This document shows positions 1 to 64,000 of a stretch of DNA of 64,000 nucleotides, in pieces. Source of the DNA: Streptosporangiaceae bacterium (lineage in GTDB: Bacteria; Actinomycetota; Actinomycetes; Streptosporangiales; Streptosporangiaceae). Made by a program: the position numbers and the translations under genes. The stretch covers positions 1 through 64,000 of the forward strand of contig JAOPYK010000143.1 in the NCBI GenBank assembly GCA_025964695.1, written 5' to 3'. The notes under the pieces are model-generated. The model made no database searches and was not told where the DNA came from. It worked only from the letters and a program-made list of their open reading frames with translations. Within the stretch, counting starts at the first letter, position 1, and each line of letters starts with the position of its first letter.

Positions 1-2
1 CC

Positions 3-173
3 CTCACCATCGAACCCACCGGCACCATCCCCGGACCGCCGCACCACCCACCCGGCCACCCGCACACACAGGCCCAAGACCACACCGGAAGCGGCAACCA
101 CACGGCAGGCAACCACCCGGAAAGCCATACGCACAGCCACTCGCACACCAGCATCCATGTGAAAGTCAGCTAG
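3..173 (+). CDS. 3' end of an unidentified ORF with a His-rich tail
   Basis: An open frame enters from the left edge and ends at TAG 171-173. The visible 56 residues are rich in Pro, His and Thr and finish with a short run alternating His with Ser or Thr. I do not recognise the family; such tails occur in some actinobacterial HNH/DUF222 proteins, but nothing here proves that. It precedes a broken integrase, so it may belong to mobile-element debris. Low confidence that it is a real gene end. Confidence 0.25.
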   Translation, partial: LTIEPTGTIPGPPHHPPGHPHTQAQDHTGSGNHTAGNHPESHTHSHSHTSIHVKVS

Positions 174-247
174 TCGGCAAGCCGCCAGCCCGGCAGTTTC
201 ATAAGTCGCCCGGCGGCGGGGATGTTCGCCCCCGGGACCGCCTGCAC

Positions 248-529
248 GTGGAAGCTGGACGGTTCCGGACTTGCGCGGGGGCCGTCAAGGAGGCCCGGCT
301 GCCCAAGGGCACTCGGTTCCATGACCTGAGGCACTTTTACGCCTCGGGTTTGATCAAGGCGAACCTTAACCCCAAGGTGATCCAAACTCGGCTCGGACAC
401 GCCACGATCGCGGAGACGATGGACACCTACGGCCACCTGTTCCCGGACCAAGATGACTTCGGGCGCGGCGCCATTGATGCTCTGCTGCTGACCAAGATCA
501 CGGAACAGGGCCGGAACGGGGAATCTTGA
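248..529 (+). pseudogene. C-terminal remnant of a tyrosine recombinase/phage integrase
   Basis: The 93 residues match the C-terminal half of the catalytic domain of tyrosine recombinases. The HDLRH box (H-x-x-R), the GHATI box and the TYGH nucleophile tyrosine are all present in order. The N-terminal arm- and core-binding domains and the first catalytic arginine are missing, and homology begins only shortly after the nominal GTG. It is therefore a 5'-truncated relic. Its stop lies 31 bp from the 3' end of rnpB, a placement expected of an integrase beside its attachment site. That the element once targeted rnpB is inference. Confidence 0.75.
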
Positions 530-560
530 GAGATGCTCCGATGCTGGTCAGAGCCTTGGC

Positions 561-960
561 GGCGGACGAGCCGGCCTGTAGGCCGGGTTCTGTCCCCGCT
601 CACGCGGGGGGCGGCCATCCATCTCGGGTCGCCGTTGCCGGCGACCTCTAGCGGTCTACCCGCAGGCTCGGGCGGGCAGCCCTCAAACGCCTGCGCGGAG
701 AGCCTTGCGGCTCTCCTTCTTGACCTTGCTCCGGGTGGGGTTTACCTAGCCGCCCGAGTCACCTCGGGCGCTGGTGAGCTCTTGCCTCACCGTTTCACCC
801 TTACCATCGGTCCGGGGACCGGTGGCGGTCTGTTCTCTGTGGCACTTTCCCGCGGGTCGCCCCGGGTCGGTGTTACCGACCACCCTGCCGTGTGGAGCCC
901 GGACCTTCCTCGGCGGGGGTACCAGACCCCCGACGCGGCCGCCCGGCCGGCTCGTCCGCC
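561..960 (-). ncRNA. rnpB: RNase P RNA (M1-type, class A)
   Basis: Read on the minus strand the segment has the landmarks of bacterial RNase P RNA: GAGGAAGGTCCGGGCT near the 5' end, the GGTGAAACGGTGAGGC and TAGGTAAACCCC blocks, and CAGAACCCGGCCTACAGG at the 3' end. The ends are set by a perfect 16-bp P1 helix, 945-960 pairing with 561-576. It is the catalytic subunit that matures tRNA 5' ends. Any ORF called across it is spurious. An integrase stub ends 31 bp beyond its 3' end. Confidence 0.96.
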
Positions 961-1016
961 GTACTTCCAGCCTACGGCCTCCGGCACCCTGCCGGTGCCT
1001 CGCCTACGCTGTGCGG

Positions 1017-1448
1017 ATGGCCAGATCGTTGCTCGACACCCCGACCTACCGGCTCCTTCGCGTGCTGGGCCGGCACAAGGTCATGGTCGCGGCCGAGCTG
1101 GAACGGCTCGGGCTGCATATGGGTCATGATCTCTATCTCGCGCAGCTGTGGCAAGAGGACGGCCTGACCTCCGCGGAGCTCGCGGCCCGCACGGGTGTGT
1201 CGGCGCCGGCGGTGACGAAGGCCGTGACCGGGCTGGAGCGTGCCGGGGCGAACGGGTCGGGGCTGGTGCGGCGCGAGCGGGACCCGGCGGACGCACGCGT
1301 GGTGCGGATCTGGCTGACCGAGGAGGGCCGTGCGCTGCGGGATCCGGTCGCCGAGCTGTGGTACCGGGCGGAGCGGGAGGTCTGGGGCGCGCTGAGTGCG
1401 CGGGAACGCCGCGAGGCCCGGCAGGCCGCCGAAGAGCTCCTGGGCTGA
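1017..1448 (+). CDS. MarR-family transcriptional regulator
   Basis: A 143-residue winged-helix protein of MarR size. Residues about 45-110 carry the recognition helix (TSAELAARTGVSAPAVTKAV) and the wing with the usual DPADAR-type motif. Four to five extra residues (ANGSG) sit between the recognition helix and the wing. ATG 1017 was chosen; an in-frame GTG at 1011 is possible. It points toward the DrrAB-like exporter, which lies on the opposite strand 294 bp away. MarR proteins often control such exporters, so a link is plausible but unproven. Confidence 0.85.
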   Translation: MARSLLDTPTYRLLRVLGRHKVMVAAELERLGLHMGHDLYLAQLWQEDGLTSAELAARTGVSAPAVTKAVTGLERAGANGSGLVRRERDPADARVVRIWLTEEGRALRDPVAELWYRAEREVWGALSARERREARQAAEELLG

Positions 1449-1742
1449 GTCCCAACCTGTCGATACTGCGCCAGGACGCCACGCTGGCTCCGGTGCGATC
1501 CGTACCCGCGGCGGCGCGCGGCGTCATCGCGCCCGAGGAGCCCCGGACCCGTCTCCCAGCAGCATGCCGACCCGGGTCAGATCGCTGTGGCGGCCGATGA
1601 AGCTCGTGAGCTGGGCCCCCAGGTTGGGGCCACCTTGGCATCGAGCGCCCACCGGCCTGGGGCATCGACGGCGGAGACGACTGCGCGGCCGCTCCCGGGC
1701 GGGAGTGACCGCGCGATCGTCCCCGGTGCGGGGCGCACCGGG
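1449..1742. other. Convergent intergenic region
   Basis: This 294-bp stretch separates the MarR gene from the 3' end of the exporter operon. I see no convincing gene, RNA or strong terminator hairpin in it; frames open across it are shadows. Confidence 0.5.
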
Positions 1743-2582
1743 TCAGACCCGGCCCTTGAAAGCGCGCAGCGACAGCGGGATGAACACCGCCGCGAGCGCC
1801 AGCCCCCACAGCAGGGCGCTGATCGCCGGGCCGGCGACCGCCTGGTCGTGGCCCTGCAGGTCGTGCCCGATCAGCAGGCCGCGGAGCGCGTCCACCATCT
1901 GCGAGACCGGGTTGTACTTCATGACGTTGTAGATCGGGTCCGGGTATTTGTGGCTCAGCGGGATGAAGGCGTTGCTGAGGAAGGTCAACGGAAAGATGAC
2001 CACGAATCCGAAGACCTGCACCTTCTCCGGCTCGCTCACCGTCAGCCCGATGAACACCGAGGCCCAGGAGAGCAGGAGCGCGAAGGCCAGCAGCAGCCCG
2101 AAGGCGGGGATCACGGCCAGCGGGGTGGTCTCGATCCGGAAACCCATGAGAACGCCCACGGTGAGCAGGATCGCCATGGACCAAGCCTGCTTGGCGATGT
2201 CGGCGAGGATCCGCCCGGCCAGCGGAGACGTCCGGGAGATGGGGAGGCTGCGCAGCCGGTCGAACACCCCCTTGGTGACGTCGACGTTCAGCCCGACCCC
2301 GGTCGACATGGTGGCGAACAGCGCGTTCTGCACGATGATGCCGGGTATCAGGATGGGCAGATAGGCCGAGACGCTGCCCGCCATCGCCGGCCCGAAGACG
2401 TAGGCGAAGAGCAGGACGAACATGATGGGCTGGATGCTGAGATCGATCAGCTCCATGGGGTTGTGCTTGATCTGGACCAGGCTGCGCCAGGCCAGCGTCA
2501 GTGTGTTGTTGACGGCGCTGACCGGCGAGATCCGCTTGCCCAGGGTCACTGGTGCGGGTGCCGGCTCGGCGAGCGTGCTCAT
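1743..2582 (-). CDS. ABC-2 type permease (DrrB-like)
   Basis: A 279-residue integral membrane protein with about six hydrophobic segments. It has the ABC-2 signature region (SVSAYLPILIPGIIVQNALF and KGVFDRLRSLPISR) typical of daunorubicin-resistance-type permeases. It pairs with the ATPase immediately upstream on the same strand, the two overlapping by ATGA. The pair should form an exporter for a hydrophobic compound. The substrate cannot be told from sequence. Confidence 0.9.
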   Translation of the reverse strand: MSTLAEPAPAPVTLGKRISPVSAVNNTLTLAWRSLVQIKHNPMELIDLSIQPIMFVLLFAYVFGPAMAGSVSAYLPILIPGIIVQNALFATMSTGVGLNVDVTKGVFDRLRSLPISRTSPLAGRILADIAKQAWSMAILLTVGVLMGFRIETTPLAVIPAFGLLLAFALLLSWASVFIGLTVSEPEKVQVFGFVVIFPLTFLSNAFIPLSHKYPDPIYNVMKYNPVSQMVDALRGLLIGHDLQGHDQAVAGPAISALLWGLALAAVFIPLSLRAFKGRV

Positions 2583-3568
2583 GCCGCGGCTCCTTCCTTG
2601 ATGCGTTCCTGGTCGTTGTCCTCGTCCGTGGCGGGCTCCTCGGTCCGGCGGCCGGTAAGCGCGAAGAACACCTCGTCGAGGCTGGACTTGCGCAGCGCCA
2701 GCTCGCTCACCATCACTCCGGCGTCATCGAGCCGCCGCACCACGGCGGGCATGACGGAGGGGTCGGTGATCGGCGTGCTGACCAGCCCGTCCCGGACCTC
2801 GGGTGCGGCGTCGAGCAGCTCGGAGATGACCCGGGTGACGGTGACCTCGTCGGCCTGGGTGACCGGGCGCACCTCCAGGACCTGTCCGCCGGCCTGCGTC
2901 TTGAGCTGGTCGGGAGTGCCGTGCGCGATGACCTTGCCATGGTCGATGACCATGATGTCGTCGGCCAGCTGGTCGGCCTCCTCGAGGTACTGCGTAGTGA
3001 GCAGCACCGTCACCCCGTCCTCGGTGAGCCCTCGGACGATGTCCCACAGACCGTTTCTGGCGCGCGGGTCCAGGCCGGTCGTCGGCTCGTCGAGATACAG
3101 GACCTGGGGCCGGCCGACCAGGCTCGCGGCCAGGTCGAGACGGCGGCGCATGCCACCGGAGTAGGTTTTGGCCGCCCGCTCACGGGCGTCCCAGAGCTCG
3201 AAGCGCTCCAGCAGCTCGGCGCTCCGGCTCTTGGCCGCACGGCGGGACAGCCCCAGCAGCCTGCCGATGAGCACGAGATTCTCGGTGCCGGTGAGCATCT
3301 CGTCGACGCCCGCGTACTGCCCGGTCAGCCCGATCAGCTGGCGGACCCGGTGCGCGTCGCGCACCACGTCATAGCCGCCCACGGTGGCGGTGCCCTCATC
3401 GGGCTTGATCAGAGTCGCCAGCACCCGGACCGCCGTGGTCTTACCGGCACCGTTCGGCCCGAGCACGCCCAGCACCGTCCCGGTGCGGGCGGTGAGACTC
3501 ACGCCGGCCAGCGCCTGGGTCTCACCGAAGCGCTTCACCAGGCCCTCGGCCTGGATGGCGTATGTCAT
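2579..3568 (-). CDS. ABC transporter ATP-binding protein (DrrA-like)
   Basis: A 329-residue DrrA/CcmA-type ATPase with Walker A GPNGAGKTT, signature YSGGMRRRLDLA, Walker B VLYLDEPTTGLDPR and the DrrA-type C-terminal extension. ATG 3568 was chosen because GAGGGG lies 8 nt upstream; a longer frame to 3631 has no such site. It is first in the two-gene exporter operon. The divergent upstream region has a TTGACA on this strand and a small dyad at 3608-3620. Confidence 0.92.
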   Translation of the reverse strand: MTYAIQAEGLVKRFGETQALAGVSLTARTGTVLGVLGPNGAGKTTAVRVLATLIKPDEGTATVGGYDVVRDAHRVRQLIGLTGQYAGVDEMLTGTENLVLIGRLLGLSRRAAKSRSAELLERFELWDARERAAKTYSGGMRRRLDLAASLVGRPQVLYLDEPTTGLDPRARNGLWDIVRGLTEDGVTVLLTTQYLEEADQLADDIMVIDHGKVIAHGTPDQLKTQAGGQVLEVRPVTQADEVTVTRVISELLDAAPEVRDGLVSTPITDPSVMPAVVRRLDDAGVMVSELALRKSSLDEVFFALTGRRTEEPATDEDNDQERIKEGAAA

Positions 3569-3607
3569 GTCATATTCCCCTCGGGTCTTGGACGCCGTAA
3601 ATCTCGC

Positions 3608-3620
3608 CGACCGTAGGTCG
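3608..3620. promoter_or_regulatory. Candidate operator dyad upstream of the DrrAB-like operon
   Basis: A perfect 5-3-5 dyad, CGACC-GTA-GGTCG, lies just downstream of a TTGACA (minus strand, near 3631) and before the ATPase start. The position suits a repressor. The regulator is unknown; the nearby MarR is one candidate. Confidence 0.35.
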
Positions 3621-3761
3621 CGAAATGTCAACTTACGCAGCGTCCTGTGTGATCTGCGACTAGTTTTTCCGGCCGCCCTGTCAAACGACTGCCAAGTCGC
3701 TGACAGCCTCGCACGGCGGTCTGACAGAACCCGGTGGCCTGGGACGACGGGGTATCCGATC

Positions 3762-3767
3762 TAGACT
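3762..3767 (+). promoter_or_regulatory. -10-like hexamer implying a leaderless transcript
   Basis: TAGACT ends 7 nt before GTG 3775. That spacing would place the transcription start at or beside the start codon of the PH-domain gene. No clear -35 box is seen. Confidence 0.35.
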
Positions 3768-3774
3768 GCGAGGA

Positions 3775-4335
3775 GTGATGTCGGTGGCCCGCTCCCAGCA
3801 GCCTCCGGACCGTGCTCCGGCCCGGGTCCGGCTGCGGCCGCCTGCTCACCAGGCCGCCAGGCGGGTGATCGCCCAGTGGACGGTCGAATACCTCATCGAC
3901 GTCCTGATCGCATTCGCGTCGGCCTGGGTCGTGGCCGCCATCGTCGAGTGGTCCGGCTGGCCGCCGCTGCCCGGCGTGGTCGCGGGTCACCTCCGGTGGC
4001 TGCCCATCGTGGTGGTCCTGGCCGGGTCGGTCCTGGTGGCGGTCGTGCCGGCCTGGCGTTACCGGCTGCACCGCTGGGAGGTCGGCTCCGACGTCGTCTA
4101 CACCAGGACCGGCTGGATCAGCCGGCACTGGCAGCTGGTCCCGGTCAGCCGGATCCAGACCGTCGACACCCGGCAGAGCTGGATCGAGCGGCCACTGGGT
4201 CTGGCCACCATGCACATCAGGACCGCGTCGCACGCGGGCTCCTCCAAGGTCGCGGGGCTGCCCGTAGACACCGCGACCCTGCTGGCCGCCGACCTCGCCC
4301 ACCGGGCGCACGAACTGCGCGACGATGCGACGTGA
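3775..4335 (+). CDS. PH-domain (DUF304/bPH2) membrane protein, YdbS-like
   Basis: A 186-residue protein with a basic N-terminus, two membrane segments at about residues 35-55 and 75-95, and a C-terminal bacterial PH domain (VYTRTGWISRHWQLVPVSRIQTVDTRQSW). It matches the small partner of the YdbS/YdbT pair, linked in Bacillus to resistance to membrane-active peptides. Starts at GTG 3775, ATG 3778 or GTG 3784 are possible; 3784 has the best-spaced GGAG, while 3775 fits a leaderless start. The stop overlaps the next gene by GTGA. Confidence 0.85.
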   Translation: MMSVARSQQPPDRAPARVRLRPPAHQAARRVIAQWTVEYLIDVLIAFASAWVVAAIVEWSGWPPLPGVVAGHLRWLPIVVVLAGSVLVAVVPAWRYRLHRWEVGSDVVYTRTGWISRHWQLVPVSRIQTVDTRQSWIERPLGLATMHIRTASHAGSSKVAGLPVDTATLLAADLAHRAHELRDDAT

Positions 4336-5816
4336 GTGAGTCCCTCTCCCGGCGGCTGAGTGGCTGGACGATGATCGTCCGGGCGGGCAGGGAGATGGGC
4401 ACGCTGCTGTTCGCCGGCGCGACCGGGCTCCTGCTCGGCGGTCTGTCGACCGGGCTCTACGTCACGATGGCCGGGGTCGCCATGAGCCTGCTGCACAACG
4501 CGGTGAAGTGGGCGACGTTCAGTTACACCGTGCACGACGACCGGATCGTGCTGCGCCGCGCGCTGATCGGCCGATCGGTGACCAACATCCCGATCGACCG
4601 GATCCGAGGCGTGGACATCAGCACGACGCTGCCGCACCGGGTGCTCGGCGTGACGGTCGTGCACATCGACGCCGCGGCGGCGGGGGAGAACGCGGGTGAG
4701 GGCACCCTCAACGCGGTCTCCCGGGCGGAGGCCGTACGCCTGCGGCAGGTGCTGCTCAGCCGGCCCCAGAACCGCAACGACGCTGCGGCCACCGTCGCCC
4801 GCCCGCCGCGCAGGGGGGTCCTCTATGCCCGGGCGCTCCCCAGGTGGTACCTGTACGCGCCGCTGAGCGGTGCCTACATACTCACCCCGTTCGCCCTGGT
4901 CGGGAGTCTGCTCGGGGCTCTCTACAACCTCGGCGACGACCTGGGGCTGCTCACCGAACGCCGGCTGGCGCGGCTGGGTCAGGACGCGGCGGGGCTGCCG
5001 CCGGTGCTGGCCATCGGCGCCGTGGCGTTGCTCCTACTCGCGATGCCGATCGCCTCGGTGGTGGCCTACGCGCTGTTCAACTGGGACTTCACGCTACGAG
5101 CCGTCGGCGGGGAGGGAGGTGACCGGGACGGGACGATCGTGGCCGAACGCGGCCTGATCACCCGCCGTAGCGTGTCGCTGGAACACGGCCGGATCCGCGG
5201 CGTCGAGTTGCGCGACAACCCCCTGGAACGACTAGCCGGCGTGGTACGGCTGGGCGCCCTCGTGACCGGGCTGGGCGACTCGGAGCACCGTCGACGGCTG
5301 TTGCCGACCTCGCCACGTGACGTCGTCGGTGACGTCGCCGGCAGGGTGCTGGCCGCCCCGGCCGGGCCGCTCCCCGTACTCACGACGCTCACCCCGCATC
5401 CGGCCGCAGCCCGCCGGCGCAGGATCAGCCGGGCCCTCCTGCCACCACTGGCCGCCACACTCATCGCGCTGGCCATGGGCCGGCTTCTGGTGGCGTACGG
5501 GATCGGGGCGCTGGCCCTGCTCTCCTTCCCACTCGCGCTCGATCGGTATCGCCAGCTGGGCCATGCCAACGACGGGTCGCGGCTGGCGATGCGCTCGGGC
5601 TCGCTCCGGCGCCACCAGGTGGTCATCGACCACCGGGCGGTGCTGGGATGGGAGCTGCGGCAGAGCCTCTTCCAGCGCCGGGCCGGTCTGGTCACGCTGG
5701 TCGCCGGGGTCGGTGCGGGCCGGGGCGGCTATCCGGTGATCGACCTGGCGGAGGAGGAGGCGCTGACCCTCGCCCAGGAGATCACCCCCCGGTGGGTCAC
5801 TCCATTCCTGGCCTGA
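4332..5816 (+). CDS. PH-domain (bPH2) membrane protein, YdbT-like
   Basis: A 494-residue protein with hydrophobic pairs near residues 20-60, 180-245 and 375-400. It contains repeated PH-like units (FSYTVHDDRIVLRRALIGRS, and later IVAERGLITRRSVSLEHGRIRGVELR). This multi-PH architecture is that of YdbT. GTG 4332 overlaps the stop of the YdbS-like gene, indicating translational coupling and a two-protein complex. Its role in this organism is unknown. Confidence 0.87.
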   Translation: MSESLSRRLSGWTMIVRAGREMGTLLFAGATGLLLGGLSTGLYVTMAGVAMSLLHNAVKWATFSYTVHDDRIVLRRALIGRSVTNIPIDRIRGVDISTTLPHRVLGVTVVHIDAAAAGENAGEGTLNAVSRAEAVRLRQVLLSRPQNRNDAAATVARPPRRGVLYARALPRWYLYAPLSGAYILTPFALVGSLLGALYNLGDDLGLLTERRLARLGQDAAGLPPVLAIGAVALLLLAMPIASVVAYALFNWDFTLRAVGGEGGDRDGTIVAERGLITRRSVSLEHGRIRGVELRDNPLERLAGVVRLGALVTGLGDSEHRRRLLPTSPRDVVGDVAGRVLAAPAGPLPVLTTLTPHPAAARRRRISRALLPPLAATLIALAMGRLLVAYGIGALALLSFPLALDRYRQLGHANDGSRLAMRSGSLRRHQVVIDHRAVLGWELRQSLFQRRAGLVTLVAGVGAGRGGYPVIDLAEEEALTLAQEITPRWVTPFLA

Positions 5817-5860
5817 CATCCTCCGCCCGCTTGAAGGCGGGGCTGCCACCCCCCACCGAG

Positions 5861-5901
5861 GTGATCGTGCGGTACGGGGTCGTCACCGACCGCACGATCA
5901 C
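5861..5901. terminator. Hairpin between convergent genes
   Basis: A perfect 13-bp stem (5861-5873 with 5889-5901) encloses 15 nt, between the YdbT-like gene and sepH, which converge. There is no T-tract, as is usual in high-GC actinomycetes. A second smaller hairpin lies at about 5822-5841. Confidence 0.6.
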
Positions 5902-5966
5902 CGGCAGTGCCTCATGGCGAGCCCGATGCCTCTCGGGCGCGTCCCGGTTCCGCGTGTTCCGGGTGA

Positions 5967-7649
5967 TCAGTCGGGGCGGCGGGCCCCGAACATGATCTCG
6001 TCCCAGGACGGCACGGAGGCGCGTTTGCCGCGTGCCGAATTCTTCCGCCGCCCCGGCCGGGCGGGCGGCTCGACCGGTGAGGTCGGCGCGGGCACCGGGA
6101 CCTTGCGCTTCGGGGCCGGCGAGACCTTGGCATCTTCGGCCTTCTCCGCCTCTTCGGCTTCGGCCTTCTCCGCCTCGGTCTCCTCGGCCTCGGCCCTTTC
6201 TGCGGCAGCCTGCTGTGCCCTGGCCTTTTCGCCCCTGGCCTTCTCCGCCTCGGTCTCCTGGGTCTCCTCGGCCTCGGCGGCCATTGAGTCGGCCGGTGCC
6301 GGCGCAGGCTTCGCAGCGGCCCGCGGTGCGGGCTTGGGCACTCGCGGTGCCGGCTGCGTCCGAGCCTTGTCGGCGGCCTCGGGGACGGGCTCGGCGGCAG
6401 CCGACTCGGTGATGGCCGACTCCGCAGTGTCCAGTTCCGAAGCGGCCGGCTCCACAGTGGCCGGCACCGTGACGGCCTCGGTGGCGGCCGACTCGGTGGT
6501 GAGGGAGTCCGGGCTGACCGGCTCCTTGCTGACGGACGCACTGGTGATGGACGCACTGGTGATGGACGCACTGGTGGCCGGCTCCGTGACGGATCCGGTG
6601 GTGACCGACTCCGTGGCGGCGGCGACCCGCTCGCGGTGCTCCGCCTCGGGCACGAGCTCGGTGACGACCTCCGTCACGACCGGACGAAGCGTTTCCAGCG
6701 CCTCGGCGGCCGGCCTCTCCCGCTCGGATTCGGTCATGGTCGCCGAGGAGGTCTGCGGGCCGTGGTCCGGCCGGCCCTGCGGCTCTGTTTCCCGGGTGTA
6801 GACCCCGGTGGCCTGGGCGACGGCGTCCACGTCCGGCGCCGCGGGCTCGGAAACGTGGCGTTCCCGGGTGGCCGCGACGATCTCGGGCTCCTGCGGGGCC
6901 ACGTACTCACGGCGGTGCGGCGCGACGGACTGGCGGCGTGGCTCGGCCCGCCCACGATCGGCGCCGTACTCGCGGCGCTGCTCGGCAGCGACGTCCGAAC
7001 GCGAATCGGACACGATCTTCATCGCGGGCCGCCGGGGCACCAGTGGGGTGACCGTCGGGGCGACCGGCTCCTCCAGCACGAGCGACGAAAGCCGTGCGGC
7101 CTCCTCGTCGAGGGGCGACACCTGCCGGCGACGGGGGTCGAAGACCCACTCGGCGGCGTGCGGGCGGCCGTCGTCGAAGAACGACAGGCGCACCCGCCAG
7201 GTGCTGTCCTCGCACTTCCACGAGTCCCACTCGACCTCTTCGAGGTCCACGCCACGGCGGCTGAGGCGCTCCTCCACCATCTCGCCCAGTGGCGGCCCGG
7301 GGCTGGCGTCGCCCTGACGCCGTGCGACGACGCGCTGCGCCTGCTGGGCCATGTACTCGCGTTCCTGCAGGACAGGACCCTCGAACCAGCGGACACGCTC
7401 CACCGGGATGCCGGCGGACTCGGCGATCTCCTCCGCCGTTTCCCCGGCTCGGATACGAGCCTGGATCTCCTTGGGGCGCAAAGGACTCTCCACTTCGATC
7501 TCGAACTGGCCGAGGCGGGAGAAATGCCCTCGGACCGCGGCGCGGAGCCGATCGTCAACGGGCAGCGTGAACCGGGTGCCTCGGCCCGCGGTGGCCAGCA
7601 CGAGGTATGAACCGTCCTCGCTGACCGCGACGAGGCGCAGCTCCTGCAT
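5967..7649 (-). CDS. sepH: Septation protein SepH (DUF3071) with extended low-complexity tail
   Basis: The N-terminal 185 residues match SepH: MQELRLVAVSEDGSYLVL, a helix-turn-helix (IQARIRAGETAEEIAESAGI) and the WDSWKCEDSTWRVRLSFF block. SepH stimulates FtsZ assembly at division septa. The remaining 375 residues are low complexity: Thr/Ser/Val/Glu runs, a 15-bp triplicate coding ITSAS units, and an Ala/Glu/Lys stretch (about 455-515) likely to form a charged helix. At 560 residues it is much longer than the roughly 340-residue Streptomyces protein as I recall it. It lies upstream of hemH and suhB, as in relatives. Confidence 0.93.
   Translation of the reverse strand: MQELRLVAVSEDGSYLVLATAGRGTRFTLPVDDRLRAAVRGHFSRLGQFEIEVESPLRPKEIQARIRAGETAEEIAESAGIPVERVRWFEGPVLQEREYMAQQAQRVVARRQGDASPGPPLGEMVEERLSRRGVDLEEVEWDSWKCEDSTWRVRLSFFDDGRPHAAEWVFDPRRRQVSPLDEEAARLSSLVLEEPVAPTVTPLVPRRPAMKIVSDSRSDVAAEQRREYGADRGRAEPRRQSVAPHRREYVAPQEPEIVAATRERHVSEPAAPDVDAVAQATGVYTRETEPQGRPDHGPQTSSATMTESERERPAAEALETLRPVVTEVVTELVPEAEHRERVAAATESVTTGSVTEPATSASITSASITSASVSKEPVSPDSLTTESAATEAVTVPATVEPAASELDTAESAITESAAAEPVPEAADKARTQPAPRVPKPAPRAAAKPAPAPADSMAAEAEETQETEAEKARGEKARAQQAAAERAEAEETEAEKAEAEEAEKAEDAKVSPAPKRKVPVPAPTSPVEPPARPGRRKNSARGKRASVPSWDEIMFGARRPD
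6531..6575. repeat. Three tandem 15-bp units within sepH
   Basis: GACGGACGCACTGGT is followed by two copies of GATGGACGCACTGGT. They encode repeated Ser/Thr-Ala-Ser units in the disordered SepH tail. The number of units may vary between strains. Confidence 0.9.
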
Positions 7650-7997
7650 GCGTGTCCTTCCTGCCCTCTATGACGGCTCGGGGCGCATGCGTGCCCTTCC
7701 CCCGGATCCCCGAGTCTCTCTTTACGACACGCCCGCTGCCAGCACCGTACCCGGCATGTCCGAACATCGCCGCTCTCGATCATCACAGACCATCGAGAAC
7801 GCCCTCCCATCTGCACAGCTTGCCTGCTCGCGAACACCGGGGGGCTCAGCGTGCCGGATTCTTGCGGATCCTTTTGCCCAGCGTGCCACCGCGAGCCTCC
7901 GCTGACCAGTGCCGGGTCGCATGGGACCGCCGGTGAGGGCCGGGATCGACGTCCGGGGACCGCGCGTTCCGCTCCGCCGGTACGAGCTGATAAGTAA
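7650..7997. other. sepH upstream region
   Basis: This 348-bp stretch between divergently oriented sepH and a remnant locus should hold the sepH promoter. I could not pick a firm promoter and see no gene or RNA. Confidence 0.45.
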
Positions 7998-8138
7998 TCA
8001 GTTACCACCTTTGCCTGTGCCGGGCGGGTCGCCCGCTACAAGCTGCCCAGGGCGTACTTCCGCACCGACCGCGTCCTGCGGCTGCCCAACGGCAAGGCCG
8101 GCTATGCCGCGGCCCGGGCGATCGTGGGACTGTCATGA
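7998..8138 (+). pseudogene. C-terminal stub of an acyl-CoA synthetase (AMP-binding family)
   Basis: The frame opens after TAA 7995-7997 and reads into ARYKLPRAYFRTDRVLRLPN followed by GKAGYAAARAI and a stop. This is the conserved C-terminal subdomain of fatty acyl-CoA synthetases, with the YK-P-R block and the catalytic lysine of the NGKAGY motif. Only about 40 residues remain. Its stop overlaps the next mini-ORF by ATGA, so operon spacing outlived the gene body. Confidence 0.7.
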
Positions 8139-8257
8139 ACATCACCGGCAACATCACCGGCGCGGCGCTCCGCGAGCCGGGTGGTCGCTTCACCCTGGAG
8201 CGGCTGGAACTGGCGGGACCGCGGGACCTGTACGCCATCACCGAGAGGACGCAATGA
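8135..8257 (+). pseudogene. N-terminal stub resembling a zinc-type alcohol dehydrogenase
   Basis: A 40-residue ORF whose residues 9-28 (GAALREPGGRFTLERLELAG) resemble the N-terminus of medium-chain dehydrogenases (AxLREPGxPF-type openings). It then ends abruptly. An ATGA overlap links it to the stub before it and another to the TIGR03084 gene after it. It is most simply a gene with a large in-frame deletion, though a coupling leader peptide is possible. Confidence 0.45.
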
Positions 8258-9045
8258 TCGACATAACCGGGATGCTCGCGGACCTGCGCGCCGAGGGCGA
8301 CGACCTGGATGGGCTGGTCGCCGCGCTGCCGGCGGCCGCGTGGGCCACCGCGACGCCCGCCGAGGGCTGGACGATCGCGCACCAGATCGCACACCTGGCC
8401 TGGACCGACGATCAGGCGATCCTGGCGGCCGCCGATCCTGGGGCATTCGAGGCGGGGCTGGCGGAGGCGCTCACCGACCCCGGGGAGTTCGTGGAACGGG
8501 GCGTCCTCGAAGGGGCGGCGCAGGAGCCCTCGGTGCTGATGGCCGGCTGGCGGTCGGCGCGCCGCCGCATGGTGGACGCCCTGGCGGTGGTGCCGGCCGG
8601 GACCAGGTTGCCGTGGTTCGGACCGCCGATGAGCGTGGCGTCGATGGCCACCGCGCGGCTCATGGAGACCTGGGCACACGGCCAGGACGTCGCGGACGCC
8701 CTCGGCGTGGTCCGGACGCCGACTCTCCGGCTGCGGCATGTGGCCCACATCGGCGTCCGTACCCGGGACTTCGCCTTCCGCGGCCGCGGGCTCACGCCGC
8801 CCGCCGCGGAGTTCCGGGTCGCACTCAAGGCGCCGGACGGACAGGAGTGGACCTGGGGGCCGGCCGGCGCGGACCAGTCCGTGACCGGACCGGCGCTGGA
8901 CCTCTGCCTGCTGGTGACCCAGCGGCGCAACCGGGCCGACCTGGCCCTGGCCGCCGTGGGCGCCGACGCCGACCGCTGGCTGGACATCGCCCAGGCCTTC
9001 GCCGGCCCGCCCGGCCCCGGCCGCCCTCCGTCCCCACGTTCGTAA
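8254..9045 (+). CDS. TIGR03084-family metal-binding protein (DinB/MDMPI fold)
   Basis: A 263-residue protein with the N-terminal four-helix fold shared by mycothiol-dependent maleylpyruvate isomerases (GWTIAHQIAHLAWTDDQAIL) and the later ETWAHGQDVADALG box. The His residues of HQIAH and WAHGQD are the expected metal ligands. The family often sits beside acyl-CoA synthetase genes, and here such stubs lie directly upstream. The reaction is unknown. ATG 8254 overlaps the upstream stub by ATGA. Confidence 0.82.
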   Translation: MIDITGMLADLRAEGDDLDGLVAALPAAAWATATPAEGWTIAHQIAHLAWTDDQAILAAADPGAFEAGLAEALTDPGEFVERGVLEGAAQEPSVLMAGWRSARRRMVDALAVVPAGTRLPWFGPPMSVASMATARLMETWAHGQDVADALGVVRTPTLRLRHVAHIGVRTRDFAFRGRGLTPPAAEFRVALKAPDGQEWTWGPAGADQSVTGPALDLCLLVTQRRNRADLALAAVGADADRWLDIAQAFAGPPGPGRPPSPRS

Positions 9046-9108
9046 CGGCCGTGTCCGAACAGGCGTGTCCATAACAGCGTCCATAACAGCAGGTGGCCGC
9101 CCGTCGGA

Positions 9109-9597
9109 TCAGGGTGCGGGATCGCTCGGCCACAGGCCGGTGAGATCCACCGCCTCGCGTGCGGTGGTGGCGTGCCGGATCCCTGGTACGGGCCGGCCCT
9201 GCTGGTCGAACAGCCGCCAGCCGCCGAGCTGGACGACGGGCACGCCGCCCCGTCGCATGGCCAGGGCCAGCTCGGACAGGGTGCCCCAGGACCCGCCGAC
9301 GACGATCACGGCGTCCCCGGCGTTCACTATGACGGCGTTGCGGGCCTGACCGACGCCGGTGGGGATGACGATGGAAAGGTCCGGGCCCGCGTCCTCCCGA
9401 TCGGCGCCGGACAGGACGCCGACGACCGTGCCGCCCGCGGACCTGGCACCCGCGGCCACGGCCGCCATGACCCCGCCGTAGCCGCCGCAGATCACGACCG
9501 CGCCCCGTTCGGCGAGCAGTCGGCCCACCTCACGTGCGTTGCGGTCGTCGGCCTCGGTGCAGTCTCGTGGTCCGCAGACCGATACCTGAACCGCCAT
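9109..9597 (-). CDS. LOG-like / TIGR00725-family nucleotide-binding protein
   Basis: A 162-residue Rossmann-like SLOG-superfamily protein: VSVCGPRDC near the start, VICGGYGGVMAAVAAGA, and QARNAVIVNAGDAVIVVGGSWGTLSE. The last block corresponds to the PGGxGTxxE motif of LOG phosphoribohydrolases but reads GGSWGTLSE, as in the TIGR00725 branch. The natural substrate of this branch is not established. It converges on the TIGR03084 gene and follows the oxidase gene on the same strand. Confidence 0.8.
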   Translation of the reverse strand: MAVQVSVCGPRDCTEADDRNAREVGRLLAERGAVVICGGYGGVMAAVAAGARSAGGTVVGVLSGADREDAGPDLSIVIPTGVGQARNAVIVNAGDAVIVVGGSWGTLSELALAMRRGGVPVVQLGGWRLFDQQGRPVPGIRHATTAREAVDLTGLWPSDPAP

Positions 9598-9639
9598 CCC
9601 GGGACCCCCTGGAAGGGACTCTACTCAGCGCTGCGGGTC

Positions 9640-10962
9640 CTACTTGCCGAAGACCCTGGTGGTGTAGGCGTTGGCGAACCGGCGGTCCGGGTCGAGTTCG
9701 TCGCGCAGCGCCGTGAAGTCCTCGAACCTCGGATAGACGCTCTCCAGGTAGGACGCGTCCCGGGTGTGCATCTTGCCCCAGTGCGGACGGCCGCCCACCG
9801 CCGTCATGAGCTCCTCGACCCCGCCGAAGTACTCCTCGTGCGGGTTCCGGTTGTAGACGTGGATGGCGATGAACGCGCTGTCACGGCCGTGGGCCATCGA
9901 CAGCCAGGTGTCCTCGGGCGGCAGCAGCCGGACCTCGATCGGGAAGCTGATCAGCCAGTCCTTGCGGGCGAACAGCGCGCGCAGTTCGTTCAGGGTGGGG
10001 ATCAGCTGCTCGCGTGGGACGGCGTACTCCTGCTCCTTGAAGCGCACCGTCCGCGGGCTGGTGAAGACCTTGTACGAGGTGTCGGTGTAGGTGCGGGCGC
10101 CCAGCGCCTTGGCGCAGACGCCGTTCACGGTCGGCACCAGGGCGGGCATCCGCCGGCTGAGCCGGTTGATGCCGTCGAACACCGTGTTGGACAGGAACCG
10201 GTCGTCCAGCCAGTGCTTGAACGCCGGCAGCGGTGCGGCCGGGCCGTCGACCCGGTTGTTGCGCTTGGTCAGGCAGCCCTCGGTGTGCGGGAACCAGTAG
10301 AACTCGAAGTGCTCGTTCTCGGCCGCCATCTCGTCCAGCCGGGACAGCACCTCGTCCCACCGCATCGGCTCCTCCTGAGCGCGCAGCAGAAAGGCCGGCA
10401 CGGTCTGCCAGGTGACGGCGGTGACCACCCCGAGCGCGCCCAGTCCCGCGCGGGCGGCGTCGAACAGCTCCGGCCGCTCGTCGCGGGAGCACGACACCAC
10501 GCTGCCGTCGGCGAGCACCAACTCCAGCCCGGCGACCTGGGAGACCAGCCCGGCGGCGTCCCGGCCGGTACCGTGGGTGGCGGTCTGCAGGGCACCGGAG
10601 ACGGTCTGCTCCTGGATGTCGCCCATGTTGGCAAGGGCGAGACCGTGCTCGTCCAGCAGCGCGTTCAAGCGGTGCAGGGGAAGCCCCGCCTCGACCGTGA
10701 CCTGCCGGGTGGCGGTGTCGATGGAACGGACACCCGTCAGCCGGCCCGGTGCGAGCCGTACGCCGTCGGTGAGCGCGGCACCGGTGAAGGAGTGGCCGGT
10801 GCCGGTCATCCGCACCGTCAGGCCGTCCTCGGCCGCCTGACGGACGGCTGAGACGACCTCGTCCGCGGACCGGGGCGTGACCACACGCTGGGCGCTCGCC
10901 TGCTGGTTGCCGGCCCAGTTACGCCACAATCGGACGTTCGCGGAGGACTTCACGGTCAACAT
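9640..10962 (-). CDS. FAD-dependent sugar-lactone/alditol oxidase (VAO family)
   Basis: A 440-residue flavoprotein with the PCMH FAD domain (residues 15-180; RMTGTGHSFTGAALTDG, where His is the expected flavin attachment site) and a C-terminal ALO domain including GGRPHWGKMH. Closest families are D-arabinono-1,4-lactone oxidase, L-gulono-lactone dehydrogenase and alditol oxidase. The substrate cannot be assigned by eye. It would oxidise a sugar acid lactone or polyol and reduce O2 or another acceptor. Confidence 0.88.
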   Translation of the reverse strand: MLTVKSSANVRLWRNWAGNQQASAQRVVTPRSADEVVSAVRQAAEDGLTVRMTGTGHSFTGAALTDGVRLAPGRLTGVRSIDTATRQVTVEAGLPLHRLNALLDEHGLALANMGDIQEQTVSGALQTATHGTGRDAAGLVSQVAGLELVLADGSVVSCSRDERPELFDAARAGLGALGVVTAVTWQTVPAFLLRAQEEPMRWDEVLSRLDEMAAENEHFEFYWFPHTEGCLTKRNNRVDGPAAPLPAFKHWLDDRFLSNTVFDGINRLSRRMPALVPTVNGVCAKALGARTYTDTSYKVFTSPRTVRFKEQEYAVPREQLIPTLNELRALFARKDWLISFPIEVRLLPPEDTWLSMAHGRDSAFIAIHVYNRNPHEEYFGGVEELMTAVGGRPHWGKMHTRDASYLESVYPRFEDFTALRDELDPDRRFANAYTTRVFGK

Positions 10963-10985
10963 GGTCAGACTCTACGCGCAGGTAT

Positions 10986-12182
10986 TTATGAAGAAAATTC
11001 ATGTTTACCGAATTGTGATGCTCCGAGCAGGCCGACGACCACCGCCGCGATGCCCGCGCAGAGCGGGAAAAGGAACGCGCCGGCAGAACCGTACGCGTCC
11101 ACCAGGCGGCCCGCGGCCGAGGCTCCCACCGCGACGCCGATCCCGATGAAGGTCGACACCCAGGTCAGTCCCTCGGTGAGCTGACGCGCCGGTACGAGTC
11201 GTTCCACCAGGCCGAATCCGGCGATCAGCGTCGGTGAGATGGCCAGCCCGCAGACGAAGATCACGGGCATCATGATCCAGAGTTGGTGGATCAGGGTGAT
11301 CGGGATCAGCCCGATCACGAGCAGCGCCAGGCTGAGCCGGAAACGCCGATCGAGGGGGGCGCGCCAGCGCCGGGCGCCGTACCAGAGTCCGCCGATGGCG
11401 CTGCCCAGCGCGTAGCAGGCCAGCAGTGCCCCGGCGAGACCCCGGTGGCCCTGCTCCTGGGCGAAGGCGATCGCGCTCACGTCGATCGCCCCGAAGACCG
11501 ACCCCATCAGCAGATAGACCCCGCACAGCACCATCAGCGCCGGGCTGGTGATCGCGCTGCGGGCCTGGCCGGCCTCCCGCGGCCGCGGTGGCGGCTGCGT
11601 ACGGCGCTGAGTGGCCAGCGTGAGCGCCCCGACCACCGTGAACAGACCGGCCGCCGCGACCCCGCCGGCCGGATGGACCTGGGTCGCCAGCAACGTGACG
11701 ATCATCGGGCCGGTGACGAAGATGAGCTCGTCCGCGACGGACTCGAAGGCGAAGGCGGTGTGCAGGCTCCCGCCGGAACCGGTCAGCAGATGGCTCCAGC
11801 GGGCGCGCACCATCGCGCCCAGTGAGGGGGAGGTCGCCCCCGCCGCGGCCGCCGCGGGGAAGAAGACCCACGCCGGGGCATGCCACTGCGCGCACAGCAC
11901 CAGAGCCGTCATGCTCGCCGCGTTGGCGAGGACCAGCGGAGGCAGCACCCGGTCCTGCCCGAAGCGGTCCGCCAGCCTCCCGACCATGGGCGACCCGGCC
12001 GCGAACGCGAGCGCGCAGACCGCCGACACCGCACCGGCGATACCGTACGATCCGGTGACCGTGGAGACCATCAGCACGATGCCGATACCGATCATGGACA
12101 TCGACATCCGGCCGACGAAACCCGCCGCCACGAAGAGCCTGGCCCCTGGAACGGAGAACAGCTGCTGATATGGATTGGACAC
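10986..12182 (-). CDS. MFS transporter
   Basis: A 398-residue membrane protein with about 12 hydrophobic segments. It has the MFS loop motif GSPMVGRLADRFGQDRVLP after TM2 and a central basic loop (QRRTQPPPRPREAGQ) between the two six-helix halves. GTG 12182 was chosen because GGGGAG precedes it by 5 nt. Substrate unknown; an efflux role is a guess from family size. It ends 24 bp before the oxidase start on the same strand. Confidence 0.87.
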   Translation of the reverse strand: MSNPYQQLFSVPGARLFVAAGFVGRMSMSMIGIGIVLMVSTVTGSYGIAGAVSAVCALAFAAGSPMVGRLADRFGQDRVLPPLVLANAASMTALVLCAQWHAPAWVFFPAAAAAGATSPSLGAMVRARWSHLLTGSGGSLHTAFAFESVADELIFVTGPMIVTLLATQVHPAGGVAAAGLFTVVGALTLATQRRTQPPPRPREAGQARSAITSPALMVLCGVYLLMGSVFGAIDVSAIAFAQEQGHRGLAGALLACYALGSAIGGLWYGARRWRAPLDRRFRLSLALLVIGLIPITLIHQLWIMMPVIFVCGLAISPTLIAGFGLVERLVPARQLTEGLTWVSTFIGIGVAVGASAAGRLVDAYGSAGAFLFPLCAGIAAVVVGLLGASQFGKHEFSS

Positions 12183-12319
12183 GTGTTCTCCCCGAACCCC
12201 TGCCAAGGAGGGGCAGCATCACGCTCCCCGCGACAGACCCCTGATGCGCTGATCACGTTACACAGGGCAAACAGTGCGATATCCGCTGACCAGCCCCCTC
12301 CCGACCCTTTGGAAGAGCC

Positions 12320-13621
12320 GTGACCCGCTCACCGCGTGACTCCGGTACGACCGAAGCCCCAGCCGGCCCCGCAGACGCCACGGAGCCGGACGGCCCAGCC
12401 ATGCCCGCGGCCACGGCGGTCCCGGCGGCGAGGGTCCCGGCCGGCGGGAACTTGGCCGCCGGCGTCCCGGCCGCGCGAGTCCGGGCCGTCAGGCGGGGAG
12501 ACGAGCCGCCCAGGCGCCGGTTGCTGGCGCTGGCCGTGACGGGGATCGGGGTCGCCGTGGCCTTGACCACGACGGGCGGAGCCATCGCCGCGGCGAACAT
12601 CGGTCACCCCAGGACGCACGTGGCGGCACGCTCGTCGACCGCACCGGCCCGGGTCACGAACGTGGCGCAGGGCGGCGAGATCGCGCCGTTGCGCAGGGTG
12701 GTGCCGCCGGACGTCCTCGCCGTGGCGGCCAAGCCCGTCTCCGCCGCGCAGGTCGGCCGGATCCGCAAGCTGGGGCACGTGCAGGACGTGATCGCCGTGG
12801 ACGCCGGCGCCGTGCAGTTGCAGGGCCGCAAGGTCAACACTTTCGCGGTCGATCCGTCGCTGTTCCGGTCCTGGACTCCGCCGGGGACCGCGAAGGACGA
12901 GGGGCTGTGGACGGCGCTGGCCGGTGGCAGGTTCATCGTGTCCGAGACCGCAATGGAGACCATGGGCCTGCGCAGTGGCTTCGGGTACTCCATCGTGGGC
13001 AGGACCGTGCCCCAGGTGACCATGGGCGGCGCCGGCACGCTCGGCCTGCCCGGCATCGACATGCTGGTGGACCTCAAGACCGGGGCCGAACTTCAGCTCA
13101 TCCCCCGCCTGGCGTTGCTGGTCAACGCGCCGGGCGCCAACTCGAAGCAGCTCTCCGCCGGCCTGAAGAAGATCCTCGGCGGGGGAGTCAGCGTGCTGAA
13201 CCTGCACGAGAAGAAGAACCAGGTCAGCAGTGGCTCCGGCCGGTCCGGCAGCTACCTGGACCTCTACAAGCAGGCTGCCACCACCTGTCCCGGGCTGTCC
13301 TGGACCGTGCTGGCCGCGATCGGGCAGATCGAGAGCGACCACGGCCGCAACGCCGGCCCGTCCAGCGCGGGCGCTCTGGGTCCCATGCAGTTCATGCCGG
13401 CGACCTGGAAGGTGTACGGCGTGGACGGCGACGGGGACGGCAAGGCCGACATCATGAACCCCTACGACGCGGTGCCCGGCGCCGCGAAGTACCTGTGCGC
13501 CAACGGGGCGGGCGGCGGAGGCAAGCACCTCTACAATGCGATCTTCCGTTACAACCACGCGGACTGGTACGTACAGAAGGTCCTCAACCTCGCCAAGGCC
13601 TATGCGAGGACGTACTCCTGA
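12320..13621 (+). CDS. Membrane-anchored lytic transglycosylase with a novel middle domain
   Basis: 433 residues. A Pro/Ala-rich cytoplasmic tail leads to a membrane segment at about 68-90. The region about 125-275 is unassigned. The C-terminal SLT domain (about 310-433) has IGQIESDHGRN with the catalytic Glu, SAGALGPMQFMPATW, and an Asp-rich GVDGDGDGKAD loop. It would cleave peptidoglycan outside the cell. The middle region (LFRSWTPPGTAKDEGLWTAL, VSETAMETMGL) resembles the extracellular core of MacB/FtsX-type permeases; this is my impression, not a proven match. Confidence 0.85.
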   Translation: MTRSPRDSGTTEAPAGPADATEPDGPAMPAATAVPAARVPAGGNLAAGVPAARVRAVRRGDEPPRRRLLALAVTGIGVAVALTTTGGAIAAANIGHPRTHVAARSSTAPARVTNVAQGGEIAPLRRVVPPDVLAVAAKPVSAAQVGRIRKLGHVQDVIAVDAGAVQLQGRKVNTFAVDPSLFRSWTPPGTAKDEGLWTALAGGRFIVSETAMETMGLRSGFGYSIVGRTVPQVTMGGAGTLGLPGIDMLVDLKTGAELQLIPRLALLVNAPGANSKQLSAGLKKILGGGVSVLNLHEKKNQVSSGSGRSGSYLDLYKQAATTCPGLSWTVLAAIGQIESDHGRNAGPSSAGALGPMQFMPATWKVYGVDGDGDGKADIMNPYDAVPGAAKYLCANGAGGGGKHLYNAIFRYNHADWYVQKVLNLAKAYARTYS

Positions 13622-13744
13622 GGCGAACGGGCCCGGCCGGCCGCCGTGCTCGGGTGAACCCGCGCCGGGTGGCGAGGACCCGGCCGGTGCACTCGATCTC
13701 GGGGGCGGCGGCACGCAGGTCCGCCAGGCTGGTTGGATGGAGGC

Positions 13745-14734
13745 ATGACGTCCTGTGACGCGCTGCTGCTCGTGTCCTTCGGGGGGCCGGAGGCGCCCGA
13801 CGAGGTGATCCCGTTCCTGGAGAACGTCACCCGGGGCCGCAACATCCCGCGTGAGCGTCTCGAGCGGGTGGCCGAGCACTACCATCTCTTCGGCGGCGTC
13901 AGCCCGATCAATCAGCAGTGCCGGGAGCTCAAGGCGGCGATCGAGGCCGATCTCTCCGGGGCCGGGCTGGACCTGCCCGTCTACTGGGGCAATCGCAACT
14001 GGCAGCCCTATCTCGCCGACACGCTGCGCCAGATGACCGCCGACGGGGTTCGCCGGGCCGCGGCATTCGTCACCTCGGCCTACAGCGGGTACTCCTGCTG
14101 CCGCCAGTATCTCGACGACATCGATCGCGCCCGCGCCGAAGTGCCGGAAGCCCCGGAGATCGACAAGCTGCGGATCTACTACAACCATCCAGGGTTCGTG
14201 ACACCGCTCGTGGAGAGCACCCGGGCCGCGCTGGCGAAGGTCCCCGCCGGCGCTCATCTGGTGTTCACCGCGCACAGCGTGCCGATGTCCCAGCCGGGCC
14301 GCGACCGCTACGTCGCCGAGCTCACCGATCTGGCCGAGGTCGTGCACGCCCAGACGGCGCCGGACAGACCCTGGGCGCTGGTCTACCAGAGCCGCAGCGG
14401 CTCGCCCGCCCAGCCCTGGCTGGGGCCCGACGTCGGTGACCATCTGGAGAAACTGCGCGGTGAGGGCGTCCAGGCCGCGGTGATCGTGCCCATCGGCTTC
14501 GTGTCCGACCACATGGAGGTCAAGTTCGACCTCGACGTGGAGGCCGCGGAGCTCGCGGCCAAGCTGGGCCTGACGGTCGAGCGGGCCGCCACCCCCGGCA
14601 CGCATCCGCGTTTCGTGGCGATGGTCCGCGAACTCCTGCTGGAGCGGTCCGAACAGGACCGCCCGGCACTCGGCCGCCTCGGTGCCCGTCCCGACCGGTG
14701 CCCGTCCGACTGCTGCCGTCAATCCCCTGCGTGA
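13745..14734 (+). CDS. hemH: Ferrochelatase, coproporphyrin III type, with Fe-S cysteines
   Basis: A 329-residue ferrochelatase (CpfC/HemH) that inserts iron into coproporphyrin III in the Gram-positive heme route. Family motifs: LLLVSFGGPEAPDEV, VTSAYSGYSCCRQYLDD with the catalytic-site region, FTAHSVPM and the C-terminal PIGFVSDHMEVKFDLD. The internal CC pair and terminal CPSDCC fit the four-cysteine [2Fe-2S] site of actinobacterial ferrochelatases. ATG 13745 begins the usual MTSCDALLLVSF; GGAGG is only 1 nt from it, and TTG 13733 is an in-frame alternative. Confidence 0.93.
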   Translation: MTSCDALLLVSFGGPEAPDEVIPFLENVTRGRNIPRERLERVAEHYHLFGGVSPINQQCRELKAAIEADLSGAGLDLPVYWGNRNWQPYLADTLRQMTADGVRRAAAFVTSAYSGYSCCRQYLDDIDRARAEVPEAPEIDKLRIYYNHPGFVTPLVESTRAALAKVPAGAHLVFTAHSVPMSQPGRDRYVAELTDLAEVVHAQTAPDRPWALVYQSRSGSPAQPWLGPDVGDHLEKLRGEGVQAAVIVPIGFVSDHMEVKFDLDVEAAELAAKLGLTVERAATPGTHPRFVAMVRELLLERSEQDRPALGRLGARPDRCPSDCCRQSPA

Positions 14735-14754
14735 CCATGCGATCGATCGCATGG
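14735..14754. repeat. Perfect 20-bp palindrome between hemH and the suhB-like gene
   Basis: CCATGCGATC and its exact inverse form a gapless 20-bp palindrome immediately after the hemH stop and 26 bp before the next start. Related GACCATGCGATCG-type sequence recurs at 23908-23919 (inverted) and within the 39653-39694 hairpin. It may act as a weak terminator, RNA-processing site or protein-binding site. Confidence 0.75.
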
Positions 14755-14780
14755 CCGCACAGGGACTCGAAGGGAAAAAC

Positions 14781-15593
14781 GTGAGCCTGGCCGAGAAACT
14801 GCTGGAACTGGCGGTCACGACGGCGCATGAGGCCGGCCGGATGCTGGTCGACAAGCGCCCGGTGGAGGGGCCGGCCGTCGTGCAGACCAAATCCAGCCCC
14901 ACCGACGTGGTGACCCAGATGGACCAGGCGGCGGAACAGCTGATCGTCGAGCGCATCGGAGCCGTACGCCCGCATGACGCCTTCCTCGGCGAGGAGGGCG
15001 GGTCCAGCGACGGCAGCAGCGGGGTCCGGTGGGTGATCGACCCCATCGACGGCACGGTGAACTACCTCTACGACCTGCCCGACTGGGCGGTCAGCATCGC
15101 CGCCGAGGTCGACGGTGAGACCGTGGCCGGGGCGATCGTCATACCGCGGCGCGGGGAGACCTACACCGCGTGGCGGGGCGGCGGCGCCCGGCTGCACACG
15201 GACGTGGGCGTACGGGAGCTGCGCTGCAACACCGGGGTCTCCCTCGACCGGGCACTGGTCGCCACTGGATTCGGCTACGCCAGCGGGCGCCGGGCACACC
15301 AGGCCCGGGTGCTCACCCAGGTGCTGCCGAGAGTGCGGGACATCCGGCGCAGCGGATCCTGCTGCGTGGACATGTCCTCGCTGGCGGCCGGGCGCATCGA
15401 CGCCTATTACGAACGTGGTCTGCAGGCATGGGACATCGCCGCCGGGACGCTGATCGTGCAGGAGGCCGGGGGCCGGGTCGGCGGCCTCAACGGGCTGACC
15501 GCCGGCCCGGAGTTCGCGATCGCCGGGGAACCGGTGCTCTTCGAGGCACTGCACGACCTGCTGGCCCCGCTCGACCCGGCCCGTGACCTGTGA
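14781..15593 (+). CDS. suhB: Inositol monophosphatase family protein
   Basis: A 270-residue phosphatase of the FIG superfamily with the complete Mg2+-binding set: EEGG (about residue 73), WVIDPIDGTVNYLYDLPDWA (about 85-105) and WDIAAGTLIVQEAGG (about 215-230). It should hydrolyse inositol-1-phosphate or a related sugar phosphate; in actinobacteria this supplies inositol for mycothiol and phosphatidylinositol. GTG 14781 (VSLAEKLLEL) is preceded by AAGGG; a longer frame would overlap hemH. The gene name follows family and neighbourhood rather than proof. Confidence 0.9.
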   Translation: MSLAEKLLELAVTTAHEAGRMLVDKRPVEGPAVVQTKSSPTDVVTQMDQAAEQLIVERIGAVRPHDAFLGEEGGSSDGSSGVRWVIDPIDGTVNYLYDLPDWAVSIAAEVDGETVAGAIVIPRRGETYTAWRGGGARLHTDVGVRELRCNTGVSLDRALVATGFGYASGRRAHQARVLTQVLPRVRDIRRSGSCCVDMSSLAAGRIDAYYERGLQAWDIAAGTLIVQEAGGRVGGLNGLTAGPEFAIAGEPVLFEALHDLLAPLDPARDL

Positions 15594-15669
15594 TGCGGCT
15601 CAGGGAAGCAGCTCTTCCCGGCTCAACTTGATCTGGATATCGAGGGCGTGTCCACCCGAGGGCATGTCT

Positions 15670-15698
15670 GCGGAGGGCATGCGACAGCAGCCCTCCGC
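15670..15698. terminator. Bidirectional terminator hairpin
   Basis: A perfect 9-bp stem (15670-15678 with 15690-15698) and 11-nt loop lie between the convergent suhB-like gene and a small minus-strand gene. Confidence 0.65.
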
Positions 15699-15755
15699 GG
15701 TCGTCTGAAACGGTCACGAATCGCTTGAACGATCGCGGACGGAGTGAGGCGGGGG

Positions 15756-15929
15756 TCAGACGCCCCTGCGGGGAGCGTCGATGTTGTGGTTGGCAGCGAT
15801 GCGGTGCAGGTCCTCGATCTCGGCCTGACGTGCGTCGACGAGGAAGGCGTCCCCTTCTTCGCGGGCCGTGTGCATCGAGTCGTACGCCTCGGACAGTCGC
15901 TGCTGGATCGTGCTGGAGAGCTCGCCCAT
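15756..15929 (-). CDS. Small conserved-looking helical protein
   Basis: A 57-residue acidic protein beginning MGELSSTIQQRLSEAYDSM and ending DAPRRGV. It looks all-helical, with no membrane segment and no cysteine. ATG 15929 was chosen because AAGGGA lies at suitable distance upstream; the longer frame to 16043 is unlikely. Function unknown. Small proteins of this kind occur near suhB/cutR in other actinomycetes, as I recall. Confidence 0.6.
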   Translation of the reverse strand: MGELSSTIQQRLSEAYDSMHTAREEGDAFLVDARQAEIEDLHRIAANHNIDAPRRGV

Positions 15930-16092
15930 GGGAGTCCCTTCCTGGGGTCTCACGCTACTACCCAAGATCTTGTTGGCGGTAAACCTGGCATGTCGCTCTT
16001 TTTGCGAGTGCAGCCGAGGGGTGCACGGGCCTGAATCGTCCACGCGCTCTCGCTCCGGTGTTCAGGGGGCCGCGGCGCGGCGGAAATGGGGT

Positions 16093-16125
16093 GGCCGGGC
16101 CGCCCCTGGCAGGGACGGCCCGGCC
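16093..16125 (-). terminator. Terminator of the GDSL esterase gene
   Basis: A perfect 10-bp GC stem (16093-16102 with 16116-16125) with a 13-nt loop starts 11 bp after the esterase stop on the minus strand. Confidence 0.65.
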
Positions 16126-16135
16126 GGGAGGTGAT

Positions 16136-16936
16136 TCAGCCGGCCGCCGCGGCGACCGCCGAGGAGAAGACCGGCAGGTATCCCTGGGCATGGCCGACGG
16201 CGGTCGGATGGTACGACTCACCGAACGGGATCGTGACCGAGTGCAGCCACCCGTCGCCGGAGCACAGTTCATGGCCGGAGAACCGGCTGCGGACATCGGC
16301 GAAGGCGAAGCCCGCGTTCGCGGCCGCCTTGCCGATGGTGGTGTCCAGCTTGTCCGCCGCGCCGTTGAGTGCGGTCCTCTTGGTGTTGTTCAGACCGGCG
16401 CAGTAACTGGTGATGATGTAGAGATGCGGGTAGTCGAGCACGATGACCTGCGCGGACGCGGCCTTTGAATGGACCGCTGTGAACAGCGTGCTGAGGTTGC
16501 CGGGGAGCCGGCCGTCCATGTAGTTCTCGGCGGCGGTGATCGCGTTCAGGCACGAGGCGGTCGAGTACAGCACGCAGGTCTGCATCACGCTGCTGAAGCC
16601 CGCGTCGTTGCCGCCGATGGTGATGCTCGCCAGCGTGGTGCTGGGGGACAGGGCGCCGAGCTGCTTGCTCAGTACGTCGGCCGTCGTCGCGCCGGCGCAG
16701 GCCACGAAGCTGAACGACGCCGGAGAGTGGGCGGCGGCCCACTTGGCCGGGTAGGCGTTGGTGCTGCGCTGGCAGCCGCTCGAATCGTAGGATCCGGCTC
16801 CGGTCCCGGAGGAGTAGGAGTCGCCGAGCGCGACGTAATTGACGGTGGCGGCGGAGGCGGGTGACGCCGCGGTGATCGCGGCGCCGGTGAGGACGACTGC
16901 GCAGACTGCTGAGACGACGACGCGGGGGAGGTTCAT
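16136..16936 (-). CDS. Secreted SGNH/GDSL hydrolase (lipase/esterase)
   Basis: 266 residues with a classical signal peptide (basic start, hydrophobic core, ASPASA cleavage region at about 25-29). The SGNH blocks are all present: GDSYSSG (Ser), the Gly block, GGND, and SYHPTAVGH with the catalytic Asp/His. Six mature cysteines fit the three disulfides of actinomycete extracellular lipases. It should hydrolyse ester lipids outside the cell. It is monocistronic with its own terminator. Confidence 0.92.
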   Translation of the reverse strand: MNLPRVVVSAVCAVVLTGAAITAASPASAATVNYVALGDSYSSGTGAGSYDSSGCQRSTNAYPAKWAAAHSPASFSFVACAGATTADVLSKQLGALSPSTTLASITIGGNDAGFSSVMQTCVLYSTASCLNAITAAENYMDGRLPGNLSTLFTAVHSKAASAQVIVLDYPHLYIITSYCAGLNNTKRTALNGAADKLDTTIGKAAANAGFAFADVRSRFSGHELCSGDGWLHSVTIPFGESYHPTAVGHAQGYLPVFSSAVAAAAG

Positions 16937-17266
16937 CGGCTCTCCGAAAGGGGTGGGAGGAGGCTTGATTTACTGAAGCATTGAATTCCCCTTTTGAGGA
17001 GCAACAGGATTGGTCTGCACTTCTGTCGAATTTCGCCGTTGACGCGGCGGCGATCGGGGTGTCAAATGGATGGCTCAGAACGAGGCGAAGGCATCCTGCG
17101 GTGGAGGTGGAGACGTGGCCTTGCCTCCGTAGGGGGACGACCCGCGACCGGGGCCGGTCTTTGATCTTCATGTTTCCGGCAGTCAGACGCACACCGTCAG
17201 TGCCGCAATGAAATGGTCATCGTGGCGACTTGGAAAGAGCCAAAGAAGGGCTTCTGAGTACCAGAT
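16937..17266. other. Esterase upstream region, lower GC
   Basis: A 330-bp stretch with noticeably lower GC than its surroundings. It should carry the esterase promoter (minus strand). Otherwise I see no gene, RNA or repeat. It borders two decayed genes, so it may be recombined DNA. Confidence 0.45.
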
Positions 17267-17671
17267 TCAATGCTTCTGAAGATAAATGATTTGGTCGGTG
17301 AGAGCGGCTCGGGGCCGTGCGGAAGTGCTTGCCTCACTGACCAGGAAACCCGGCAGGCGTGCGGCTTCTGCTGCTGCTTCGGCGTCAGATCGATTCGCTG
17401 CGCGGCGGTACCAACTCAGGGCTTCCTCGGGCTGCCCGGTGTCTTCGAGTAGTTCCGCGAGGTTCACCATGATGGACGTGTGGGTCCGGCAGTCCTCATC
17501 CCGGTCCACGTCGAGGGAGTCGCCGCTCTCGTCGATGGCCCCGCGATACCAGGCCTCCGCCACGCGTCCGCTTTCCTTCTCATCGCGGTATATCGGCCTT
17601 TTCGGCAGCCACCCTGTTCCGCCGGATCGCCTCTTTCTTGCGACCCGCAATGGCGTACGACAGCCCGGCAA
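17267..17671 (-). pseudogene. TPR/Sel1-like protein fragment
   Basis: The frame contains a TPR-like helix pair, VNLAELLEDTGQPEEALSWY RR followed by AANRSDAEAAAEAARL, and a partial earlier unit (ESGRVAEAWYRGAIDESGD). Intact family members are larger and have more units. The N-terminal 30 residues look non-homologous, and a neighbouring frame carries further similar sequence, so a 5'-truncated or frameshifted gene is likely. Function unknown. Confidence 0.45.
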
Positions 17672-17748
17672 AGAGAAAGACGTACGTCGGTGGTCAAGTA
17701 GGAAGGGGGCGGGATGGAACAGGAACTCTTCCGCGCCATCGCACGGTC

Positions 17749-17990
17749 GAGCCGCTGATCACGTTCTGTGAGACGGTCATGCGCCGCCGCTGGTCCGAGC
17801 TGGAGTCCACTGGGCGGAGGCCGTCTGGCGGGCGGCACGGCCGGCCGGACCCAGATCAAGATCGACGTGGTCGTCCTCGGCGTACAGCGACTGGGCGAAC
17901 ATCGGCGCATGTCCATGGGCGAGGCCAAGTGGGGCGAGATCGCTGACCCTCGACTCCAGCTTGGCCTACTCAGAGTCAAGACCGGCGTAG
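17749..17990 (+). pseudogene. Remnant of a DUF234-type ATPase C-terminus
   Basis: Two pieces in different frames resemble the C-terminal DUF234 region of AAA-type ATP-binding proteins. The first, from 17749, reads EPLITFCETVMRRRWSELE. The second, from 17852, reads QIKIDVVVLGVQRLGEH, then GEAKWGE, the nuclease-like core of that domain (E-x-K motif). The frame change and the lack of an upstream ATPase domain mark it as decayed. It lies just upstream of the CutRS-like pair. Confidence 0.5.
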
Positions 17991-18121
17991 CGTGTTTACG
18001 GAGGTCTTACAGGGCTCATGGAATAAAAGATGGGCCGGTCCAGCGCGCCGGTCACTGGATTCGTACGCCATGGGAGGGTTCATGGCGGCTGCTACCGAGG
18101 GTCTGCCGGAAGGGGGATGGG

Positions 18122-18775
18122 GTGCGACTTCTTGTCGTCGAGGACGAGCGGGTGCTCGCGGACGCGATAGCCACCGGGCTGCGCCGTGAGGCACACGCGG
18201 TGGACGTCGCTTACGACGGCGCCGGCGCGCTGGAGCGGACCACCATCAACGCCTATGACGTGGTCGTGCTCGACCGCGACCTGCCGAAGGTGCACGGCGA
18301 CGATGTCTGCCGGGCGCTCGTGGTCGCGCGCTATCCGGCCCGGATTCTCATGCTCACCGCGGCCGGCGAGCTCGGTGACAAGGTCGAGGGACTGTCCATC
18401 GGGGCCGACGACTACCTGGCCAAGCCGTTCGCCTTCGCCGAGCTGATCGCCCGGGTGCGGGCGCTGGGCCGTCGTGCCGCCGTGCCGCTGCCACCGGTAC
18501 TGGAGCGGGCGGGGCTGAGTCTCGATCCGGGCCGGCGGGAGGTGCAGCGCGAGGGCCGGGCAGTTGATCTGACCCGCAAGGAGTTCGCGGTGCTGGAGGT
18601 CCTGCTGCGGGCCGAGGGCGCGGTGGTCAGCTCCGAGCAACTGCTGGAGAAGGCCTGGGACGAGCACATCGACCCGTTCACCAACGTGGTGCGGGTCACG
18701 ATGATGACTCTGCGAAAGAAGCTGGGTGAGCCACAGGTGATCGAGACCGTGCCGGGCGTGGGGTACCGCCTGTGA
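18122..18775 (+). CDS. cutR: OmpR-family response regulator, CutR-like
   Basis: 217 residues. Receiver domain 1-115 (phospho-acceptor Asp51 in VVLDRDLP, conserved Lys in LAKPFAFAELIARVRALGRR) and a winged-helix DNA-binding domain (about 125-217, TRKEFAVLEVLLRAEGAVVS). Length and sequence resemble CutR of Streptomyces, which with CutS affects secretion and envelope stress responses. GTG 18122 is preceded by GGAAGGGGGATGGG; the longer upstream frame runs through the DUF234 relic and was rejected. It overlaps the kinase gene by GTGA. Confidence 0.88.
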   Translation: MRLLVVEDERVLADAIATGLRREAHAVDVAYDGAGALERTTINAYDVVVLDRDLPKVHGDDVCRALVVARYPARILMLTAAGELGDKVEGLSIGADDYLAKPFAFAELIARVRALGRRAAVPLPPVLERAGLSLDPGRREVQREGRAVDLTRKEFAVLEVLLRAEGAVVSSEQLLEKAWDEHIDPFTNVVRVTMMTLRKKLGEPQVIETVPGVGYRL

Positions 18776-20028
18776 GCACGCCGTCCCAGGAGATGCCGCA
18801 CACCGCCACGCAGGCCGGGGCGCGGAGCCCGATGCCGCCGCCGGCCACGATACCCTCCGGCATCGCGTTGCCGCCTGGCCCTGGTCCGGGGCGCAGATCG
18901 GTCTCGCTGCCGGCGGCCGTCCGTGGGCTGACGGGCCGGGTGAGCGTGCGGATGCGGCTCACCCTGCTCTACGGGATCTTGTTCTTCTTCGCCGGCGGCC
19001 TGTTGCTCTTCGTGACGACGATCCTGGTCGCCAACATCCTCAACCACATCGACGTGGTCGGCTACGGGGTGACCGACCAGGAACTGCGCGAGTTCCGCCG
19101 GCAGTTCATCGGTCAGACGATGCGCCAGCTGGTCGGCCGGTCGCTGCTGGCGCTGGCCGGCGTCGGGATGATCGCTCTGGTGCTGGGCTACTTCGTAGCG
19201 GACCGCGCGCTGAGTCCGTTGCAGAAGGTGACCTCGGCGGCGCGCCGCCTGTCGGAGAGCACGCTGCACGAGCGGATCGCGCTCGAGGGGCCCAAGGACG
19301 AGATCAAGGAACTCGCCGACACCTTCGACGCCATGCTGGAGCGGCTCAGCCAGGCCTTCGACTCCCAGCGAAGATTCGTCGGCAACGCCTCCCACGAGCT
19401 CCGTACGCCGCTGGCCATCAACCGGACGCTGCTGGAGGTGGCGCTCACCGACCCGGAGGCCTCCGACGATCTCAAAGCCGTCGGCCGCACCCTGCTGGTC
19501 AACAACGCGCGGCACGAGCGCCTCATTGAGGGGCTCCTGCTGCTGGCCCGCAGCGAACGGGAGCTGACGACCCGTACGTCCGTGGATCTGGCCGAGGTCA
19601 CCGGCACCGTGCTCGAGACCACGCGCAAGCGGGAGGAGGAGCACGCCGAGGTGAACATCCGTACCGAGCTCACGCCGGGCCCGACGGTCGGCGACCCGGT
19701 GCTGCTGGAGCACCTGGTCTCCAACCTGGTGGAGAACGCGATCAAGCACAACGTCGACGGTGGCGAGGTGTGGGTGCGGACCGGGGTGCTCGACGGCTTC
19801 GCCGCGGTACAGGTGGAGAACACCGGCCTGGCCGTCCCGGCCTACGAGGTCGACCGGCTGTTCGAGCCGTTCCGCCGGCTGAATACCGACCGGATCGAGT
19901 CCGCGAAGGGCGCCGGGCTGGGCCTGTCGATCGTGCGGTCGGTGGTGCACGCCCACCGGGGCTCGGTCTACGCCACCCCGAGACAGGGCGGCGGCCTGAT
20001 CATCACGGTCCGCCTGCCACTCGGCTGA
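18772..20028 (+). CDS. cutS: Sensor histidine kinase, CutS-like
   Basis: 418 residues: a Pro-rich cytoplasmic N-terminus (1-60), a membrane segment at about 62-85, a short extracytoplasmic loop to about 130, and a second membrane segment (about 133-150). HAMP follows, then HisKA with His208 in FVGNASHELRTPL, then HATPase_c (NLVENAIKHN, GAGLGLSIV). The short sensor loop contains no cysteine, so sensing within the membrane or via a partner is possible. Cognate partner is the overlapping CutR-like regulator. Confidence 0.88.
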   Translation: MSTPSQEMPHTATQAGARSPMPPPATIPSGIALPPGPGPGRRSVSLPAAVRGLTGRVSVRMRLTLLYGILFFFAGGLLLFVTTILVANILNHIDVVGYGVTDQELREFRRQFIGQTMRQLVGRSLLALAGVGMIALVLGYFVADRALSPLQKVTSAARRLSESTLHERIALEGPKDEIKELADTFDAMLERLSQAFDSQRRFVGNASHELRTPLAINRTLLEVALTDPEASDDLKAVGRTLLVNNARHERLIEGLLLLARSERELTTRTSVDLAEVTGTVLETTRKREEEHAEVNIRTELTPGPTVGDPVLLEHLVSNLVENAIKHNVDGGEVWVRTGVLDGFAAVQVENTGLAVPAYEVDRLFEPFRRLNTDRIESAKGAGLGLSIVRSVVHAHRGSVYATPRQGGGLIITVRLPLG

Positions 20029-20120
20029 CCGGCGCGGGGCCCCATGGGGCCGCCGCGGCGCCGGGGGCGCCGCCGGGAGACCTCAGGCAAGAACCGCCCG
20101 TTCCCGCCCGCTGAGCGGCC

Positions 20121-20147
20121 GGGGACGGGGACGGGGACGGGGCGGGG
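20121..20147 (+). other. G-quadruplex motif after cutS
   Basis: Five GGGG tracts (20121-24, 20127-30, 20133-36, 20139-42, 20144-47) are separated by 2, 2, 2 and 1 nt, a very strong intramolecular G4 pattern. It lies between the convergent cutS and kinase genes, 10 bp from the kinase stop. A GC palindrome (about 20038-20051) precedes it. It may help terminate or stabilise the cutS transcript. Confidence 0.8.
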
Positions 20148-20157
20148 CACGATCGCC

Positions 20158-21810
20158 TTACTGCTTGGTCAGGGTCCCGCTCCAGCTCGGGGAGGTGTCC
20201 GACAGGTACCCGCGCCACTCGTAGCGGGTGGAGGAGTTGCCGGGATAGAGCTGGACGTAGCCGTCGGAGCAATCCGACCGCCCCACCGTGATGGTCTCCT
20301 TCAGCGTGGTCTTGTACGACGTGCTCTCCTGGAGGGTGAGCAGGCCGGTGCAGGTCTTGGTGGTGCCGCTGTAGGTGACCGATCCGGTGCTGAGCCCCGC
20401 GAACAGCACGATCTTCGCGTTCCAGGTCTTGCTGCCGTCGCTGGAGCTGGTGATCGTCCCGGTCCAGGTCCCGCCGAGGTCGGAGGACACCCCGTTGGGG
20501 TTGTTGAAGGTGGGCGGGCTGTAGCTGAACGGCGTGTAGGTGTAGTGCGGCCGCGGATTGTTCGCCCCCACAATCACTGCCACGACGAAGATGATGATCG
20601 CCAGTACCGCGAGGCCGCCACAGCCGACCGCGGCGATGACCGGCCCTTTCGAGGACTTCGGGGGCGGCTGATAGCCCTGCCGGAACGGCGGCTGCGTCAT
20701 CGGCGGCCCGGGCGGCCCCATCCGCATCGGCGGCGGGGTGGCCGGACCCGGCATCGGCATGGCCATCGGCGGGGGCGTTCGCGGACCGGGCATCCCCATG
20801 GGAGGAGGCGTGCCCGGCCCTGGCATCGCCATCGGGGGAGGGGTCATGGGCGGTGCCGGCGGCGGGGTGTGCCGCGCGACCGGGGGCGGTGGGGCGCGGT
20901 GCGCCACCGGGGGCGGCGCGGGCAGCTGGGCGGCGATCCGGGTGCCCTGGTCGAGCAGTTCCTCGCGAGCCGGGGCGGGGCCGGGTGCCACCCCGGCATT
21001 GCCGAGCAGCCGCAGCAGGAGCTGGTGCGCGGGGGGACGCAGCGCGGGGTCCTTGGACAGGCAGCGGCCGACCACGTCCCGCAGGGGGCCCTGGAGCGCG
21101 GACAGGTCGGGTTCGGCGTTGAGGATGCGGTTGATGATGACGGGAAGGGTGTCGGCCTCGAAGGGGGACTGGCCGGTGGCGGCGAAGACCATCGTCGCGC
21201 CCCAGGCGAAGATGTCCACGGCCGGCTGGAGCGGAGCTCCGGTGAGCTGCTCGGGGGCGAGATAGCCCGGCGTGCCGACGACCATGCCGGTGGCCGTGAC
21301 GGCGCTCTCCTGGGAGTTGATCGTGCGCGCGATCCCGAAGTCGACCACCCGTGGCCCATCGGCGGCGAGCAGAACGTTGTTGGGCTTGAAGTCGCGGTGC
21401 ACGATGCCGGCCTCGTGGATCGCCGCGAGTGCGGTAACGGTGCCGATCGCCAGCCGTTCGAGCTCGACGGCGCTGCGCGGGCCGTTCACGGCGACGACGT
21501 CGTGCAGCGAGGGCCCGTCGATGAACTCGCTCACGATGTACGGCTGGTCGCCCTGGACATCGGCCTCGTAGACCCGGGACGTGCAGAACGGGGCGACCTT
21601 CTGCGCCGCCGCCACCTCCCGGATGAAGCGCGCCCGGGCGGCGGGATCCCGCGCCATCTGGGCGTGCAGGAGCTTGATGGCGACGTACTCGTTCCCCGGC
21701 GTCCGGCCGAGATAGACCGCGCCCTGGCCACCTGCGCCAAGCCGTCCGACTACCTCGTATTGCCCCAGCGACGCCGGATCGCCCGGCTCCAGGGGAGCGG
21801 CATCCGGCAT
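20158..21810 (-). CDS. Receptor Ser/Thr protein kinase with extracytoplasmic beta-rich domain
   Basis: 550 residues. Kinase domain about 15-270: GAGGQGAVYLG, AIKLL, HRDFKPNNVLL (catalytic Asp), VVDFGIAR and GTPGYLAPEQ. A Pro/Met-rich linker follows (about 310-400, repeated PPPMAMPGP-type units), then one membrane helix (about 409-435) and a 115-residue outside domain beginning GGTWTGTITSSSDG. That domain has a Cys pair and looks beta-rich. There are no PASTA repeats, so it is not PknB. ATG 21810 has GGAGGG 5 nt upstream. Confidence 0.9.
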   Translation of the reverse strand: MPDAAPLEPGDPASLGQYEVVGRLGAGGQGAVYLGRTPGNEYVAIKLLHAQMARDPAARARFIREVAAAQKVAPFCTSRVYEADVQGDQPYIVSEFIDGPSLHDVVAVNGPRSAVELERLAIGTVTALAAIHEAGIVHRDFKPNNVLLAADGPRVVDFGIARTINSQESAVTATGMVVGTPGYLAPEQLTGAPLQPAVDIFAWGATMVFAATGQSPFEADTLPVIINRILNAEPDLSALQGPLRDVVGRCLSKDPALRPPAHQLLLRLLGNAGVAPGPAPAREELLDQGTRIAAQLPAPPPVAHRAPPPPVARHTPPPAPPMTPPPMAMPGPGTPPPMGMPGPRTPPPMAMPMPGPATPPPMRMGPPGPPMTQPPFRQGYQPPPKSSKGPVIAAVGCGGLAVLAIIIFVVAVIVGANNPRPHYTYTPFSYSPPTFNNPNGVSSDLGGTWTGTITSSSDGSKTWNAKIVLFAGLSTGSVTYSGTTKTCTGLLTLQESTSYKTTLKETITVGRSDCSDGYVQLYPGNSSTRYEWRGYLSDTSPSWSGTLTKQ

Positions 21811-22260
21811 GTGACCCTCCAACGACCCATTTGTTGCCTACCGACCTGGCGGGCACGATAACGCCGCTTCGGCGGGCACGATATCGCGATAGGTCTGACG
21901 TTTCACTGATCGGTCTGGTTCGAACCCTGTGCAATCTCTCGTGTTGGACCGGTCGTCCACCCGTAGGCCCCACCGGGCAGGTAAGATCCCACGCCGCCGC
22001 CCTTGTACGCCGAGCGTGCCGCGCGGGGCGGGCATCCGAGAATTCACCTGCGTTACATCTTTGGGTATGTGACTTGCGACACATGATGGGGCGGCTCGGC
22101 CGGATGATCGACGTCACCGGTGAGACGTGTCGCGCCTTGCGTGTTGGGGGTCACTTCCCGTGACAGAATTTCCCGCCCGGATCGGGCACAAGACGGGCCT
22201 CCCGTGCGTTAGATCCGCGCGACGGGGTGCATAAACGACCGAGGGGGATGGAGATAGAAG
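21811..22260. promoter_or_regulatory. Divergent promoter region of the kinase and DUF4193 genes
   Basis: A 450-bp divergent intergenic stretch. It contains a short direct repeat, GGCGGGCACGATA, at about 21848-21860 and 21872-21884. GAGGGGGATGGAGATAGAAG before 22261 is the ribosome-binding region for DUF4193. Exact promoters cannot be set by eye. No gene or RNA family recognised. Confidence 0.5.
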
Positions 22261-22557
22261 ATGGCAACGGACTACGACAGCCCAAGAAAGACCGACGACG
22301 ACCTCAGTGAGGACAGCCTGCAGGAGTTGCAGGCCCGCCGGGCGGACAAGGCCGCGAGCATCATCGACGAGGATCTGGACGCGGGCGAGGTCGCCGAGCT
22401 GCCGGGTGCCGACCTGTCGAACGAGGAGCTCACCTTCAAGGTCGTGCCAAGGCAGGCCGATGAGTTCACCTGCACGCGGTGCTTCCTGGTGCACCACCGC
22501 AGCCAGCTGGCCGAGGAGAAGAACGGCCAGCCCATCTGCCGCGAGTGTGCCGCTTGA
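22261..22557 (+). CDS. DUF4193 zinc-ribbon-like protein
   Basis: A 98-residue acidic protein of the actinobacterial DUF4193 family: MATDYDSPRKTDDDLSEDSL, the LPGADLSNEELTFKV block, and a C-terminal CTRCFLVHHRSQLAEEKNGQ segment followed by CRECA. The two CxxC pairs suggest a zinc ribbon. The family sits near dut and suhB across actinobacteria (Rv2699c in M. tuberculosis). Its function is unknown; nucleic-acid binding is a guess from the ribbon. It is followed 9 bp later by another gene on the same strand. Confidence 0.92.
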   Translation: MATDYDSPRKTDDDLSEDSLQELQARRADKAASIIDEDLDAGEVAELPGADLSNEELTFKVVPRQADEFTCTRCFLVHHRSQLAEEKNGQPICRECAA

Positions 22558-22566
22558 GGGGCGCCC

Positions 22567-23352
22567 GTGGCTGAGGAGAGCACAGAAGGCCAGAGCCCCG
22601 CTGTCAACGAAGAGATCGGGGACCTCATCGGACGGTTGTCCGCCGATGGGGATCTGGATCGCGACACCCGTGGCCGCCTGCTGGCACGGCTCGCGCGCCT
22701 GCTGGGCGCGAGCGCGCGCAAGGCAGGGGCCACGGGCCTCGCGGGCGGCCGGTGGATGAGTGACGTCTTCTCGGATGTGGCGCCGCGTATCCCGATCCGG
22801 GATCTGGACACCTTGCGCCGCCATCACGAAGGCATGCAGGGTGAGCGGCTGGCCGACGACCTGGTCCGGTCCGCCGTGAACGCGACGACCGCGGTGGGGG
22901 CCGCCGGCGGCGCGCTCGCGGCGGTGGAGTTCGTGGCACCCCCCTTGCTGCTCTCCGCCCCCGCCCAGCTCGTCGCCGAGTCCCTGGTCCTGGCGGCGAT
23001 CGAGGTCAAACTGATCGCCGAGCTGCACGAGGTCTACGGGATCCAGGTGCAGGGCAGCGGGACCGCCCGCGCGGCCACATTCGTCAGCGCCTGGGCCAGG
23101 CAGCGCGGGGTCAACCCGCTGGATTCGAACTCGATGACGAACGCCCTCGGCGTGGCCGCCAAACAGGCGCTGCGCAAGCGGATGCTGCGGACCCTCGGCC
23201 GCTCCCTGACCACCATGGGCCCGTTCCTGACCGGCGCGTTCGCCGGAGGAGCGCTCAACCGTGCGGCGACCAAGAGGCTCGCCGACACCATCCGTAACGA
23301 TCTCCGACGTCACGTCGGCAAGGCCCTGGACCGGCCCGCCCTCCCCGAATAG
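22567..23352 (+). CDS. Unknown helical protein, possibly EcsC-like
   Basis: 261 residues with a charged N-terminus (1-45), basic helices, a hydrophobic Ala/Val-rich centre (about 105-155; AVGAAGGALAAVEFVAPPLL, then a segment with KLIAELHEVYG) and a hydrophobic glycine-rich stretch near 220-235. The centre recalls EcsC-family proteins, but this is weak similarity by eye. It starts at GTG 22567, 9 bp after DUF4193, so the two are likely co-transcribed. A strong hairpin ends the unit. Confidence 0.65.
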   Translation: MAEESTEGQSPAVNEEIGDLIGRLSADGDLDRDTRGRLLARLARLLGASARKAGATGLAGGRWMSDVFSDVAPRIPIRDLDTLRRHHEGMQGERLADDLVRSAVNATTAVGAAGGALAAVEFVAPPLLLSAPAQLVAESLVLAAIEVKLIAELHEVYGIQVQGSGTARAATFVSAWARQRGVNPLDSNSMTNALGVAAKQALRKRMLRTLGRSLTTMGPFLTGAFAGGALNRAATKRLADTIRNDLRRHVGKALDRPALPE

Positions 23353-23527
23353 TCCTCAACGCCGACAGGCGGCAACAGCGGCCGTCAACGGGGCGTGGAG
23401 CGGCGAGCGGCCGTCAGCCGACGAAATACCGGGCCCACTCCATCAGACACGGCCGGGACATCCGCCGGACCCGCTCGGCCGGGTTCGGGGACCCACCCTG
23501 AGGGCGCTTCCCGAGGCCTCACCATGG

Positions 23528-23577
23528 CCCCTTTCGTGATCGTCCAATCCATCCTGGATGGACGATCACGAAAGGGG
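23528..23577. terminator. Strong bidirectional terminator
   Basis: A perfect 19-bp stem (23528-23546 with 23559-23577) with a 12-nt loop lies between the convergent gene ending at 23352 and the DUF4235 gene. Read on the + strand it begins CCCCTTTCG and ends CGAAAGGGG. Confidence 0.85.
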
Positions 23578-23584
23578 GGCGGGA

Positions 23585-23872
23585 TCAGAGCTCGCCGCGC
23601 AGCGAGGAGGGGAGCTCGCCGGTGCCCTTCTCCCAGCGCTTGGCCGCCGCGCGGGTGGCCAGCAGCTTGGCCACCTCGCTGCCCACACCGACGACGACCG
23701 CCCAGCCGAGCGCCTCGGCCAGCGCGACCTCCGGCGACTCAGGGTTGATCGGCGGCTCCTTGCCAGTCGTCTTCTTCCAAGCGAGCGTGATCGCCTTCTT
23801 GGCGACCCAGCCGCCCGCGAAGGCCGCGACACCGGCCATGACCCGCCAGCCGAGGTCGCCTTTGTCCGCCAT
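23585..23872 (-). CDS. DUF4235 membrane protein
   Basis: A 95-residue protein: GWRVMAGVAAFAGGWVAKKA (first hydrophobic helix), a WKKTTGKEPPINPESPEVAL loop and a second hydrophobic helix near 50-70, ending in a basic tail (RAAAKRWEKGTG). This matches DUF4235, small two-helix membrane proteins common in actinobacteria. ATG 23872 was chosen because GGGAGG lies 8 nt upstream; the frame open to 23938 is an extension. Function unknown. Confidence 0.85.
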   Translation of the reverse strand: MADKGDLGWRVMAGVAAFAGGWVAKKAITLAWKKTTGKEPPINPESPEVALAEALGWAVVVGVGSEVAKLLATRAAAKRWEKGTGELPSSLRGEL

Positions 23873-23958
23873 CGTGATGTCCTCCCGTTCCAAGGAAAGC
23901 GGCCCGATCGCATGGTCTTGAGGCATGCGGGCCCGCACCTATCAATACCATTGCCGCC

Positions 23959-26508
23959 ATGACCGAGCAGCCGCGCATCCCAGCCGTCCCGGAAAAGGTC
24001 TCGCTCGCGGGGCTGGAGGACAAGTGGGTACGCGTCTGGGATGAGCAGGGCGTCTACCGGTTCGACCGTACGAAGCCGCGGGCCGAGGTCTACTCCATCG
24101 ACACTCCTCCGCCCACGGTGTCGGGGTCCCTGCACGTCGGTCATGTGTTCTCCTACACCCACACCGACACGGTGGCGCGCTACCAGCGGATGCGCGGCCG
24201 GGCGGTCTTCTACCCGATGGGCTGGGACGACAACGGGCTGCCCACCGAGCGCCGGGTGCAGAACCACTTCGGCGTCCGCTGCGACCCGTCGCTTGCGTAC
24301 GACCCGTCGTACGAGCCACCGGCCGAGCCGGACGCCAAGCGGCAGCTGCCGGTCAGCCGCCGTAACTTCATCGAGCTGTGCGAGCAGCTCACCGAGGTGG
24401 ACGAGCAGGCGTTCGAGGAGATGTGGCGGCGGATCGGGCTTTCGGTCGACTGGAACCACCTCTACACGACCATCGGCGCCGCCGCCCGGGCGGCCTCCCA
24501 GCGGGCGTTCCTGCGCAATCTGGCGCGCGGCGAGGCGTACGTCTCGGAGGCGCCGACCCTGTGGGACGTGACGTTCCGGACCGCCGTCGCGCAGGCCGAG
24601 CTGGAGGACCGCGACCAGCCGGGCGCGTTCCACCGCATCCGCTTCCACGGTGACGACCGGCCGGTCTATGTCGAGACCACCCGGCCGGAGCTGCTGCCCG
24701 CCTGCGTGGCCCTGGTCGCCCATCCCGACGACGTGCGCTACCAGGAGTTGTTCGGGCGTACGGTGCGGACGCCGCTGTTCGGGGTCGAGGTCCCGGTGCA
24801 CCCGCATCCGCTCGCCGACCCGGACAAGGGGTCGGGCATCGTGATGGTCTGCACCTTCGGCGACGTCAACGACGTCACGTGGTGGCGGGAGCTCGACCTG
24901 CCCATCCGCGCCGTCCTCGGCAGGGCCGGCCGGCTCATCGCCGAGGCGCCGCAGGGCGTCGATCCGGCGCGCTACGCCGAGCTCGGTGGCAGGACGGTGC
25001 ACGCCGCCAGGGAGCGCGTCGCCGAGATGCTGCGCGAGTCCGGTGACCTGGACGGTGAGCCGCGCCCGGTCGTACGGCCGGTGAAGTTCTACGAGAAGGG
25101 CAGCAAGCCGCTCGAGATCGTCACCACCCGGCAGTGGTACATCCGCAACGGGGGCCGTGACGCGGGGCTGCGGGAGACCTTCCTGGCCCGTGGCCGGGAG
25201 CTGAGCTGGCACCCGCCCTACATGCGCGCCCGTTACGACAACTGGGTCGAGGGACTGGCGGGGGACTGGCTGATCTCCCGGCAGCGGTTCTTCGGAGTGC
25301 CCATCCCGGTCTGGTATCCGCTCGACGACGCGGGCGAACCCGACCACTCCCGGCCGATCGCGCCGCCGGAGTCGATGCTGCCCGTCGACCCGTCGTCCGA
25401 CGTGCCGCCCGGCTACACCGAGGACCAGCGGGGCAAACCGGACGGCTTCGCCGGTGACCCCGACGTCATGGACACCTGGGCGACCTCCTCGCTGACCCCG
25501 CAGATCGCCGGTGGCTGGGAACGCGACCCCGACCTGTTCGAGCGGGTCTTCCCGTTCGACGTGCGGCCGCAGGCGCACGAGATCATCCGCACCTGGCTCT
25601 TCTCCACCGTCGTGCGCGCCCACCTGGAGCACGGTTCCCTGCCGTGGACCGACGCGGCGCTGTCGGGCTGGATCCTGGATCCGGACCGCAAGAAGATGTC
25701 CAAATCCAAGGGCAACGTCGTGACCCCGATCGCGATGCTGCAGGAGTACGGCTCGGACGCGGTCCGTTACTGGGCCGCAGGCGGACGGCCGGGCACCGAC
25801 ACCGCCTTCGACATCGGCCAGATCAAGGTCGGCCGGCGGCTGGCCATCAAGATCCTCAACGCGGCCAAGTTCGTGCTGGGGTTCGGTGAGGTCGCCGCGG
25901 ACGCCGAGGTCACCGAGCCGGTCGACCTGGCGATGCTCGCCGACCTGGCGGAGGTCGTGCGGGAGGCGACCGAGGCCTTCGACGGCTACGACTACACCAG
26001 GGCCCTGGAGCGCACCGAGCGGTTCTTCTGGCAGTTCTGCGACGACTACCTGGAGCTGGTGAAGGCCCGTGCGTACGGCGAGGGTTCCGGGGTCAGCGCG
26101 GAACGCTCCGCGAGCGCCCGGGCCGCGCTGCGCGGCGCGCTCTCGGTGCTGCTGCGGCTGTTCGCGCCGTTCCTTCCCTACGTCACAGAGGAGGCCTGGT
26201 CCTGGCATCAGGAAGGTTCCGTGCACCGCGCGTCCTGGCCGGCCGTGGACGAGCTGCCCGGGGGTGGTGAGCCCGCGGTGCTGACCGCCACCGCGGAGGC
26301 GCTGCGGCAGATCCGCAAGGCCAAGTCCGAGGCCAAGGTGTCGATGCGGGCCCCGGTGGCCCAGACGGTGATCAGCGGCGGAGCCGTCGCCCACCTGGGC
26401 CGGGCCGAGTCCGATCTGCGGGCCGCGGGGACGATCACTGAGCTCGTGCTGCGTGAGGCCGAGGGCGATCTGACCGTCGAGGTCGCTCTCGCCCCGTCAC
26501 CGTCCTGA
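23959..26508 (+). CDS. valS: Valyl-tRNA synthetase
   Basis: 849 residues, class I synthetase. HIGH-type motif TVSGSLHVGH (about 52-61), CP1 editing domain (about 230-400, with the TTRPELLPACVALVAHPDD block), KMSKS at about 577 (KKMSKSKGN), WATSSLTPQ and an anticodon-binding helical domain. It appears to end without the long C-terminal coiled coil of typical bacterial ValRS. This matches the shorter ValRS variant used by some actinomycetes. It charges tRNA-Val. The ATG start lies 20 bp from the window's nearest in-frame stop upstream region and is unambiguous. Confidence 0.95.
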   Translation: MTEQPRIPAVPEKVSLAGLEDKWVRVWDEQGVYRFDRTKPRAEVYSIDTPPPTVSGSLHVGHVFSYTHTDTVARYQRMRGRAVFYPMGWDDNGLPTERRVQNHFGVRCDPSLAYDPSYEPPAEPDAKRQLPVSRRNFIELCEQLTEVDEQAFEEMWRRIGLSVDWNHLYTTIGAAARAASQRAFLRNLARGEAYVSEAPTLWDVTFRTAVAQAELEDRDQPGAFHRIRFHGDDRPVYVETTRPELLPACVALVAHPDDVRYQELFGRTVRTPLFGVEVPVHPHPLADPDKGSGIVMVCTFGDVNDVTWWRELDLPIRAVLGRAGRLIAEAPQGVDPARYAELGGRTVHAARERVAEMLRESGDLDGEPRPVVRPVKFYEKGSKPLEIVTTRQWYIRNGGRDAGLRETFLARGRELSWHPPYMRARYDNWVEGLAGDWLISRQRFFGVPIPVWYPLDDAGEPDHSRPIAPPESMLPVDPSSDVPPGYTEDQRGKPDGFAGDPDVMDTWATSSLTPQIAGGWERDPDLFERVFPFDVRPQAHEIIRTWLFSTVVRAHLEHGSLPWTDAALSGWILDPDRKKMSKSKGNVVTPIAMLQEYGSDAVRYWAAGGRPGTDTAFDIGQIKVGRRLAIKILNAAKFVLGFGEVAADAEVTEPVDLAMLADLAEVVREATEAFDGYDYTRALERTERFFWQFCDDYLELVKARAYGEGSGVSAERSASARAALRGALSVLLRLFAPFLPYVTEEAWSWHQEGSVHRASWPAVDELPGGGEPAVLTATAEALRQIRKAKSEAKVSMRAPVAQTVISGGAVAHLGRAESDLRAAGTITELVLREAEGDLTVEVALAPSPS

Positions 26509-26559
26509 TCGCCGGGACCGTCCGGGCACGTTCACACCGCTACCGGGCTGCTTTCGGGG

Positions 26560-26566
26560 TAACACT
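26560..26566 (+). promoter_or_regulatory. -10-like element for a leaderless lipoprotein transcript
   Basis: TAACACT ends 5 nt before GTG 26572, which would start transcription at the start codon. No Shine-Dalgarno sequence is seen in that gap. Confidence 0.35.
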
Positions 26567-26571
26567 GGGGT

Positions 26572-27387
26572 GTGGGCAGAACACGAGGCGTTCTCAGCGG
26601 CATGGTCCTGGCCGGTGCACTCCTGCCGGTGACGGTGGCCTGCTCGGGCTCTCATCCGGCACCGTCGTCATCGACGGTCTCCCCGGCGTCCTCCCGGCAA
26701 CCGGGGGGCTCTTCGGCCGCCGTCCCCTCGGCCGTCCCGTCCGCGGGCGCCGCGGGCGCGGTGAAGGTGCGCTACGCGCTGGGCGGTTACCAGCCCCTGT
26801 GGCCGTTCGCCGATGAGGCCGAGGCGCTCGCCTGGCAGGAGGGCTATCAATCCGGCGGGCATGCGCCGTGGCATCTCGACGCCGATCAGACCGCGCTGGC
26901 CTTCGTACGCTTTCTGGGCTTCGGTGGGATCGACCGCGTGACGAGCCGCCGGGTCACGGCGGAGGACGCCCATATCGGGGTCGGTTACCGGAGCACCGAG
27001 ACCGGGGAGAGCGGGACCGCCGCGGTGCTGCACCTGATCAAGATCGGTCCCGCGAAGGACGCGCCCTGGGAGGTCGTCGGCACCGACGACACCGACCTGT
27101 CGCTGACCACTCCGGCGTACGGCGCCACGGCCTCGTCGCCGTTGCCGGTGGGCGGCAGGATCACCGGGGTGGACGAGAGCATCCGGGTGGCGATCCGGCA
27201 GCGTTCCGCCGAGGGCGTGCTGGGCCGGTTCTGCTGCGTCGCGGCAGGCGGCACCGGCGGGGCCTGGTCCGCGCGGGTGCCCTTCCAAGGGGCCACCGAT
27301 CCGGTGCTCATCGTGGTCGCGTCGACCGGAGGCCATCTGGCCGACGTCGAACGTTTCGCCGTGACGGGATTCCACCCTGCCAGGTGA
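26572..27387 (+). CDS. Putative lipoprotein of unknown function
   Basis: 271 residues. A type II signal peptide (MGRTRGVLSGMVLAGALLPV then TVAC) places the lipidated Cys near residue 24. A Ser/Pro/Ala-rich linker to about 60 leads to a globular domain with an F/W-rich start (GGYQPLWPFADEAEALAWQE). No enzyme motif was recognised. It lies between valS and an esterase gene, all on the + strand, but has its own probable promoter. Confidence 0.75.
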   Translation: MGRTRGVLSGMVLAGALLPVTVACSGSHPAPSSSTVSPASSRQPGGSSAAVPSAVPSAGAAGAVKVRYALGGYQPLWPFADEAEALAWQEGYQSGGHAPWHLDADQTALAFVRFLGFGGIDRVTSRRVTAEDAHIGVGYRSTETGESGTAAVLHLIKIGPAKDAPWEVVGTDDTDLSLTTPAYGATASSPLPVGGRITGVDESIRVAIRQRSAEGVLGRFCCVAAGGTGGAWSARVPFQGATDPVLIVVASTGGHLADVERFAVTGFHPAR

Positions 27388-27522
27388 GCGTCGCGGTCAC
27401 CCTGAGTGTCGAGCTATGTCCATATTGTTACAGATCTCGTTTGATGGCGGCCCGACTGCGGAAAGCCGTCAGGGAACGCCCGGCGGGATGCGGGACATCT
27501 TCGGGACGATCAGGCGGCGGCT

Positions 27523-28488
27523 ATGCGCAGACTCCTGGACTTCGTGCTGACGTTGACGATCACTGTGAGCCTCCTCGCCGTCACCCAGGGTGCGGCGATG
27601 CCGATGCCGGCGTCGAGGACCGCGGACGACGGGGCACGGGTCGTCGGGGAGAGCTGGCTCAACGCACGCGAGGCCGATCTGTCGATCGCTTCACCCGCGC
27701 TGCGCCGCACCGGCCACGTGCGACTGCTGTTCCCGGCCGGGTGGTCCAGGTCGGCGCGACGCTCCTGGCCGGTGCTGTGGCTGTTGCACGGGGGTTTCGA
27801 CGACCACACGTCGTGGACGACGCGGGGCGACGCCGCGCGGCTCACCGCGCGCTCGGGCGCCATCGTGGTGATGCCGGACGGGGGTAGGTGCGGCTGGTAT
27901 TCCAACTGGTGGAACCACGGCAAGGGCGGCCCGCCCAGGTGGGAGACCTTCCATCTGACCGAGGTACGGCAGTTGCTGGAGCGCGGTTATCACGCCGGGA
28001 CCAGGCGGGCGATCGCCGGTCAGTCGATGGGCGGTTTCGGCGCGCTGGCCTACGCGGCCCGGCATCGCGGCATGTTCCGCGCCGCCGCCTCCTTCAGCGG
28101 GACCGATGACATCAGCTACGGCCCGATCCCTCCGGTGGTCGTGGGCATCAACGTCATCGCGGGCTGCGGTGAGCTCGACTGGGGGCGGATCTGGGGGAGC
28201 CCGGACACGCAGCGGAAGATCTGGCGGGCGCACAATCCGGCCGATCTGACCTGGCGGCTGCGGCGCGTGCGCCTCTACATCTCGTCCGGATCCGGGATGC
28301 GCGGGCCCTACGACTCGACCTATCTTCCCGACCCGGTCGAGGCGGCCACCTACCTGCTGTCCAAGTCCTTCGCCGGGCGGCTGGCGGATCGCGGCATCCC
28401 GGCCACGGTGCACTTCTACCAGGGCAGGCACAGCTGGCCCTACTGGCAGCGCGAGCTGGCGGCCGCCCTGCCCCTCCTCATTGGCTAG
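27523..28488 (+). CDS. Secreted alpha/beta-hydrolase esterase (esterase D / antigen 85 fold)
   Basis: 321 residues with a signal peptide (about 1-25). The alpha/beta-hydrolase core includes VLWLLHGGFDDHTSW (oxyanion region), GQSMGGFGALAYAARH (nucleophile Ser, about 168) and a late HSWPYW with the catalytic His. It belongs to the PF00756 esterase family that includes antigen 85 and S-formylglutathione hydrolases. The export signal favours an extracellular esterase. Substrate unknown. Confidence 0.88.
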   Translation: MRRLLDFVLTLTITVSLLAVTQGAAMPMPASRTADDGARVVGESWLNAREADLSIASPALRRTGHVRLLFPAGWSRSARRSWPVLWLLHGGFDDHTSWTTRGDAARLTARSGAIVVMPDGGRCGWYSNWWNHGKGGPPRWETFHLTEVRQLLERGYHAGTRRAIAGQSMGGFGALAYAARHRGMFRAAASFSGTDDISYGPIPPVVVGINVIAGCGELDWGRIWGSPDTQRKIWRAHNPADLTWRLRRVRLYISSGSGMRGPYDSTYLPDPVEAATYLLSKSFAGRLADRGIPATVHFYQGRHSWPYWQRELAAALPLLIG

Positions 28489-28511
28489 ACCGCGGTTGCC
28501 CCGGGGCGGGA

Positions 28512-28548
28512 GGGACGTCCTGACCCCGGCGCACGGTCAGGGCGTCCC
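28512..28548. terminator. Bidirectional terminator hairpin
   Basis: A 14-bp stem with one mismatch (28512-28525 with 28535-28548) and a 9-nt loop separates the convergent esterase gene and the acyl-CoA dehydrogenase operon. Confidence 0.75.
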
Positions 28549-28568
28549 CGCGGCCGGCCGGGAGATCC

Positions 28569-29678
28569 TCAGCCGGTGAGGCCGAGGCGGTCGGCGAGAA
28601 GACGCCGGTGCAGGCGCGGCGGCCCGAGGAGGAGCTCGGCGCTCTTGGCCCGCTTGTAGTAGAGGTGCGCGTCGTGTTCCCAGGTGAAACCGATGCCGCC
28701 GTGCAGCAGCAGATGGTCCTTGGCGACCTGGAAGTACGCCGGGCCCAGGTACGACTGAGCCAGCGCGGCCGCCACCGGCAGTTCCCGCGGGGCCTCGTCC
28801 GCCGTCCACGCCGCGTAGCGGACGATCGACTCGGCCTGCTCCAGAGTGCAGTGCATGTCGGCCAGCCGGTGTTTGACGCCCTGGAACGAACCGATGTACC
28901 GGCCGAACTGCACCCGGAGCTTGGCGTACTCCACGATCGCGTCCAGGCACCGCCGCAGGCCGCCGAGCTGCTCGGCGGCGAGCGCCACCGAGGCGAGATC
29001 GAGGGTATGGGCAAGGGCCTCACCGGCGTTCGCGGGCCCCACCAGCCGGGCCGGGGTGCCGGCCAGGTCCAGCCGGGCCTGCGGGGTGGTGAGGTCCAGC
29101 GTGGTCAGGGGCGTCCGGGTCAGTCCGGGAGCGTCCGGCGCGACCTGGAACACGCCGAGTTCGCCGGGCGCCGCGCCGTCGAGGGCCGCCGCGACCAGGA
29201 TCAGGTCGGCGTCCATGGCATGCAGCACCCTGGCCGCCACCCCGTGCAGGGCCCATGTGCCGTCACCGGACGCCGCTGCGCGCACCGTCGTGTCGTCCGG
29301 CAGGGCGAGCGTCGCGATCACCTGGCCGGAGGCGATGCCGGGCAGGAGTTCCTTGGCGGCGTCCTCGTCGCCCAGCCGCAGCAGGGCGCCCGCCGCCAGT
29401 ACCGCGGAGGCGAAGAACGGCGACGGTGTCAGTGCCGCGCCCAGCTCCTCCATCACCACCGCCAGCTCCGCCTGCCCGAACCCGGAGCCGCCGTAGGCCT
29501 CGGGGACCGCCAGCCCGGTGAGACCCAGTTCGCCCGCCATCCGCTCCCAGACGACCCGGTCGTAGGGGGTGCCGGACTCGGCGATCTCCCGGACCCGGGC
29601 CATCGGTGAGGTGCCGGCCAGGAACCCGCGCACCGAGCCGGCCAGTTCCTTCTGCTCGTCGCTGAGGATCAGCCTCAT
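28569..29678 (-). CDS. Acyl-CoA dehydrogenase, smaller partner
   Basis: 369 residues of the acyl-CoA dehydrogenase fold: LTGLAVPEAYGGSGFGQAEL near the N-terminus and a C-terminal FGRYIGSFQGVKHRLADMHC block with LLLHGGIGFTWEHDAHLYYK. ATG 29678 overlaps the upstream acyl-CoA dehydrogenase by ATGA. Paired, non-identical FadE proteins form the alpha2beta2 enzymes known from sterol side-chain degradation. Here the usual catalytic Glu position is not obvious in this subunit, fitting a partner role. It is the last gene of the P450 operon. Confidence 0.9.
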   Translation of the reverse strand: MRLILSDEQKELAGSVRGFLAGTSPMARVREIAESGTPYDRVVWERMAGELGLTGLAVPEAYGGSGFGQAELAVVMEELGAALTPSPFFASAVLAAGALLRLGDEDAAKELLPGIASGQVIATLALPDDTTVRAAASGDGTWALHGVAARVLHAMDADLILVAAALDGAAPGELGVFQVAPDAPGLTRTPLTTLDLTTPQARLDLAGTPARLVGPANAGEALAHTLDLASVALAAEQLGGLRRCLDAIVEYAKLRVQFGRYIGSFQGVKHRLADMHCTLEQAESIVRYAAWTADEAPRELPVAAALAQSYLGPAYFQVAKDHLLLHGGIGFTWEHDAHLYYKRAKSAELLLGPPRLHRRLLADRLGLTG

Positions 29679-30871
29679 CGGCCCGCCTCCTTTGCCTGGG
29701 TGCCGACCTTCAGATCGCGGAACGGCAGTTCCCGGTCCACCTGGGGCTCGCGGGGGAGCCCGAGCACCCGGTCGCCGATGATGTTGCGCATGATCTCGTT
29801 GGTGCCGCCGCCCAGGGCCATGCCCGGTCCCCACGCCAGGGCCCGCGCGATCTTCCCGCCCTCGTCCCCGGAGCCGTACGCCACCGTCTCGGCGCCGAGG
29901 ATCTCACTCGCCACGTCCGCTCCGAAGAGGGTCAGGTCGGCCAGCAGGAGCTTGATGACCGAGCCGCGCGCGCCGGGGAAGATCCCCGCCTTGACCTCCT
30001 GGGACAGCCGGGCGCTGAGCAGCTCGAACGCCCGTTCCTTGAGGTAGAGGTCGACCAGCCGATCGGCCACCCGCGGATCCGCGGTCAGGCCCCTGCCGGT
30101 GGCCGCGGCGGCGACGTTCTCGTACGACGCGGGACGGTCGGTGCGCGCCGCCCCCATCCCGATCGACACGCGCTCGTGCAGCAGCGTGGTGACCGCGGAC
30201 TGCCAGCCGCCGTCGACCTCGCCAACCACCTGGTCCGCGGGCACCCGCACGTCATCGAAAAAGATCTCGTTGAAGTGCGACTGACCGGTCATGTCCCGCA
30301 GCGGGCGTACCGTGATCCCCGGGTCGTGCATGTCGACGATGAACATCGTGATGCCCCGGTGCTTGGGCAGGTCCGGGTTGGTCCGGGCGATGAGCAGGCC
30401 GTAGTCGGCCTGCCGGGCGACCGAGGTCCACACCTTCTGGCCGTTGATCAGCCAAGCGTCCCCGTCGAGGATCGCCCGGGTCTGCAGCGAGGCGACATCG
30501 GAGCCGGCGCCCGGCTCGGAGAACATCTGGCACCAGATCTCCTCGCCGCGCAGCAGCGGCCGGAGGTAACGCTCCTTCTGCCGCTCCGATCCGATGGACA
30601 CCAGCGTGGGACCGCACATGCCGAGCCCGATGCCGAAGACGTTGACCGGCAGGGTGTAGTCCCTGGCCGCCTGCTGGAAAGCACGTTCCTCGGCCGCCGA
30701 AAGCCCCTGACCTCCGTAGTCCGACGGCCAGGTGATTCCGGAGTATCCGGCGTCGTACAGCGCCGCCATGAACGCCCGCGACCGGTCCAGGTCCGGCTCC
30801 GGTGGGAGGTCGGCGGCGTTGGCGGCCAGCCAGGCCGCGGCCCGGCGCCCATACTCGTCGATATCGCTCAC
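29675..30871 (-). CDS. Acyl-CoA dehydrogenase, larger partner
   Basis: 398 residues with full acyl-CoA dehydrogenase motifs: WPSDYGGQGLSAAEERAF, MFSEPGAGSDVASLQTRA (flavin region), GQKVWTS and a C-terminal GPGMALGGGTNEIMRNIIGD. GTG 30871 overlaps the P450 stop by GTGA. It oxidises an acyl-CoA to the 2-enoyl-CoA. Together with the overlapping second FadE and a CYP125-like P450 it points to oxidation of a branched or steroid-like side chain. Substrate is inference. Confidence 0.92.
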   Translation of the reverse strand: MSDIDEYGRRAAAWLAANAADLPPEPDLDRSRAFMAALYDAGYSGITWPSDYGGQGLSAAEERAFQQAARDYTLPVNVFGIGLGMCGPTLVSIGSERQKERYLRPLLRGEEIWCQMFSEPGAGSDVASLQTRAILDGDAWLINGQKVWTSVARQADYGLLIARTNPDLPKHRGITMFIVDMHDPGITVRPLRDMTGQSHFNEIFFDDVRVPADQVVGEVDGGWQSAVTTLLHERVSIGMGAARTDRPASYENVAAAATGRGLTADPRVADRLVDLYLKERAFELLSARLSQEVKAGIFPGARGSVIKLLLADLTLFGADVASEILGAETVAYGSGDEGGKIARALAWGPGMALGGGTNEIMRNIIGDRVLGLPREPQVDRELPFRDLKVGTQAKEAGR

Positions 30872-32187
30872 GAGGTCTCCTTGCCCGCCGGAGGCGGGGT
30901 GAAGTCGCAGGGCAGGTGCTTGATGCCATTGATGAAGTTGGAGTACAGCCGCTCGGGCCGCCCGGCGGCGTGGATGTCGGGCAGCCGGGTGAACAGCTCA
31001 CGGAACATCACATTGATCTCGCGGCGGGCCAGGTTGGCGCCCAGGCAGAAGTGCGGGCCGGGGCCGCCGAAGCCGACATGGGGGTTGGGGCTGCGGGTGA
31101 TGTCGAAGACGTCCGGGTTCTCGAACACCGACTCGTCGCGGTTGGCGGAGTTGTAGAACAGCAGCACCTTGTCGCCGGCCCGGTACCGCTGGCCGTTCAT
31201 CTCGTGGTCCCTTGTCAGGGTCCTGCGGAACTGGATGACCGGCGTGGCCATGCGGACGATCTCCTCGATCGCCGGGCCGATCCGGCCGTCGAAGTCCGCC
31301 AGCAGCAGTTCGCGCTGCTCGGGGTACTTGGTGAAGAGCCGTAGTCCGTGCGACATCGCGTTGCGGGTGGTCTCGTTGCCCGCGACGACGAGCAGGATGA
31401 AGAACGAGCCCAGTTCCTGGTCGGTGAGGTGCTCGCCGTCGACATTGGCGTTGACCAGCACGGAGACCAGGTCCTCGCCCGGGTTGCCGCGGCGCTCCCG
31501 GGCCAGCCGCATCGCCAGGTGGTTCAGCTCGTAGCCGGCCGCCATCACCCGCAGCAGCGCGTTGAGCGTGCCCAGCCGGGTGATGCCGGTGGTGCTGACC
31601 TGGCGGCCACCGGTGTACTCGGGGTCGCCGAGTCCCAGGATGGTGTTGGTATGCCGGAGCACCCTCGCGCGCTGCCGTTCCGGTATGCCCATCATGTCGC
31701 AGATGACCTGGACCGGCAGGCGGGCGGCGACCTGGGTGACGAAGTCCCCGGGACCGTCCGCGATCAGTTCGTCGACGATGCGGATGGCCGACGCCTGCAG
31801 GTCTTCCTCGGTCTTGGCGAGCACTCGCGGGGTGAAGGCGCGCGACACGATCCGGCGGATCTTGGCATGCCGGGGATCGTCCATATTGATCATCGAACCG
31901 AAGTAGCGCGCCATGTAGCCCGGCAGGTCGGCGACGCTGTTGGAGCACGGTTCGCTGCTGAAGACCTCCGCGTTGCGGCTGGCCTCCACGACGTCCGCGT
32001 GCCTGACCAGCGCGTAGAAGCCGGCCCCGGTCTTGATGAAGGGGACCTTCAACTCGCGGAAGAAGGTGGGACGCGGCTGGGCTCGCAGAATCGCGAATGC
32101 CGCTTCACGTTCTCGCGGTGGCCGGGCCCAGAAGTCCAGATCGGACAGCTTGATCTCGGTCACCGCTGGTGTTTCGACAGCCGCCAC
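30868..32187 (-). CDS. Cytochrome P450, CYP125/CYP142-like
   Basis: 439 residues. I-helix VVAGNETTRNA, K-helix EEIVR with the following FRRT, and heme ligand loop GFGGPGPHFCLGANLAR are intact. The GGPGPHFCLG loop and the PERLYSNFINGIKHLPCDF end resemble CYP125/CYP142/CYP124 enzymes that hydroxylate the terminal methyl of sterol or branched lipid side chains. It heads a three-gene operon with two acyl-CoA dehydrogenases. No ferredoxin gene is adjacent, so redox partners lie elsewhere. Confidence 0.93.
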   Translation of the reverse strand: MAAVETPAVTEIKLSDLDFWARPPREREAAFAILRAQPRPTFFRELKVPFIKTGAGFYALVRHADVVEASRNAEVFSSEPCSNSVADLPGYMARYFGSMINMDDPRHAKIRRIVSRAFTPRVLAKTEEDLQASAIRIVDELIADGPGDFVTQVAARLPVQVICDMMGIPERQRARVLRHTNTILGLGDPEYTGGRQVSTTGITRLGTLNALLRVMAAGYELNHLAMRLARERRGNPGEDLVSVLVNANVDGEHLTDQELGSFFILLVVAGNETTRNAMSHGLRLFTKYPEQRELLLADFDGRIGPAIEEIVRMATPVIQFRRTLTRDHEMNGQRYRAGDKVLLFYNSANRDESVFENPDVFDITRSPNPHVGFGGPGPHFCLGANLARREINVMFRELFTRLPDIHAAGRPERLYSNFINGIKHLPCDFTPPPAGKETS

Positions 32188-32223
32188 CGGCCCACCGCCT
32201 TTGAGAGGCCCCCATTAGAATGT

Positions 32224-32242
32224 GGTTCGGTTTCATCGAACC
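32224..32242. promoter_or_regulatory. Candidate operator upstream of the P450 operon
   Basis: GGTTCG-N7-CGAACC is a perfect dyad 37 bp upstream of the P450 start. It could bind a TetR-type regulator such as the KstR class, but it does not match a consensus I can name. Confidence 0.4.
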
Positions 32243-32260
32243 GGGTGTGCGGGGTGCCGT

Positions 32261-32300
32261 CAAGGGGTGGCCGGCAAGGGTGGCCGTCAAGGGTGGCCGA
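32261..32300. repeat. Three tandem CAAGGGTGGCCG units
   Basis: Copies begin at 32261, 32275 and 32288 (14, 13 and 13 bp, one extra G in the first). They sit between the P450 promoter region and the DUF5999 stop. Confidence 0.8.
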
Positions 32301-32321
32301 GGAGGGGCGATCGCCGGAAAC

Positions 32322-32606
32322 TCAGCAGGTGCTGACGGAGGCCACCTGGTCGGTCGGGCGGTGCGGAGCGATGACGCCCCCGCCGGGCAGTAGCTCGCCG
32401 GTATCGTCGAAGGTCACGACCCCATTGCAGAGCAGGCTCCAGCCCTGCTCCGGGTGGCAGGCCACGGTGCGGGCCGCCTCCCGGTCCTGTCCGTCGGAAG
32501 CGGGGCAGGGCGGCTGGTGCGGGCAGGAGGGAACATGCGCACCAGCCCTCGGCTGAGGCGTGGCCGTCGAGGGGCTCAGTCCGGCTCCCTCGTGGTGGAT
32601 AGGCAC
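32322..32606 (-). CDS. DUF5999 family protein
   Basis: 94 residues. The last two thirds (SCPHQPPCPASDGQDREAAR, HPEQGWSLLCNGVVTFDDTG, PHRP) match DUF5999, a small streptomycete-type family. Cysteines in CPHQPPC and LLC could bind metal. GTG 32606 was chosen because GGAGGT precedes it by 5 nt; the N-terminal 28 residues are longer than usual. Function unknown. It stands alone between the P450 operon and the divergent aldo-keto reductase gene. Confidence 0.82.
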   Translation of the reverse strand: MPIHHEGAGLSPSTATPQPRAGAHVPSCPHQPPCPASDGQDREAARTVACHPEQGWSLLCNGVVTFDDTGELLPGGGVIAPHRPTDQVASVSTC

Positions 32607-32860
32607 GGTTGACCTCCATCGAAGACATAGGTGGATAAGGGGTCAACAACAAGCTTGTACCCGACCATCCGAAAACCGCAAGGAAACATGAAATTCTTTG
32701 CAATAGGATTCGCGGCACGGGGCGGGGGATCCCCTCAATCCCTCACGAATCGGGCAGCGGTGTCCCGCGCTCACCTCGGGGAACATCCAGTGTGATCTTT
32801 CGGTTCGCTTGGAGACACGTCATGTCCACCAGGCGTCATTTCACGGAGGGAACACTATCG

Positions 32861-33730
32861 ATGACTGAACTCAACGCCCGTCCGGCTGCCGAAAGCGGCG
32901 TCTTCTCCATCGGCGGAGATCTGCCGGTGAACCGGCTGGGTTTCGGCGCGATGCGGATCACCGGCCCCGGCGTCTGGGGCGAGCCCACAGACCGGGATGA
33001 GGCCATCCGGGTGCTGCGCCGCGCGGCGGAACTCGGCGTCACCTTGATCGACACCGCCGATTCCTACGGCCCGCACGTCAGTGAAGAACTGATCGCGGAG
33101 GCGCTCCATCCCTACCCCGAGGATCTGGTCATCGCCACCAAGGGCGGGTTGACCCGGCAGGGCCCCGATCTCTGGGCTCCGGTCGGCCGTCCCGAATATC
33201 TGCACCAGCAGGTAGAGATGAGCCTGCGGCGCCTCCGGGTGGAGCGCATCGACCTTTACCAGTTGCACCGCATCGATGCGAAGGTCCCGCTGGAGGACCA
33301 GCTCGGCAAGCTGGAGGAACTGCGGGCCGCGGGCAAGATCCGCCACATCGGGCTCTCCGAGGTCAGCGTGGCCGAGGTCGAACAGGCCCGCCGGCTGGCC
33401 GAGGTGGCGAGCGTACAGAACCTCTACAACCTCACCAACCGCCAATCGCAGGATGTCCTGGACTACTGCACCGCGGAGGGAATCGCCTTCATCCCGTGGT
33501 TCCCGCTGGCCACCGGTGAGCTGGCACGCCCGGGCAGCGTGCTCGACGCGGCGGCCAAGGACCACGATGCCACCCCGGCGCAGCTCGCGCTCGCCTGGCT
33601 ACTGCATCTGTCGCCGGTGGTGCTGCCCATCCCCGGCACCTCCAAGGTGACCCACCTCGAGGACAACGTCGCCGCCGCCCGGATCAAGCTCTCCCCGCAG
33701 GAGACGACCGCTCTCACCGCGCTCGCCTGA
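32861..33730 (+). CDS. Aldo/keto reductase
   Basis: 289 residues, TIM-barrel AKR. Asp-Tyr-Lys-His tetrad regions are present: DTADSYG, ATKGG and LYQLHR. NADPH-site residues lie in the C-terminal [17 protein letters not shown] 32861 lies 10 nt after GGAGGG; the frame extends upstream to 32792 but homology starts here. It reduces an aldehyde or ketone with NADPH; the substrate is unknown. The AraC and VOC genes follow on the same strand. Confidence 0.9.
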
Positions 33731-33766
33731 TGGCGGGGGAAGCCGTCCACGAGCGGTGGCAGGTCG

Positions 33767-34306
33767 ATGACGGCCACGCCTCGCCTGCGCACATGGCAGT
33801 CTGGGGAGGTGGCCGACCTCGTCCCGCACAGCGACGGTGAGCTGGCCCGGCTGCGCCGGTTGCGGATGGCCAAGGACGTGATGGACCGGGAGTGGGCGGC
33901 GCCGCTCGACCTGGAGGCGGTCGCGGCCGGCGCCGGCTACTCCCGCTATCACTTCGTCCGCCTTTTCAAGCGGGCCTACGGGGAGACGCCGGGCCGGTAT
34001 CTGTCCAGACGCCGGGTCGAGCGGGCCCAGGACCTGCTGCGCACCGCCAATCTCACGGTCAGCGAGATCTGCCTGGCGGTGGGCTTCGACAGTCTCGGCA
34101 GCTTCTGCACCCGTTTCAAGCAGATCACCGGCAGCACGCCGACGGAGTACCGCCGGACCGTGCTGGCCGGCGGCGCCCCGCCCGTACCCGGTTGCTTCGC
34201 CCTGCTCTGGGCGGGCGGCTTCCAGGTGAGCCGGGACGGCCGGCCGGCCGGACCACCGGAGAACACCGCAATTCTGGAGAAGCCCGCCGGACCTCGGGCT
34301 TCTTAG
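33767..34306 (+). CDS. AraC-family regulator
   Basis: 179 residues. The double helix-turn-helix of AraC lies at about 35-130: LEAVAAGAGYSRYHFVRLFK and TVSEICLAVGFDSLGSFCTR, ending TGSTPTEYRR. There is no N-terminal cupin sensor. A 50-residue C-terminal tail follows. It sits between the aldo-keto reductase and a VOC protein, which suggests local control of these genes. Confidence 0.88.
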   Translation: MTATPRLRTWQSGEVADLVPHSDGELARLRRLRMAKDVMDREWAAPLDLEAVAAGAGYSRYHFVRLFKRAYGETPGRYLSRRRVERAQDLLRTANLTVSEICLAVGFDSLGSFCTRFKQITGSTPTEYRRTVLAGGAPPVPGCFALLWAGGFQVSRDGRPAGPPENTAILEKPAGPRAS

Positions 34307-34350
34307 GGTTGCCGGTACGGGGCGAACGACTCCCCGAAAACCAGGAGGAC

Positions 34351-34812
34351 ATGATGATCACCGGTATAGCGATCGCCACCGTCTGGGTCCTCGACCAGGA
34401 CTCGGCCAAGGCCTTCTACACCGAGAAGCTGGGTTTCGAGCTGCGCACCGACTCCCAGATGGGCCCGGGCGCACGCTGGATCACCGTCGGCGCCAAGGGG
34501 CAGCCGGACGTCGAGCTGACCCTGATGGTCCCCGGGCCGCCCGCGCTGGACCCCGAGTCGGCCGAGCAGCTCAAGGGCCTGGTCGCCAAGGGCGTGCTCG
34601 GAGCGGGAGTGATGCGCACGGACGACTGCCGTGCGACCTACAAGGAGCTCGCCGCCAAGGGCGTGGAGTTCGTGCAGGAGCCCGCCGAGCGCCCGTACGG
34701 CGTCGAGGCCCTCTTCCGCGACGACTCCGGCAACTGGTTCAGCCTGACCCAGCGCCGCCACCACCTCGACGAGAGCCTGCCCTGGGCGGACGATGGGGCG
34801 GACACGCACTGA
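34351..34812 (+). CDS. VOC (glyoxalase/bleomycin-resistance fold) protein
   Basis: 153 residues with two beta-alpha-beta-beta-beta modules: IATVWVLDQDSAKAFYTEKL, then GVEFVQEPAERPYGVEALFR and DDSGNWFSL. Likely metal ligands include the Glu of VELTLM and of GVEALF, but the early His is absent. ATG 34351 follows AGGAGGAC directly, so ATG 34354 may be the true start. It lies 44 bp after the AraC-type gene. The ligand or substrate is unknown. Confidence 0.88.
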   Translation: MMITGIAIATVWVLDQDSAKAFYTEKLGFELRTDSQMGPGARWITVGAKGQPDVELTLMVPGPPALDPESAEQLKGLVAKGVLGAGVMRTDDCRATYKELAAKGVEFVQEPAERPYGVEALFRDDSGNWFSLTQRRHHLDESLPWADDGADTH

Positions 34813-34961
34813 GGGGTGCCGGCGGCCCGGCAGCCCGCCGGCCCGCCGGCCCGCCGGGAGCCTAGGCGGCGAGGGCCACGTCCCGGCGGAGCAGCATAGG
34901 TGGTGCGGGCGGCGCGCCCGCGCCGCGCGAGTGCCCGGGGCTGGGCGGCGGACGGTCCGCA

Positions 34962-35519
34962 TCAGGTCAGGAGGAGCAGGGTGAGAGCGATCAGCGCGAC
35001 GGTGGCGGTGAGGTTGGTGACCCAGGGCATCCGCACCCCGATCGTCAGGTCCCGATCGGGGTCACGCGACCACAGGGTGAGAGCGGCGGTGAGAGCACGG
35101 CCCAGTCCAAAGGCGGTGCCCACGACGGCGGTGGCCGCGAATCCCTGGTGGCTGAGCAGCAGCCCCAAAGCCAGCACGTAGGGCGCGCTCGCGGAGACGA
35201 AGGTGCGCACCCCGGTGCCCAGCTCGAAGCCGAACTGCAGGGTGCCCACCCGCAGCCGGCGCTGCAGCACGTCCTGCGGGACCTGCCGGGCGTTCTGCGG
35301 CAGCGGGATGCGGATCAGCCCCGCCTCGCGCAGGACGCCGAGCAGCGCGATCCCGAGGACCGCCCAGACCCGGCCGTGCGGGGGAATCGGGGCGGAGAGG
35401 CCGGACAGCAACCACACGGCCGTGGCGCTGACGGTGCCCCCGAGCAGTAGCCCGAGGGTGAAAACGGCCAGGACGGTGCCCTGCCGTACGGGAGCCCGCC
35501 AACCTGGCGAGAACAGCAC
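34962..35519 (-). CDS. Unknown integral membrane protein of the MauE/12-Cys operon
   Basis: 185 residues with four to six hydrophobic segments (about 15-40, 48-65, 112-135, 138-150, 165-184). A central basic loop (LIRIPLPQNARQVPQDVLQR) separates the halves. The C-terminus is a pure hydrophobic run ending LTLLLLT. There is no cysteine to suggest direct thiol chemistry. It is the last gene of the six-gene operon and lies 18 bp after the small membrane-protein gene. No family recognised. Confidence 0.65.
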   Translation of the reverse strand: MLFSPGWRAPVRQGTVLAVFTLGLLLGGTVSATAVWLLSGLSAPIPPHGRVWAVLGIALLGVLREAGLIRIPLPQNARQVPQDVLQRRLRVGTLQFGFELGTGVRTFVSASAPYVLALGLLLSHQGFAATAVVGTAFGLGRALTAALTLWSRDPDRDLTIGVRMPWVTNLTATVALIALTLLLLT

Positions 35520-35537
35520 GCTTTCGCTGTTACGCGT

Positions 35538-35720
35538 TCAAACGGAGCCGGACAGCGAGTAACCCGCCAGCGCGCCCACCGAGGACCAGCAGAGCACGGT
35601 CTGGTCCAGTGCCGCGGCGGCGACCGCCAGCAGGGCCAGGACCGCGACCGGCAGCAGCGGCTCGGTAAGCCCGCGGCGCAGGCGTCCGGCCGTAGTCAGC
35701 TCTTGGGTCAGCTCTTGCAC
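35538..35720 (-). CDS. Small membrane protein
   Basis: 60 residues from GTG 35720, overlapping the 12-Cys gene by 13 bp. It has a polar start (VQELTQELTTAGRLRRGLTE) and two closely spaced hydrophobic stretches (PLLPVAVLALLAVAAAALDQ and WSSVGALAGYSL). A longer frame to 35840 lies inside the 12-Cys gene and is rejected. The one cysteine (TVLCWSS) lies between them. The operon position suggests a role with the exported protein. Confidence 0.5.
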   Translation of the reverse strand: MQELTQELTTAGRLRRGLTEPLLPVAVLALLAVAAAALDQTVLCWSSVGALAGYSLSGSV

Positions 35721-36265
35721 GAGGTGGCCCACCGGCAGATGGTCTTGTAGTAGCTGCCGTGCGAGCTCTTCTTCCAGCCGTCGTGGCAGCGCCAGGTCAC
35801 CGACTTCTTGCAGTTGCCGCAGGGTTGCGCGTACGCCCACGTCCAGCCGTCGTACTTACCCGCGTAGCACTGGTTGGGACGCAGCATGTAACCCGGGTAG
35901 AGGTACTTGGACTTGTGGTAACCCTTGCGGTACCCCGTGGTCTGGCAGCAGGTGGAGCACACCAGGCTGGGCCCGCACCCGGGCGAGCAGTTGTGCGAGC
36001 TCGCATAGGACGGGCACTTGGGATAGACGTCGTAGTAGCCGGCCAGCCGGTAGCCGCCCTCGATGGCCTGCCGGGCCGGCGGGAAGGCCCCGAGCGCGGT
36101 CAGGCCCATCGTGCCGCCGGCGGCGACCAGCCCGCTCAGCAGAGAGCGCCGGGCGAGGTGCAGTGGTGGTCCCTCGGGCGGTACCCGTCGGTGTGCCTTG
36201 GCGGCGCCCTCCGGCCGGGGTCCGCGCAGCGGCGGGATGTCGTCGAAATCGATCAGGTCGGTCAC
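35708..36265 (-). CDS. Tat-type exported 12-cysteine protein, MADH light-chain-like
   Basis: 185 residues. A 38-residue N-terminal region precedes a Tat-like signal (ARRSLLSGLVAAGG) and hydrophobic core to about residue 60. The mature 115 residues hold 12 cysteines (CSPGC, CSTCC, CGNC among them) and are rich in Tyr, Gly and Lys, with several Trp. Size and cysteine count recall the methylamine dehydrogenase light chain, and MauE/MauD-like genes are adjacent, but the sequence is not obviously that protein and no heavy chain is seen. GTG 36265 has GGAGGT 5 nt upstream. Confidence 0.7.
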   Translation of the reverse strand: MTDLIDFDDIPPLRGPRPEGAAKAHRRVPPEGPPLHLARRSLLSGLVAAGGTMGLTALGAFPPARQAIEGGYRLAGYYDVYPKCPSYASSHNCSPGCGPSLVCSTCCQTTGYRKGYHKSKYLYPGYMLRPNQCYAGKYDGWTWAYAQPCGNCKKSVTWRCHDGWKKSSHGSYYKTICRWATSCKS

Positions 36266-36302
36266 CGCACACCTCCGGCTTCGCGTCCCCGCTCACGTTC
36301 GC

Positions 36303-36767
36303 TCATCGGGACACCTCCAGCTTCAGCAGTTCACGTAGTGCGCCGGGGGAGCCGACCGGCTCCGAGACGGTGACCCGGCCGGACTCGCCGACGACGACCG
36401 CGAAGGGCGTCGCGGGGATTTTGTACGCCTCGAACAGCGCGGGCTCGTCGGGGTGCACGGTGACGCCCTCGGAGGGGAGCGCGGCGCCGGTGAAGAGGGC
36501 GTGCACCGCCTGGCCCTCCGATCCGGTCAGCGACTCGGCGGCCGCGAGCACCTCCGGGCAGGCACTGCAGTCGGCGCTGAGGAACAGCAGCAGGGCCGGC
36601 CCGAAGCGATCGAAGCCCGGGGCCTGCGAGCCCGCGCTCAACCCCACAGCCGTGGGCCGGGGACCCTGGCCGAGCGCGTGCACCTGCCGTACGAGTCCCG
36701 CGACGACGAGGCTCAGTAGCAGGATCGCCACCCAGGACAGCAACAGGGCCGTCATTTCGAAACTCAT
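36303..36767 (-). CDS. Membrane-anchored thioredoxin-like protein (MauD/TlpA-like)
   Basis: 154 residues. One N-terminal membrane helix (about 5-28), then a thioredoxin-like fold with CSACPEV (CxxC, about residue 70) and the cis-Pro region IPATPFAVV. This is the arrangement of MauD and other TlpA-type thiol-disulfide proteins acting outside the membrane. ATG 36767 overlaps the MauE-like gene by ATGA. It likely passes electrons or disulfides between the MauE-like protein and the 12-Cys protein. Confidence 0.85.
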   Translation of the reverse strand: MSFEMTALLLSWVAILLLSLVVAGLVRQVHALGQGPRPTAVGLSAGSQAPGFDRFGPALLLFLSADCSACPEVLAAAESLTGSEGQAVHALFTGAALPSEGVTVHPDEPALFEAYKIPATPFAVVVGESGRVTVSEPVGSPGALRELLKLEVSR

Positions 36768-37279
36768 ACGGCGGGGGTCCTCTCCGGGTCGTGCAGTGCG
36801 AGGGGAAGCGTCCAGAGCAGCACCGCGAACACCGCTCCGGCGAGCAAGATGACGGCCAGCCGGCCGCCGTGCGGGAGAGGAGCGGTCCAGACGGCGCCCG
36901 CCAGTGCCAGTGCGGCCAGCGCCACGGCTCTGGCCACCACCCAGCCGGTCAGCCGGGTGTCGCCGGAGCCCGCGCAACCGCAGGGCACCGCGGGCCGGTT
37001 GCGCACGACGTACCACCCGTACAGCGCGTAACCGGTCAGCAGCGCGCAGGCGGCGGCCAGCGCCGGGCGGGCGAAACCGGTCAGCGCCAGCGTGCCCGCG
37101 GCGGCCTCGGCCAGCGCGGTCATGACGGCGATCGGGATGATCAGCGGGGCGGGCAGCGTGCGATGGGCGCGCAGCGCGGTGGTGAGTCCGGCCGGTCGCA
37201 GCAGATGACCGCCGAAGGAGACCAGCAGCACCAGCGGCACCGTGACCACCGCGAGGTCGGCGAGGACGTCGGCGAGCAT
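36764..37279 (-). CDS. MauE-like redox membrane protein
   Basis: 171 residues with four main hydrophobic helices. After the third comes the hallmark Cys motif PCGCAGSGD, matching the CGC(F)G motif of MauE/DoxX-type redox proteins. In methylamine dehydrogenase systems MauE works with MauD in forming disulfides of the light chain. It starts 1 bp after the stop of the upstream unknown gene and overlaps the thioredoxin-like gene by ATGA. Confidence 0.85.
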   Translation of the reverse strand: MLADVLADLAVVTVPLVLLVSFGGHLLRPAGLTTALRAHRTLPAPLIIPIAVMTALAEAAAGTLALTGFARPALAAACALLTGYALYGWYVVRNRPAVPCGCAGSGDTRLTGWVVARAVALAALALAGAVWTAPLPHGGRLAVILLAGAVFAVLLWTLPLALHDPERTPAV

Positions 37280-37280
37280 T

Positions 37281-37973
37281 TCAGTTCAGGATCTCGGCGG
37301 TGAGCCCGGCGAGCCTGCGAGGGACCTCCTGGACGTGGTCCTCGTCGATGGGGAGCACGGTCACCAGCGCGGAGGGGGTGGCGAGCAGGAAGAAGACCCC
37401 CTGATCGTCGAGGGTGTCCTTGAACAGCTCGCCGCCGCCCACCCTCGCGCCCGGCCAGGAGGGCAGCCGGCGGGCGGTCTGCCGGGTGAGGGTGGTGATC
37501 TCCAGCAGGCCCAGGCCGGGCACCTCCTTGACCAGCTCGGCGGGCTCGGCGAGGGCGGCGCGTTTGCGCGGGGTGAAGGCGACGCCGTCGTCGTGCTCGG
37601 TCAGCGTCAGTGCGTTGAAGAAACCGACGGCGTCGGCCGCACGCGCGTGGTAGAGATGAGTGAAGACGGAATACCGGCGGCCCTCCCAGACCGCGGCCAG
37701 CACCCGCTCCTTGAGCCCGGCGTGTGCGTCCCGGAGGGTGGAGTGGCCTATCCGCAGCCGTCCGCCCTGAATGGCGAACTCGTCGTCGAAACCGGTCACG
37801 CCGAGGTCCTCGGCCCAGCCGCGGGCGGCGCCCTGCTCGCCGGAGGTGATCTCGTGCAGCCGGCCGTCCAGTGCGATCCTCGCCACCGAGGTGGCGGGGC
37901 GGCTCAGGTCGAGCTCACCGGACAAGTGGATGCGTTTGCCGTCAAGTGTCCGATGGACGACCCGTGGAGCCAT
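37281..37973 (-). CDS. Unknown soluble protein heading the MauE/12-Cys operon
   Basis: 230 residues, no signal peptide, no membrane helix and no cysteine. It starts [20 protein letters not shown] and looks beta-rich, ending in a helical stretch with [19 protein letters not shown]. No motif recognised. ATG 37973 has GGAGGT 8 nt upstream. As first gene of the operon, a whole stop codon away from mauE-like, it should be functionally tied to the thiol system. It could be a regulator, chaperone or enzyme partner; I cannot tell. Confidence 0.7.
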
Positions 37974-38292
37974 GTGCGGCGACCTCCAGTGGGTAAGGGG
38001 TCATGCGACAGGAGTGACGTTAGTGCTTTGGGCGGGAGTATTCCAAGATCTGCCGAAAATGGTCATCCACGTTCGGTGCGCCGGGCGACCCGGCGCCGGC
38101 GGGCGGGTTCTGTTGGCTTCGCCGGGGCGCCCGGACTCGCCCATGGGGCGTGCTTGCCGCGGCGGGGGACGCGGCCCTGGGTATGGTCGTCTGGCCGCTT
38201 CCCACGCCGCATGTCACCGGCCGGCCGGAGCCCGGCCGCACAGGGACGAGGCTTCGGTGACATGCCCAGGCGATCGACTTCGAGGTGAATCC
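37974..38292. promoter_or_regulatory. Divergent promoter region of the redox operon and dut
   Basis: A 319-bp stretch between divergent transcription units. CGAGGTG at 38281-38287 is the ribosome-binding site of dut. A pyrimidine/purine GC-rich inverted repeat (GGCCGGAGCCCGGCC) occurs near 38219-38235. I see no gene; a DUF3093 gene, often found here in relatives, is absent. Confidence 0.5.
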
Positions 38293-38739
38293 TTGAGTAA
38301 CAAGGTGGACGTACTGATCCAGCGGCTGGACCCCGGCCTGCCACTGCCGTCGTACGCGCATGCGGGCGACGCGGGTGTGGACCTGGTCGCGGCACAGGAC
38401 GTCGAACTCCCGCCCGGTGAGCGGGCCGTGGTCGGGACCGGGATGGCGATCGCGTTGCCCGACGGCCACGTCGGCCTGATTCACCCGCGGTCGGGTTTGG
38501 CGGCTAAATTGGGAATAACGATCGTCAATGCTCCGGGGACCGTGGACGCCGGTTACCGCGGTGAGATCAAGGTGACCTTGCTGAACACCGACGCCCGCGA
38601 CACCGTACGGCTCCGGCGCGGTGACCGTATCGCCCAGATGGTCATCCAGAAGGTCGAACAGGCCGTCTTCCATGAGGTGACGGCCCTTCCCGGGTCGGCT
38701 CGGGGAGCGGCCGGGTTCGGCTCGACAGGTGGCTTCTGA
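38293..38739 (+). CDS. dut: dUTP diphosphatase
   Basis: 148 residues, trimeric dUTPase. Motifs: [10 protein letters not shown] (I), [11 protein letters not shown] (II), [14 protein letters not shown] (III, with catalytic Asp), DRIAQMVI (IV) and the C-terminal [11 protein letters not shown] (V). It hydrolyses dUTP to dUMP and PPi. TTG 38293 was chosen because GAGGTG lies 5 nt upstream; GTG 38305 is the alternative. It begins the conserved dut-DUF3710 segment. Confidence 0.96.
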
Positions 38740-38826
38740 CCGCGTTGAAGCCGGTAATGTGCCGGAACCGCGTGGAAGAGGGCTGAGTGCGCGGGACTAT
38801 GCAGAGCAACGAAGGAGCGTGAAGTC

Positions 38827-39633
38827 GTGTTTCGACGTCGTCGTCAGGGCGAGGAGCCCGAGGAGAACCTCGAGCTGACCGACGAGCAGCCGGAGGCCGC
38901 CGAGGTCGCCGACGCCGTGGAGGGTGCAGCGTCGGCGTCCGATGGCAAGGGCCCGTGGGATTCCGAGGACTCCTACCCCGCGCTCGAACGCATCGACTTC
39001 GGCGGGGTTCAGGTGCCGATCGGCCCGGGACTCGAGGTCCAGGTGAACCTCGAGGCGACCGAGCACGACGCCGAGGGAAACCCCGTGGGCGGCCGGATGG
39101 TGGCCGTCACCATCGTGACCGGGGACAGTGGGCTGCAGGTTCAGGCGTTCGCCGCTCCCAAGCGCAGCGGCATCTGGGCGGAGGTGCGGCAGGAGACCGC
39201 CGCCGAGATCCAGGAGGCCGGCGGGCAGACCGAGGACGGCGAAGGGCCGTTCGGTGACGAGTTGCACGCCATGGTCCCGGTGCAGATTCCCGAAGAGGTC
39301 ATGGACCAGGTCCCGGATGAGATCCGTGAGCAGGGTTTCGCCTGGCAGCCAGTGCGGTTCATCGGCGTGGACGGCCCCCGGTGGTTCCTGCGCGGCGTGG
39401 TGAGCGGCGCCGCCATCGAGAACGAGGAGCAGTGGCAGGTCCTGGAGGACGTGTTCCGCAACATCGTCGTGGTCCGTGGCGACCAGCCGATGGCGCCGCG
39501 GGAGCTGCTGGAGCTGTCCCTCCCGGCCGAGGCCCAGGAGGCGCTCGCCCAGCAGCAGGCCGACGAGGGCGAGGAGGGCGACGAGGGCTTCAACCCCTTC
39601 GAGCGCGGCCCCGAGATCACCGAGGTGCGCTGA
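38827..39633 (+). CDS. DUF3710 family protein
   Basis: 268 residues. A basic MFRRRRQGEE start is followed by an acidic stretch, then the DUF3710 core (ALERIDFGGVQVPIGPGLEV, AAPKRSGIWAEVRQE, GPRWFLRGVVSGAA) and an acidic Gln-rich tail. It is an actinobacterial protein of unknown function, usually beside dut and an OB-fold gene (Rv2696c region). GTG 38827 is preceded by GAAGGAG at some distance. A strong terminator follows, separating it here from its usual partner at 59013. Confidence 0.93.
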   Translation: MFRRRRQGEEPEENLELTDEQPEAAEVADAVEGAASASDGKGPWDSEDSYPALERIDFGGVQVPIGPGLEVQVNLEATEHDAEGNPVGGRMVAVTIVTGDSGLQVQAFAAPKRSGIWAEVRQETAAEIQEAGGQTEDGEGPFGDELHAMVPVQIPEEVMDQVPDEIREQGFAWQPVRFIGVDGPRWFLRGVVSGAAIENEEQWQVLEDVFRNIVVVRGDQPMAPRELLELSLPAEAQEALAQQQADEGEEGDEGFNPFERGPEITEVR

Positions 39634-39652
39634 GCCCCCAGGACGGTCCCCG

Positions 39653-39694
39653 AACCGCCCTGACCATGCGAGCGATCGTGTGGTCAGGGCGGTT
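39653..39694 (+). terminator. Rho-independent-type terminator of DUF3710 gene
   Basis: A perfect 14-bp stem (39653-39666 with 39681-39694), loop TGCGAGCGATCGTG, lies 19 bp after the stop. The loop and stem top share the ACCATGCG-GCGATCG pattern of the 14735-14754 palindrome. Confidence 0.85.
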
Positions 39695-39765
39695 TGGTCG
39701 TTCCGAGGCGAAGTCATGGTCCGGCGGCCCTTGCTCATCGGGTGCCGCGGGTGGTGAATGGGACC

Positions 39766-39840
39766 ATGTCCAAACGAACGCGGAAACGGCGCGCAAGGCG
39801 TAAGCACAAGGCCAACCACGGCAGAAAGCCCAACAGCTGA
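39766..39840 (+). CDS. Ribosomal protein bL37-like, 24 residues
   Basis: The ORF encodes 24 residues, MSKRTRKRRARRKHKANHGR followed by KPNS. Highly basic composition, exact size and the KANHG-K/R-PN ending match the small actinobacterial large-subunit protein bL37 found in mycobacterial ribosome structures, as I recall its sequence. It lies alone after the DUF3710 terminator and converges on the PPOX gene. No strong Shine-Dalgarno is visible. It is short enough to be missed by most gene finders. Confidence 0.75.
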   Translation: MSKRTRKRRARRKHKANHGRKPNS

Positions 39841-39856
39841 GTTCATCGAGGGTGGG

Positions 39857-40285
39857 TCAGCCGGCCGGGGTATAGGCCCAGCCGGACCACCGCTCGATAT
39901 TGATCTCGATGACCGGCCCCTCCGGTGGGTTCGCGCGGTACTGCGCGTAGCGCTCCATCAGGAGCCGGATCGGGCCGGCCATCTCTGCGGCCTCCGAGAT
40001 GATCCTGGCCTGGCCGTCGACCCGCACCCACCACAAGCGTTCCCAGTCGTCCTCGTAGTGGTCGGCCAGCACTGCCACCTCGGGGTTCGCCTGGATGTTA
40101 CGGAGCCGCCTGAGGTCGCGGCTCCGCTTGGGCTTGTGGTCGACCGCGCTGTAGAGCCGGTCGCCGTCGACGGCGAAGGTGATCGCCACCAGATGCGGCC
40201 GGCCTTGCCGGTCGGCCGTCGCGAGCCGTACGACCGGAGCCGCGGCCAGCCTGGTCCGGGCCTCGTCCTGCGTGAGGGTCGGCAC
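39857..40285 (-). CDS. F420-dependent PPOX-class oxidoreductase (TIGR03668-like)
   Basis: 142 residues from GTG 40285, split-barrel flavin/F420 fold: RLATADRQGRPHLVAITFAV, LYSAVDHKPKRSRDLRRLRN and DDWERLWWVRVDGQARI. This is the pattern of actinobacterial TIGR03668 proteins, which likely bind F420. GGAAGGGG lies upstream of GTG; the frame open to 40384 is a non-homologous extension. Its substrate is unknown. It converges on the bL37-like gene and is divergent from the kdp operon. Confidence 0.88.
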   Translation of the reverse strand: MPTLTQDEARTRLAAAPVVRLATADRQGRPHLVAITFAVDGDRLYSAVDHKPKRSRDLRRLRNIQANPEVAVLADHYEDDWERLWWVRVDGQARIISEAAEMAGPIRLLMERYAQYRANPPEGPVIEINIERWSGWAYTPAG

Positions 40286-40411
40286 GGTGATACCCCTTCC
40301 CATTTCCGCCCCATTCCCGGCCCCCGTGACCGCGGTCGCCATGGAAATCAGATGCGCGGGCGGCGCGATCCACTTCGCCGTCATCGATTCGCCGTCATCC
40401 GAGTACGGGCC

Positions 40412-40453
40412 GGGCGTTAGAAGGGCGTTAAGCCCGCTCGGCCGGGCGCTAAG
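40412..40453. promoter_or_regulatory. Direct repeats, candidate KdpE/OmpR-type binding site
   Basis: GGGCGTTAG (40412), GGGCGTTAAG (40423) and GGGCGCTAAG (40444) are spaced 11 and 21 bp, the one- and two-turn spacing of OmpR-family sites. They lie upstream of kdp. CGTTAAG repeats at the same 11-bp spacing recur at 56823-56840 before a KimA-like gene. Confidence 0.55.
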
Positions 40454-40830
40454 AAGCCGTCAAGGCAGCAAATATGCCTATCTATCAGGCGTTTTAATCC
40501 TCGTGTGCCCCGCCGGGGTGCGGTCCCACCCGAGGAGGATGCGATGGCCCGCTGGGCAGTCTGCCGCTTGAACGCCGGCCGGCGGTGGCCTGAACCTCCT
40601 CGCGGTGGCGGTCGTGCCGAGTCCCGAGCCCCGGGCGGCATCGCCGGAGCGGCCGCGCCTGAGCAGGCCGTCCTGGCTGGGGTACATGAATCATGGGGAG
40701 TTTCGGGCGTCCGTTATGGCCGTCCAGTGGAAACCCCGAGGTAGGGGCCCGCGAGCCCGCGGTGCACACCCGGGCGGCCCGCGACAGGCGGTCCGTCCGA
40801 TTCCCGGAGATCCGACAGAGGAAACGAGAG
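40454..40830 (+). other. Long kdp leader region with a possible leader ORF
   Basis: This 377-bp stretch follows the direct repeats and contains an AT-rich patch (40467-40500) suited to a promoter. At 40544-40744 a 66-codon ORF has an excellent GAGGAGGATGCG ribosome site. Its third positions are only moderately GC-rich, so it may not be a conserved gene. No known riboswitch was recognised. Confidence 0.4.
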
Positions 40831-40914
40831 ATGTCAGACCTGGTGTTCGTCCTGCTGACAGTGGCGGTCTTCGTCCTGTTCGGCCTGATCGTGAAGGCGG
40901 TCGAGCGGCTGTGA
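40831..40914 (+). CDS. Small membrane peptide preceding kdpF
   Basis: 27 residues, [20 protein letters not shown] followed by VKAVERL: one membrane helix and a short basic end. It starts at ATG 40831 after GAAACGAGAG, and its stop overlaps kdpF by GTGA. It resembles a small peptide I recall seeing before kdpF in other actinobacteria. A role in Kdp assembly or stability is inferred from position. Confidence 0.65.
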
Positions 40915-41000
40915 GCGCCGACAACATCGTCGGCCTCGTGCTGACCGCCTTCCTGGCCGTTTTCCTCATCGCCGCACTCCTGTTCCCGGAGAAGTTCTAG
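40911..41000 (+). CDS. kdpF: K+-transporting ATPase subunit F
   Basis: 29 residues, [20 protein letters not shown] followed by [10 protein letters not shown] single helix and the FPE-F ending are typical of KdpF, the small subunit that stabilises the KdpFABC complex in the membrane. GTG 40911 overlaps the preceding peptide; its stop overlaps kdpA by one base. Confidence 0.88.
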
Positions 41001-42661
41001 TGAGCACAACGACCGCGGGAATCCTGTTCACCGGATCCCTCGTGTTCGCCCTGGCCGTGGCATACCGGCCGCTGGGTGACTACATGTACCGGGTCTACAG
41101 CGGTACGAAGCACTCGCGCGTGGAGCGGGGGCTCTACCGCCTGATCGGCGCCGACGCCGGCACCGAGCAGACCTGGGGCGTCTACGCCCGGAGCCTTCTG
41201 GCGTTCTCCCTGGCCAGTGTGCTGTTCCTCTACGCCTTCCTGCGGCTGCAGAACCATCTGATGCTCAGCCTGGGCTTCAAGCCGGTGAAGGACCATCAGG
41301 CGTGGAACACCGCCATCAGCTTCACCACCAACACCAACTGGCAGTCGTACTCCGGTGAGTCGACCATGGGCCACCTGGTGCAGATGAGCGGGCTGGCGGT
41401 GCAGAACTTCGTTTCCGCGGCGGTCGGGATGGCGGTGGCGGTCGCGCTGGTCCGGGGGTTCGCGCGGAAGCGGACCGAGCACCTCGGCAACTTCTGGGCC
41501 GACCTGACCCGCGGCACGCTGCGGATCCTGCTGCCCATCGCGTTCGTGGCCGCGCTGGTGCTGGTCGCCGCCGGAGCCGTGCAGAACTTCTGGGACCCGC
41601 ACACCGTGCAGACCATCGCGGGCGCCAAGCAGGCGATCACCGGCGGCCCGGTGGCCAGCCAGGAGGCCATCAAGGAACTCGGCACCAACGGCGGTGGCTT
41701 CTACAACGTCAACTCCGCCCACCCGTTCGAGAACCCGACCACCTGGACCAACTGGCTGGAGATCTTCCTGCTGCTGGTCATCGGCTTCTCGCTGCCGCGC
41801 ACCTTCGGCCGAATGGTCGGCAGCAACAAGCAGGGCTACGCCATCGCCGCCGTCATGGGGACGCTCGCGATCCTCAGCGTCACGCTGATGAGCGTCTTCC
41901 AGCTTCAGCACCACGGCACGGTGCCGACCGCGATCGGCGCGTCCATGGAGGGCGTGGACCAGCGGTTCGGGGTGGCGAACTCGGCCACGTTCGCGAGCGC
42001 GACCACGCTGACCTCGACCGGAGCCGTGAACTCGTTCCACGACTCCTACACGAGCCTCGGCGGCATGATGACGTTGTTCAACATGCAGCTCGGTGAGGTC
42101 GCGCCGGGCGGCACGGGCTCGGGTCTGTACGGGATGCTGATCCTCGCGATCATCACGGTGTTCGTGGCCGGGCTCATGGTCGGCCGGACACCGGAGTACC
42201 TCGGCAAGAAGATCTCCAGCCGTGAGATCAAGTTCGCCTCGATGTACTTCCTGATCACGCCGATGATCGCGTTGATCGGAACCGCCGTCGCCATGGCTTT
42301 GCCGGGGGAGCGGGCGGGCATGCTCAACACCGGCCCGCACGGCCTGTCCGAGGTGCTCTACGCGTTCACCTCGGCGGCCAACAACAACGGGTCCGCGTTC
42401 GCCGGCATCACGGTCAACACCACCTGGTACGACACCGCGCTCGGACTGGCCATGGTCTTCGGCCGGTTCCTGCCCATGATCTTCGTTCTCGCGCTGGCCG
42501 GCTCACTGGCCCGGCAGGGCACCACGCCGGCCTCGGAGGGCACTCTGCCGACCTACCGGCCGCAGTTCGTGGGCATGGTCGCCGGCGTGACGGTCATTCT
42601 CGTCGCCCTCACGTTCCTCCCCGCGCTCGCGCTGGGGCCGTTGGCAGAAGGAATCCACTAG
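41000..42661 (+). CDS. kdpA: K+-transporting ATPase subunit A
   Basis: 553 residues, about ten membrane helices. The four pore motifs are present: [32 protein letters not shown], the [20 protein letters not shown] region and [14 protein letters not shown]. They form the selectivity filter that binds and translocates K+. GTG 41000 overlaps the kdpF stop by one base; GAGAAG precedes it. Confidence 0.97.
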
Positions 42662-44824
42662 ATGTCCACGCAGACAGTAGACGCACTCCCCGCGGGCCAG
42701 GAGCCACCGGCGCCGAAGTCCCCGGGCCGTGTCCAGGGCGGCCTGCTCGATCCCAAGCAGCTGCTCGAGGCGCTGCCGGACGCCGTGCGCAAGCTCGACC
42801 CACGCACCATGTGGCGTAACCCCGTCATGCTGATCGTCGAGATCGGCGCGGCGTGGACGACCATCCTCGCCATCGGCAGGCCGTCCTGGTTCGCCTGGAT
42901 GATCGTGCTCTGGCTCTGGCTGACCGTGATCTTCGCCAACCTGGCCGAGGCGGTGGCGGAGGGCCGCGGCAAGGCCCAGGCCGAAACCCTCCGCAGGGCC
43001 AAGACCGACATGATCGCCCGCCGGCTGACCGGCTGGGCCCCGGGCCGTACGGCTCGCGAGGAGCAGGTCCCGGCGCCCCGGCTCCAGCAGGGCGACCATG
43101 TCGTCGTCGAGGCCGGCCAGATCATCCCTGGTGACGGCGACGTCGTCGAGGGCATCGCGTCCGTCGACGAGTCGGCCATCACCGGTGAATCGGCTCCGGT
43201 GATCCGCGAGTCCGGCGGTGACCGCTCCGCGGTGACCGGCGGGACCAAGGTGCTGTCCGACCGGATCGTCGTCAAGATCACGCAGAAGCCCGGCGACAGC
43301 TTCATCGACCGCATGATCGCGCTGGTGGAGGGTGCGAACCGGCAGAAGACGCCGAACGAGATCGCCCTCAACATCCTGCTGGCCGCGCTGACGATCATTT
43401 TCGTCATGGCGGTCGCCACTCTGCAGCCGCTGGCCATCTTCGCCAAGACCGGCCAGCCGGGCGTTCCGGACACCTCGGCGCTCAACGGCTATGGAGTCAC
43501 CGGCATCGTGCTGGTCTCGCTGCTGGTCTGTCTGATCCCGACCACCATCGGGGCGCTGCTGTCGGCGATCGGCATCGCCGGCATGGACCGGCTGGTCCAG
43601 CGCAACGTGCTGGCGATGTCCGGACGGGCCGTCGAGGCGGCCGGTGACGTCAACGTGCTTCTGCTCGACAAGACCGGCACGATCACGCTGGGAAACCGGC
43701 AGGCGGCGGAGTTCGTCCCCGTCGACGGGGTCTCCGAGGACGAGCTGGCGGACGCCGCCCAGCTCTCCAGCCTGGCGGACGAGACTCCCGAGGGCCGCTC
43801 CATCGTGGTCTACGCCAAGCAGCGGTACGCGCTGCGGGAGCGCTCGCCGGGCGAGCTCACCCACGCCACCTGGGTCCCGTTCACCGCCCAGACCCGGATG
43901 TCGGGAGTCGACCTGGACGGCGAGCGGCCCCTCACCCTCCGCAAGGGAGCGGCCGGTGCGGTCGCCGACTGGGTCCGCCGGCAGGGGGGTACGGTGTCGG
44001 CGCAGCTCAACGAGGTCGTCGACGGCATCTCCGCCGCCGGTGGCACCCCGCTGGTCGTCGGCCGGGTCGCCGGTGACCTCGCCACGGTGCTGGGGGTCAT
44101 CCATCTCAAGGACGTGGTCAAGGCCGGCATGCGCGAGCGGTTCGACGAGATGCGCATGATGGGCATCCGGACGGTCATGATCACGGGCGACAACCCGCTG
44201 ACCGCCAGGGCGATCGCCGACGAGGCCGGAGTCGACGACTTCCTGGCCGAGGCGACACCGGAGGACAAGCTCGCCCTGATCCGCAAGGAGCAGCAGGGCG
44301 GCAAGCTCGTCGCCATGACCGGTGACGGCACCAACGACGCGCCCGCGCTCGCGCAGGCCGATGTCGGTGTCGCGATGAACACCGGGACGTCGGCCGCCAA
44401 GGAGGCCGGCAACATGGTCGACCTCGACTCCGACCCGACCAAGCTCATCGAGATCGTCGAGATCGGCAAACAGCTCCTCATCACCCGCGGGGCGCTGACC
44501 ACCTTCTCCATCGCCAACGACATCGCCAAGTACTTCGCGATCATTCCCGCGATGTTCGTGGCGCTGTACCCGGGCCTCGACCTGATCAACATCATGCGTC
44601 TGCACAGCCCGCAGACGGCCATCCTGTCCGCGGTCATCTTCAACGCGCTGATCATCATCGCGCTGATCCCGCTGTCCCTGCGGGGCGTCAAGTACCGGCC
44701 GAGCAGCGCGTCCAAGCTGCTCAGCCGCAACCTGCTGGTCTACGGGCTGGGCGGGATCGTGTCTCCGTTCGTCGGCATCAAGATCATCGACCTCATCATC
44801 CAGTTCCTTCCGGGGATGTCCTGA
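42662..44824 (+). CDS. kdpB: K+-transporting ATPase subunit B (P-type ATPase)
   Basis: 720 residues. P-type ATPase motifs: [12 protein letters not shown], phosphorylated Asp336 in [20 protein letters not shown] and [20 protein letters not shown]. Seven membrane helices are expected, as in KdpB. It hydrolyses ATP to drive K+ through KdpA. A Pro-rich 35-residue N-terminal extension precedes the family core. It starts immediately after the kdpA stop. Confidence 0.97.
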
Positions 44825-44825
44825 T

Positions 44826-45740
44826 ATGCATCTGCCAAATTGGGTCCGCCAGCACGTGGCCGCGGTACGGGCGCTGCTCGTTCTCACCGTGGTGACGGGG
44901 ATCGTCTACCCGCTGGCCGTCTGGGCCGTCGCCTTCCTGCCGGGGCTGCACGACAAGGCCGGCGGTTCGATGGTCAAGACCGCCGCCGGCACCGCCGCCG
45001 GCAGCAGGATCATCGGCCAGGCCTTCACCGGCCCGAACGGCGATCCGCTCACGCAGTACTTCCAGAGCCGTCCGTCGGCGGCCGGTAACGGCTACGACCC
45101 GACCTCGACCAGTGCCAGCAACCTCGGCCCGGAGTCGATCATCGACACCCTGCCCGACCCGGCGATCACCAAGGCGGGCAAGGAGGACGCCAACGCCAAG
45201 CAGAGCCTGCTCACCCAGGTGTGCGCGCGCAGCGCGGCGGTGGGCCGGCTCGAGGGCGTGGACGGTGCGCGGCCGTTCTGCACCAAGGACGGGGTGGGCG
45301 CGGTGCTCGCCGTCTTCGGGCCCCGCGGCCGCGACGGGCATGTGAGCACCCCGACCAGGGTGGTCAGCCTCAACCAGGAGGCGCCCGCCGTGCCCTTCAT
45401 CGCCACCTACAAAGGCGTGAAGGTCGAGCCCGCGTCCTTCGGCGCGGACTACTCGGCCGGCGAGGTCGTGCCCGTCCGCGGCGACGCTCCCGCCGCCCCG
45501 AAGGTCCCGGCGGACGCGGTCACCGCCAGCGGCAGCGGCCTCGACCCGCACATCAGCCCGGCCTACGCCCGGCTTCAAGCGAGCCGGGTGGCCAAGGTCC
45601 GGGGCGTCCCCGTGGCGCGGGTGCTGACGGCGATCGAACACAACCAGGACGGACGGGGGCTCGGCTTCCTGGGTGAGCCCCGGGTCAACGTCCTTCTGCT
45701 CAACCTGGAACTGGACAGGACGTCTCCGTTCCGGGGATGA
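44826..45740 (+). CDS. kdpC: K+-transporting ATPase subunit C, enlarged
   Basis: 304 residues, against about 190-230 for most KdpC proteins. The N-terminal membrane helix ([19 protein letters not shown]), [11 protein letters not shown] and the [20 protein letters not shown] core with the [10 protein letters not shown] end are conserved. Between NLGPESI and VPADAV lie roughly 115 residues instead of about 30, including [11 protein letters not shown] and a long hydrophilic segment. The insert would lie outside the membrane. The downstream part appears intact. Confidence 0.94.
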
Positions 45741-45822
45741 CGATCCCCATGATCTGGGGCGGGTCCGGCCCGAGCGCGGGACCCGCCCCGGATCCGCAGA
45801 GAGGCAGAGGGCAGGTGAAACG

Positions 45823-48441
45823 ATGCGCGGACGGCTGCGCGTCTACCTTGGCGCGGCGCCCGGGGTGGGCAAGACCTACGCCATGCTCGGTGAGGCGCGG
45901 CGGCGGGTGGACCGCGGTACCGACGTGGTCGTCGGATACCTGGAGACCCACGGCAGGGCGCATACCGCCGAGATGGCCGAGGGGCTGGAGGTCGTGCCCC
46001 GCAAGACGATGACCTACCGGGGCGCCCTCTTCACCGAACTCGACACCGCGGCGGTCATCGCGCGGAGCCCCCGCGTGGCGCTCGTGGACGAGCTCGCCCA
46101 CACCAACGTCCCCGGCTCCCGGCACGACAAGCGCTGGCAGGACATCGAGGAACTCCTCGACGCCGGCATCGACGTCATCTCCACCGTGAACATCCAGCAT
46201 CTGGAGTCGGTCAACGACGTCGTCGAGCAGATCACCGGAGTGCCGCAGCGGGAGACCGTCCCGGACGAGGTCGTCAGAAGGGCCGACCAGGTCGAGCTCA
46301 TCGACATGGTCCCGGAGGCACTGCGCCGCAGGATGGCGCACGGCAACGTCTACCCGCCGGAGAAGGTCGACGCGGCGCTCGGCAACTACTTCCGGGTCGG
46401 CAACCTCACCGCGCTGCGTGAGCTGGCGCTGCTCTGGCTGGCCGACAAGGTCGATGACCAGCTCGACCGCTACCGGGCCGACCACGACATCAGCCGCACC
46501 TGGGAGGCCAGGGAGCGGGTGGTCGTTGCGCTCACCGGCGGCGCCGAGGGCGACACCCTGATCAGGAGGGCCTCCCGGATCGCCGACCGTTCCAAGGGCG
46601 CCGACCTGTTCGCCGTCCATGTCACCCGCAGCGACGGGCTCACCGGTGCCAACCCCGCCAACCTGGCCCGGCAGCGGGCCTTGGCGGAGAGCCTGGGCGG
46701 CACCTTCCACCAGGTCGTCGGGGACGACGTCCCCCGGGCGCTGCTGGACTTCGCCCAGGGCGTGAACGCCACCCAGCTGGTGATCGGCTCGTCCCGGCGG
46801 GGCCGATTCGCGCAGCTGCTGTCGCGCGGGGTCGGCGTGCAGACCACGGCGCTGTCCGGCCCCATCGACGTCCACATGGTCACCCACGAGGGGGCGAGCC
46901 GCGGCCGCCGCCCGGAACGGCTGTCGGCACTGACCCGGCGCCGCCGCGCGGCGGGCTTCGTGCTGGCAGTGGCCGGGATGCCGGCGCTGTCGATGGTGCT
47001 GGCGGCCCTGCGCGGTGAACTGTCGCTGGCCAGCGACATCATGATGTTCCTGGTCGGAGTGATCGGTGTCGCCCTGGCCGGCGGCCTGTGGCCCGCCCTG
47101 GTCGCCGCCGTGCTCGGCTCACTGCTGCTCAACTACTACTTCAGCCCTCCGCTGTACCAGTTCGCGATCGCCGAGCGGGAGAACGTCCTGGCCCTGGTGG
47201 TCTTCCTGGCCGTCGCGGCGGCGGTCAGCGCGGTGGTGGACCTCGCCGCGCGGCGTACCCGCCAGGCGGCCCTGGCCAGCGCCGACGCCGCGGTGCTGGC
47301 CACCCTGTCGCACAGCGTGCTAGGCGGTGAGCGGGCCCTGGAGGGGCTCCTGGAACGCCTGCGGGAGACCTACGGGCTGACCTCGGTCACGCTGCTGGAG
47401 CGTCCCCCGGACACGCCGCTCACACCCGGCCGGCAGACCGACCCGCAGCGCTGGCGGGTGGCCGCCGCGGTGGGCGGACGCCCGTGCGGCAGCCCCGACG
47501 ACGGCGACGTGGATCTCCCGATCGACGACGGCCTCGCGCTGGTGCTGCGCGGCCCCACGCCCTCGGCCGCCGACCGCCGGGTGCTCGAGGCGTTCGCCGC
47601 GCAGGCCGCGGTGGCGCTGCGCCAGCAACGGCTGGAGGAACAGGCCGAGCGGGTCCGGCCGCTGGCCGAGGCCGACCGGATGCGCACGGCCCTGCTCAGC
47701 GCCGTGAGCCACGACCTGCGGACCCCGCTGGCCTCGGCCAAGGCCGCGGTCGAGAGCATGCGCAGCCCGGATGTGCACTGGAGCGACGCGGACCGGGACG
47801 AGCTGGTGGACACCGCGGCCGAGTCACTGGACCGGCTCGACCGGCTGGTGGCCAACCTGCTGGACATGAGCCGGCTGCAGGCCGGGGCGCTGGGGATCTC
47901 CACCCGGTCGCTGGCCCTGGAGGACGTCGTGCCCCGTGCGCTGGACGATCTGGGCTCGGGGGACGTACTCCTGCGCATTCCCGGCGATCTCCCCGAGGTG
48001 CTCGCCGACCCCACTTTGCTGGAGCGGGTGCTGGTCAACCTGATCGCCAACGCGCTGCGCTACACCCCGCCCGGCCGGTCGGTGCTGGTGACCGCCAGCG
48101 CGCTCGGCGACAGCGTCGAGCTGCGGGTGATCGACCGGGGGCCGGGAATCCCCGAGAGCGATCGGGACCGGGTCTTCGAGCCCTTCCAGCGGCTCGGTGA
48201 CCGTGACAATCACACCGGGGTCGGCCTCGGGCTGGCGCTGTCTCGGGGCCTGGCCGAGGCCATGGGAGGCGGCATCGAGCCCGAGGAGACCCCCGGCGGG
48301 GGCGTGACGATGATCCTGACCCTCCCGGCGAGCCCCCGTACGGCCGGTCACCGGGAGGCGGTCGGCCATGCCGCCGACGCCGTAATCCTGGACCGGGTGG
48401 AGACCTGGCGGAACCGGCTCGCGGGAGATGGTCTCCCATGA
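45823..48441 (+). CDS. kdpD: KdpD osmosensitive K+ sensor kinase (first copy)
   Basis: 872 residues. N-terminal KdpD domain with Walker A GAAPGVGKTYA (residue about 10) and VDELAHTNVPGSRHDKRWQD. A Usp-like domain (about 230-370) follows, then four membrane helices (about 385-495), a GAF-like region, HisKA with His630 in AVSHDLRTPLASA, and HATPase_c (NLIANALRYTPPG, GVGLGLALSRG). ATG 45823 follows GGCAGGTGAAACG and lies 82 bp after kdpC. It senses low K+/ionic signals and controls kdp with KdpE. Confidence 0.95.
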   Translation: MRGRLRVYLGAAPGVGKTYAMLGEARRRVDRGTDVVVGYLETHGRAHTAEMAEGLEVVPRKTMTYRGALFTELDTAAVIARSPRVALVDELAHTNVPGSRHDKRWQDIEELLDAGIDVISTVNIQHLESVNDVVEQITGVPQRETVPDEVVRRADQVELIDMVPEALRRRMAHGNVYPPEKVDAALGNYFRVGNLTALRELALLWLADKVDDQLDRYRADHDISRTWEARERVVVALTGGAEGDTLIRRASRIADRSKGADLFAVHVTRSDGLTGANPANLARQRALAESLGGTFHQVVGDDVPRALLDFAQGVNATQLVIGSSRRGRFAQLLSRGVGVQTTALSGPIDVHMVTHEGASRGRRPERLSALTRRRRAAGFVLAVAGMPALSMVLAALRGELSLASDIMMFLVGVIGVALAGGLWPALVAAVLGSLLLNYYFSPPLYQFAIAERENVLALVVFLAVAAAVSAVVDLAARRTRQAALASADAAVLATLSHSVLGGERALEGLLERLRETYGLTSVTLLERPPDTPLTPGRQTDPQRWRVAAAVGGRPCGSPDDGDVDLPIDDGLALVLRGPTPSAADRRVLEAFAAQAAVALRQQRLEEQAERVRPLAEADRMRTALLSAVSHDLRTPLASAKAAVESMRSPDVHWSDADRDELVDTAAESLDRLDRLVANLLDMSRLQAGALGISTRSLALEDVVPRALDDLGSGDVLLRIPGDLPEVLADPTLLERVLVNLIANALRYTPPGRSVLVTASALGDSVELRVIDRGPGIPESDRDRVFEPFQRLGDRDNHTGVGLGLALSRGLAEAMGGGIEPEETPGGGVTMILTLPASPRTAGHREAVGHAADAVILDRVETWRNRLAGDGLP

Positions 48442-49115
48442 CCAGGGTGCTGGTCGTCGACGACGAACCGCAGATCCTGCGGACCCTGAGCCTCAATCTG
48501 CGCGCCCGCCACTACGAGGTGCACGCGGTGTCCGACGGCGGGCAGGCGCTGGGCCGGGCCGCCGACTGGAATCCAGACCTGGTCATCCTCGACCTGGGCC
48601 TACCTGATCTGGACGGCGTGGAGGTCATCGAGGGGCTGCGCGGCTGGACCCAGGTGCCGATCATCGTGCTGTCCGGTCGGGCCGGCAGCCAGGACAAGGT
48701 CGACGCGTTGGACGCCGGTGCCGACGACTACATCATCAAGCCGTTCGGCATCGACGAGCTGCTGGCCAGGATCCGGGCGGTCACCCGGCGCGGCACCGGC
48801 GCCGAGACGCCGCCGCTGGTACGCGTCGGGGACGTCCAGGTCGATCTCGCCCGCAAGAGCGTGCACGGAGCCGGCGGATCCGAGATCCGGCTCACCCCCA
48901 TCGAGTGGGGGATCCTCGAGCTGCTGCTGCGCAATCCGGGCAAGCTGATCGGCCAGCGCCAGCTGCTCACCGATGTGTGGGGCCCCGGCCATGTCAAGGA
49001 GACCCACTATCTGCGGGTCTACCTGGCGTCGCTGCGCCGCAAGCTCGAGCCCGACCCCTCCCGGCCACGTCATCTCATCACCGAGCCCGGCATGGGCTAC
49101 CGCTTCGAACCGTGA
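48438..49115 (+). CDS. kdpE: KdpE response regulator (first copy)
   Basis: 225 residues. Receiver domain with Asp52 in VILDLGLPDLDGVEV and Lys in IIKPFGIDELLARI; OmpR-type winged helix at about 130-225 (LTPIEWGILELLLRNPGKLI, TEPGMGYRFEP). ATG 48438 overlaps kdpD by ATGA. It should bind direct-repeat sites such as those before kdp. A paralogous pair lies at 53591-56793. Confidence 0.95.
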   Translation: MTRVLVVDDEPQILRTLSLNLRARHYEVHAVSDGGQALGRAADWNPDLVILDLGLPDLDGVEVIEGLRGWTQVPIIVLSGRAGSQDKVDALDAGADDYIIKPFGIDELLARIRAVTRRGTGAETPPLVRVGDVQVDLARKSVHGAGGSEIRLTPIEWGILELLLRNPGKLIGQRQLLTDVWGPGHVKETHYLRVYLASLRRKLEPDPSRPRHLITEPGMGYRFEP

Positions 49116-49147
49116 GCCAGGCCACGGGGTGATCTCCATGGTGAGAG

Positions 49148-49169
49148 CCGATTTTCCTGCCAAAATCGG
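49148..49169 (+). terminator. Terminator of the kdp operon
   Basis: CCGATTTT-N6-AAAATCGG is a perfect 8-bp stem 33 bp after the kdpE stop. The AT-rich upper stem stands out in this GC background. Confidence 0.75.
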
Positions 49170-49215
49170 GTGCACGATGCCGAATCGTTATTGCATGGGG
49201 CGATTCGCCCACTGT

Positions 49216-49231
49216 TGTGACTGGTGTCACA
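49216..49231. promoter_or_regulatory. CRP-like binding site
   Basis: TGTGACTGGTGTCACA matches the TGTGA-N6-TCACA CRP/FNR consensus at both half sites. It is the core of a longer palindrome (49210-49237, one mismatch in 12 bp). It lies 138 bp before the start of the ABC permease gene. Confidence 0.6.
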
Positions 49232-49369
49232 GCAGTGTCTCGAAATACGTTGTGCCAGACAACATTCACGGGCTTCGTGGCGGCCGCCTCTGCCCTTGCA
49301 CGGCAGTCCCGTGTGTCGACCGTTGCCGGATCGATGCGCGGGGTACGGGGCTGCAGATCGGAGCATTTC

Positions 49370-50749
49370 ATGAACGGTGCGCTGACGACCTCCGTCGGTA
49401 TCACGGACGCTCAGCCCAAGGTGGGGGACCACACCCGGCGCTACATCGCGCGGGTGGCGACGGGTGAGATGGGTGCACTGCCCGCTCTCACAGGTCTGGT
49501 GCTCTTCAGCGGGGTCTTCGCGCTGCTGCGCCCGACGTTCCTGTCCGCCAGCAACCTGGCCAACCTGTTCACCCAGGGCGCGGCGGTCGTCGTCATCGCG
49601 ATGGGGCTGGTCTTCGTCATGCTCCTGGGCGAGATCGACCTGTCCGCCGGTTACACCAGCGGGGTGTGCGGGGCCGTGCTGGCGGTGCTCGCGGCGCATG
49701 GCCGGCTGCCCTGGTACGCGGCGGCGGCCTTGGCACTGCTCGTCGCCCTCGTGATCGGCCTGGGCCTGGGGCTGCTGGTGACCAAGACCCGCGTCCCCTC
49801 GTTCGTCGTGACGCTGGCGGCGCTGCTCGGCCTGCAGGGTGTGGCACTGCTGCTGATCGGTGACGGCACGACCGTCACGGTCGACGACGCGACGATCCTC
49901 TCGATCGCCAACGGCACCGTCGCCCCGGCCGTGGCCTGGCTGATGTGGGCGGGAGGCCTCGGCGCGTACGTCATGATCGAGTTCCGCCGCAAGCGCAAGG
50001 GCCTCCACCATCGGCGCTCGGCCGATCCCGCCGCCCTGGTCGTCTGGCGGATCCTGGTGGCCGCCGTGCTCTCTGCCGCGATGGTGTACCTCCTCAATCA
50101 GGAGCGGAGCCCCCATCCCGACATCGCGTCGCTCAAGGGCGTGCCGATCGTGGTCCCCGTCGTCGCCGTCATGATCATGCTGTGGACGTTCGTGCTGCGC
50201 CGGACCGCGTACGGCCGCCGGATCTACACGGTCGGCCGGGGCAGGCAGGCAGCCCAGCAGGCCGGTATCAACGTCGACCGGATCCGGGTGTCGGTTTTCG
50301 TGATCTGTTCCTGCATGGCCGCCGTCGGCGGTGCGATCGCGGTCTCACGTGCGCACTCGGTGGACGCCAACACCGGCGGGGTCAACGTGCTCCTGTACGC
50401 GGTCGCGGCAGCGGTGTTCGGCGGCACCAGCCTCTTCGGCGGCAAGGGACGGGTGCTCGACGCCGTCCTCGGGGGCGCCTTGATGGCGGTGATCGACAAC
50501 GGTATGGGCCTGATGGGCTACAGCTCCGGGGTCAAGTACATCGTCACCTGCGCGTTCCTCCTTCTGGCGGCGTGCCTCGACGTCGTCTCCCGGGCTCGCG
50601 AGGCGGCCTCGGCATCCGCCTCCGCACCCGCCTCCGCACCGGTGTCCGCATCGGTCTTCGTACCGGCGGCCCGGCCGCCGGCATGGCCCGCCGCCCGTAC
50701 GGACACCGGACCCCGGCACGGGCCGGGTGCCGGGGCGGGATCGCGCTAG
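49370..50749 (+). CDS. Orphan sugar ABC transporter permease (XylH/RbsC-like)
   Basis: 459 residues, about ten membrane helices, BPD_transp_2 family: VVVIAMGLVFVMLLGEIDLS, AAVFGGTSLFGGKGRVLDAV and VDANTGGVNVL match permeases for xylose, ribose and similar sugars. ATG 49370 has GGAG 7 nt upstream. A 50-residue C-terminal tail of Ala/Ser/Pro repeats is extra. No ATPase or binding-protein gene is adjacent, so partners must be elsewhere or lost. It sits inside the K+ gene block behind a CRP-like site. Confidence 0.87.
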   Translation: MNGALTTSVGITDAQPKVGDHTRRYIARVATGEMGALPALTGLVLFSGVFALLRPTFLSASNLANLFTQGAAVVVIAMGLVFVMLLGEIDLSAGYTSGVCGAVLAVLAAHGRLPWYAAAALALLVALVIGLGLGLLVTKTRVPSFVVTLAALLGLQGVALLLIGDGTTVTVDDATILSIANGTVAPAVAWLMWAGGLGAYVMIEFRRKRKGLHHRRSADPAALVVWRILVAAVLSAAMVYLLNQERSPHPDIASLKGVPIVVPVVAVMIMLWTFVLRRTAYGRRIYTVGRGRQAAQQAGINVDRIRVSVFVICSCMAAVGGAIAVSRAHSVDANTGGVNVLLYAVAAAVFGGTSLFGGKGRVLDAVLGGALMAVIDNGMGLMGYSSGVKYIVTCAFLLLAACLDVVSRAREAASASASAPASAPVSASVFVPAARPPAWPAARTDTGPRHGPGAGAGSR

Positions 50750-50974
50750 GACCCGGGACGGCTTTGGGATCGGCCGTCCATACGTGGACGCGGGATCCAG
50801 TCCGGGCGCCCGCGTACGCCCCTCCTCGGCTCCGGGCCGGACTCCCCGGGCCGAGGAGGCGACCGGAGGACGCGCTGCCCGCCCAGGGCCGGAAATGACG
50901 CGGAGACGAGGGCGAGCGGAACGGTTCGACGAACAGCCGGCCGTCAGGAGCGGGTGACGATGACCCGGGCAGTT
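50750..50974. other. Intergenic region after the permease
   Basis: About 225 bp without a convincing gene or hairpin. Its right part may include further decayed sequence of the ABC ATPase relic read on the minus strand. Confidence 0.4.
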
Positions 50975-51151
50975 CGAAGGCGTGCCCGTCGTAGGCGGCC
51001 CGCAGTCGGTCGACAGGGTGCCGAACCGGTGCCCGGCCCGCTCGGCCAGCCCGACCTGCTCGAGCGCGTCGCGAGCCGCCTGCCGTTCGGCGGCCTTCGG
51101 GCGGCGCAGCCGGCCGCTTCTCCGGTAGCGGCCCATCAATATCGCACTCAT
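50975..51151 (-). pseudogene. Internally deleted metal-type ABC ATPase
   Basis: From ATG 51151 the minus strand reads LMGRYRRSGRLRRPKAAERQ and LEQVGLAERAGHRFGTLS, the helical region leading to the LSGGQ signature of ZnuC/MntB-type ATPases. The signature, Walker B and H-loop are missing. In the next frame comes DRLRAAYDGHAFELPG, which looks like the C-terminal end of the same family. One deletion with a frameshift explains this. Walker A is also lost. Confidence 0.6.
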
Positions 51152-51225
51152 GTCTTGTGCGTGGTCAGGCGAGAAGGCGGCTCTCCGCGGCGGTGCTTGC
51201 CATCAGGTCTCCCAGCTCTGAGAAT

Positions 51226-51238
51226 GAAAACCGTTATC
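51226..51238. promoter_or_regulatory. Zur-like box
   Basis: GAAAACCGTTATC (minus: GATAACGGTTTTC) is a near-perfect dyad like actinobacterial Zur sites. It lies upstream of the ABC ATPase relic on one side and 68 bp before the SCO5389-family gene on the other. Confidence 0.5.
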
Positions 51239-51305
51239 GTAGATTCTCCTGGTGGCGGTGCGAGGCCTTCGCCCGTGCCAGAGGAACAGACAGACGGGAG
51301 TTCCC

Positions 51306-51692
51306 ATGTCCTTGACCGTGTCCCCGCGGCTGGCGGCGCAGGCCGCGGCCGGTGACGTGGACGATCAGGCCTTCCTCGCCTGCGTCCGCGATTCCCTGCC
51401 GTACGCCTGGGGCCTCATCTCCGAGCTGGCCGGCACCCTGAACGCCGGCGGGGCCGAGGTCGCCGACAACCGGACACCGCCACCCGACGAGGCGGCGCGC
51501 GGGCAGTTGCTGCGGCTGCTGGCCAGCGATGCCATGCGGGCCGCCACCGAGCGGCACTTCGGAGTGCGCCTGGCCTTCCAGAACTGCCACCGCGTCGCAG
51601 TGTTCCGGCCCGGCGCGGAGGACGCCCTGCGCGAGTTCACCACGCCGCGCGCCCAGCTGCTCAACCAGCGGCCCGATCTCGTCGACTGCTGA
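51306..51692 (+). CDS. SCO5389 family protein
   Basis: 128 residues: MSLTVSPRLAAQAAAGDVDD, FLACVRDSLPYAWGLISELA, then the family hallmark DNRTPPPDEAARGQLLRLLA and HFGVRLAFQNCHRVAVF. This matches the SCO5389 family, widespread in actinomycetes and functionally uncharacterised. ATG 51306 has GGGAG 5 nt upstream; the longer frame from 51252 was rejected. The Zur-like box upstream hints at zinc control. Confidence 0.88.
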   Translation: MSLTVSPRLAAQAAAGDVDDQAFLACVRDSLPYAWGLISELAGTLNAGGAEVADNRTPPPDEAARGQLLRLLASDAMRAATERHFGVRLAFQNCHRVAVFRPGAEDALREFTTPRAQLLNQRPDLVDC

Positions 51693-51902
51693 CGGCCGGC
51701 CGGTGCCTGGCCCGGTGTCCCCGGTGAAGGCGGGGAACGCCGCCAGGCGCCGGTCGCCGCGCGGAGCCGAAGCGACCGGCCGTGCGCCGGCCGTGCACCG
51801 GCCGTGCCGCCGATCATCGTCACCTGCTAATTTCAGTACTGGTGTGCCGGGAAGCCTGGTCGGCGGTCCCTTTTCCCGTGGCCGCGTTCCGGAGGCATCA
51901 CC

Positions 51903-53465
51903 GTGGGCAGCATCGACATCGTGCTCGGCCTGGTGGTCCTCGCCACAGTGGTGGCCGTCAGCGCGAAACGCCTGCGTGTCCCCGCCCCCTCCCTGCTCGT
52001 GCTGGCCGGTCTCGTCGTCGGAGCGCTGCCCGGGGTGCCCCCCGTCCGGGTGCCCCCGGAGGTCGTCAGCCTGGTGGTACTGCCACCGCTCATCTACGCC
52101 GCCGGGGAGGAGATGTCCTGGCGGGCGTTGCGCGAGGTCTGGCGGCCGGTGACACTGCTGGCGGTCGGGCTGGTGGTGGCCTCCGCCGCCGCAGTCGGGG
52201 CGGTCACCGTCGCCGTCACCCCGCTGCCCTGGAGCATGGCCCTCCTGCTGGGCACCGTGCTGGCCAGCACCGACCCGGTCGCCGTCGCCGCGCTCGGCCG
52301 GCGGCTCGCCCTGCCGTCCCGGGTGCAGACGCTCGTCCAGGCGGAGAGCCTGTTCAACGACGCGACCAGCCTGCTGCTGTACCGGGTGGCCGTGTCGATC
52401 GCGGTGGCCGGCGGGGCCGTGTCCTGGGAACGCGCCGGAACGGGCTTCGCGGTACTGGCCGGTGGGGGAGTCCTGGCCGGGGCCCTGGTGGCGGGCGGGG
52501 TCGCGGTGATCCGCAGGCGCACCGAGGATCCCGTGCTGGAGACGGTCGTCGCGCTGGTCACCCCGTACGCGGCGTACGTGCTCGCGGAAACGGTGCACGC
52601 CTCCGGGGTCACCAGCGTGGTGACCGCCGCGGTGATCCTCGGCAGGCAGGCACCGGCGCTCACCACGGCGAGCATCCGGCTTCAGCTGACGGCGGTCTGG
52701 GGGACTGTGGTCTTCCTCCTGGAGAGCGTCGTGTTCGGCCTGATCGGGCTGGCCCTGCCCACCCTGATCCGGGAGCTGGCCAAGACCGGCGAGGCGTGGC
52801 TCGGCGCCGCGGTCCTGGTCGCCGCGACGCTCATCCTGGTCCGGGTCGCCTGGGTCTTCCCGCTGTCGGCCCTGGCCCAGTGGCGGGGCGGGAGGAGGCC
52901 GTCCTGGCAGGTCCCCGCGGTGGTGTCCTGGGCCGGGGCGCGCGGGGTCGTCCCGCTGGCGGCGGCCCTGTCGATTCCGCTCACCGATGCCACGGGCGCC
53001 CCGCTGGCGGGACGGGAGCTGGTCGTGGTGCTCGCGACCGCGGTCATCTCGATCTCGCTCGTGGTGCAGGGGTTCACGCTCGCGCCCCTGGTGCGCCGGG
53101 CCGGGGTCCTGGTCCGTCCGTCGGACGCCCACGAGGAGTACACCGTCGCCCGGCTGCGTACCGCCCAGGCCGCGTTGAACCGCCTTGAGGACCTGGAACG
53201 GGCCGAGGCCGCGCCACAGGTGGTGCTGGCGCGGCTGCGCGTCGGGCTGCTGGACCGCATTGAGCGGGCGGAGCTGCGGCTGGACGGCGATGACGACATC
53301 AAATCTGTCTCTACGGCCTACCTGGTGCTGCGCCGGGATCTCATCGCGGCGGAGACCGCCGAGTTGCACCGCCTGCACGACACCGGAGAGATCACCGAGT
53401 CCACGCGGCGGAACGTCCAGCGGCTGCTGGATCTCGAGGACACCGGCCTGCACGATCAGGATTGA
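51903..53465 (+). CDS. CPA1-family Na+(K+)/H+ antiporter
   Basis: 520 residues. About 12 membrane helices carry CPA1 motifs: STDPVAVAALGRR, ESLFNDATSLLLYRVAV with the essential ND pair, and SWAGARGVVPLAAALSIP. The C-terminal 120 residues are a charged helical tail (LNRLEDLERAEAAP, RRNVQRLLDLEDTGL) as in NhaP/YjcE proteins. It exchanges monovalent cations for protons across the membrane. GTG 51903 starts it. It lies upstream of the second kdpDE pair, suggesting ion-linked control. Confidence 0.93.
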   Translation: MGSIDIVLGLVVLATVVAVSAKRLRVPAPSLLVLAGLVVGALPGVPPVRVPPEVVSLVVLPPLIYAAGEEMSWRALREVWRPVTLLAVGLVVASAAAVGAVTVAVTPLPWSMALLLGTVLASTDPVAVAALGRRLALPSRVQTLVQAESLFNDATSLLLYRVAVSIAVAGGAVSWERAGTGFAVLAGGGVLAGALVAGGVAVIRRRTEDPVLETVVALVTPYAAYVLAETVHASGVTSVVTAAVILGRQAPALTTASIRLQLTAVWGTVVFLLESVVFGLIGLALPTLIRELAKTGEAWLGAAVLVAATLILVRVAWVFPLSALAQWRGGRRPSWQVPAVVSWAGARGVVPLAAALSIPLTDATGAPLAGRELVVVLATAVISISLVVQGFTLAPLVRRAGVLVRPSDAHEEYTVARLRTAQAALNRLEDLERAEAAPQVVLARLRVGLLDRIERAELRLDGDDDIKSVSTAYLVLRRDLIAAETAELHRLHDTGEITESTRRNVQRLLDLEDTGLHDQD

Positions 53466-53590
53466 CGGGACCGGGGTTGCGGTCTGAGTGACCCCGTTCC
53501 CCGCCGCGGACCGGCGATGGAACCGGGGGAGGGGGACCGGGGCCGGGGCGACGTCCCTTACGGTCGTATCCGTGGGGAGGTGAGGCCGCC

Positions 53591-56104
53591 GTGGGTGCGC
53601 GCGGAAAGCTGCGGGTCTACCTCGGTGTGGCGCCGGGGGTCGGGAAGACCTTCGCCATGCTCGAAGAGGGGCACCGCCGGGCCGCGCGCGGCACCGACCT
53701 CGTGATCGGCCTGATCGAGTGCCACGGCCGGACGAAGACCGAGGCCCTGGTCGAGGGACTCGAGGTCGTCCCCCGGCGGGAGCTGGTCTACCGGGAATCG
53801 ACCTTCACCGAGATGGACCTCGACGCGGTGCTGGCCCGCGGGCCCGAGGTGGCGCTGATCGACGAGTTCGCCCACACCAACGTGCCCGGCTCCCGGCACG
53901 ACAAGCGCTGGCAGGACATCGAGGAACTGCTCGACGCCGGCATCGACGTCGTCTCCACGGTGAACGTCCAGCATCTGGAGTCCCTCAACGACGTCGTCGA
54001 GCGGATCACCGGGGTGCCGCAGCGGGAGACGGTCCCGGACGAGGTCGTGCGAAGAGCCGACCAGATCCAGCTCGTCGACATGACCCCGGAGGCGCTGCGC
54101 AGGCGGATGGCGCACGGTAACGTCTACGCTCCCGAACAGGTCGACGCGGCCCTGGGCAACTACTTCCGCGTCGGCAACCTCACCGCGTTGCGCGAACTGG
54201 CCCTGCTGTGGCTGGCCGACCGTGTCGACGAGGGGCTGGCCCAGTACCGTCATGATCACGACATCACCGACACCTGGGAGGCCAGGGAGCGGGTCGTGGT
54301 GGCCCTCACCGGCGGGCCGGAGGGCGACACGCTGATCCGCCGGGCCGCCCGGATCGCCACCCGGGTCGGCAAGGGCGACCTGCTCGCCGTGCACGTCTCC
54401 AAGAGCGACGGGCTCACCGGAGCATCCCCGGAGGCGCTCAGCCGGCAGCGCACCCTCGTCGAGAGCCTCGGCGGCAGCTACCACCAGGTGGTGGGCGACG
54501 ACGTGCCGACCGCGCTGCTGGAGTTCGCCCGGGGCGTCAACGCCACTCAGGTGGTGCTCGGGACCAGCCGGCGCCGTGGCTGGCAGTGGGTGCTCGGCCC
54601 CGGCGTGGGCCAGACGGTGACCCGCGACTCGGAAGACATCGACGTGCACATCGTCACCCACGAGCGGGCCGGCCAGGGCCGAGGGCTCGCCAAGGTCGCC
54701 GGCACCGCGCTCAGCGTGCGCAGACAGGCCGCCGGCTGGCTGATGGCCGCCCTCGGGCCGCCGTTGCTGACGTTCGCGCTGGCCCATCTGCGGCCCCACC
54801 TCGGCCTCTCCTCCGACCTGCTGTTCTTCCTCGCCCTGACGATCGGGGTGGCCCTGGCCGGTGGGCTGTGGCCCGCGATCGCCGCGGCCATCATGGGATG
54901 CCTGCTGCTCAATTGGTATTTCACCCCGCCCCTGCACACGCTCAGCGTCGCCCGGCTGGAGAACGCACTGGCCCTCGTGGTCTTCGTGGCTCTGGCCGTC
55001 GCGGTGTCCTCGGTCGTCGACCTGGCCGCGCGCCGGACCAATCAGGCCAGCCGCAGCAACGCGGAGGCGGAGACGCTCAGCCTGCTGGCCACCAGCGTGC
55101 TGCGCGGCGCGAACGCGCTGCCCGCACTCCTGGAGCGGGTTCGGGAGACCTTCGGCGTCACCTCGGTGGCCCTGCTGGAACAGTCCGGCGGCAGCTGGGT
55201 GACGGTGGGTACCACCGGCCCGGACGCCGCACTGCGGCCGGACGACGCCGACGTGCAGGCGGCGGTGAACGACACCTATGTCCTGGCACTGCGTGGTCGG
55301 GTGCTTCCCGCCGCGGACCGCCGCGTGCTGTCGGCCTTCGCCTCGCAGGCCGCGGCCGCGCTGGAGTGGCGGCGGCTCGCCCAGGAGGCGCGGCAGGCCC
55401 GCCGGCTGGCCGAGGGCAACAAGATCCGCACGGCGCTGCTCGCCGCGGTCTCACACGACCTGCGCACCCCGCTGGCGTCCATCAAGGCGAGCGTGAGCAG
55501 CCTGCGCCAGGACGACATCCACTGGGATCCGGCCGACGAGGCCGAACTGCTGGCGACGATCGAGGAGTCCGCCGACCGGCTCGACGGCCTGGTCGCCAAC
55601 CTGCTGGACATGAGCCGGCTGCAGACCGGGGTGGTCACGCCGCTGACCCGGCCGGTCACCCTCGAAGAGGTCGTGCCCGCAGCCCTGGCGGGGGTGCCGG
55701 AGAGCCGGACCGAGGTGGACGTCCCGGAGACGCTGACGCCGGTCGCCGCCGACCCGGGCCTGCTGGAGCGCGCGCTCGCCAACGTCGTGGAGAACGCGGT
55801 CCGCTACAGCACCGGACGGGTGCTGATCACCGGCAGCGAGCTGCGGTTCGGCCGCGGCCCGGACCGGGTCGAGCTGCGGGTCGCCGATCGTGGCCCCGGC
55901 GTGCCCGACCGGGACAAGGAACAGATCTTCGAGCCGTTCCAGCGGCTCGGGGACGTCCCCCATGGCACCGGGGTGGGGCTCGGGCTGGCCGTCGCCCGCG
56001 GCTTCGTGGAGTCCATGGGCGGGACACTGCAGGCCGAGGACACGCCCGGAGGAGGCCTGACCATGGTCTTCTCGCTTCCTATGATCGGTAAGGAGGTCCA
56101 GTGA
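53591..56104 (+). CDS. KdpD-type sensor kinase (second copy)
   Basis: 837 residues with the same order of domains as the first KdpD: Walker A GVAPGVGKTFA, IDEFAHTNVPGSRHDKRWQD, Usp-like domain, four membrane helices (about 375-480), GAF-like region, HisKA with His621 (AVSHDLRTPLASI) and HATPase_c (NVVENAVRYS, GVGLGLAVARG). GGGGAGGTGAGG precedes GTG 53591. It diverges clearly from copy one in the sensor loops. Its targets are unknown; the KimA-like gene downstream is the nearest candidate. Confidence 0.93.
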   Translation: MGARGKLRVYLGVAPGVGKTFAMLEEGHRRAARGTDLVIGLIECHGRTKTEALVEGLEVVPRRELVYRESTFTEMDLDAVLARGPEVALIDEFAHTNVPGSRHDKRWQDIEELLDAGIDVVSTVNVQHLESLNDVVERITGVPQRETVPDEVVRRADQIQLVDMTPEALRRRMAHGNVYAPEQVDAALGNYFRVGNLTALRELALLWLADRVDEGLAQYRHDHDITDTWEARERVVVALTGGPEGDTLIRRAARIATRVGKGDLLAVHVSKSDGLTGASPEALSRQRTLVESLGGSYHQVVGDDVPTALLEFARGVNATQVVLGTSRRRGWQWVLGPGVGQTVTRDSEDIDVHIVTHERAGQGRGLAKVAGTALSVRRQAAGWLMAALGPPLLTFALAHLRPHLGLSSDLLFFLALTIGVALAGGLWPAIAAAIMGCLLLNWYFTPPLHTLSVARLENALALVVFVALAVAVSSVVDLAARRTNQASRSNAEAETLSLLATSVLRGANALPALLERVRETFGVTSVALLEQSGGSWVTVGTTGPDAALRPDDADVQAAVNDTYVLALRGRVLPAADRRVLSAFASQAAAALEWRRLAQEARQARRLAEGNKIRTALLAAVSHDLRTPLASIKASVSSLRQDDIHWDPADEAELLATIEESADRLDGLVANLLDMSRLQTGVVTPLTRPVTLEEVVPAALAGVPESRTEVDVPETLTPVAADPGLLERALANVVENAVRYSTGRVLITGSELRFGRGPDRVELRVADRGPGVPDRDKEQIFEPFQRLGDVPHGTGVGLGLAVARGFVESMGGTLQAEDTPGGGLTMVFSLPMIGKEVQ

Positions 56105-56793
56105 GCACGAGACCCACCCGGGTCCTGGTGGTCGACGATGAGCCCCAGATCGTACGGGCCCTGCGGATCAATCTGCGGGCCCGCGGTTACGAGGTCGACG
56201 CCGCACCGGACGGGCGTACCGCGCTGGAACTCGCCGCGCGCCGCCACCCGGACGTGGTCGTGCTGGATCTCGGACTGCCCGACATGGACGGCGTCGAGGT
56301 CATCAGGGGCCTGCGCGGCTGGCTCAGCGTGCCCATCATCGTGCTGTCGGCCCGGCATGCCTCCGACGAGAAGGTCGAGTCCCTCGACGCCGGCGCCGAC
56401 GACTATGTCACCAAGCCGTTCGGCATGGACGAGCTGCTGGCCCGGCTGCGGGCGGCGGTGCGCCGGGCCGCCCCCGCCGCGGAGGCCGCCGTCGTCGAGA
56501 CCCCGGCCTTCACCGTGGACCTGGCCGCCAAGAAGGTGCAGCGGGAAGGGGTCGACGTGCGGCTGACCCCGACCGAGTGGCATGTGCTGGAGGTCCTGGT
56601 GCGCAATGCCGGGCGGCTGGTCAGCCAGCAGCAGTTGCTCCGCGAGGTGTGGGGACCGGCGTACGAGCACGAGACCAACTACCTGCGGGTCTATCTGGCC
56701 CAGCTGCGCCGCAAGCTGGAACCCGACCCCTCCCACCCGTTGCACCTGATCACCGAGCCGGGCATGGGCTACCGCTTCGAGCTCTCCCCCTGA
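56101..56793 (+). CDS. KdpE-type response regulator (second copy)
   Basis: 230 residues. Asp56 in VVLDLGLPDMDGVEV; VTKPFGMDELLARLRAAVRR; OmpR-type DNA-binding domain (LTPTEWHVLEVLVRNAGRLV, TEPGMGYRFELS). GTG 56101 overlaps the kinase gene by GTGA. The recognition-helix region is close to that of copy one, so the two may share sites. Direct repeats at 56823-56840 lie just after its stop. Confidence 0.93.
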   Translation: MSTRPTRVLVVDDEPQIVRALRINLRARGYEVDAAPDGRTALELAARRHPDVVVLDLGLPDMDGVEVIRGLRGWLSVPIIVLSARHASDEKVESLDAGADDYVTKPFGMDELLARLRAAVRRAAPAAEAAVVETPAFTVDLAAKKVQREGVDVRLTPTEWHVLEVLVRNAGRLVSQQQLLREVWGPAYEHETNYLRVYLAQLRRKLEPDPSHPLHLITEPGMGYRFELSP

Positions 56794-56822
56794 GCTCACG
56801 GCGGGGGAGCGGCGCCGGGAGG

Positions 56823-56840
56823 CGTTAAGGCGACGTTAAG
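56823..56840. promoter_or_regulatory. CGTTAAG direct repeat, candidate KdpE-type site
   Basis: CGTTAAG at 56823 and 56834 are 11 bp apart. They lie 69 bp upstream of the KimA-like gene. The same heptamer and spacing occur upstream of kdp (40412-40453). Confidence 0.55.
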
Positions 56841-56908
56841 ATCACCCGGCCACGCGTCAGGACGCCGTCAGGACGGTCGGAATCGGCCTGTGCGGGCGGT
56901 TTTCTGAG

Positions 56909-58921
56909 GTGGTGACGAACGCGGCCTTCAGCCTCCCCAAGAGATTTCTCGTCGGACGCCCGCTGCGCAACGAGCAGATGGGGGAGACGCTGCTGCCGAA
57001 GAGGCTGGCCCTTCCGGTCTTCTGCAGCGATCCGCTGTCCTCCGTGGCGTACGCGACGGAGGAGATCCTGCTGATGCTCAGCCTGGGCGGGCTGGCGCTG
57101 CTGCATCTGACCTGGTGGGTGGCGGCGGCCGTGATCGTGCTGCTCGTCGTGGTGGTGGCCTCCTACCGGCAGACCTGCCACGCCTACCCCAACGGCGGCG
57201 GCGCGTACACGGTCAGCCGCGAGAACCTCGGCGTGAACGCCTCGCTGGCCGCCGCCAGCGCCCTGCTCATCGACTACGTCCTCACTGTGGCGGTCTCGGT
57301 GGTGGCCGGCGTCGCCAACGTCGTCTCGGCCTTCCCCGCGCTGGGCCCGCACGCGGTCGCCATCTCCATCGGCCTGGTCGTGGTCCTCGCGCTGGTGAAC
57401 CTGCGCGGCGTCAAGGAGTCCGGCACCGCCTTCGCCATCCCGACCTACGGGTTCGTGGCGAGCGTGCTGGTGATGCTGGTGGCCGGTGCGGTCCGGATCG
57501 TCTCCGGGCACCCGCCGGTCGCCGAGTCCGCCTCATACGGCGTCCACGCCACCCAGAGCGTCAGCGGGCTGCTGCTGGTGGCTCTGGTGCTGCGCGCCTT
57601 CGCACAGGGCTGCACGGCCCTGACCGGGGTGGAGGCGGTCAGCAACGGGGTGCCGAACTTCAGGCCGCCCAAGAGCAGGAACGCCGCGTCCACGCTTCTG
57701 ATCATGGGAGTCCTGGCGATCACGATGTTCGCGGGTATCACCGCCCTCGCGCTCGCCGCCCATGTGCGGGTCGCCGCCGACCCCGCCGCCCTGACCGGGG
57801 CGCCGGCGGGGTACGCACCCAAGACCGTGATCGCCCAGGTCGCGGCATCGGTGCTCGGCGGGGCCTCGTCGCCGCTGTTCTATCTGGTGCAGGCCTTCAC
57901 CGCGGCCATCCTGGTGCTGGCCGCCAACACCGCCTTCAACGGGTTTCCCATCCTCGCCTCGATCCTGGGGGAGGACGGGTTCCTGCCCCGCCAGTTCTCC
58001 CGCCGCGGTGACCGGCTGGTCTTCAGCAACGGCATCGTCATCCTGACGCTGCTGGCCGCCCTGCTGATCTGGGCGTTCGACGCCAGCACCACCCGGCTGA
58101 TCCAGCTCTACATCCTGGGGGTCTTCGTCTCCTTCACGCTCAGCCAGTGGGGCATGGTGCGGCACTGGACCCGGCTGCTCCGGGGGCAGCACCGACCGGC
58201 GGGCGAGGCGGGCCGCCACTCCATGCACCGGGCCCGGCTGATCAATGGGGTCGGCGGCACCCTCACCGCGCTGGTGCTGGTCGTCGTGCTGATCACCAAG
58301 TTCACCCACGGCGCGTACATCGTCTGCATCGCCATGCCGATCCTGTTCGTGCTCATGAAGGCGATCCGGCGGCACTACGACCGGGTGGCCGCGGAGCTAC
58401 GCCCCGGGGACGGAGGGGTCACCCTGCCCAGCCGGATCCACGGGGTCGTGCTGGTCTCCAAGCTGCACACCCCCACCCTGCGCGCGCTGGCCTTCGCCCG
58501 TGCCACCCGGCCCAGCACACTGACCGCGCTGACCGTACGGACCTCGCGGAGCGACACGGAGGCCCTGGAGCGGGAGTGGGCCGACCGGGACATCCCGGTG
58601 CCGCTGACCATCCTGGACTCGCCCTATCGCGACATCACCGGGCCGATCCTGGACTACGTGGCCCGGATCCGCCTGAAGAGCCCCCGGGACGTGGTGTGCG
58701 TGTTCATCCCCGAATACGTCGTCGGCAGCTGGTGGGAGCATCTGCTGCACAACCAGAGCGCCTTCCGGCTCAAGGCCCGGCTGCTGTTCCGGCCTGGAGT
58801 GATGGTGACCAGCGTGCCCTGGCAGCTCGGCTCGGCCTTCGAACCGGATGGCGCGGTGCTGACGCGCCGTGAGGAGGCGACGCTCGCCGCGCGCCATCGG
58901 GTCCGTTCCGGGGTCCGCTGA
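56909..58921 (+). CDS. KimA-like K+ permease (APC superfamily), first copy
   Basis: 670 residues. Motifs shared with Bacillus KimA (YdaO): FCSDPLSSVAYATEEILLML, VASYRQTCHAYPNGGGAYTV, DYVLTVAVSVVAG, GCTALTGVEAVSNGVP and RGDRLVFSNGI. About 12 membrane helices are followed by a 150-residue cytoplasmic domain (VVLVSKLHTPTLRALAFARA, WWEHLLHNQSAFRLKARLLF), as in the KimA dimer. KimA is a K+/H+ symporter. Start is GTG 56909 or GTG 56912. It follows the second kdpDE pair and a CGTTAAG repeat. Confidence 0.88.
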   Translation: MVTNAAFSLPKRFLVGRPLRNEQMGETLLPKRLALPVFCSDPLSSVAYATEEILLMLSLGGLALLHLTWWVAAAVIVLLVVVVASYRQTCHAYPNGGGAYTVSRENLGVNASLAAASALLIDYVLTVAVSVVAGVANVVSAFPALGPHAVAISIGLVVVLALVNLRGVKESGTAFAIPTYGFVASVLVMLVAGAVRIVSGHPPVAESASYGVHATQSVSGLLLVALVLRAFAQGCTALTGVEAVSNGVPNFRPPKSRNAASTLLIMGVLAITMFAGITALALAAHVRVAADPAALTGAPAGYAPKTVIAQVAASVLGGASSPLFYLVQAFTAAILVLAANTAFNGFPILASILGEDGFLPRQFSRRGDRLVFSNGIVILTLLAALLIWAFDASTTRLIQLYILGVFVSFTLSQWGMVRHWTRLLRGQHRPAGEAGRHSMHRARLINGVGGTLTALVLVVVLITKFTHGAYIVCIAMPILFVLMKAIRRHYDRVAAELRPGDGGVTLPSRIHGVVLVSKLHTPTLRALAFARATRPSTLTALTVRTSRSDTEALEREWADRDIPVPLTILDSPYRDITGPILDYVARIRLKSPRDVVCVFIPEYVVGSWWEHLLHNQSAFRLKARLLFRPGVMVTSVPWQLGSAFEPDGAVLTRREEATLAARHRVRSGVR

Positions 58922-59012
58922 GCGGTCCGCGTGGAAGGCCGTGTTGCAGGCAGCCTGAATACGCCAAACCGGGCGGCACCGATCGCAGAGAGATGTCGTA
59001 CTCTTGCGAAAC

Positions 59013-59438
59013 ATGGACGATGTGTCCGCCGCGGCGGCGCCCGGCAGGGACGGCAACCCCGAATCGGCCCGCGAACGGGGTGGTCTACGCGGATTCCTGC
59101 GCCGGCTGGCATCGAGCAAGGCCGAGCTGGAAGCGGAAGACCTGCAGAAGAGCACCGACCACGAGGGCGCCACGCCGATCGTCGGGTGTGCCGAGCGGAG
59201 GCGCGCCTGCGTGGCGGGTACGCTACGTACCGTGACCTTGCGACCCCGGGGTGGAGCTCCCGCCCTCGAAGCCGAGCTTTACGACGGCACAGACGTGATC
59301 AACCTGGTCTGGCTGGGTCGTCGCAAGATCGCCGGCATCGAGCCCGGCCGCAGGCTGCGCGCCGAGGGCCTGGTCAGCATGCAGGACGGCCGGAAGGTCA
59401 TGTTCAATCCCCGTTACGAGCTGCGAGGCAGTGCATGA
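59013..59438 (+). CDS. OB-fold nucleic-acid-binding protein
   Basis: 141 residues. A variable N-terminal 50 residues precede an OB-fold (CVAGTLRTVTLRPRGGAPAL, AELYDGTDVINLVWLGRRKI, LRAEGLVSMQDGRKVMFNPR). It is the actinobacterial gene usually found between DUF3710 and DUF3159 (Rv2694c type). Function unknown; single-stranded nucleic acid binding is inferred from the fold. ATG 59013 lies 9 nt after a TACTCT -10-like box. It overlaps DUF3159 by ATGA. Confidence 0.87.
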   Translation: MDDVSAAAAPGRDGNPESARERGGLRGFLRRLASSKAELEAEDLQKSTDHEGATPIVGCAERRRACVAGTLRTVTLRPRGGAPALEAELYDGTDVINLVWLGRRKIAGIEPGRRLRAEGLVSMQDGRKVMFNPRYELRGSA

Positions 59439-60118
59439 GCGAGCCGGCGTCGAGCACGGAGGTCGAGGCCGCGCAACCCGCGGCCTCGTCGCATGACACA
59501 GTCGAGGCGGCCGTGCGCGCCCAGCTCACCAAGGCCTTCGGTGGCCTGCGCGGCGTACTCGAGGCTGCGGTGCCCACCGTCGGGTTCACCGGCGCCTACC
59601 TGCTCACCAAGGAGCTCAGGCTCTCTCTGGTGGTCGGCGTGGGCGCTGCGCTGGTGCTGCTGGCCATCCGGCTGATCCAGAAGTCCACCCCGCAGTTCGT
59701 GGTGAACAGCCTGTTCGGCATCGGGATTGCGGCGTTCTTCGCGCTCCGCTCCGGCAAGGCCCAGGACGTCTTCCTGCCCGGCATCCTCTACAACGCCTGC
59801 TACGCCGCCGCGATGGTGCTGTCGATCTTGGTCCGGTGGCCGGTGGTCGGTTTCCTGATCGGCTCGGTCACCGGCGATCCGACCGCCTGGCACCGGGACC
59901 CGGCGATCGTCCGTCTCTGCTCCCGGCTGACCTGGCTGCTGTTGATCCCGTGCCTGGTACGGGTCGCCGTGCAGTGGCCGCTGTATCTCGCCGGTGAGGT
60001 CGGCTGGCTGGGCGCGTCGAAGCTGGCGCTGGGCTGGCCGCTCCAGGTGGCCGGCCTGGCCGCGATGGTCTGGCTGCTGGCACGCGGCCGCACCCCGCTG
60101 CCCGCCACCGAGAACTGA
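59435..60118 (+). CDS. DUF3159 membrane protein
   Basis: 227 residues. A 30-residue polar start is followed by about six membrane helices. Family blocks: FGGLRGVLEAAVPTVGFTGA, IRLIQKSTPQFVVNSLFGIG, GILYNACYAAAMVLSILVRW and DPTAWHRDPA. It is the conserved partner of the OB-fold gene and the TrkA genes (Rv2693c type). Function unknown; the constant link to K+ genes suggests a part in ion homeostasis. Confidence 0.9.
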   Translation: MSEPASSTEVEAAQPAASSHDTVEAAVRAQLTKAFGGLRGVLEAAVPTVGFTGAYLLTKELRLSLVVGVGAALVLLAIRLIQKSTPQFVVNSLFGIGIAAFFALRSGKAQDVFLPGILYNACYAAAMVLSILVRWPVVGFLIGSVTGDPTAWHRDPAIVRLCSRLTWLLLIPCLVRVAVQWPLYLAGEVGWLGASKLALGWPLQVAGLAAMVWLLARGRTPLPATEN

Positions 60119-60173
60119 CACACCGAGATCCGGCACACCGGGAACCGGCACACCGGGAACCGACCAGGCCGGC

Positions 60174-60202
60174 GGGCGCCCCCGGGAGTCCCGGGAGCGC
60201 CC
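60174..60202. terminator. Bidirectional GC-rich terminator
   Basis: A 13-bp stem with one mismatch (60174-60186 with 60190-60202) and a 3-nt loop separates convergent DUF3159 and trkA genes. Just before it GGCACACCGGGAACC is tandemly repeated (about 60132-60161). Confidence 0.7.
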
Positions 60203-60209
60203 GGGCCCG

Positions 60210-60872
60210 TCAGTGCGAGCCCAGCAGCTCCCCGAGCTCGTCCTCCACGTCCTGAGTGGCGACGAACAGAAGCTCGTCGCCGGCCTCCAGGGTGTCGTCC
60301 GAGCTCGGCACCAGCACCCGGCCCTCGCGCAGGATGGCGACCAGGGCGGTGTTGTTCGGCCAGGCCACGGAGCCGACCCGCTGACCGCTCAACGGGGCGT
60401 CGTCGGGGAGGGTGAGCTCCACAAGGTTCGCCTCGCCCTGGCGGAAGGTCATCAGCCGCACCAGGTCGCCGACGCTGACCGCCTCCTCCACCAGCGCGGA
60501 CAGCAGCCGCGGGGTCGACACCGCGACGTCGACGCCCCACGACTCGTTGAACAGCCACTCGTTCTTGGGATGGTTGATGCGGGCGACCACCCGGGGCACG
60601 CCGAACTCCGTCTTGGCCAGCAGGGACACCACCAGGTTGACCTTGTCGTCACCGGTGGAGGCCACCACCACCTGGCAGCGTTCCAGCGCCGCGTCGTCCA
60701 GCGAGGAGATCTCGCAGGCGTCGGCGAGCAGCCACTCGGCCCGCGGCACCACCTCGACCTTGATCGCCTTGGGGTCCTTGTCGATGAGCAGGACCTCGTG
60801 ACCGTTCTCCAGGAGTTCCTGCGCGATGGAGCGGCCGACGGCTCCGGCGCCCGCGATGGCGACTCTCATCAT
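60210..60872 (-). CDS. ceoC: TrkA-type K+ regulatory protein, CeoC-like
   Basis: 220 residues. RCK/TrkA_N domain MRVAIAGAGAVGRSIAQELL with GxGxxG, LADACEISSLDDAALE, and a TrkA_C domain (ANLVELTLPDDAPLSGQRVG, to the end). It binds NAD(H)/nucleotides and gates a K+ transporter. Start is ATG 60872 or ATG 60869, overlapping the upstream trkA stop. No TrkH/KtrB-type membrane partner lies in the window; the divergent KimA-like protein is a candidate partner. Confidence 0.92.
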   Translation of the reverse strand: MMRVAIAGAGAVGRSIAQELLENGHEVLLIDKDPKAIKVEVVPRAEWLLADACEISSLDDAALERCQVVVASTGDDKVNLVVSLLAKTEFGVPRVVARINHPKNEWLFNESWGVDVAVSTPRLLSALVEEAVSVGDLVRLMTFRQGEANLVELTLPDDAPLSGQRVGSVAWPNNTALVAILREGRVLVPSSDDTLEAGDELLFVATQDVEDELGELLGSH

Positions 60873-61534
60873 TCGGCTCCTTCAGCCCGGGTGGCCAGGG
60901 CGTCGTTGATGCGCTCCAGGTCGTTGGACCGGGCCATGACGTGCACGACGTCGCCGTCCTGGATCACCGTCTCGCCGCCGGGCACGATCGCCTCGCCCAT
61001 CCGGGAGATATAGGCGACCCGGGTGCCGGCGGCGGCCTCCAGGACGTTCACCTTGGCGCCGACCCAGGCCTTGTCGGTCTGGACCTCCGCCAGCTTGACC
61101 TCTCCGGTGGGGTCGCGCCAGAGCGGCACGGCTCCCTCCGGCAGCAGCCGCCGCAGCATCTGGTCGGCGGTCCACCGCACGGTCGCCACGGTCGGTATGC
61201 CCAGCCGCTGGTAGACCTCTGCCCGGCGCGGGTCGTAGATCCGGGCGACCACGTTGTCGATGCCGAAGGTCTCGCGTGCCACCCGGGCTGAGATGATGTT
61301 GGAGTTGTCGCCGCTGCTCACCGCGACGAACGCGGTCGCCTGCTCGATGCCCGCCTCGACCAGGACGTCGCGGTCGAACCCGAAACCGGTCACCCGGCGG
61401 CCCTTGAACCCGCCACGCAGCCGGCGGAAGGCCTCCGGACTCTGGTCGATGATGGCCACGGAGTGGCCCCTGTCCTCCAGGCTGTGTGCGAGCGTCGAAC
61501 CGACGCGCCCGCACCCCATGATCACGATATGCAC
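60869..61534 (-). CDS. ceoB: TrkA-type K+ regulatory protein, CeoB-like
   Basis: 221 residues. TrkA_N domain HIVIMGCGRVGSTLAHSLED, VSSGDNSNIISARVARETFG and ARIYDPRRAEVYQRLGIPTV; TrkA_C at about 140-221 (VKLAEVQTDKAWVGAKVNVL). GTG 61534 has AGGAGG 7 nt upstream; the frame open to 61675 was rejected. It overlaps ceoC and is divergent from the KimA-like gene at 61705. This pair matches Rv2691/Rv2692 in arrangement. Confidence 0.92.
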   Translation of the reverse strand: MHIVIMGCGRVGSTLAHSLEDRGHSVAIIDQSPEAFRRLRGGFKGRRVTGFGFDRDVLVEAGIEQATAFVAVSSGDNSNIISARVARETFGIDNVVARIYDPRRAEVYQRLGIPTVATVRWTADQMLRRLLPEGAVPLWRDPTGEVKLAEVQTDKAWVGAKVNVLEAAAGTRVAYISRMGEAIVPGGETVIQDGDVVHVMARSNDLERINDALATRAEGAE

Positions 61535-61690
61535 GCCGTTCCTCCTGGGCACCATGGATCGCCCGGTCCTTGATGATCTGGACGGGTCCGAACCTACACA
61601 TTCGCCCAGGCAAGTATTACCCCGGCCGCCCCATGGTCCGACTGCCCTGATCACCGACGGCCGCGTAAAGGACACGTCAACGAAGCGGGC

Positions 61691-61696
61691 TAGAGT
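61691..61696 (+). promoter_or_regulatory. -10-like hexamer for a leaderless KimA-like transcript
   Basis: TAGAGT ends 8 nt before GTG 61705, so transcription likely starts at or next to the start codon. It lies in the 170-bp divergent region shared with ceoB. Confidence 0.4.
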
Positions 61697-61704
61697 CTCC
61701 TTCC

Positions 61705-63756
61705 GTGGCTAAGGTTCCGGACCTGGTGAAGAGACTCCTGCTCGGCAGGGCGCTGCGCAGTGCGCAGAGCCACGAGCAACTCCTCCCCAAGCGCATCGCT
61801 CTTCCAGTCTTCGCGAGCGACGCCCTGTCGTCGGTCGCCTACGCACCCCAAGAAATCCTGCTCGCCCTTGGTGTGGCGGGCCTGGCCACCTACCACTACA
61901 CCCCCTGGGTCGCCGGGGCGGTCGTCGTCATCCTGCTGGTCGTGGTGGCCTCGTACCGCCAGAACGTCCGCGCCTACCAGAGCGGAGGCGGCGACTTCGA
62001 GGTCGCCACCGAGAACCTCGGCAGCAACTGGGGACTGATCGTCGCGGCGGCCCTGATGGTCGACTACACGCTGACGGTCGCGGTCTCGGTGTCATCGGGC
62101 GTGGAGAACCTCGGCGCGCTGGTCAGGTTCATCCAGCCGCACACGGTACTGCTGGCGATCCTGCTCATCGCTCTGCTGTCGGTGCTGAACCTGCGCGGGC
62201 TCAAGGAGTCGGGGTTCGCCTTCGCGGTTCCCACCTATCTGTTCATGTTCGCCATCATCGCCATGATGCTGTACGGCTTCACCCGGCTGGGCTTCGGCGC
62301 CCACCTGAAGGCCGAGACCGCCGACTACAACATCAAGGGCACGGAGGTGGGCGTCGGCGGGTTCGCGCTCGTCTTCCTCCTGCTGCGGGCCTTCTCGTCC
62401 GGATGTACGGCGCTGACGGGCGTCGAGGCGATCAGCAACGGGGTGCCGGCGTTCAAGAAGCCCAAGGGGCAGAACGCCGCGACGACCCTGCTCTTGCTGG
62501 GTGCGGTCGCGTCGATAATGTTCGGCGGGGTCACCGCCCTGGCCTACATCACCAAGGCCAAGTTCGCCGACGTCGCCCAGGGCACCCATCTCGTCGATCC
62601 CAGCACCGGCAAGGACGTCACCAACCAGGACCCGGTGATCGCTCAGGTGGCGCACACGGTCTTCTCCAACTTCGGGCCCGGCTTCGCCCTGGTCACCGTG
62701 ATGACGGCGCTCATCCTCATCCTGGCGGCCAACACCGCGTTCAACGGTTTCCCGGTGCTCGCCTCCGTGCTGGCGCAGAACCGCTACCTGCCCCGTCAGC
62801 TGCACACCCGTGGGGACCGGCTGGCCTTCAGCAACGGCATCATCATCCTGGCCACCATGGCGGGCCTGCTGATCTACGCCTACCACGCCTCGGTGACCCG
62901 GCTGATCCCGCTCTACACCGTGGGCGTGTTCGTCTCCTTCACCGTCAGCCAGACCGGCATGGTGCGGCACTGGAACCGCTTGCTCAAGACCGAGACCGAT
63001 TCGGGGCAGCGCCGCAACATGATGACCGCCCGGGCCATCAACGCCTTCGGCGCGTTCGTCACCGGGATCGTGCTGGTCGTCGTGCTGGTCACCAAGTTCC
63101 TGCTCGGCGCCTACATCGTGTGTATCGCGATGCCGATCCTGTTCCTGCTGATGCGGTCGATCCGCCGGCACTACGACCGGATCGCCGCGGAGCTGGTGCC
63201 CACCGGTGAGGACGTCGCGCTGCCCGCCCGCAACCACGCCATCGTGCTCGTTTCCAAGATCCACAAGCCCACGCTGCGGGCATTGGCGTACGCGCGGGCC
63301 ACCCGGCCGTCGACCCTGGAGGCCATCACCGTGGCGGTGGACCTGGAGGAGTCGAGCAAGCTCCAGGAGGAGTGGGACGCCCACGATGTGCCGGTCCCGC
63401 TCAAGATCCTCGATTCCCCCTACCGGGAGATCACCCGGCCGGTGCTGGAGTACGTCAAGAGCGTCCGGCGCAAGAGCCCGCGGGACGTCGTCACCGTCTT
63501 CATCCCCGAGTACGTCGTGGGGCACTGGTGGGAGCATCTCCTGCACAACCAGAGCGCGCTGCGGCTCAAGGGCCGGTTGCTGTTCCAGCCCGGGGTGATG
63601 GTCACCAGCGTGCCCTGGCAGCTGGTCTCCTCCGACCGGCTCAAGGGACGCCCCGAGCCGCCGGCCCCCGGTTCCGTACGCCGTCCGCGCCGGGGGGCGC
63701 CGCCGGAAGCGGAGAGTACGCGCGCAGGTGGCGGTATCGTTTCGGACCGTGACTGA
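61705..63756 (+). CDS. KimA-like K+ permease (APC superfamily), second copy
   Basis: 683 residues. Same layout as the copy at 56909: FASDALSSVAYAPQEILLAL, VASYRQNVRAYQSGGGDFEV, GCTALTGVEAISNGVP, RGDRLAFSNGI, then a cytoplasmic domain (WWEHLLHNQSALRLKGRLLF) and a Pro/Arg-rich tail. This is the conserved copy, since it lies between the TrkA pair and the TRAM methyltransferase as in relatives (Rv2690c). GTG 61705 starts it. It overlaps the next gene by 8 bp. Confidence 0.9.
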   Translation: MAKVPDLVKRLLLGRALRSAQSHEQLLPKRIALPVFASDALSSVAYAPQEILLALGVAGLATYHYTPWVAGAVVVILLVVVASYRQNVRAYQSGGGDFEVATENLGSNWGLIVAAALMVDYTLTVAVSVSSGVENLGALVRFIQPHTVLLAILLIALLSVLNLRGLKESGFAFAVPTYLFMFAIIAMMLYGFTRLGFGAHLKAETADYNIKGTEVGVGGFALVFLLLRAFSSGCTALTGVEAISNGVPAFKKPKGQNAATTLLLLGAVASIMFGGVTALAYITKAKFADVAQGTHLVDPSTGKDVTNQDPVIAQVAHTVFSNFGPGFALVTVMTALILILAANTAFNGFPVLASVLAQNRYLPRQLHTRGDRLAFSNGIIILATMAGLLIYAYHASVTRLIPLYTVGVFVSFTVSQTGMVRHWNRLLKTETDSGQRRNMMTARAINAFGAFVTGIVLVVVLVTKFLLGAYIVCIAMPILFLLMRSIRRHYDRIAAELVPTGEDVALPARNHAIVLVSKIHKPTLRALAYARATRPSTLEAITVAVDLEESSKLQEEWDAHDVPVPLKILDSPYREITRPVLEYVKSVRRKSPRDVVTVFIPEYVVGHWWEHLLHNQSALRLKGRLLFQPGVMVTSVPWQLVSSDRLKGRPEPPAPGSVRRPRRGAPPEAESTRAGGGIVSDRD

Positions 63757-64000
63757 AGCCGTTTCTGACGCCATATCCAAGCCGGTCCTGCTCGAACTCG
63801 TGGTCGGGCCCGTCGCCCACGGTGGTTGGTGCGTCGCCCGCAACCCCGACGACGAGGGCACCGGCCGGGTCGTGTTCGTGCGGCACGCACTGCCCGGTGA
63901 GCGGGTCCGGGCCCAGGTGACCGAGGAGACCAAGAAGTTCCTCCGCGCCGACGCGATCGAGATCCTGGAGGCCTCCCCGGACCGGGTCGAGGCGCCCTGC
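63749..64000 (+). CDS. TRAM-domain class I SAM-dependent RNA methyltransferase, 5' part
   Basis: The first 84 codons are present; the gene runs off the right edge. The TRAM domain is recognisable (VAHGGWCVARNPDDEGTGRV, VFVRHALPGERVRAQVTEET). This is the N-terminus of TrmA/RlmD-type uracil-C5 methyltransferases of actinobacteria (Rv2689c type). The catalytic domain is outside the window. GTG 63749 overlaps the KimA-like gene. Confidence 0.87.
   Translation, partial: MTEAVSDAISKPVLLELVVGPVAHGGWCVARNPDDEGTGRVVFVRHALPGERVRAQVTEETKKFLRADAIEILEASPDRVEAPC

Follow-up and report, generated by a model that had tools for sequence, protein, structure and literature searches.

What does a compact operon with MauE- and thioredoxin-like genes do when the protein encoded beside them is exported and carries 12 cysteines? 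This question is raised by positions 34962-37973 of the window (the whole 64,000-nucleotide stretch of a Streptosporangiaceae contig, JAOPYK010000143.1, that was analysed), where minus-strand genes, here g1 to g6 in order of transcription, are packed tightly: an ATGA overlap joins g3 to g2 and, on the cargo side, the start region of g5 (to 35732) overlaps the end of g4 (from 35708). A preliminary description had taken them for a six-gene operon. The operon is real and conserved, since mapping of the genes over 40 loci found each of them in at least 36 (g4, g5 and g6 in 40/40, g3 in 38/40, g1 in 37/40 and g2 in 36/40; contig edges truncate loci L055 and L058 at their start, an edge also explains the absence of g1 in L042, and g2 of L022 and L030 scored under the BLAST threshold). 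The gene number, however, is five as read from the DNA, because one TGA splits a single gene into g5 and g6. Very probably, this operon supplies a membrane machinery of the MauF/MauE/MauD type that depends on selenocysteine and drives the oxidative folding of a single exported protein rich in disulfides.

By profile comparison, g2 is MauE, g3 is MauD and the last gene is MauF. The MauE-like and CxxC thioredoxin-like genes noted earlier were both confirmed: g2 (36764..37279, minus strand), which carries a PCGC motif, matches PF07291 with 64.4 bits (cut-off 27) and MauE by hhalign at 98.1% (E 8e-14; 0/60 shuffles as high), while g3 (36303..36767, minus strand), with an N-terminal hydrophobic anchor and a thioredoxin-like domain (CSAC), matches MauD at 99.06% over 153 columns (E 1.6e-18; 0/60 shuffles). 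The first gene, g1 (37281..37973, minus strand), encodes a soluble protein of 230 aa that gave no family match and was modelled by AF2 with a pLDDT of 93.2. Its predicted fold is mixed alpha/beta and, by eye, one strand/helix pattern occurs twice. Structure comparison gave middling matches (best Z 6.9; PsbP, EagT6, DcrB and LpqN at Z 4.9-5.4), a weak resemblance of the model to Mog1/PsbP/DcrB-like proteins. Kinship of g1 with MauJ was rejected (42/60 shuffles as high).

The mauA position is occupied by g4 (35708..36265, minus strand), the presumptive cargo, which is indeed a 12-Cys Tat-type protein: it is 185 aa long, with a twin-arginine leader (ARRSLL), all 12 cysteines in the mature part and a pattern conserved along that whole part. 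Ten of the 12 cysteines are invariant in 45/45 sequences (two window copies, identical duplicates and three N-terminally shortened loci having been removed before counting), and the remaining two are lost jointly in 6/45, from Actinoallomurus and sampled relatives. W141, W143 and the string R159-C160-H161-D162 are also invariant. Sequence searches of Pfam, NCBIfam, PADLOC and the PDB gave no convincing match to g4, and it was absent from the plasmids and viral contigs searched; AF2 on 39 mature sequences reached a pLDDT of 45.7, and the fold search returned no meaningful match. When g4 was compared with other cargoes, 1/30 shuffles scored higher in global-alignment mode and none in local mode.

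With its 12 cysteines, its Tat-type leader and the mauEDA gene order, g4 could be a divergent methylamine-dehydrogenase-like catalytic subunit, bearing a Trp- or Tyr-derived quinone and having its partner subunit elsewhere. We consider this unlikely. Searched against the light chain (PF02975), mature g4 gave no clear match and was rejected as a light chain at this sensitivity (0.56% probability, with 10/60 column-shuffled controls as high, and 33/60 when two Thermomicrobium sequences were added). Full-length g4 reached 52%, but that match is confined to the Tat leader and is a generic Tat feature. The cargo of LGFP-type relatives behaves differently: with leaders included it matches the light chain at 94.95% (E 4.1e-8, 0/30 shuffles) and has the CPPGT...W pattern in common with it. 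This cargo is likely related to the light chain, and only likely because the score falls to 3.0% (1/60 shuffles) or 8.3% (0/60) without leaders. In the window's genome, no match was found to the light chain PF02975 (matched in 5 control genomes, none above cut-off) or to MauG PF03150 (CCP_MauG; 2 controls matched above cut-off). The heavy chain, which the preliminary description had declared missing, likewise gave no PF06433 match in this genome, a weak negative because no control genome matched either.

Could g4 instead be the precursor from which a Cys-rich peptide with an antimicrobial or signalling role is made, with MauE and MauD as tailoring enzymes of a RiPP pathway? A precedent exists in the decRiPPter study of Kloosterman et al. 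2020 (PMC7794033), where three candidate RiPP families of Streptomyces have mauE, one of them also mauD, next to a small precursor with at least 8 cysteines; the portion of that paper at hand reports no tested function and mentions neither selenium nor MauF. The view that no system of this composition had been described was therefore nearly right, save for these candidates, which share mauE/mauD and a Cys-rich precursor. Cargo sequences also vary between cassettes, as a RiPP pathway would allow. Against it stand the size and Tat-type leader of g4, its patterned mature part and invariant cysteines, the PG_binding_1 domain (L065) or LGFP repeats (L098-L101) that follow the Cys domain in relatives, and the position of the cassette next to dut in 36/42 loci, so that a RiPP origin appears quite improbable.

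The reading of the locus as a folding machinery turns on its last gene. What had been described as two further membrane proteins is a single MauF-like frame (35538-35732 and 34962-35519) interrupted by one TGA. Read through, g5-U-g6 (34962..35732, minus strand; hereafter secMauF) is a predicted selenoprotein of 256 residues, in which the predicted selenocysteine UGA codon (35538..35540, minus strand) aligns with the Cys of the MauF WSPCG motif. In hhalign comparisons, g6 alone matches MauF with E 2e-9, and readthrough of the TGA improves this to E 2.3e-13 (97.99%, 180 columns), with similarity that takes in both the WSPCG motif and the membrane domain, and with U on MauF's Cys. The motif around U is SGSVU in the window and WSPU in the LGFP-type relatives, and the conserved flanks take the form SGS[VT]-U-xxNS or [ST]WSP-U-G.

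TGA is the usual stop in these operons, ending 203 of 218 other genes, so a TGA by itself proves little. At this site, the nearest in-frame upstream stop was TGA in 91 motif matches (66 distinct contexts, as the matches include loci fetched twice) and TAA or TAG in none. TGA is also present in L011, L048, L054, L110 and L115, which the motif pattern missed or misread. An alignment of 72 distinct proteins shows U at this position in 68 and Cys in 3 (two of them proteobacterial MauF), L048 being misaligned because its frame breaks downstream of a TGA that is present there too; Cys is also found at the site in L099. Every actinobacterial locus read has TGA at the site, bar two genomes with Cys (G252 and G162). 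The in-frame linker has a single length in 53/53 loci with both ends matched, a count that includes window copies and loci fetched twice.

Downstream of the UGA lies a SECIS-type hairpin (35496..35510, minus strand) with a 6-bp stem and an apical loop GGU placed 33 nt after the UGA, a geometry that fits the bacterial SECIS model. Its pairing holds in 84/84 cells over 14 distinct sequences, three pairs are changed on both sides, and the covariation score was reached by 0/500 shuffles. Synonymous sites are held at most codons from +1 to +14 (except +2, +5 and +6), with CCA in 45/48 and GGT in 46/48. As for energy, the limit set for a bacterial SECIS is a minimum free energy at or below -7.5 kcal/mol; the 15-nt hairpin alone gives -6.8 kcal/mol and attains -8.9 only with one extra pair (17 nt), and the window's 57-nt stretch folds with an unremarkable energy (z -0.44).

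The window's genome encodes selB (255.8 bits), an adjoining selA and, on the same contig, a tRNA-Sec (72.3 bits) located at 13.3 kb; ARAGORN and Rfam had given no tRNA-Sec over the first 9 kb of this contig. Across genomes, SelA is above cut-off in 34/34 with the UGA, in 0/2 with Cys (G252, G162) and in 9/39 without a MauF match, and a Fisher test of this association over the first 33 genomes gave p 2.4e-12, with relatedness ignored. These 39 genomes consist of 20 named as empty and 19 of the same class, taken as empty on the basis of being listed so for LGFP-type cargo, and a few of them may hide a MauF, because the search missed the UGA MauF of G195. The Rfam search for tRNA-Sec was noisy, with some match in all 76 genomes, yet the listed scores are at least 56.5 bits in the UGA genomes (34/34), above 69 in the nine SelA-positive genomes without a MauF match and at most 48.4 in the other 30; the 55.2 bits of the Cys genome G162 are ambiguous. 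A tRNA-Sec lies within ~8 kb of the cassette in G412, G318, G087, G111, G033 and G190, and none was seen near the cassette in 28/34 UGA genomes, the window's own among them. Formate dehydrogenase gave no match in 19/34 UGA genomes, and 4 more, including the window's, match without a TGA.

That g5 and g6 are two translationally coupled membrane proteins, with the TGA an ordinary stop and a GTG restart after 18 nt, would fit the frequency of TGA stops, the usable GTG start in g6 and the overlap of g5 with g4, but is scarcely credible given the single linker length, the amino acids that flank the TGA on either side and are kept even among highly divergent loci, the MauF homology that crosses it with U on the Cys, the covarying hairpin and the distribution of SelA between UGA and Cys genomes. 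At the sequence level, g5 and g6 form one MauF-like protein, whose UGA, standing in for a conserved Cys, shows every hallmark of a codon for selenocysteine.

To our knowledge, the function of MauF is obscure. From gene order and co-conservation, we infer that the machinery acts on g4. SecMauF, MauE (CxC) and MauD (CxxC) would relay thiol/selenol redox equivalents across the membrane, and these would form or isomerise the cargo disulfides outside the cell. In such a scheme, g1 may act as a cytosolic chaperone for the cargo ahead of export, and the folded cargo may remain in the cell wall, some relatives having peptidoglycan-binding or LGFP domains. The earlier proposal of a stand-alone system for one disulfide-rich protein thus survives in its core, MauE/MauD-type genes being co-conserved with one 12-Cys Tat protein, though not in its six genes; for the Trp- or Tyr-derived cofactor that it allowed for, the analysis turned up no evidence either way. 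We also lean, with limited confidence, towards a wider reading: a widespread actinobacterial SecMauF-MauE-MauD pathway through which exported, wall-bound proteins would acquire their disulfides and perhaps also a cofactor of crosslinked Trp or Tyr, and which would be the main reason why many of these actinobacteria keep selenocysteine machinery.

Like the mau cluster of Paracoccus denitrificans (mauF-mauB-mauE-mauD-mauA), the operon has MauF, MauE and MauD homologues, the mauE-mauD-mauA order and an exported product that has 12 cysteines and a long leader of the twin-arginine type. Unlike in that cluster, the window's MauF has a predicted selenocysteine in place of Cys, its gene ends the operon, a soluble g1 is added, light chain, heavy chain and MauG are without a match, and the mature cargo is without detectable homology. 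The in-frame UGA, the SECIS-type hairpin, the Cys homologues and the co-occurrence of selA and tRNA-Sec are those of bacterial SECIS selenoproteins, and selB, as in such systems, was found in the window's own genome. CcdA-type carriers have a characteristic Cys pair. The MauF relative of L100 resembles CcdA/DsbD carriers (PF13386/PF02683) in passing the DsbD_2 cut-off (26.5 and 25.7 against 24.9 bits), whereas the window's protein and Paracoccus MauF are without any Pfam match and the CcdA-type pair was not seen.

A MauF-type family is absent from the table of a 2026 catalogue of 119 selenoprotein families (PMC13188914), where the nearest entries, by name only, are TsoB (rhodanese/DsbD fusion-like) and a PF13098 thiol:disulfide interchange protein; nothing in this table or in our literature searches, which covered listings and the openings of abstracts, pointed to a MauF selenoprotein. 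The available part of Peng et al. 2016 (PMC5029168) names orphan-SelD organisms, Actinomadura atramentaria and Streptomyces ghanaensis among them, and mentions selenocysteine users that seemed to be without known selenoproteins. If our reading is correct, a membrane-embedded MauF family would join the bacterial selenoproteome, its genes being split into two ORFs by ordinary gene calling, and it may account for actinobacteria that have selenocysteine machinery but no selenocysteine formate dehydrogenase (23/34 UGA genomes here). A testable role for MauF would follow, and a Mau-type maturation set would exist apart from methylamine dehydrogenase.

The TGA that ends the cargo of LGFP-type relatives in L126, L128, L129 and L130 was rejected as a selenocysteine codon and judged by eye a real stop, because no homologous sequence follows. 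Upstream of g1, alignment of 22 upstream regions brought out a conserved promoter-like element of putative function (TGACCA...TAACGTCA; 38015..38065, minus strand).

The minus-strand operon at 34962-37973 was called as six ORFs, encoding a soluble protein of 230 aa (g1), a MauE protein (g2; Pfam MauE, 64.4 bits, cut-off 27), a CxxC thioredoxin-like protein (g3), a twin-arginine-leader protein with 12 cysteines (g4) and two membrane proteins (g5 and g6); Pfam and NCBIfam searches returned no above-cut-off family for g1, g3, g4, g5 or g6. The preliminary description treated g5 and g6 as separate genes, a view that gives way to a shared reading frame, a single intervening TGA, a fixed linker and a MauF match across the TGA. 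On sequence grounds, g5 and g6 are one gene (34962..35732), and the selenoprotein that it is predicted to hide, SecMauF, is a more important fact than the MauE/MauD system itself.

The TGA (35538-35540) was surveyed by locating the MauF-like core motif and taking the nearest in-frame stop upstream, which was TGA for 91 of the 96 matches to the motif (comprising 66 distinct contexts, as some loci were fetched twice) and never TAA or TAG. The other five were locus L048, two loci (L082 and L098) of one genome with Cys at the site (G252) and two proteobacterial MauF genes. Read separately, L011, L048, L054, L110 and L115 also carry the TGA; the MauF-like frame of L048 is broken further on, perhaps by an assembly error. 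Because TGA is the usual stop in these operons (203 of 218 stops among the other operon genes), its presence alone is weak evidence. The linker length, for its part, was identical in all 53 loci with both ends matched (copies included), and the flanking residues are kept as SGS[VT]-U-xxNS, or [ST]WSP-U-G in the most distant cassettes (relatives of the operon), across cassettes otherwise different in almost everything.

In profile comparisons, g6 alone matched MauF, of the methylamine dehydrogenase maturation cluster, with 96.25% probability (E 2e-9; 0/60 column-shuffled controls as high), and reading through the TGA extended the match to 180 columns (97.99%, E 2.3e-13). The TGA residue then aligned on the Cys of WSPCG in MauF, where selenocysteine (U) is predicted here; of 72 distinct proteins, 68 had U at this position and three had Cys, L048 being misaligned because of its broken frame. 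The joined gene is predicted to encode a MauF homologue with selenocysteine for Cys. Pfam gave no family for the window's read-through sequence, and NCBIfam none above cut-off for six such sequences.

Across 48 distinct sequences, synonymous sites were conserved in most codons from +1 to +14 after the TGA, +2, +5 and +6 excepted, with choices rare elsewhere in the stretch (CCA in 45/48 at its conserved position and once elsewhere; GGT in 46/48). These codons can pair as a hairpin, CGCCA-GGU-UGGCG, whose loop, stem and 33-nt distance all fit the bacterial SECIS model as outlined in a 2026 review (PMC13188914). When 14 distinct versions, drawn from cassettes both near and distant, were set in register by hand, leaving out relatives whose cargo has LGFP repeats (stem offset by one), 84 of 84 cells were paired and three pairs had changed on both sides; 0/500 shuffles reached the covariation score, and slid registers failed. 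The 15 nt alone fold at -6.8 kcal/mol and with an extra pair at -8.9, only the latter passing the limit of -7.5, and the folding energy z-score of the single sequence was unremarkable (-0.44). A second possible hairpin (35512-35531), after the UGA and ahead of the SECIS loop, was predicted for 45 nt and not for 57 nt. A GTT codon directly precedes the UGA in 40 of 48.

The window's genome carries selB (255.8 bits) with selA adjoining and, on the same contig, a tRNA-Sec (72.3 bits); the cassette lies on a different contig. In a comparison of 76 genomes, in which one SelA-positive genome (G660) was left unclassed, SelA was above cut-off in all 34 genomes with TGA at the MauF site (33 of them selected on that basis, the other being G195), in neither of two Cys genomes (G252 and G162) and in nine of 39 without a MauF match, a few of which may hide a missed MauF (Fisher's test on the first 33 UGA genomes, p 2.4e-12, relatedness ignored). 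Inside genus g85, SelA was found in 2/2 genomes with the cassette vs 0/8 without (p 0.02). A tRNA-Sec lay within ~8 kb of the cassette in 6/34 genomes (G412, G318, G087, G111, G033 and G190), and selA adjoins an LGFP-type cargo in G195. Formate dehydrogenase was the one selenoprotein family covered by a search, which took in 54 genomes (E 1e-50 or better). Among the 34 UGA-MauF genomes, 11 had a UGA enzyme, four (the window's own among them) a non-UGA enzyme and 19 no match; all nine SelA-positive genomes without a MauF match had the UGA enzyme. Among earlier sources, the available part of the 2026 prokaryotic selenoprotein review (open-licence PubMed Central scope) counts 119 families, none of them MauF, the word MauF is absent from that of Zhang et al. 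2006 (PMC1794560), and Peng et al. 2016 (PMC5029168) mention orphan-SelD actinobacteria, including an Actinomadura.

The core of the earlier proposal, a dedicated MauE/MauD system for the 12-Cys Tat protein, stands. g2 matched the MauE profile (98.1%, E 8e-14, 0/60 shuffles) and g3 the MauD profile over its whole length, hydrophobic N-terminus included (99.06%, E 1.6e-18, 0/60), and the order g2-g3-g4 is that of mauE-mauD-mauA in Paracoccus and four other records. Co-occurrence also held: in 40 related loci, chiefly from Actinomadura, with Actinoallomurus, Spirillospora and a few MAGs, g4, g5 and g6 were present in 40, g3 in 38, g1 in 37 and g2 in 36, absences being mostly contig edges, with g2 under threshold in two. 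g4 was carried by 14 of 150 sampled genomes of the window's family, its own counted. dut and DUF3710 genes adjoin the cassette in 36 of 42 loci tested; four others have a short flank on that side (L037, L042, L055 and L058) and two belong to another family (L065 and L066). A conserved promoter-like element lies between dut and g1 (38015-38065) in Actinomadura-group genomes. The window's genome has five more MauE-family matches on other contigs, two under cut-off. MauE/MauD genes beside Cys-rich precursors in Streptomyces were flagged as candidate RiPPs by Kloosterman et al. 2020 (PMC7794033).

In the simplest model, MauD with its CxxC centre, MauE with its CxC centre and the selenol of SecMauF, at the position of MauF's Cys, would form a transmembrane thiol/selenol relay driving disulfide formation or isomerisation in the Tat-exported protein; the parts are homologous to their mau counterparts, and the relay and its substrate are what we infer. 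The fold of g1, predicted with high confidence (pLDDT 93.2), has two similar halves by eye and middling structural matches (Z <= 6.9), several of which, the chaperone EagT6 among them, fall in what we take to be a Mog1/PsbP/DcrB-like group. g1 may be a cargo chaperone.

Ten g4 cysteines were invariant in 45/45 sequences and the other two were lost together in 6/45, the pattern that a disulfide pair would give; W141, W143, H161 and D162 were invariant in 22 aligned sequences. The comparison with the methylamine dehydrogenase light chain that the preliminary description called for found no detectable homology in the mature part (0.56%, 10/60 shuffles), the full-length match (52%) covering the Tat leader only. 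In other genera the cassettes encode Cys/Trp/Tyr-rich Tat proteins of a different sequence, which have W-x-W and RC[HSA]D-like motifs in common with g4 (mature parts 62.7%, E 7e-5, 0/60 shuffles; with leaders 98.5%, E 1.9e-15). In L065 (f18/g85), and by eye in L066, two PG_binding_1 domains lie C-terminal to the g4 domain. The LGFP-type group (L098-L101, L110-L130), matched in 23 of 296 phylum genomes, has a Tat cargo whose Cys-rich domain holds still more cysteines (the three whole proteins counted had 24 to 26) and is followed by LGFP repeats in 4/4 tested, some others having different C-terminal parts; this cargo matched the light chain with leaders (94.95%, E 4.1e-8) vs 3.0% or 8.3% without. 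Judging from these differing cargoes and the PG_binding_1 and LGFP relatives, one and the same maturation set apparently handles a range of Cys-rich export proteins, several of which bear wall-binding domains.

Same-kind cassettes with quite different Cys/Trp/Tyr-rich Tat cargo, all with a UGA MauF, were seen at L067 and L089-L097, two per genome in G318, G190 and G094; by eye, ECF sigma factor-like genes and membrane-anchored partners adjoin L067, L090 and L097. A Thermomicrobium roseum plasmid (L102, NC_011961) holds an array of light-chain-like genes, one unannotated, among ~400-aa proteins of similar sequence annotated as hypothetical and perhaps heavy-chain-like.
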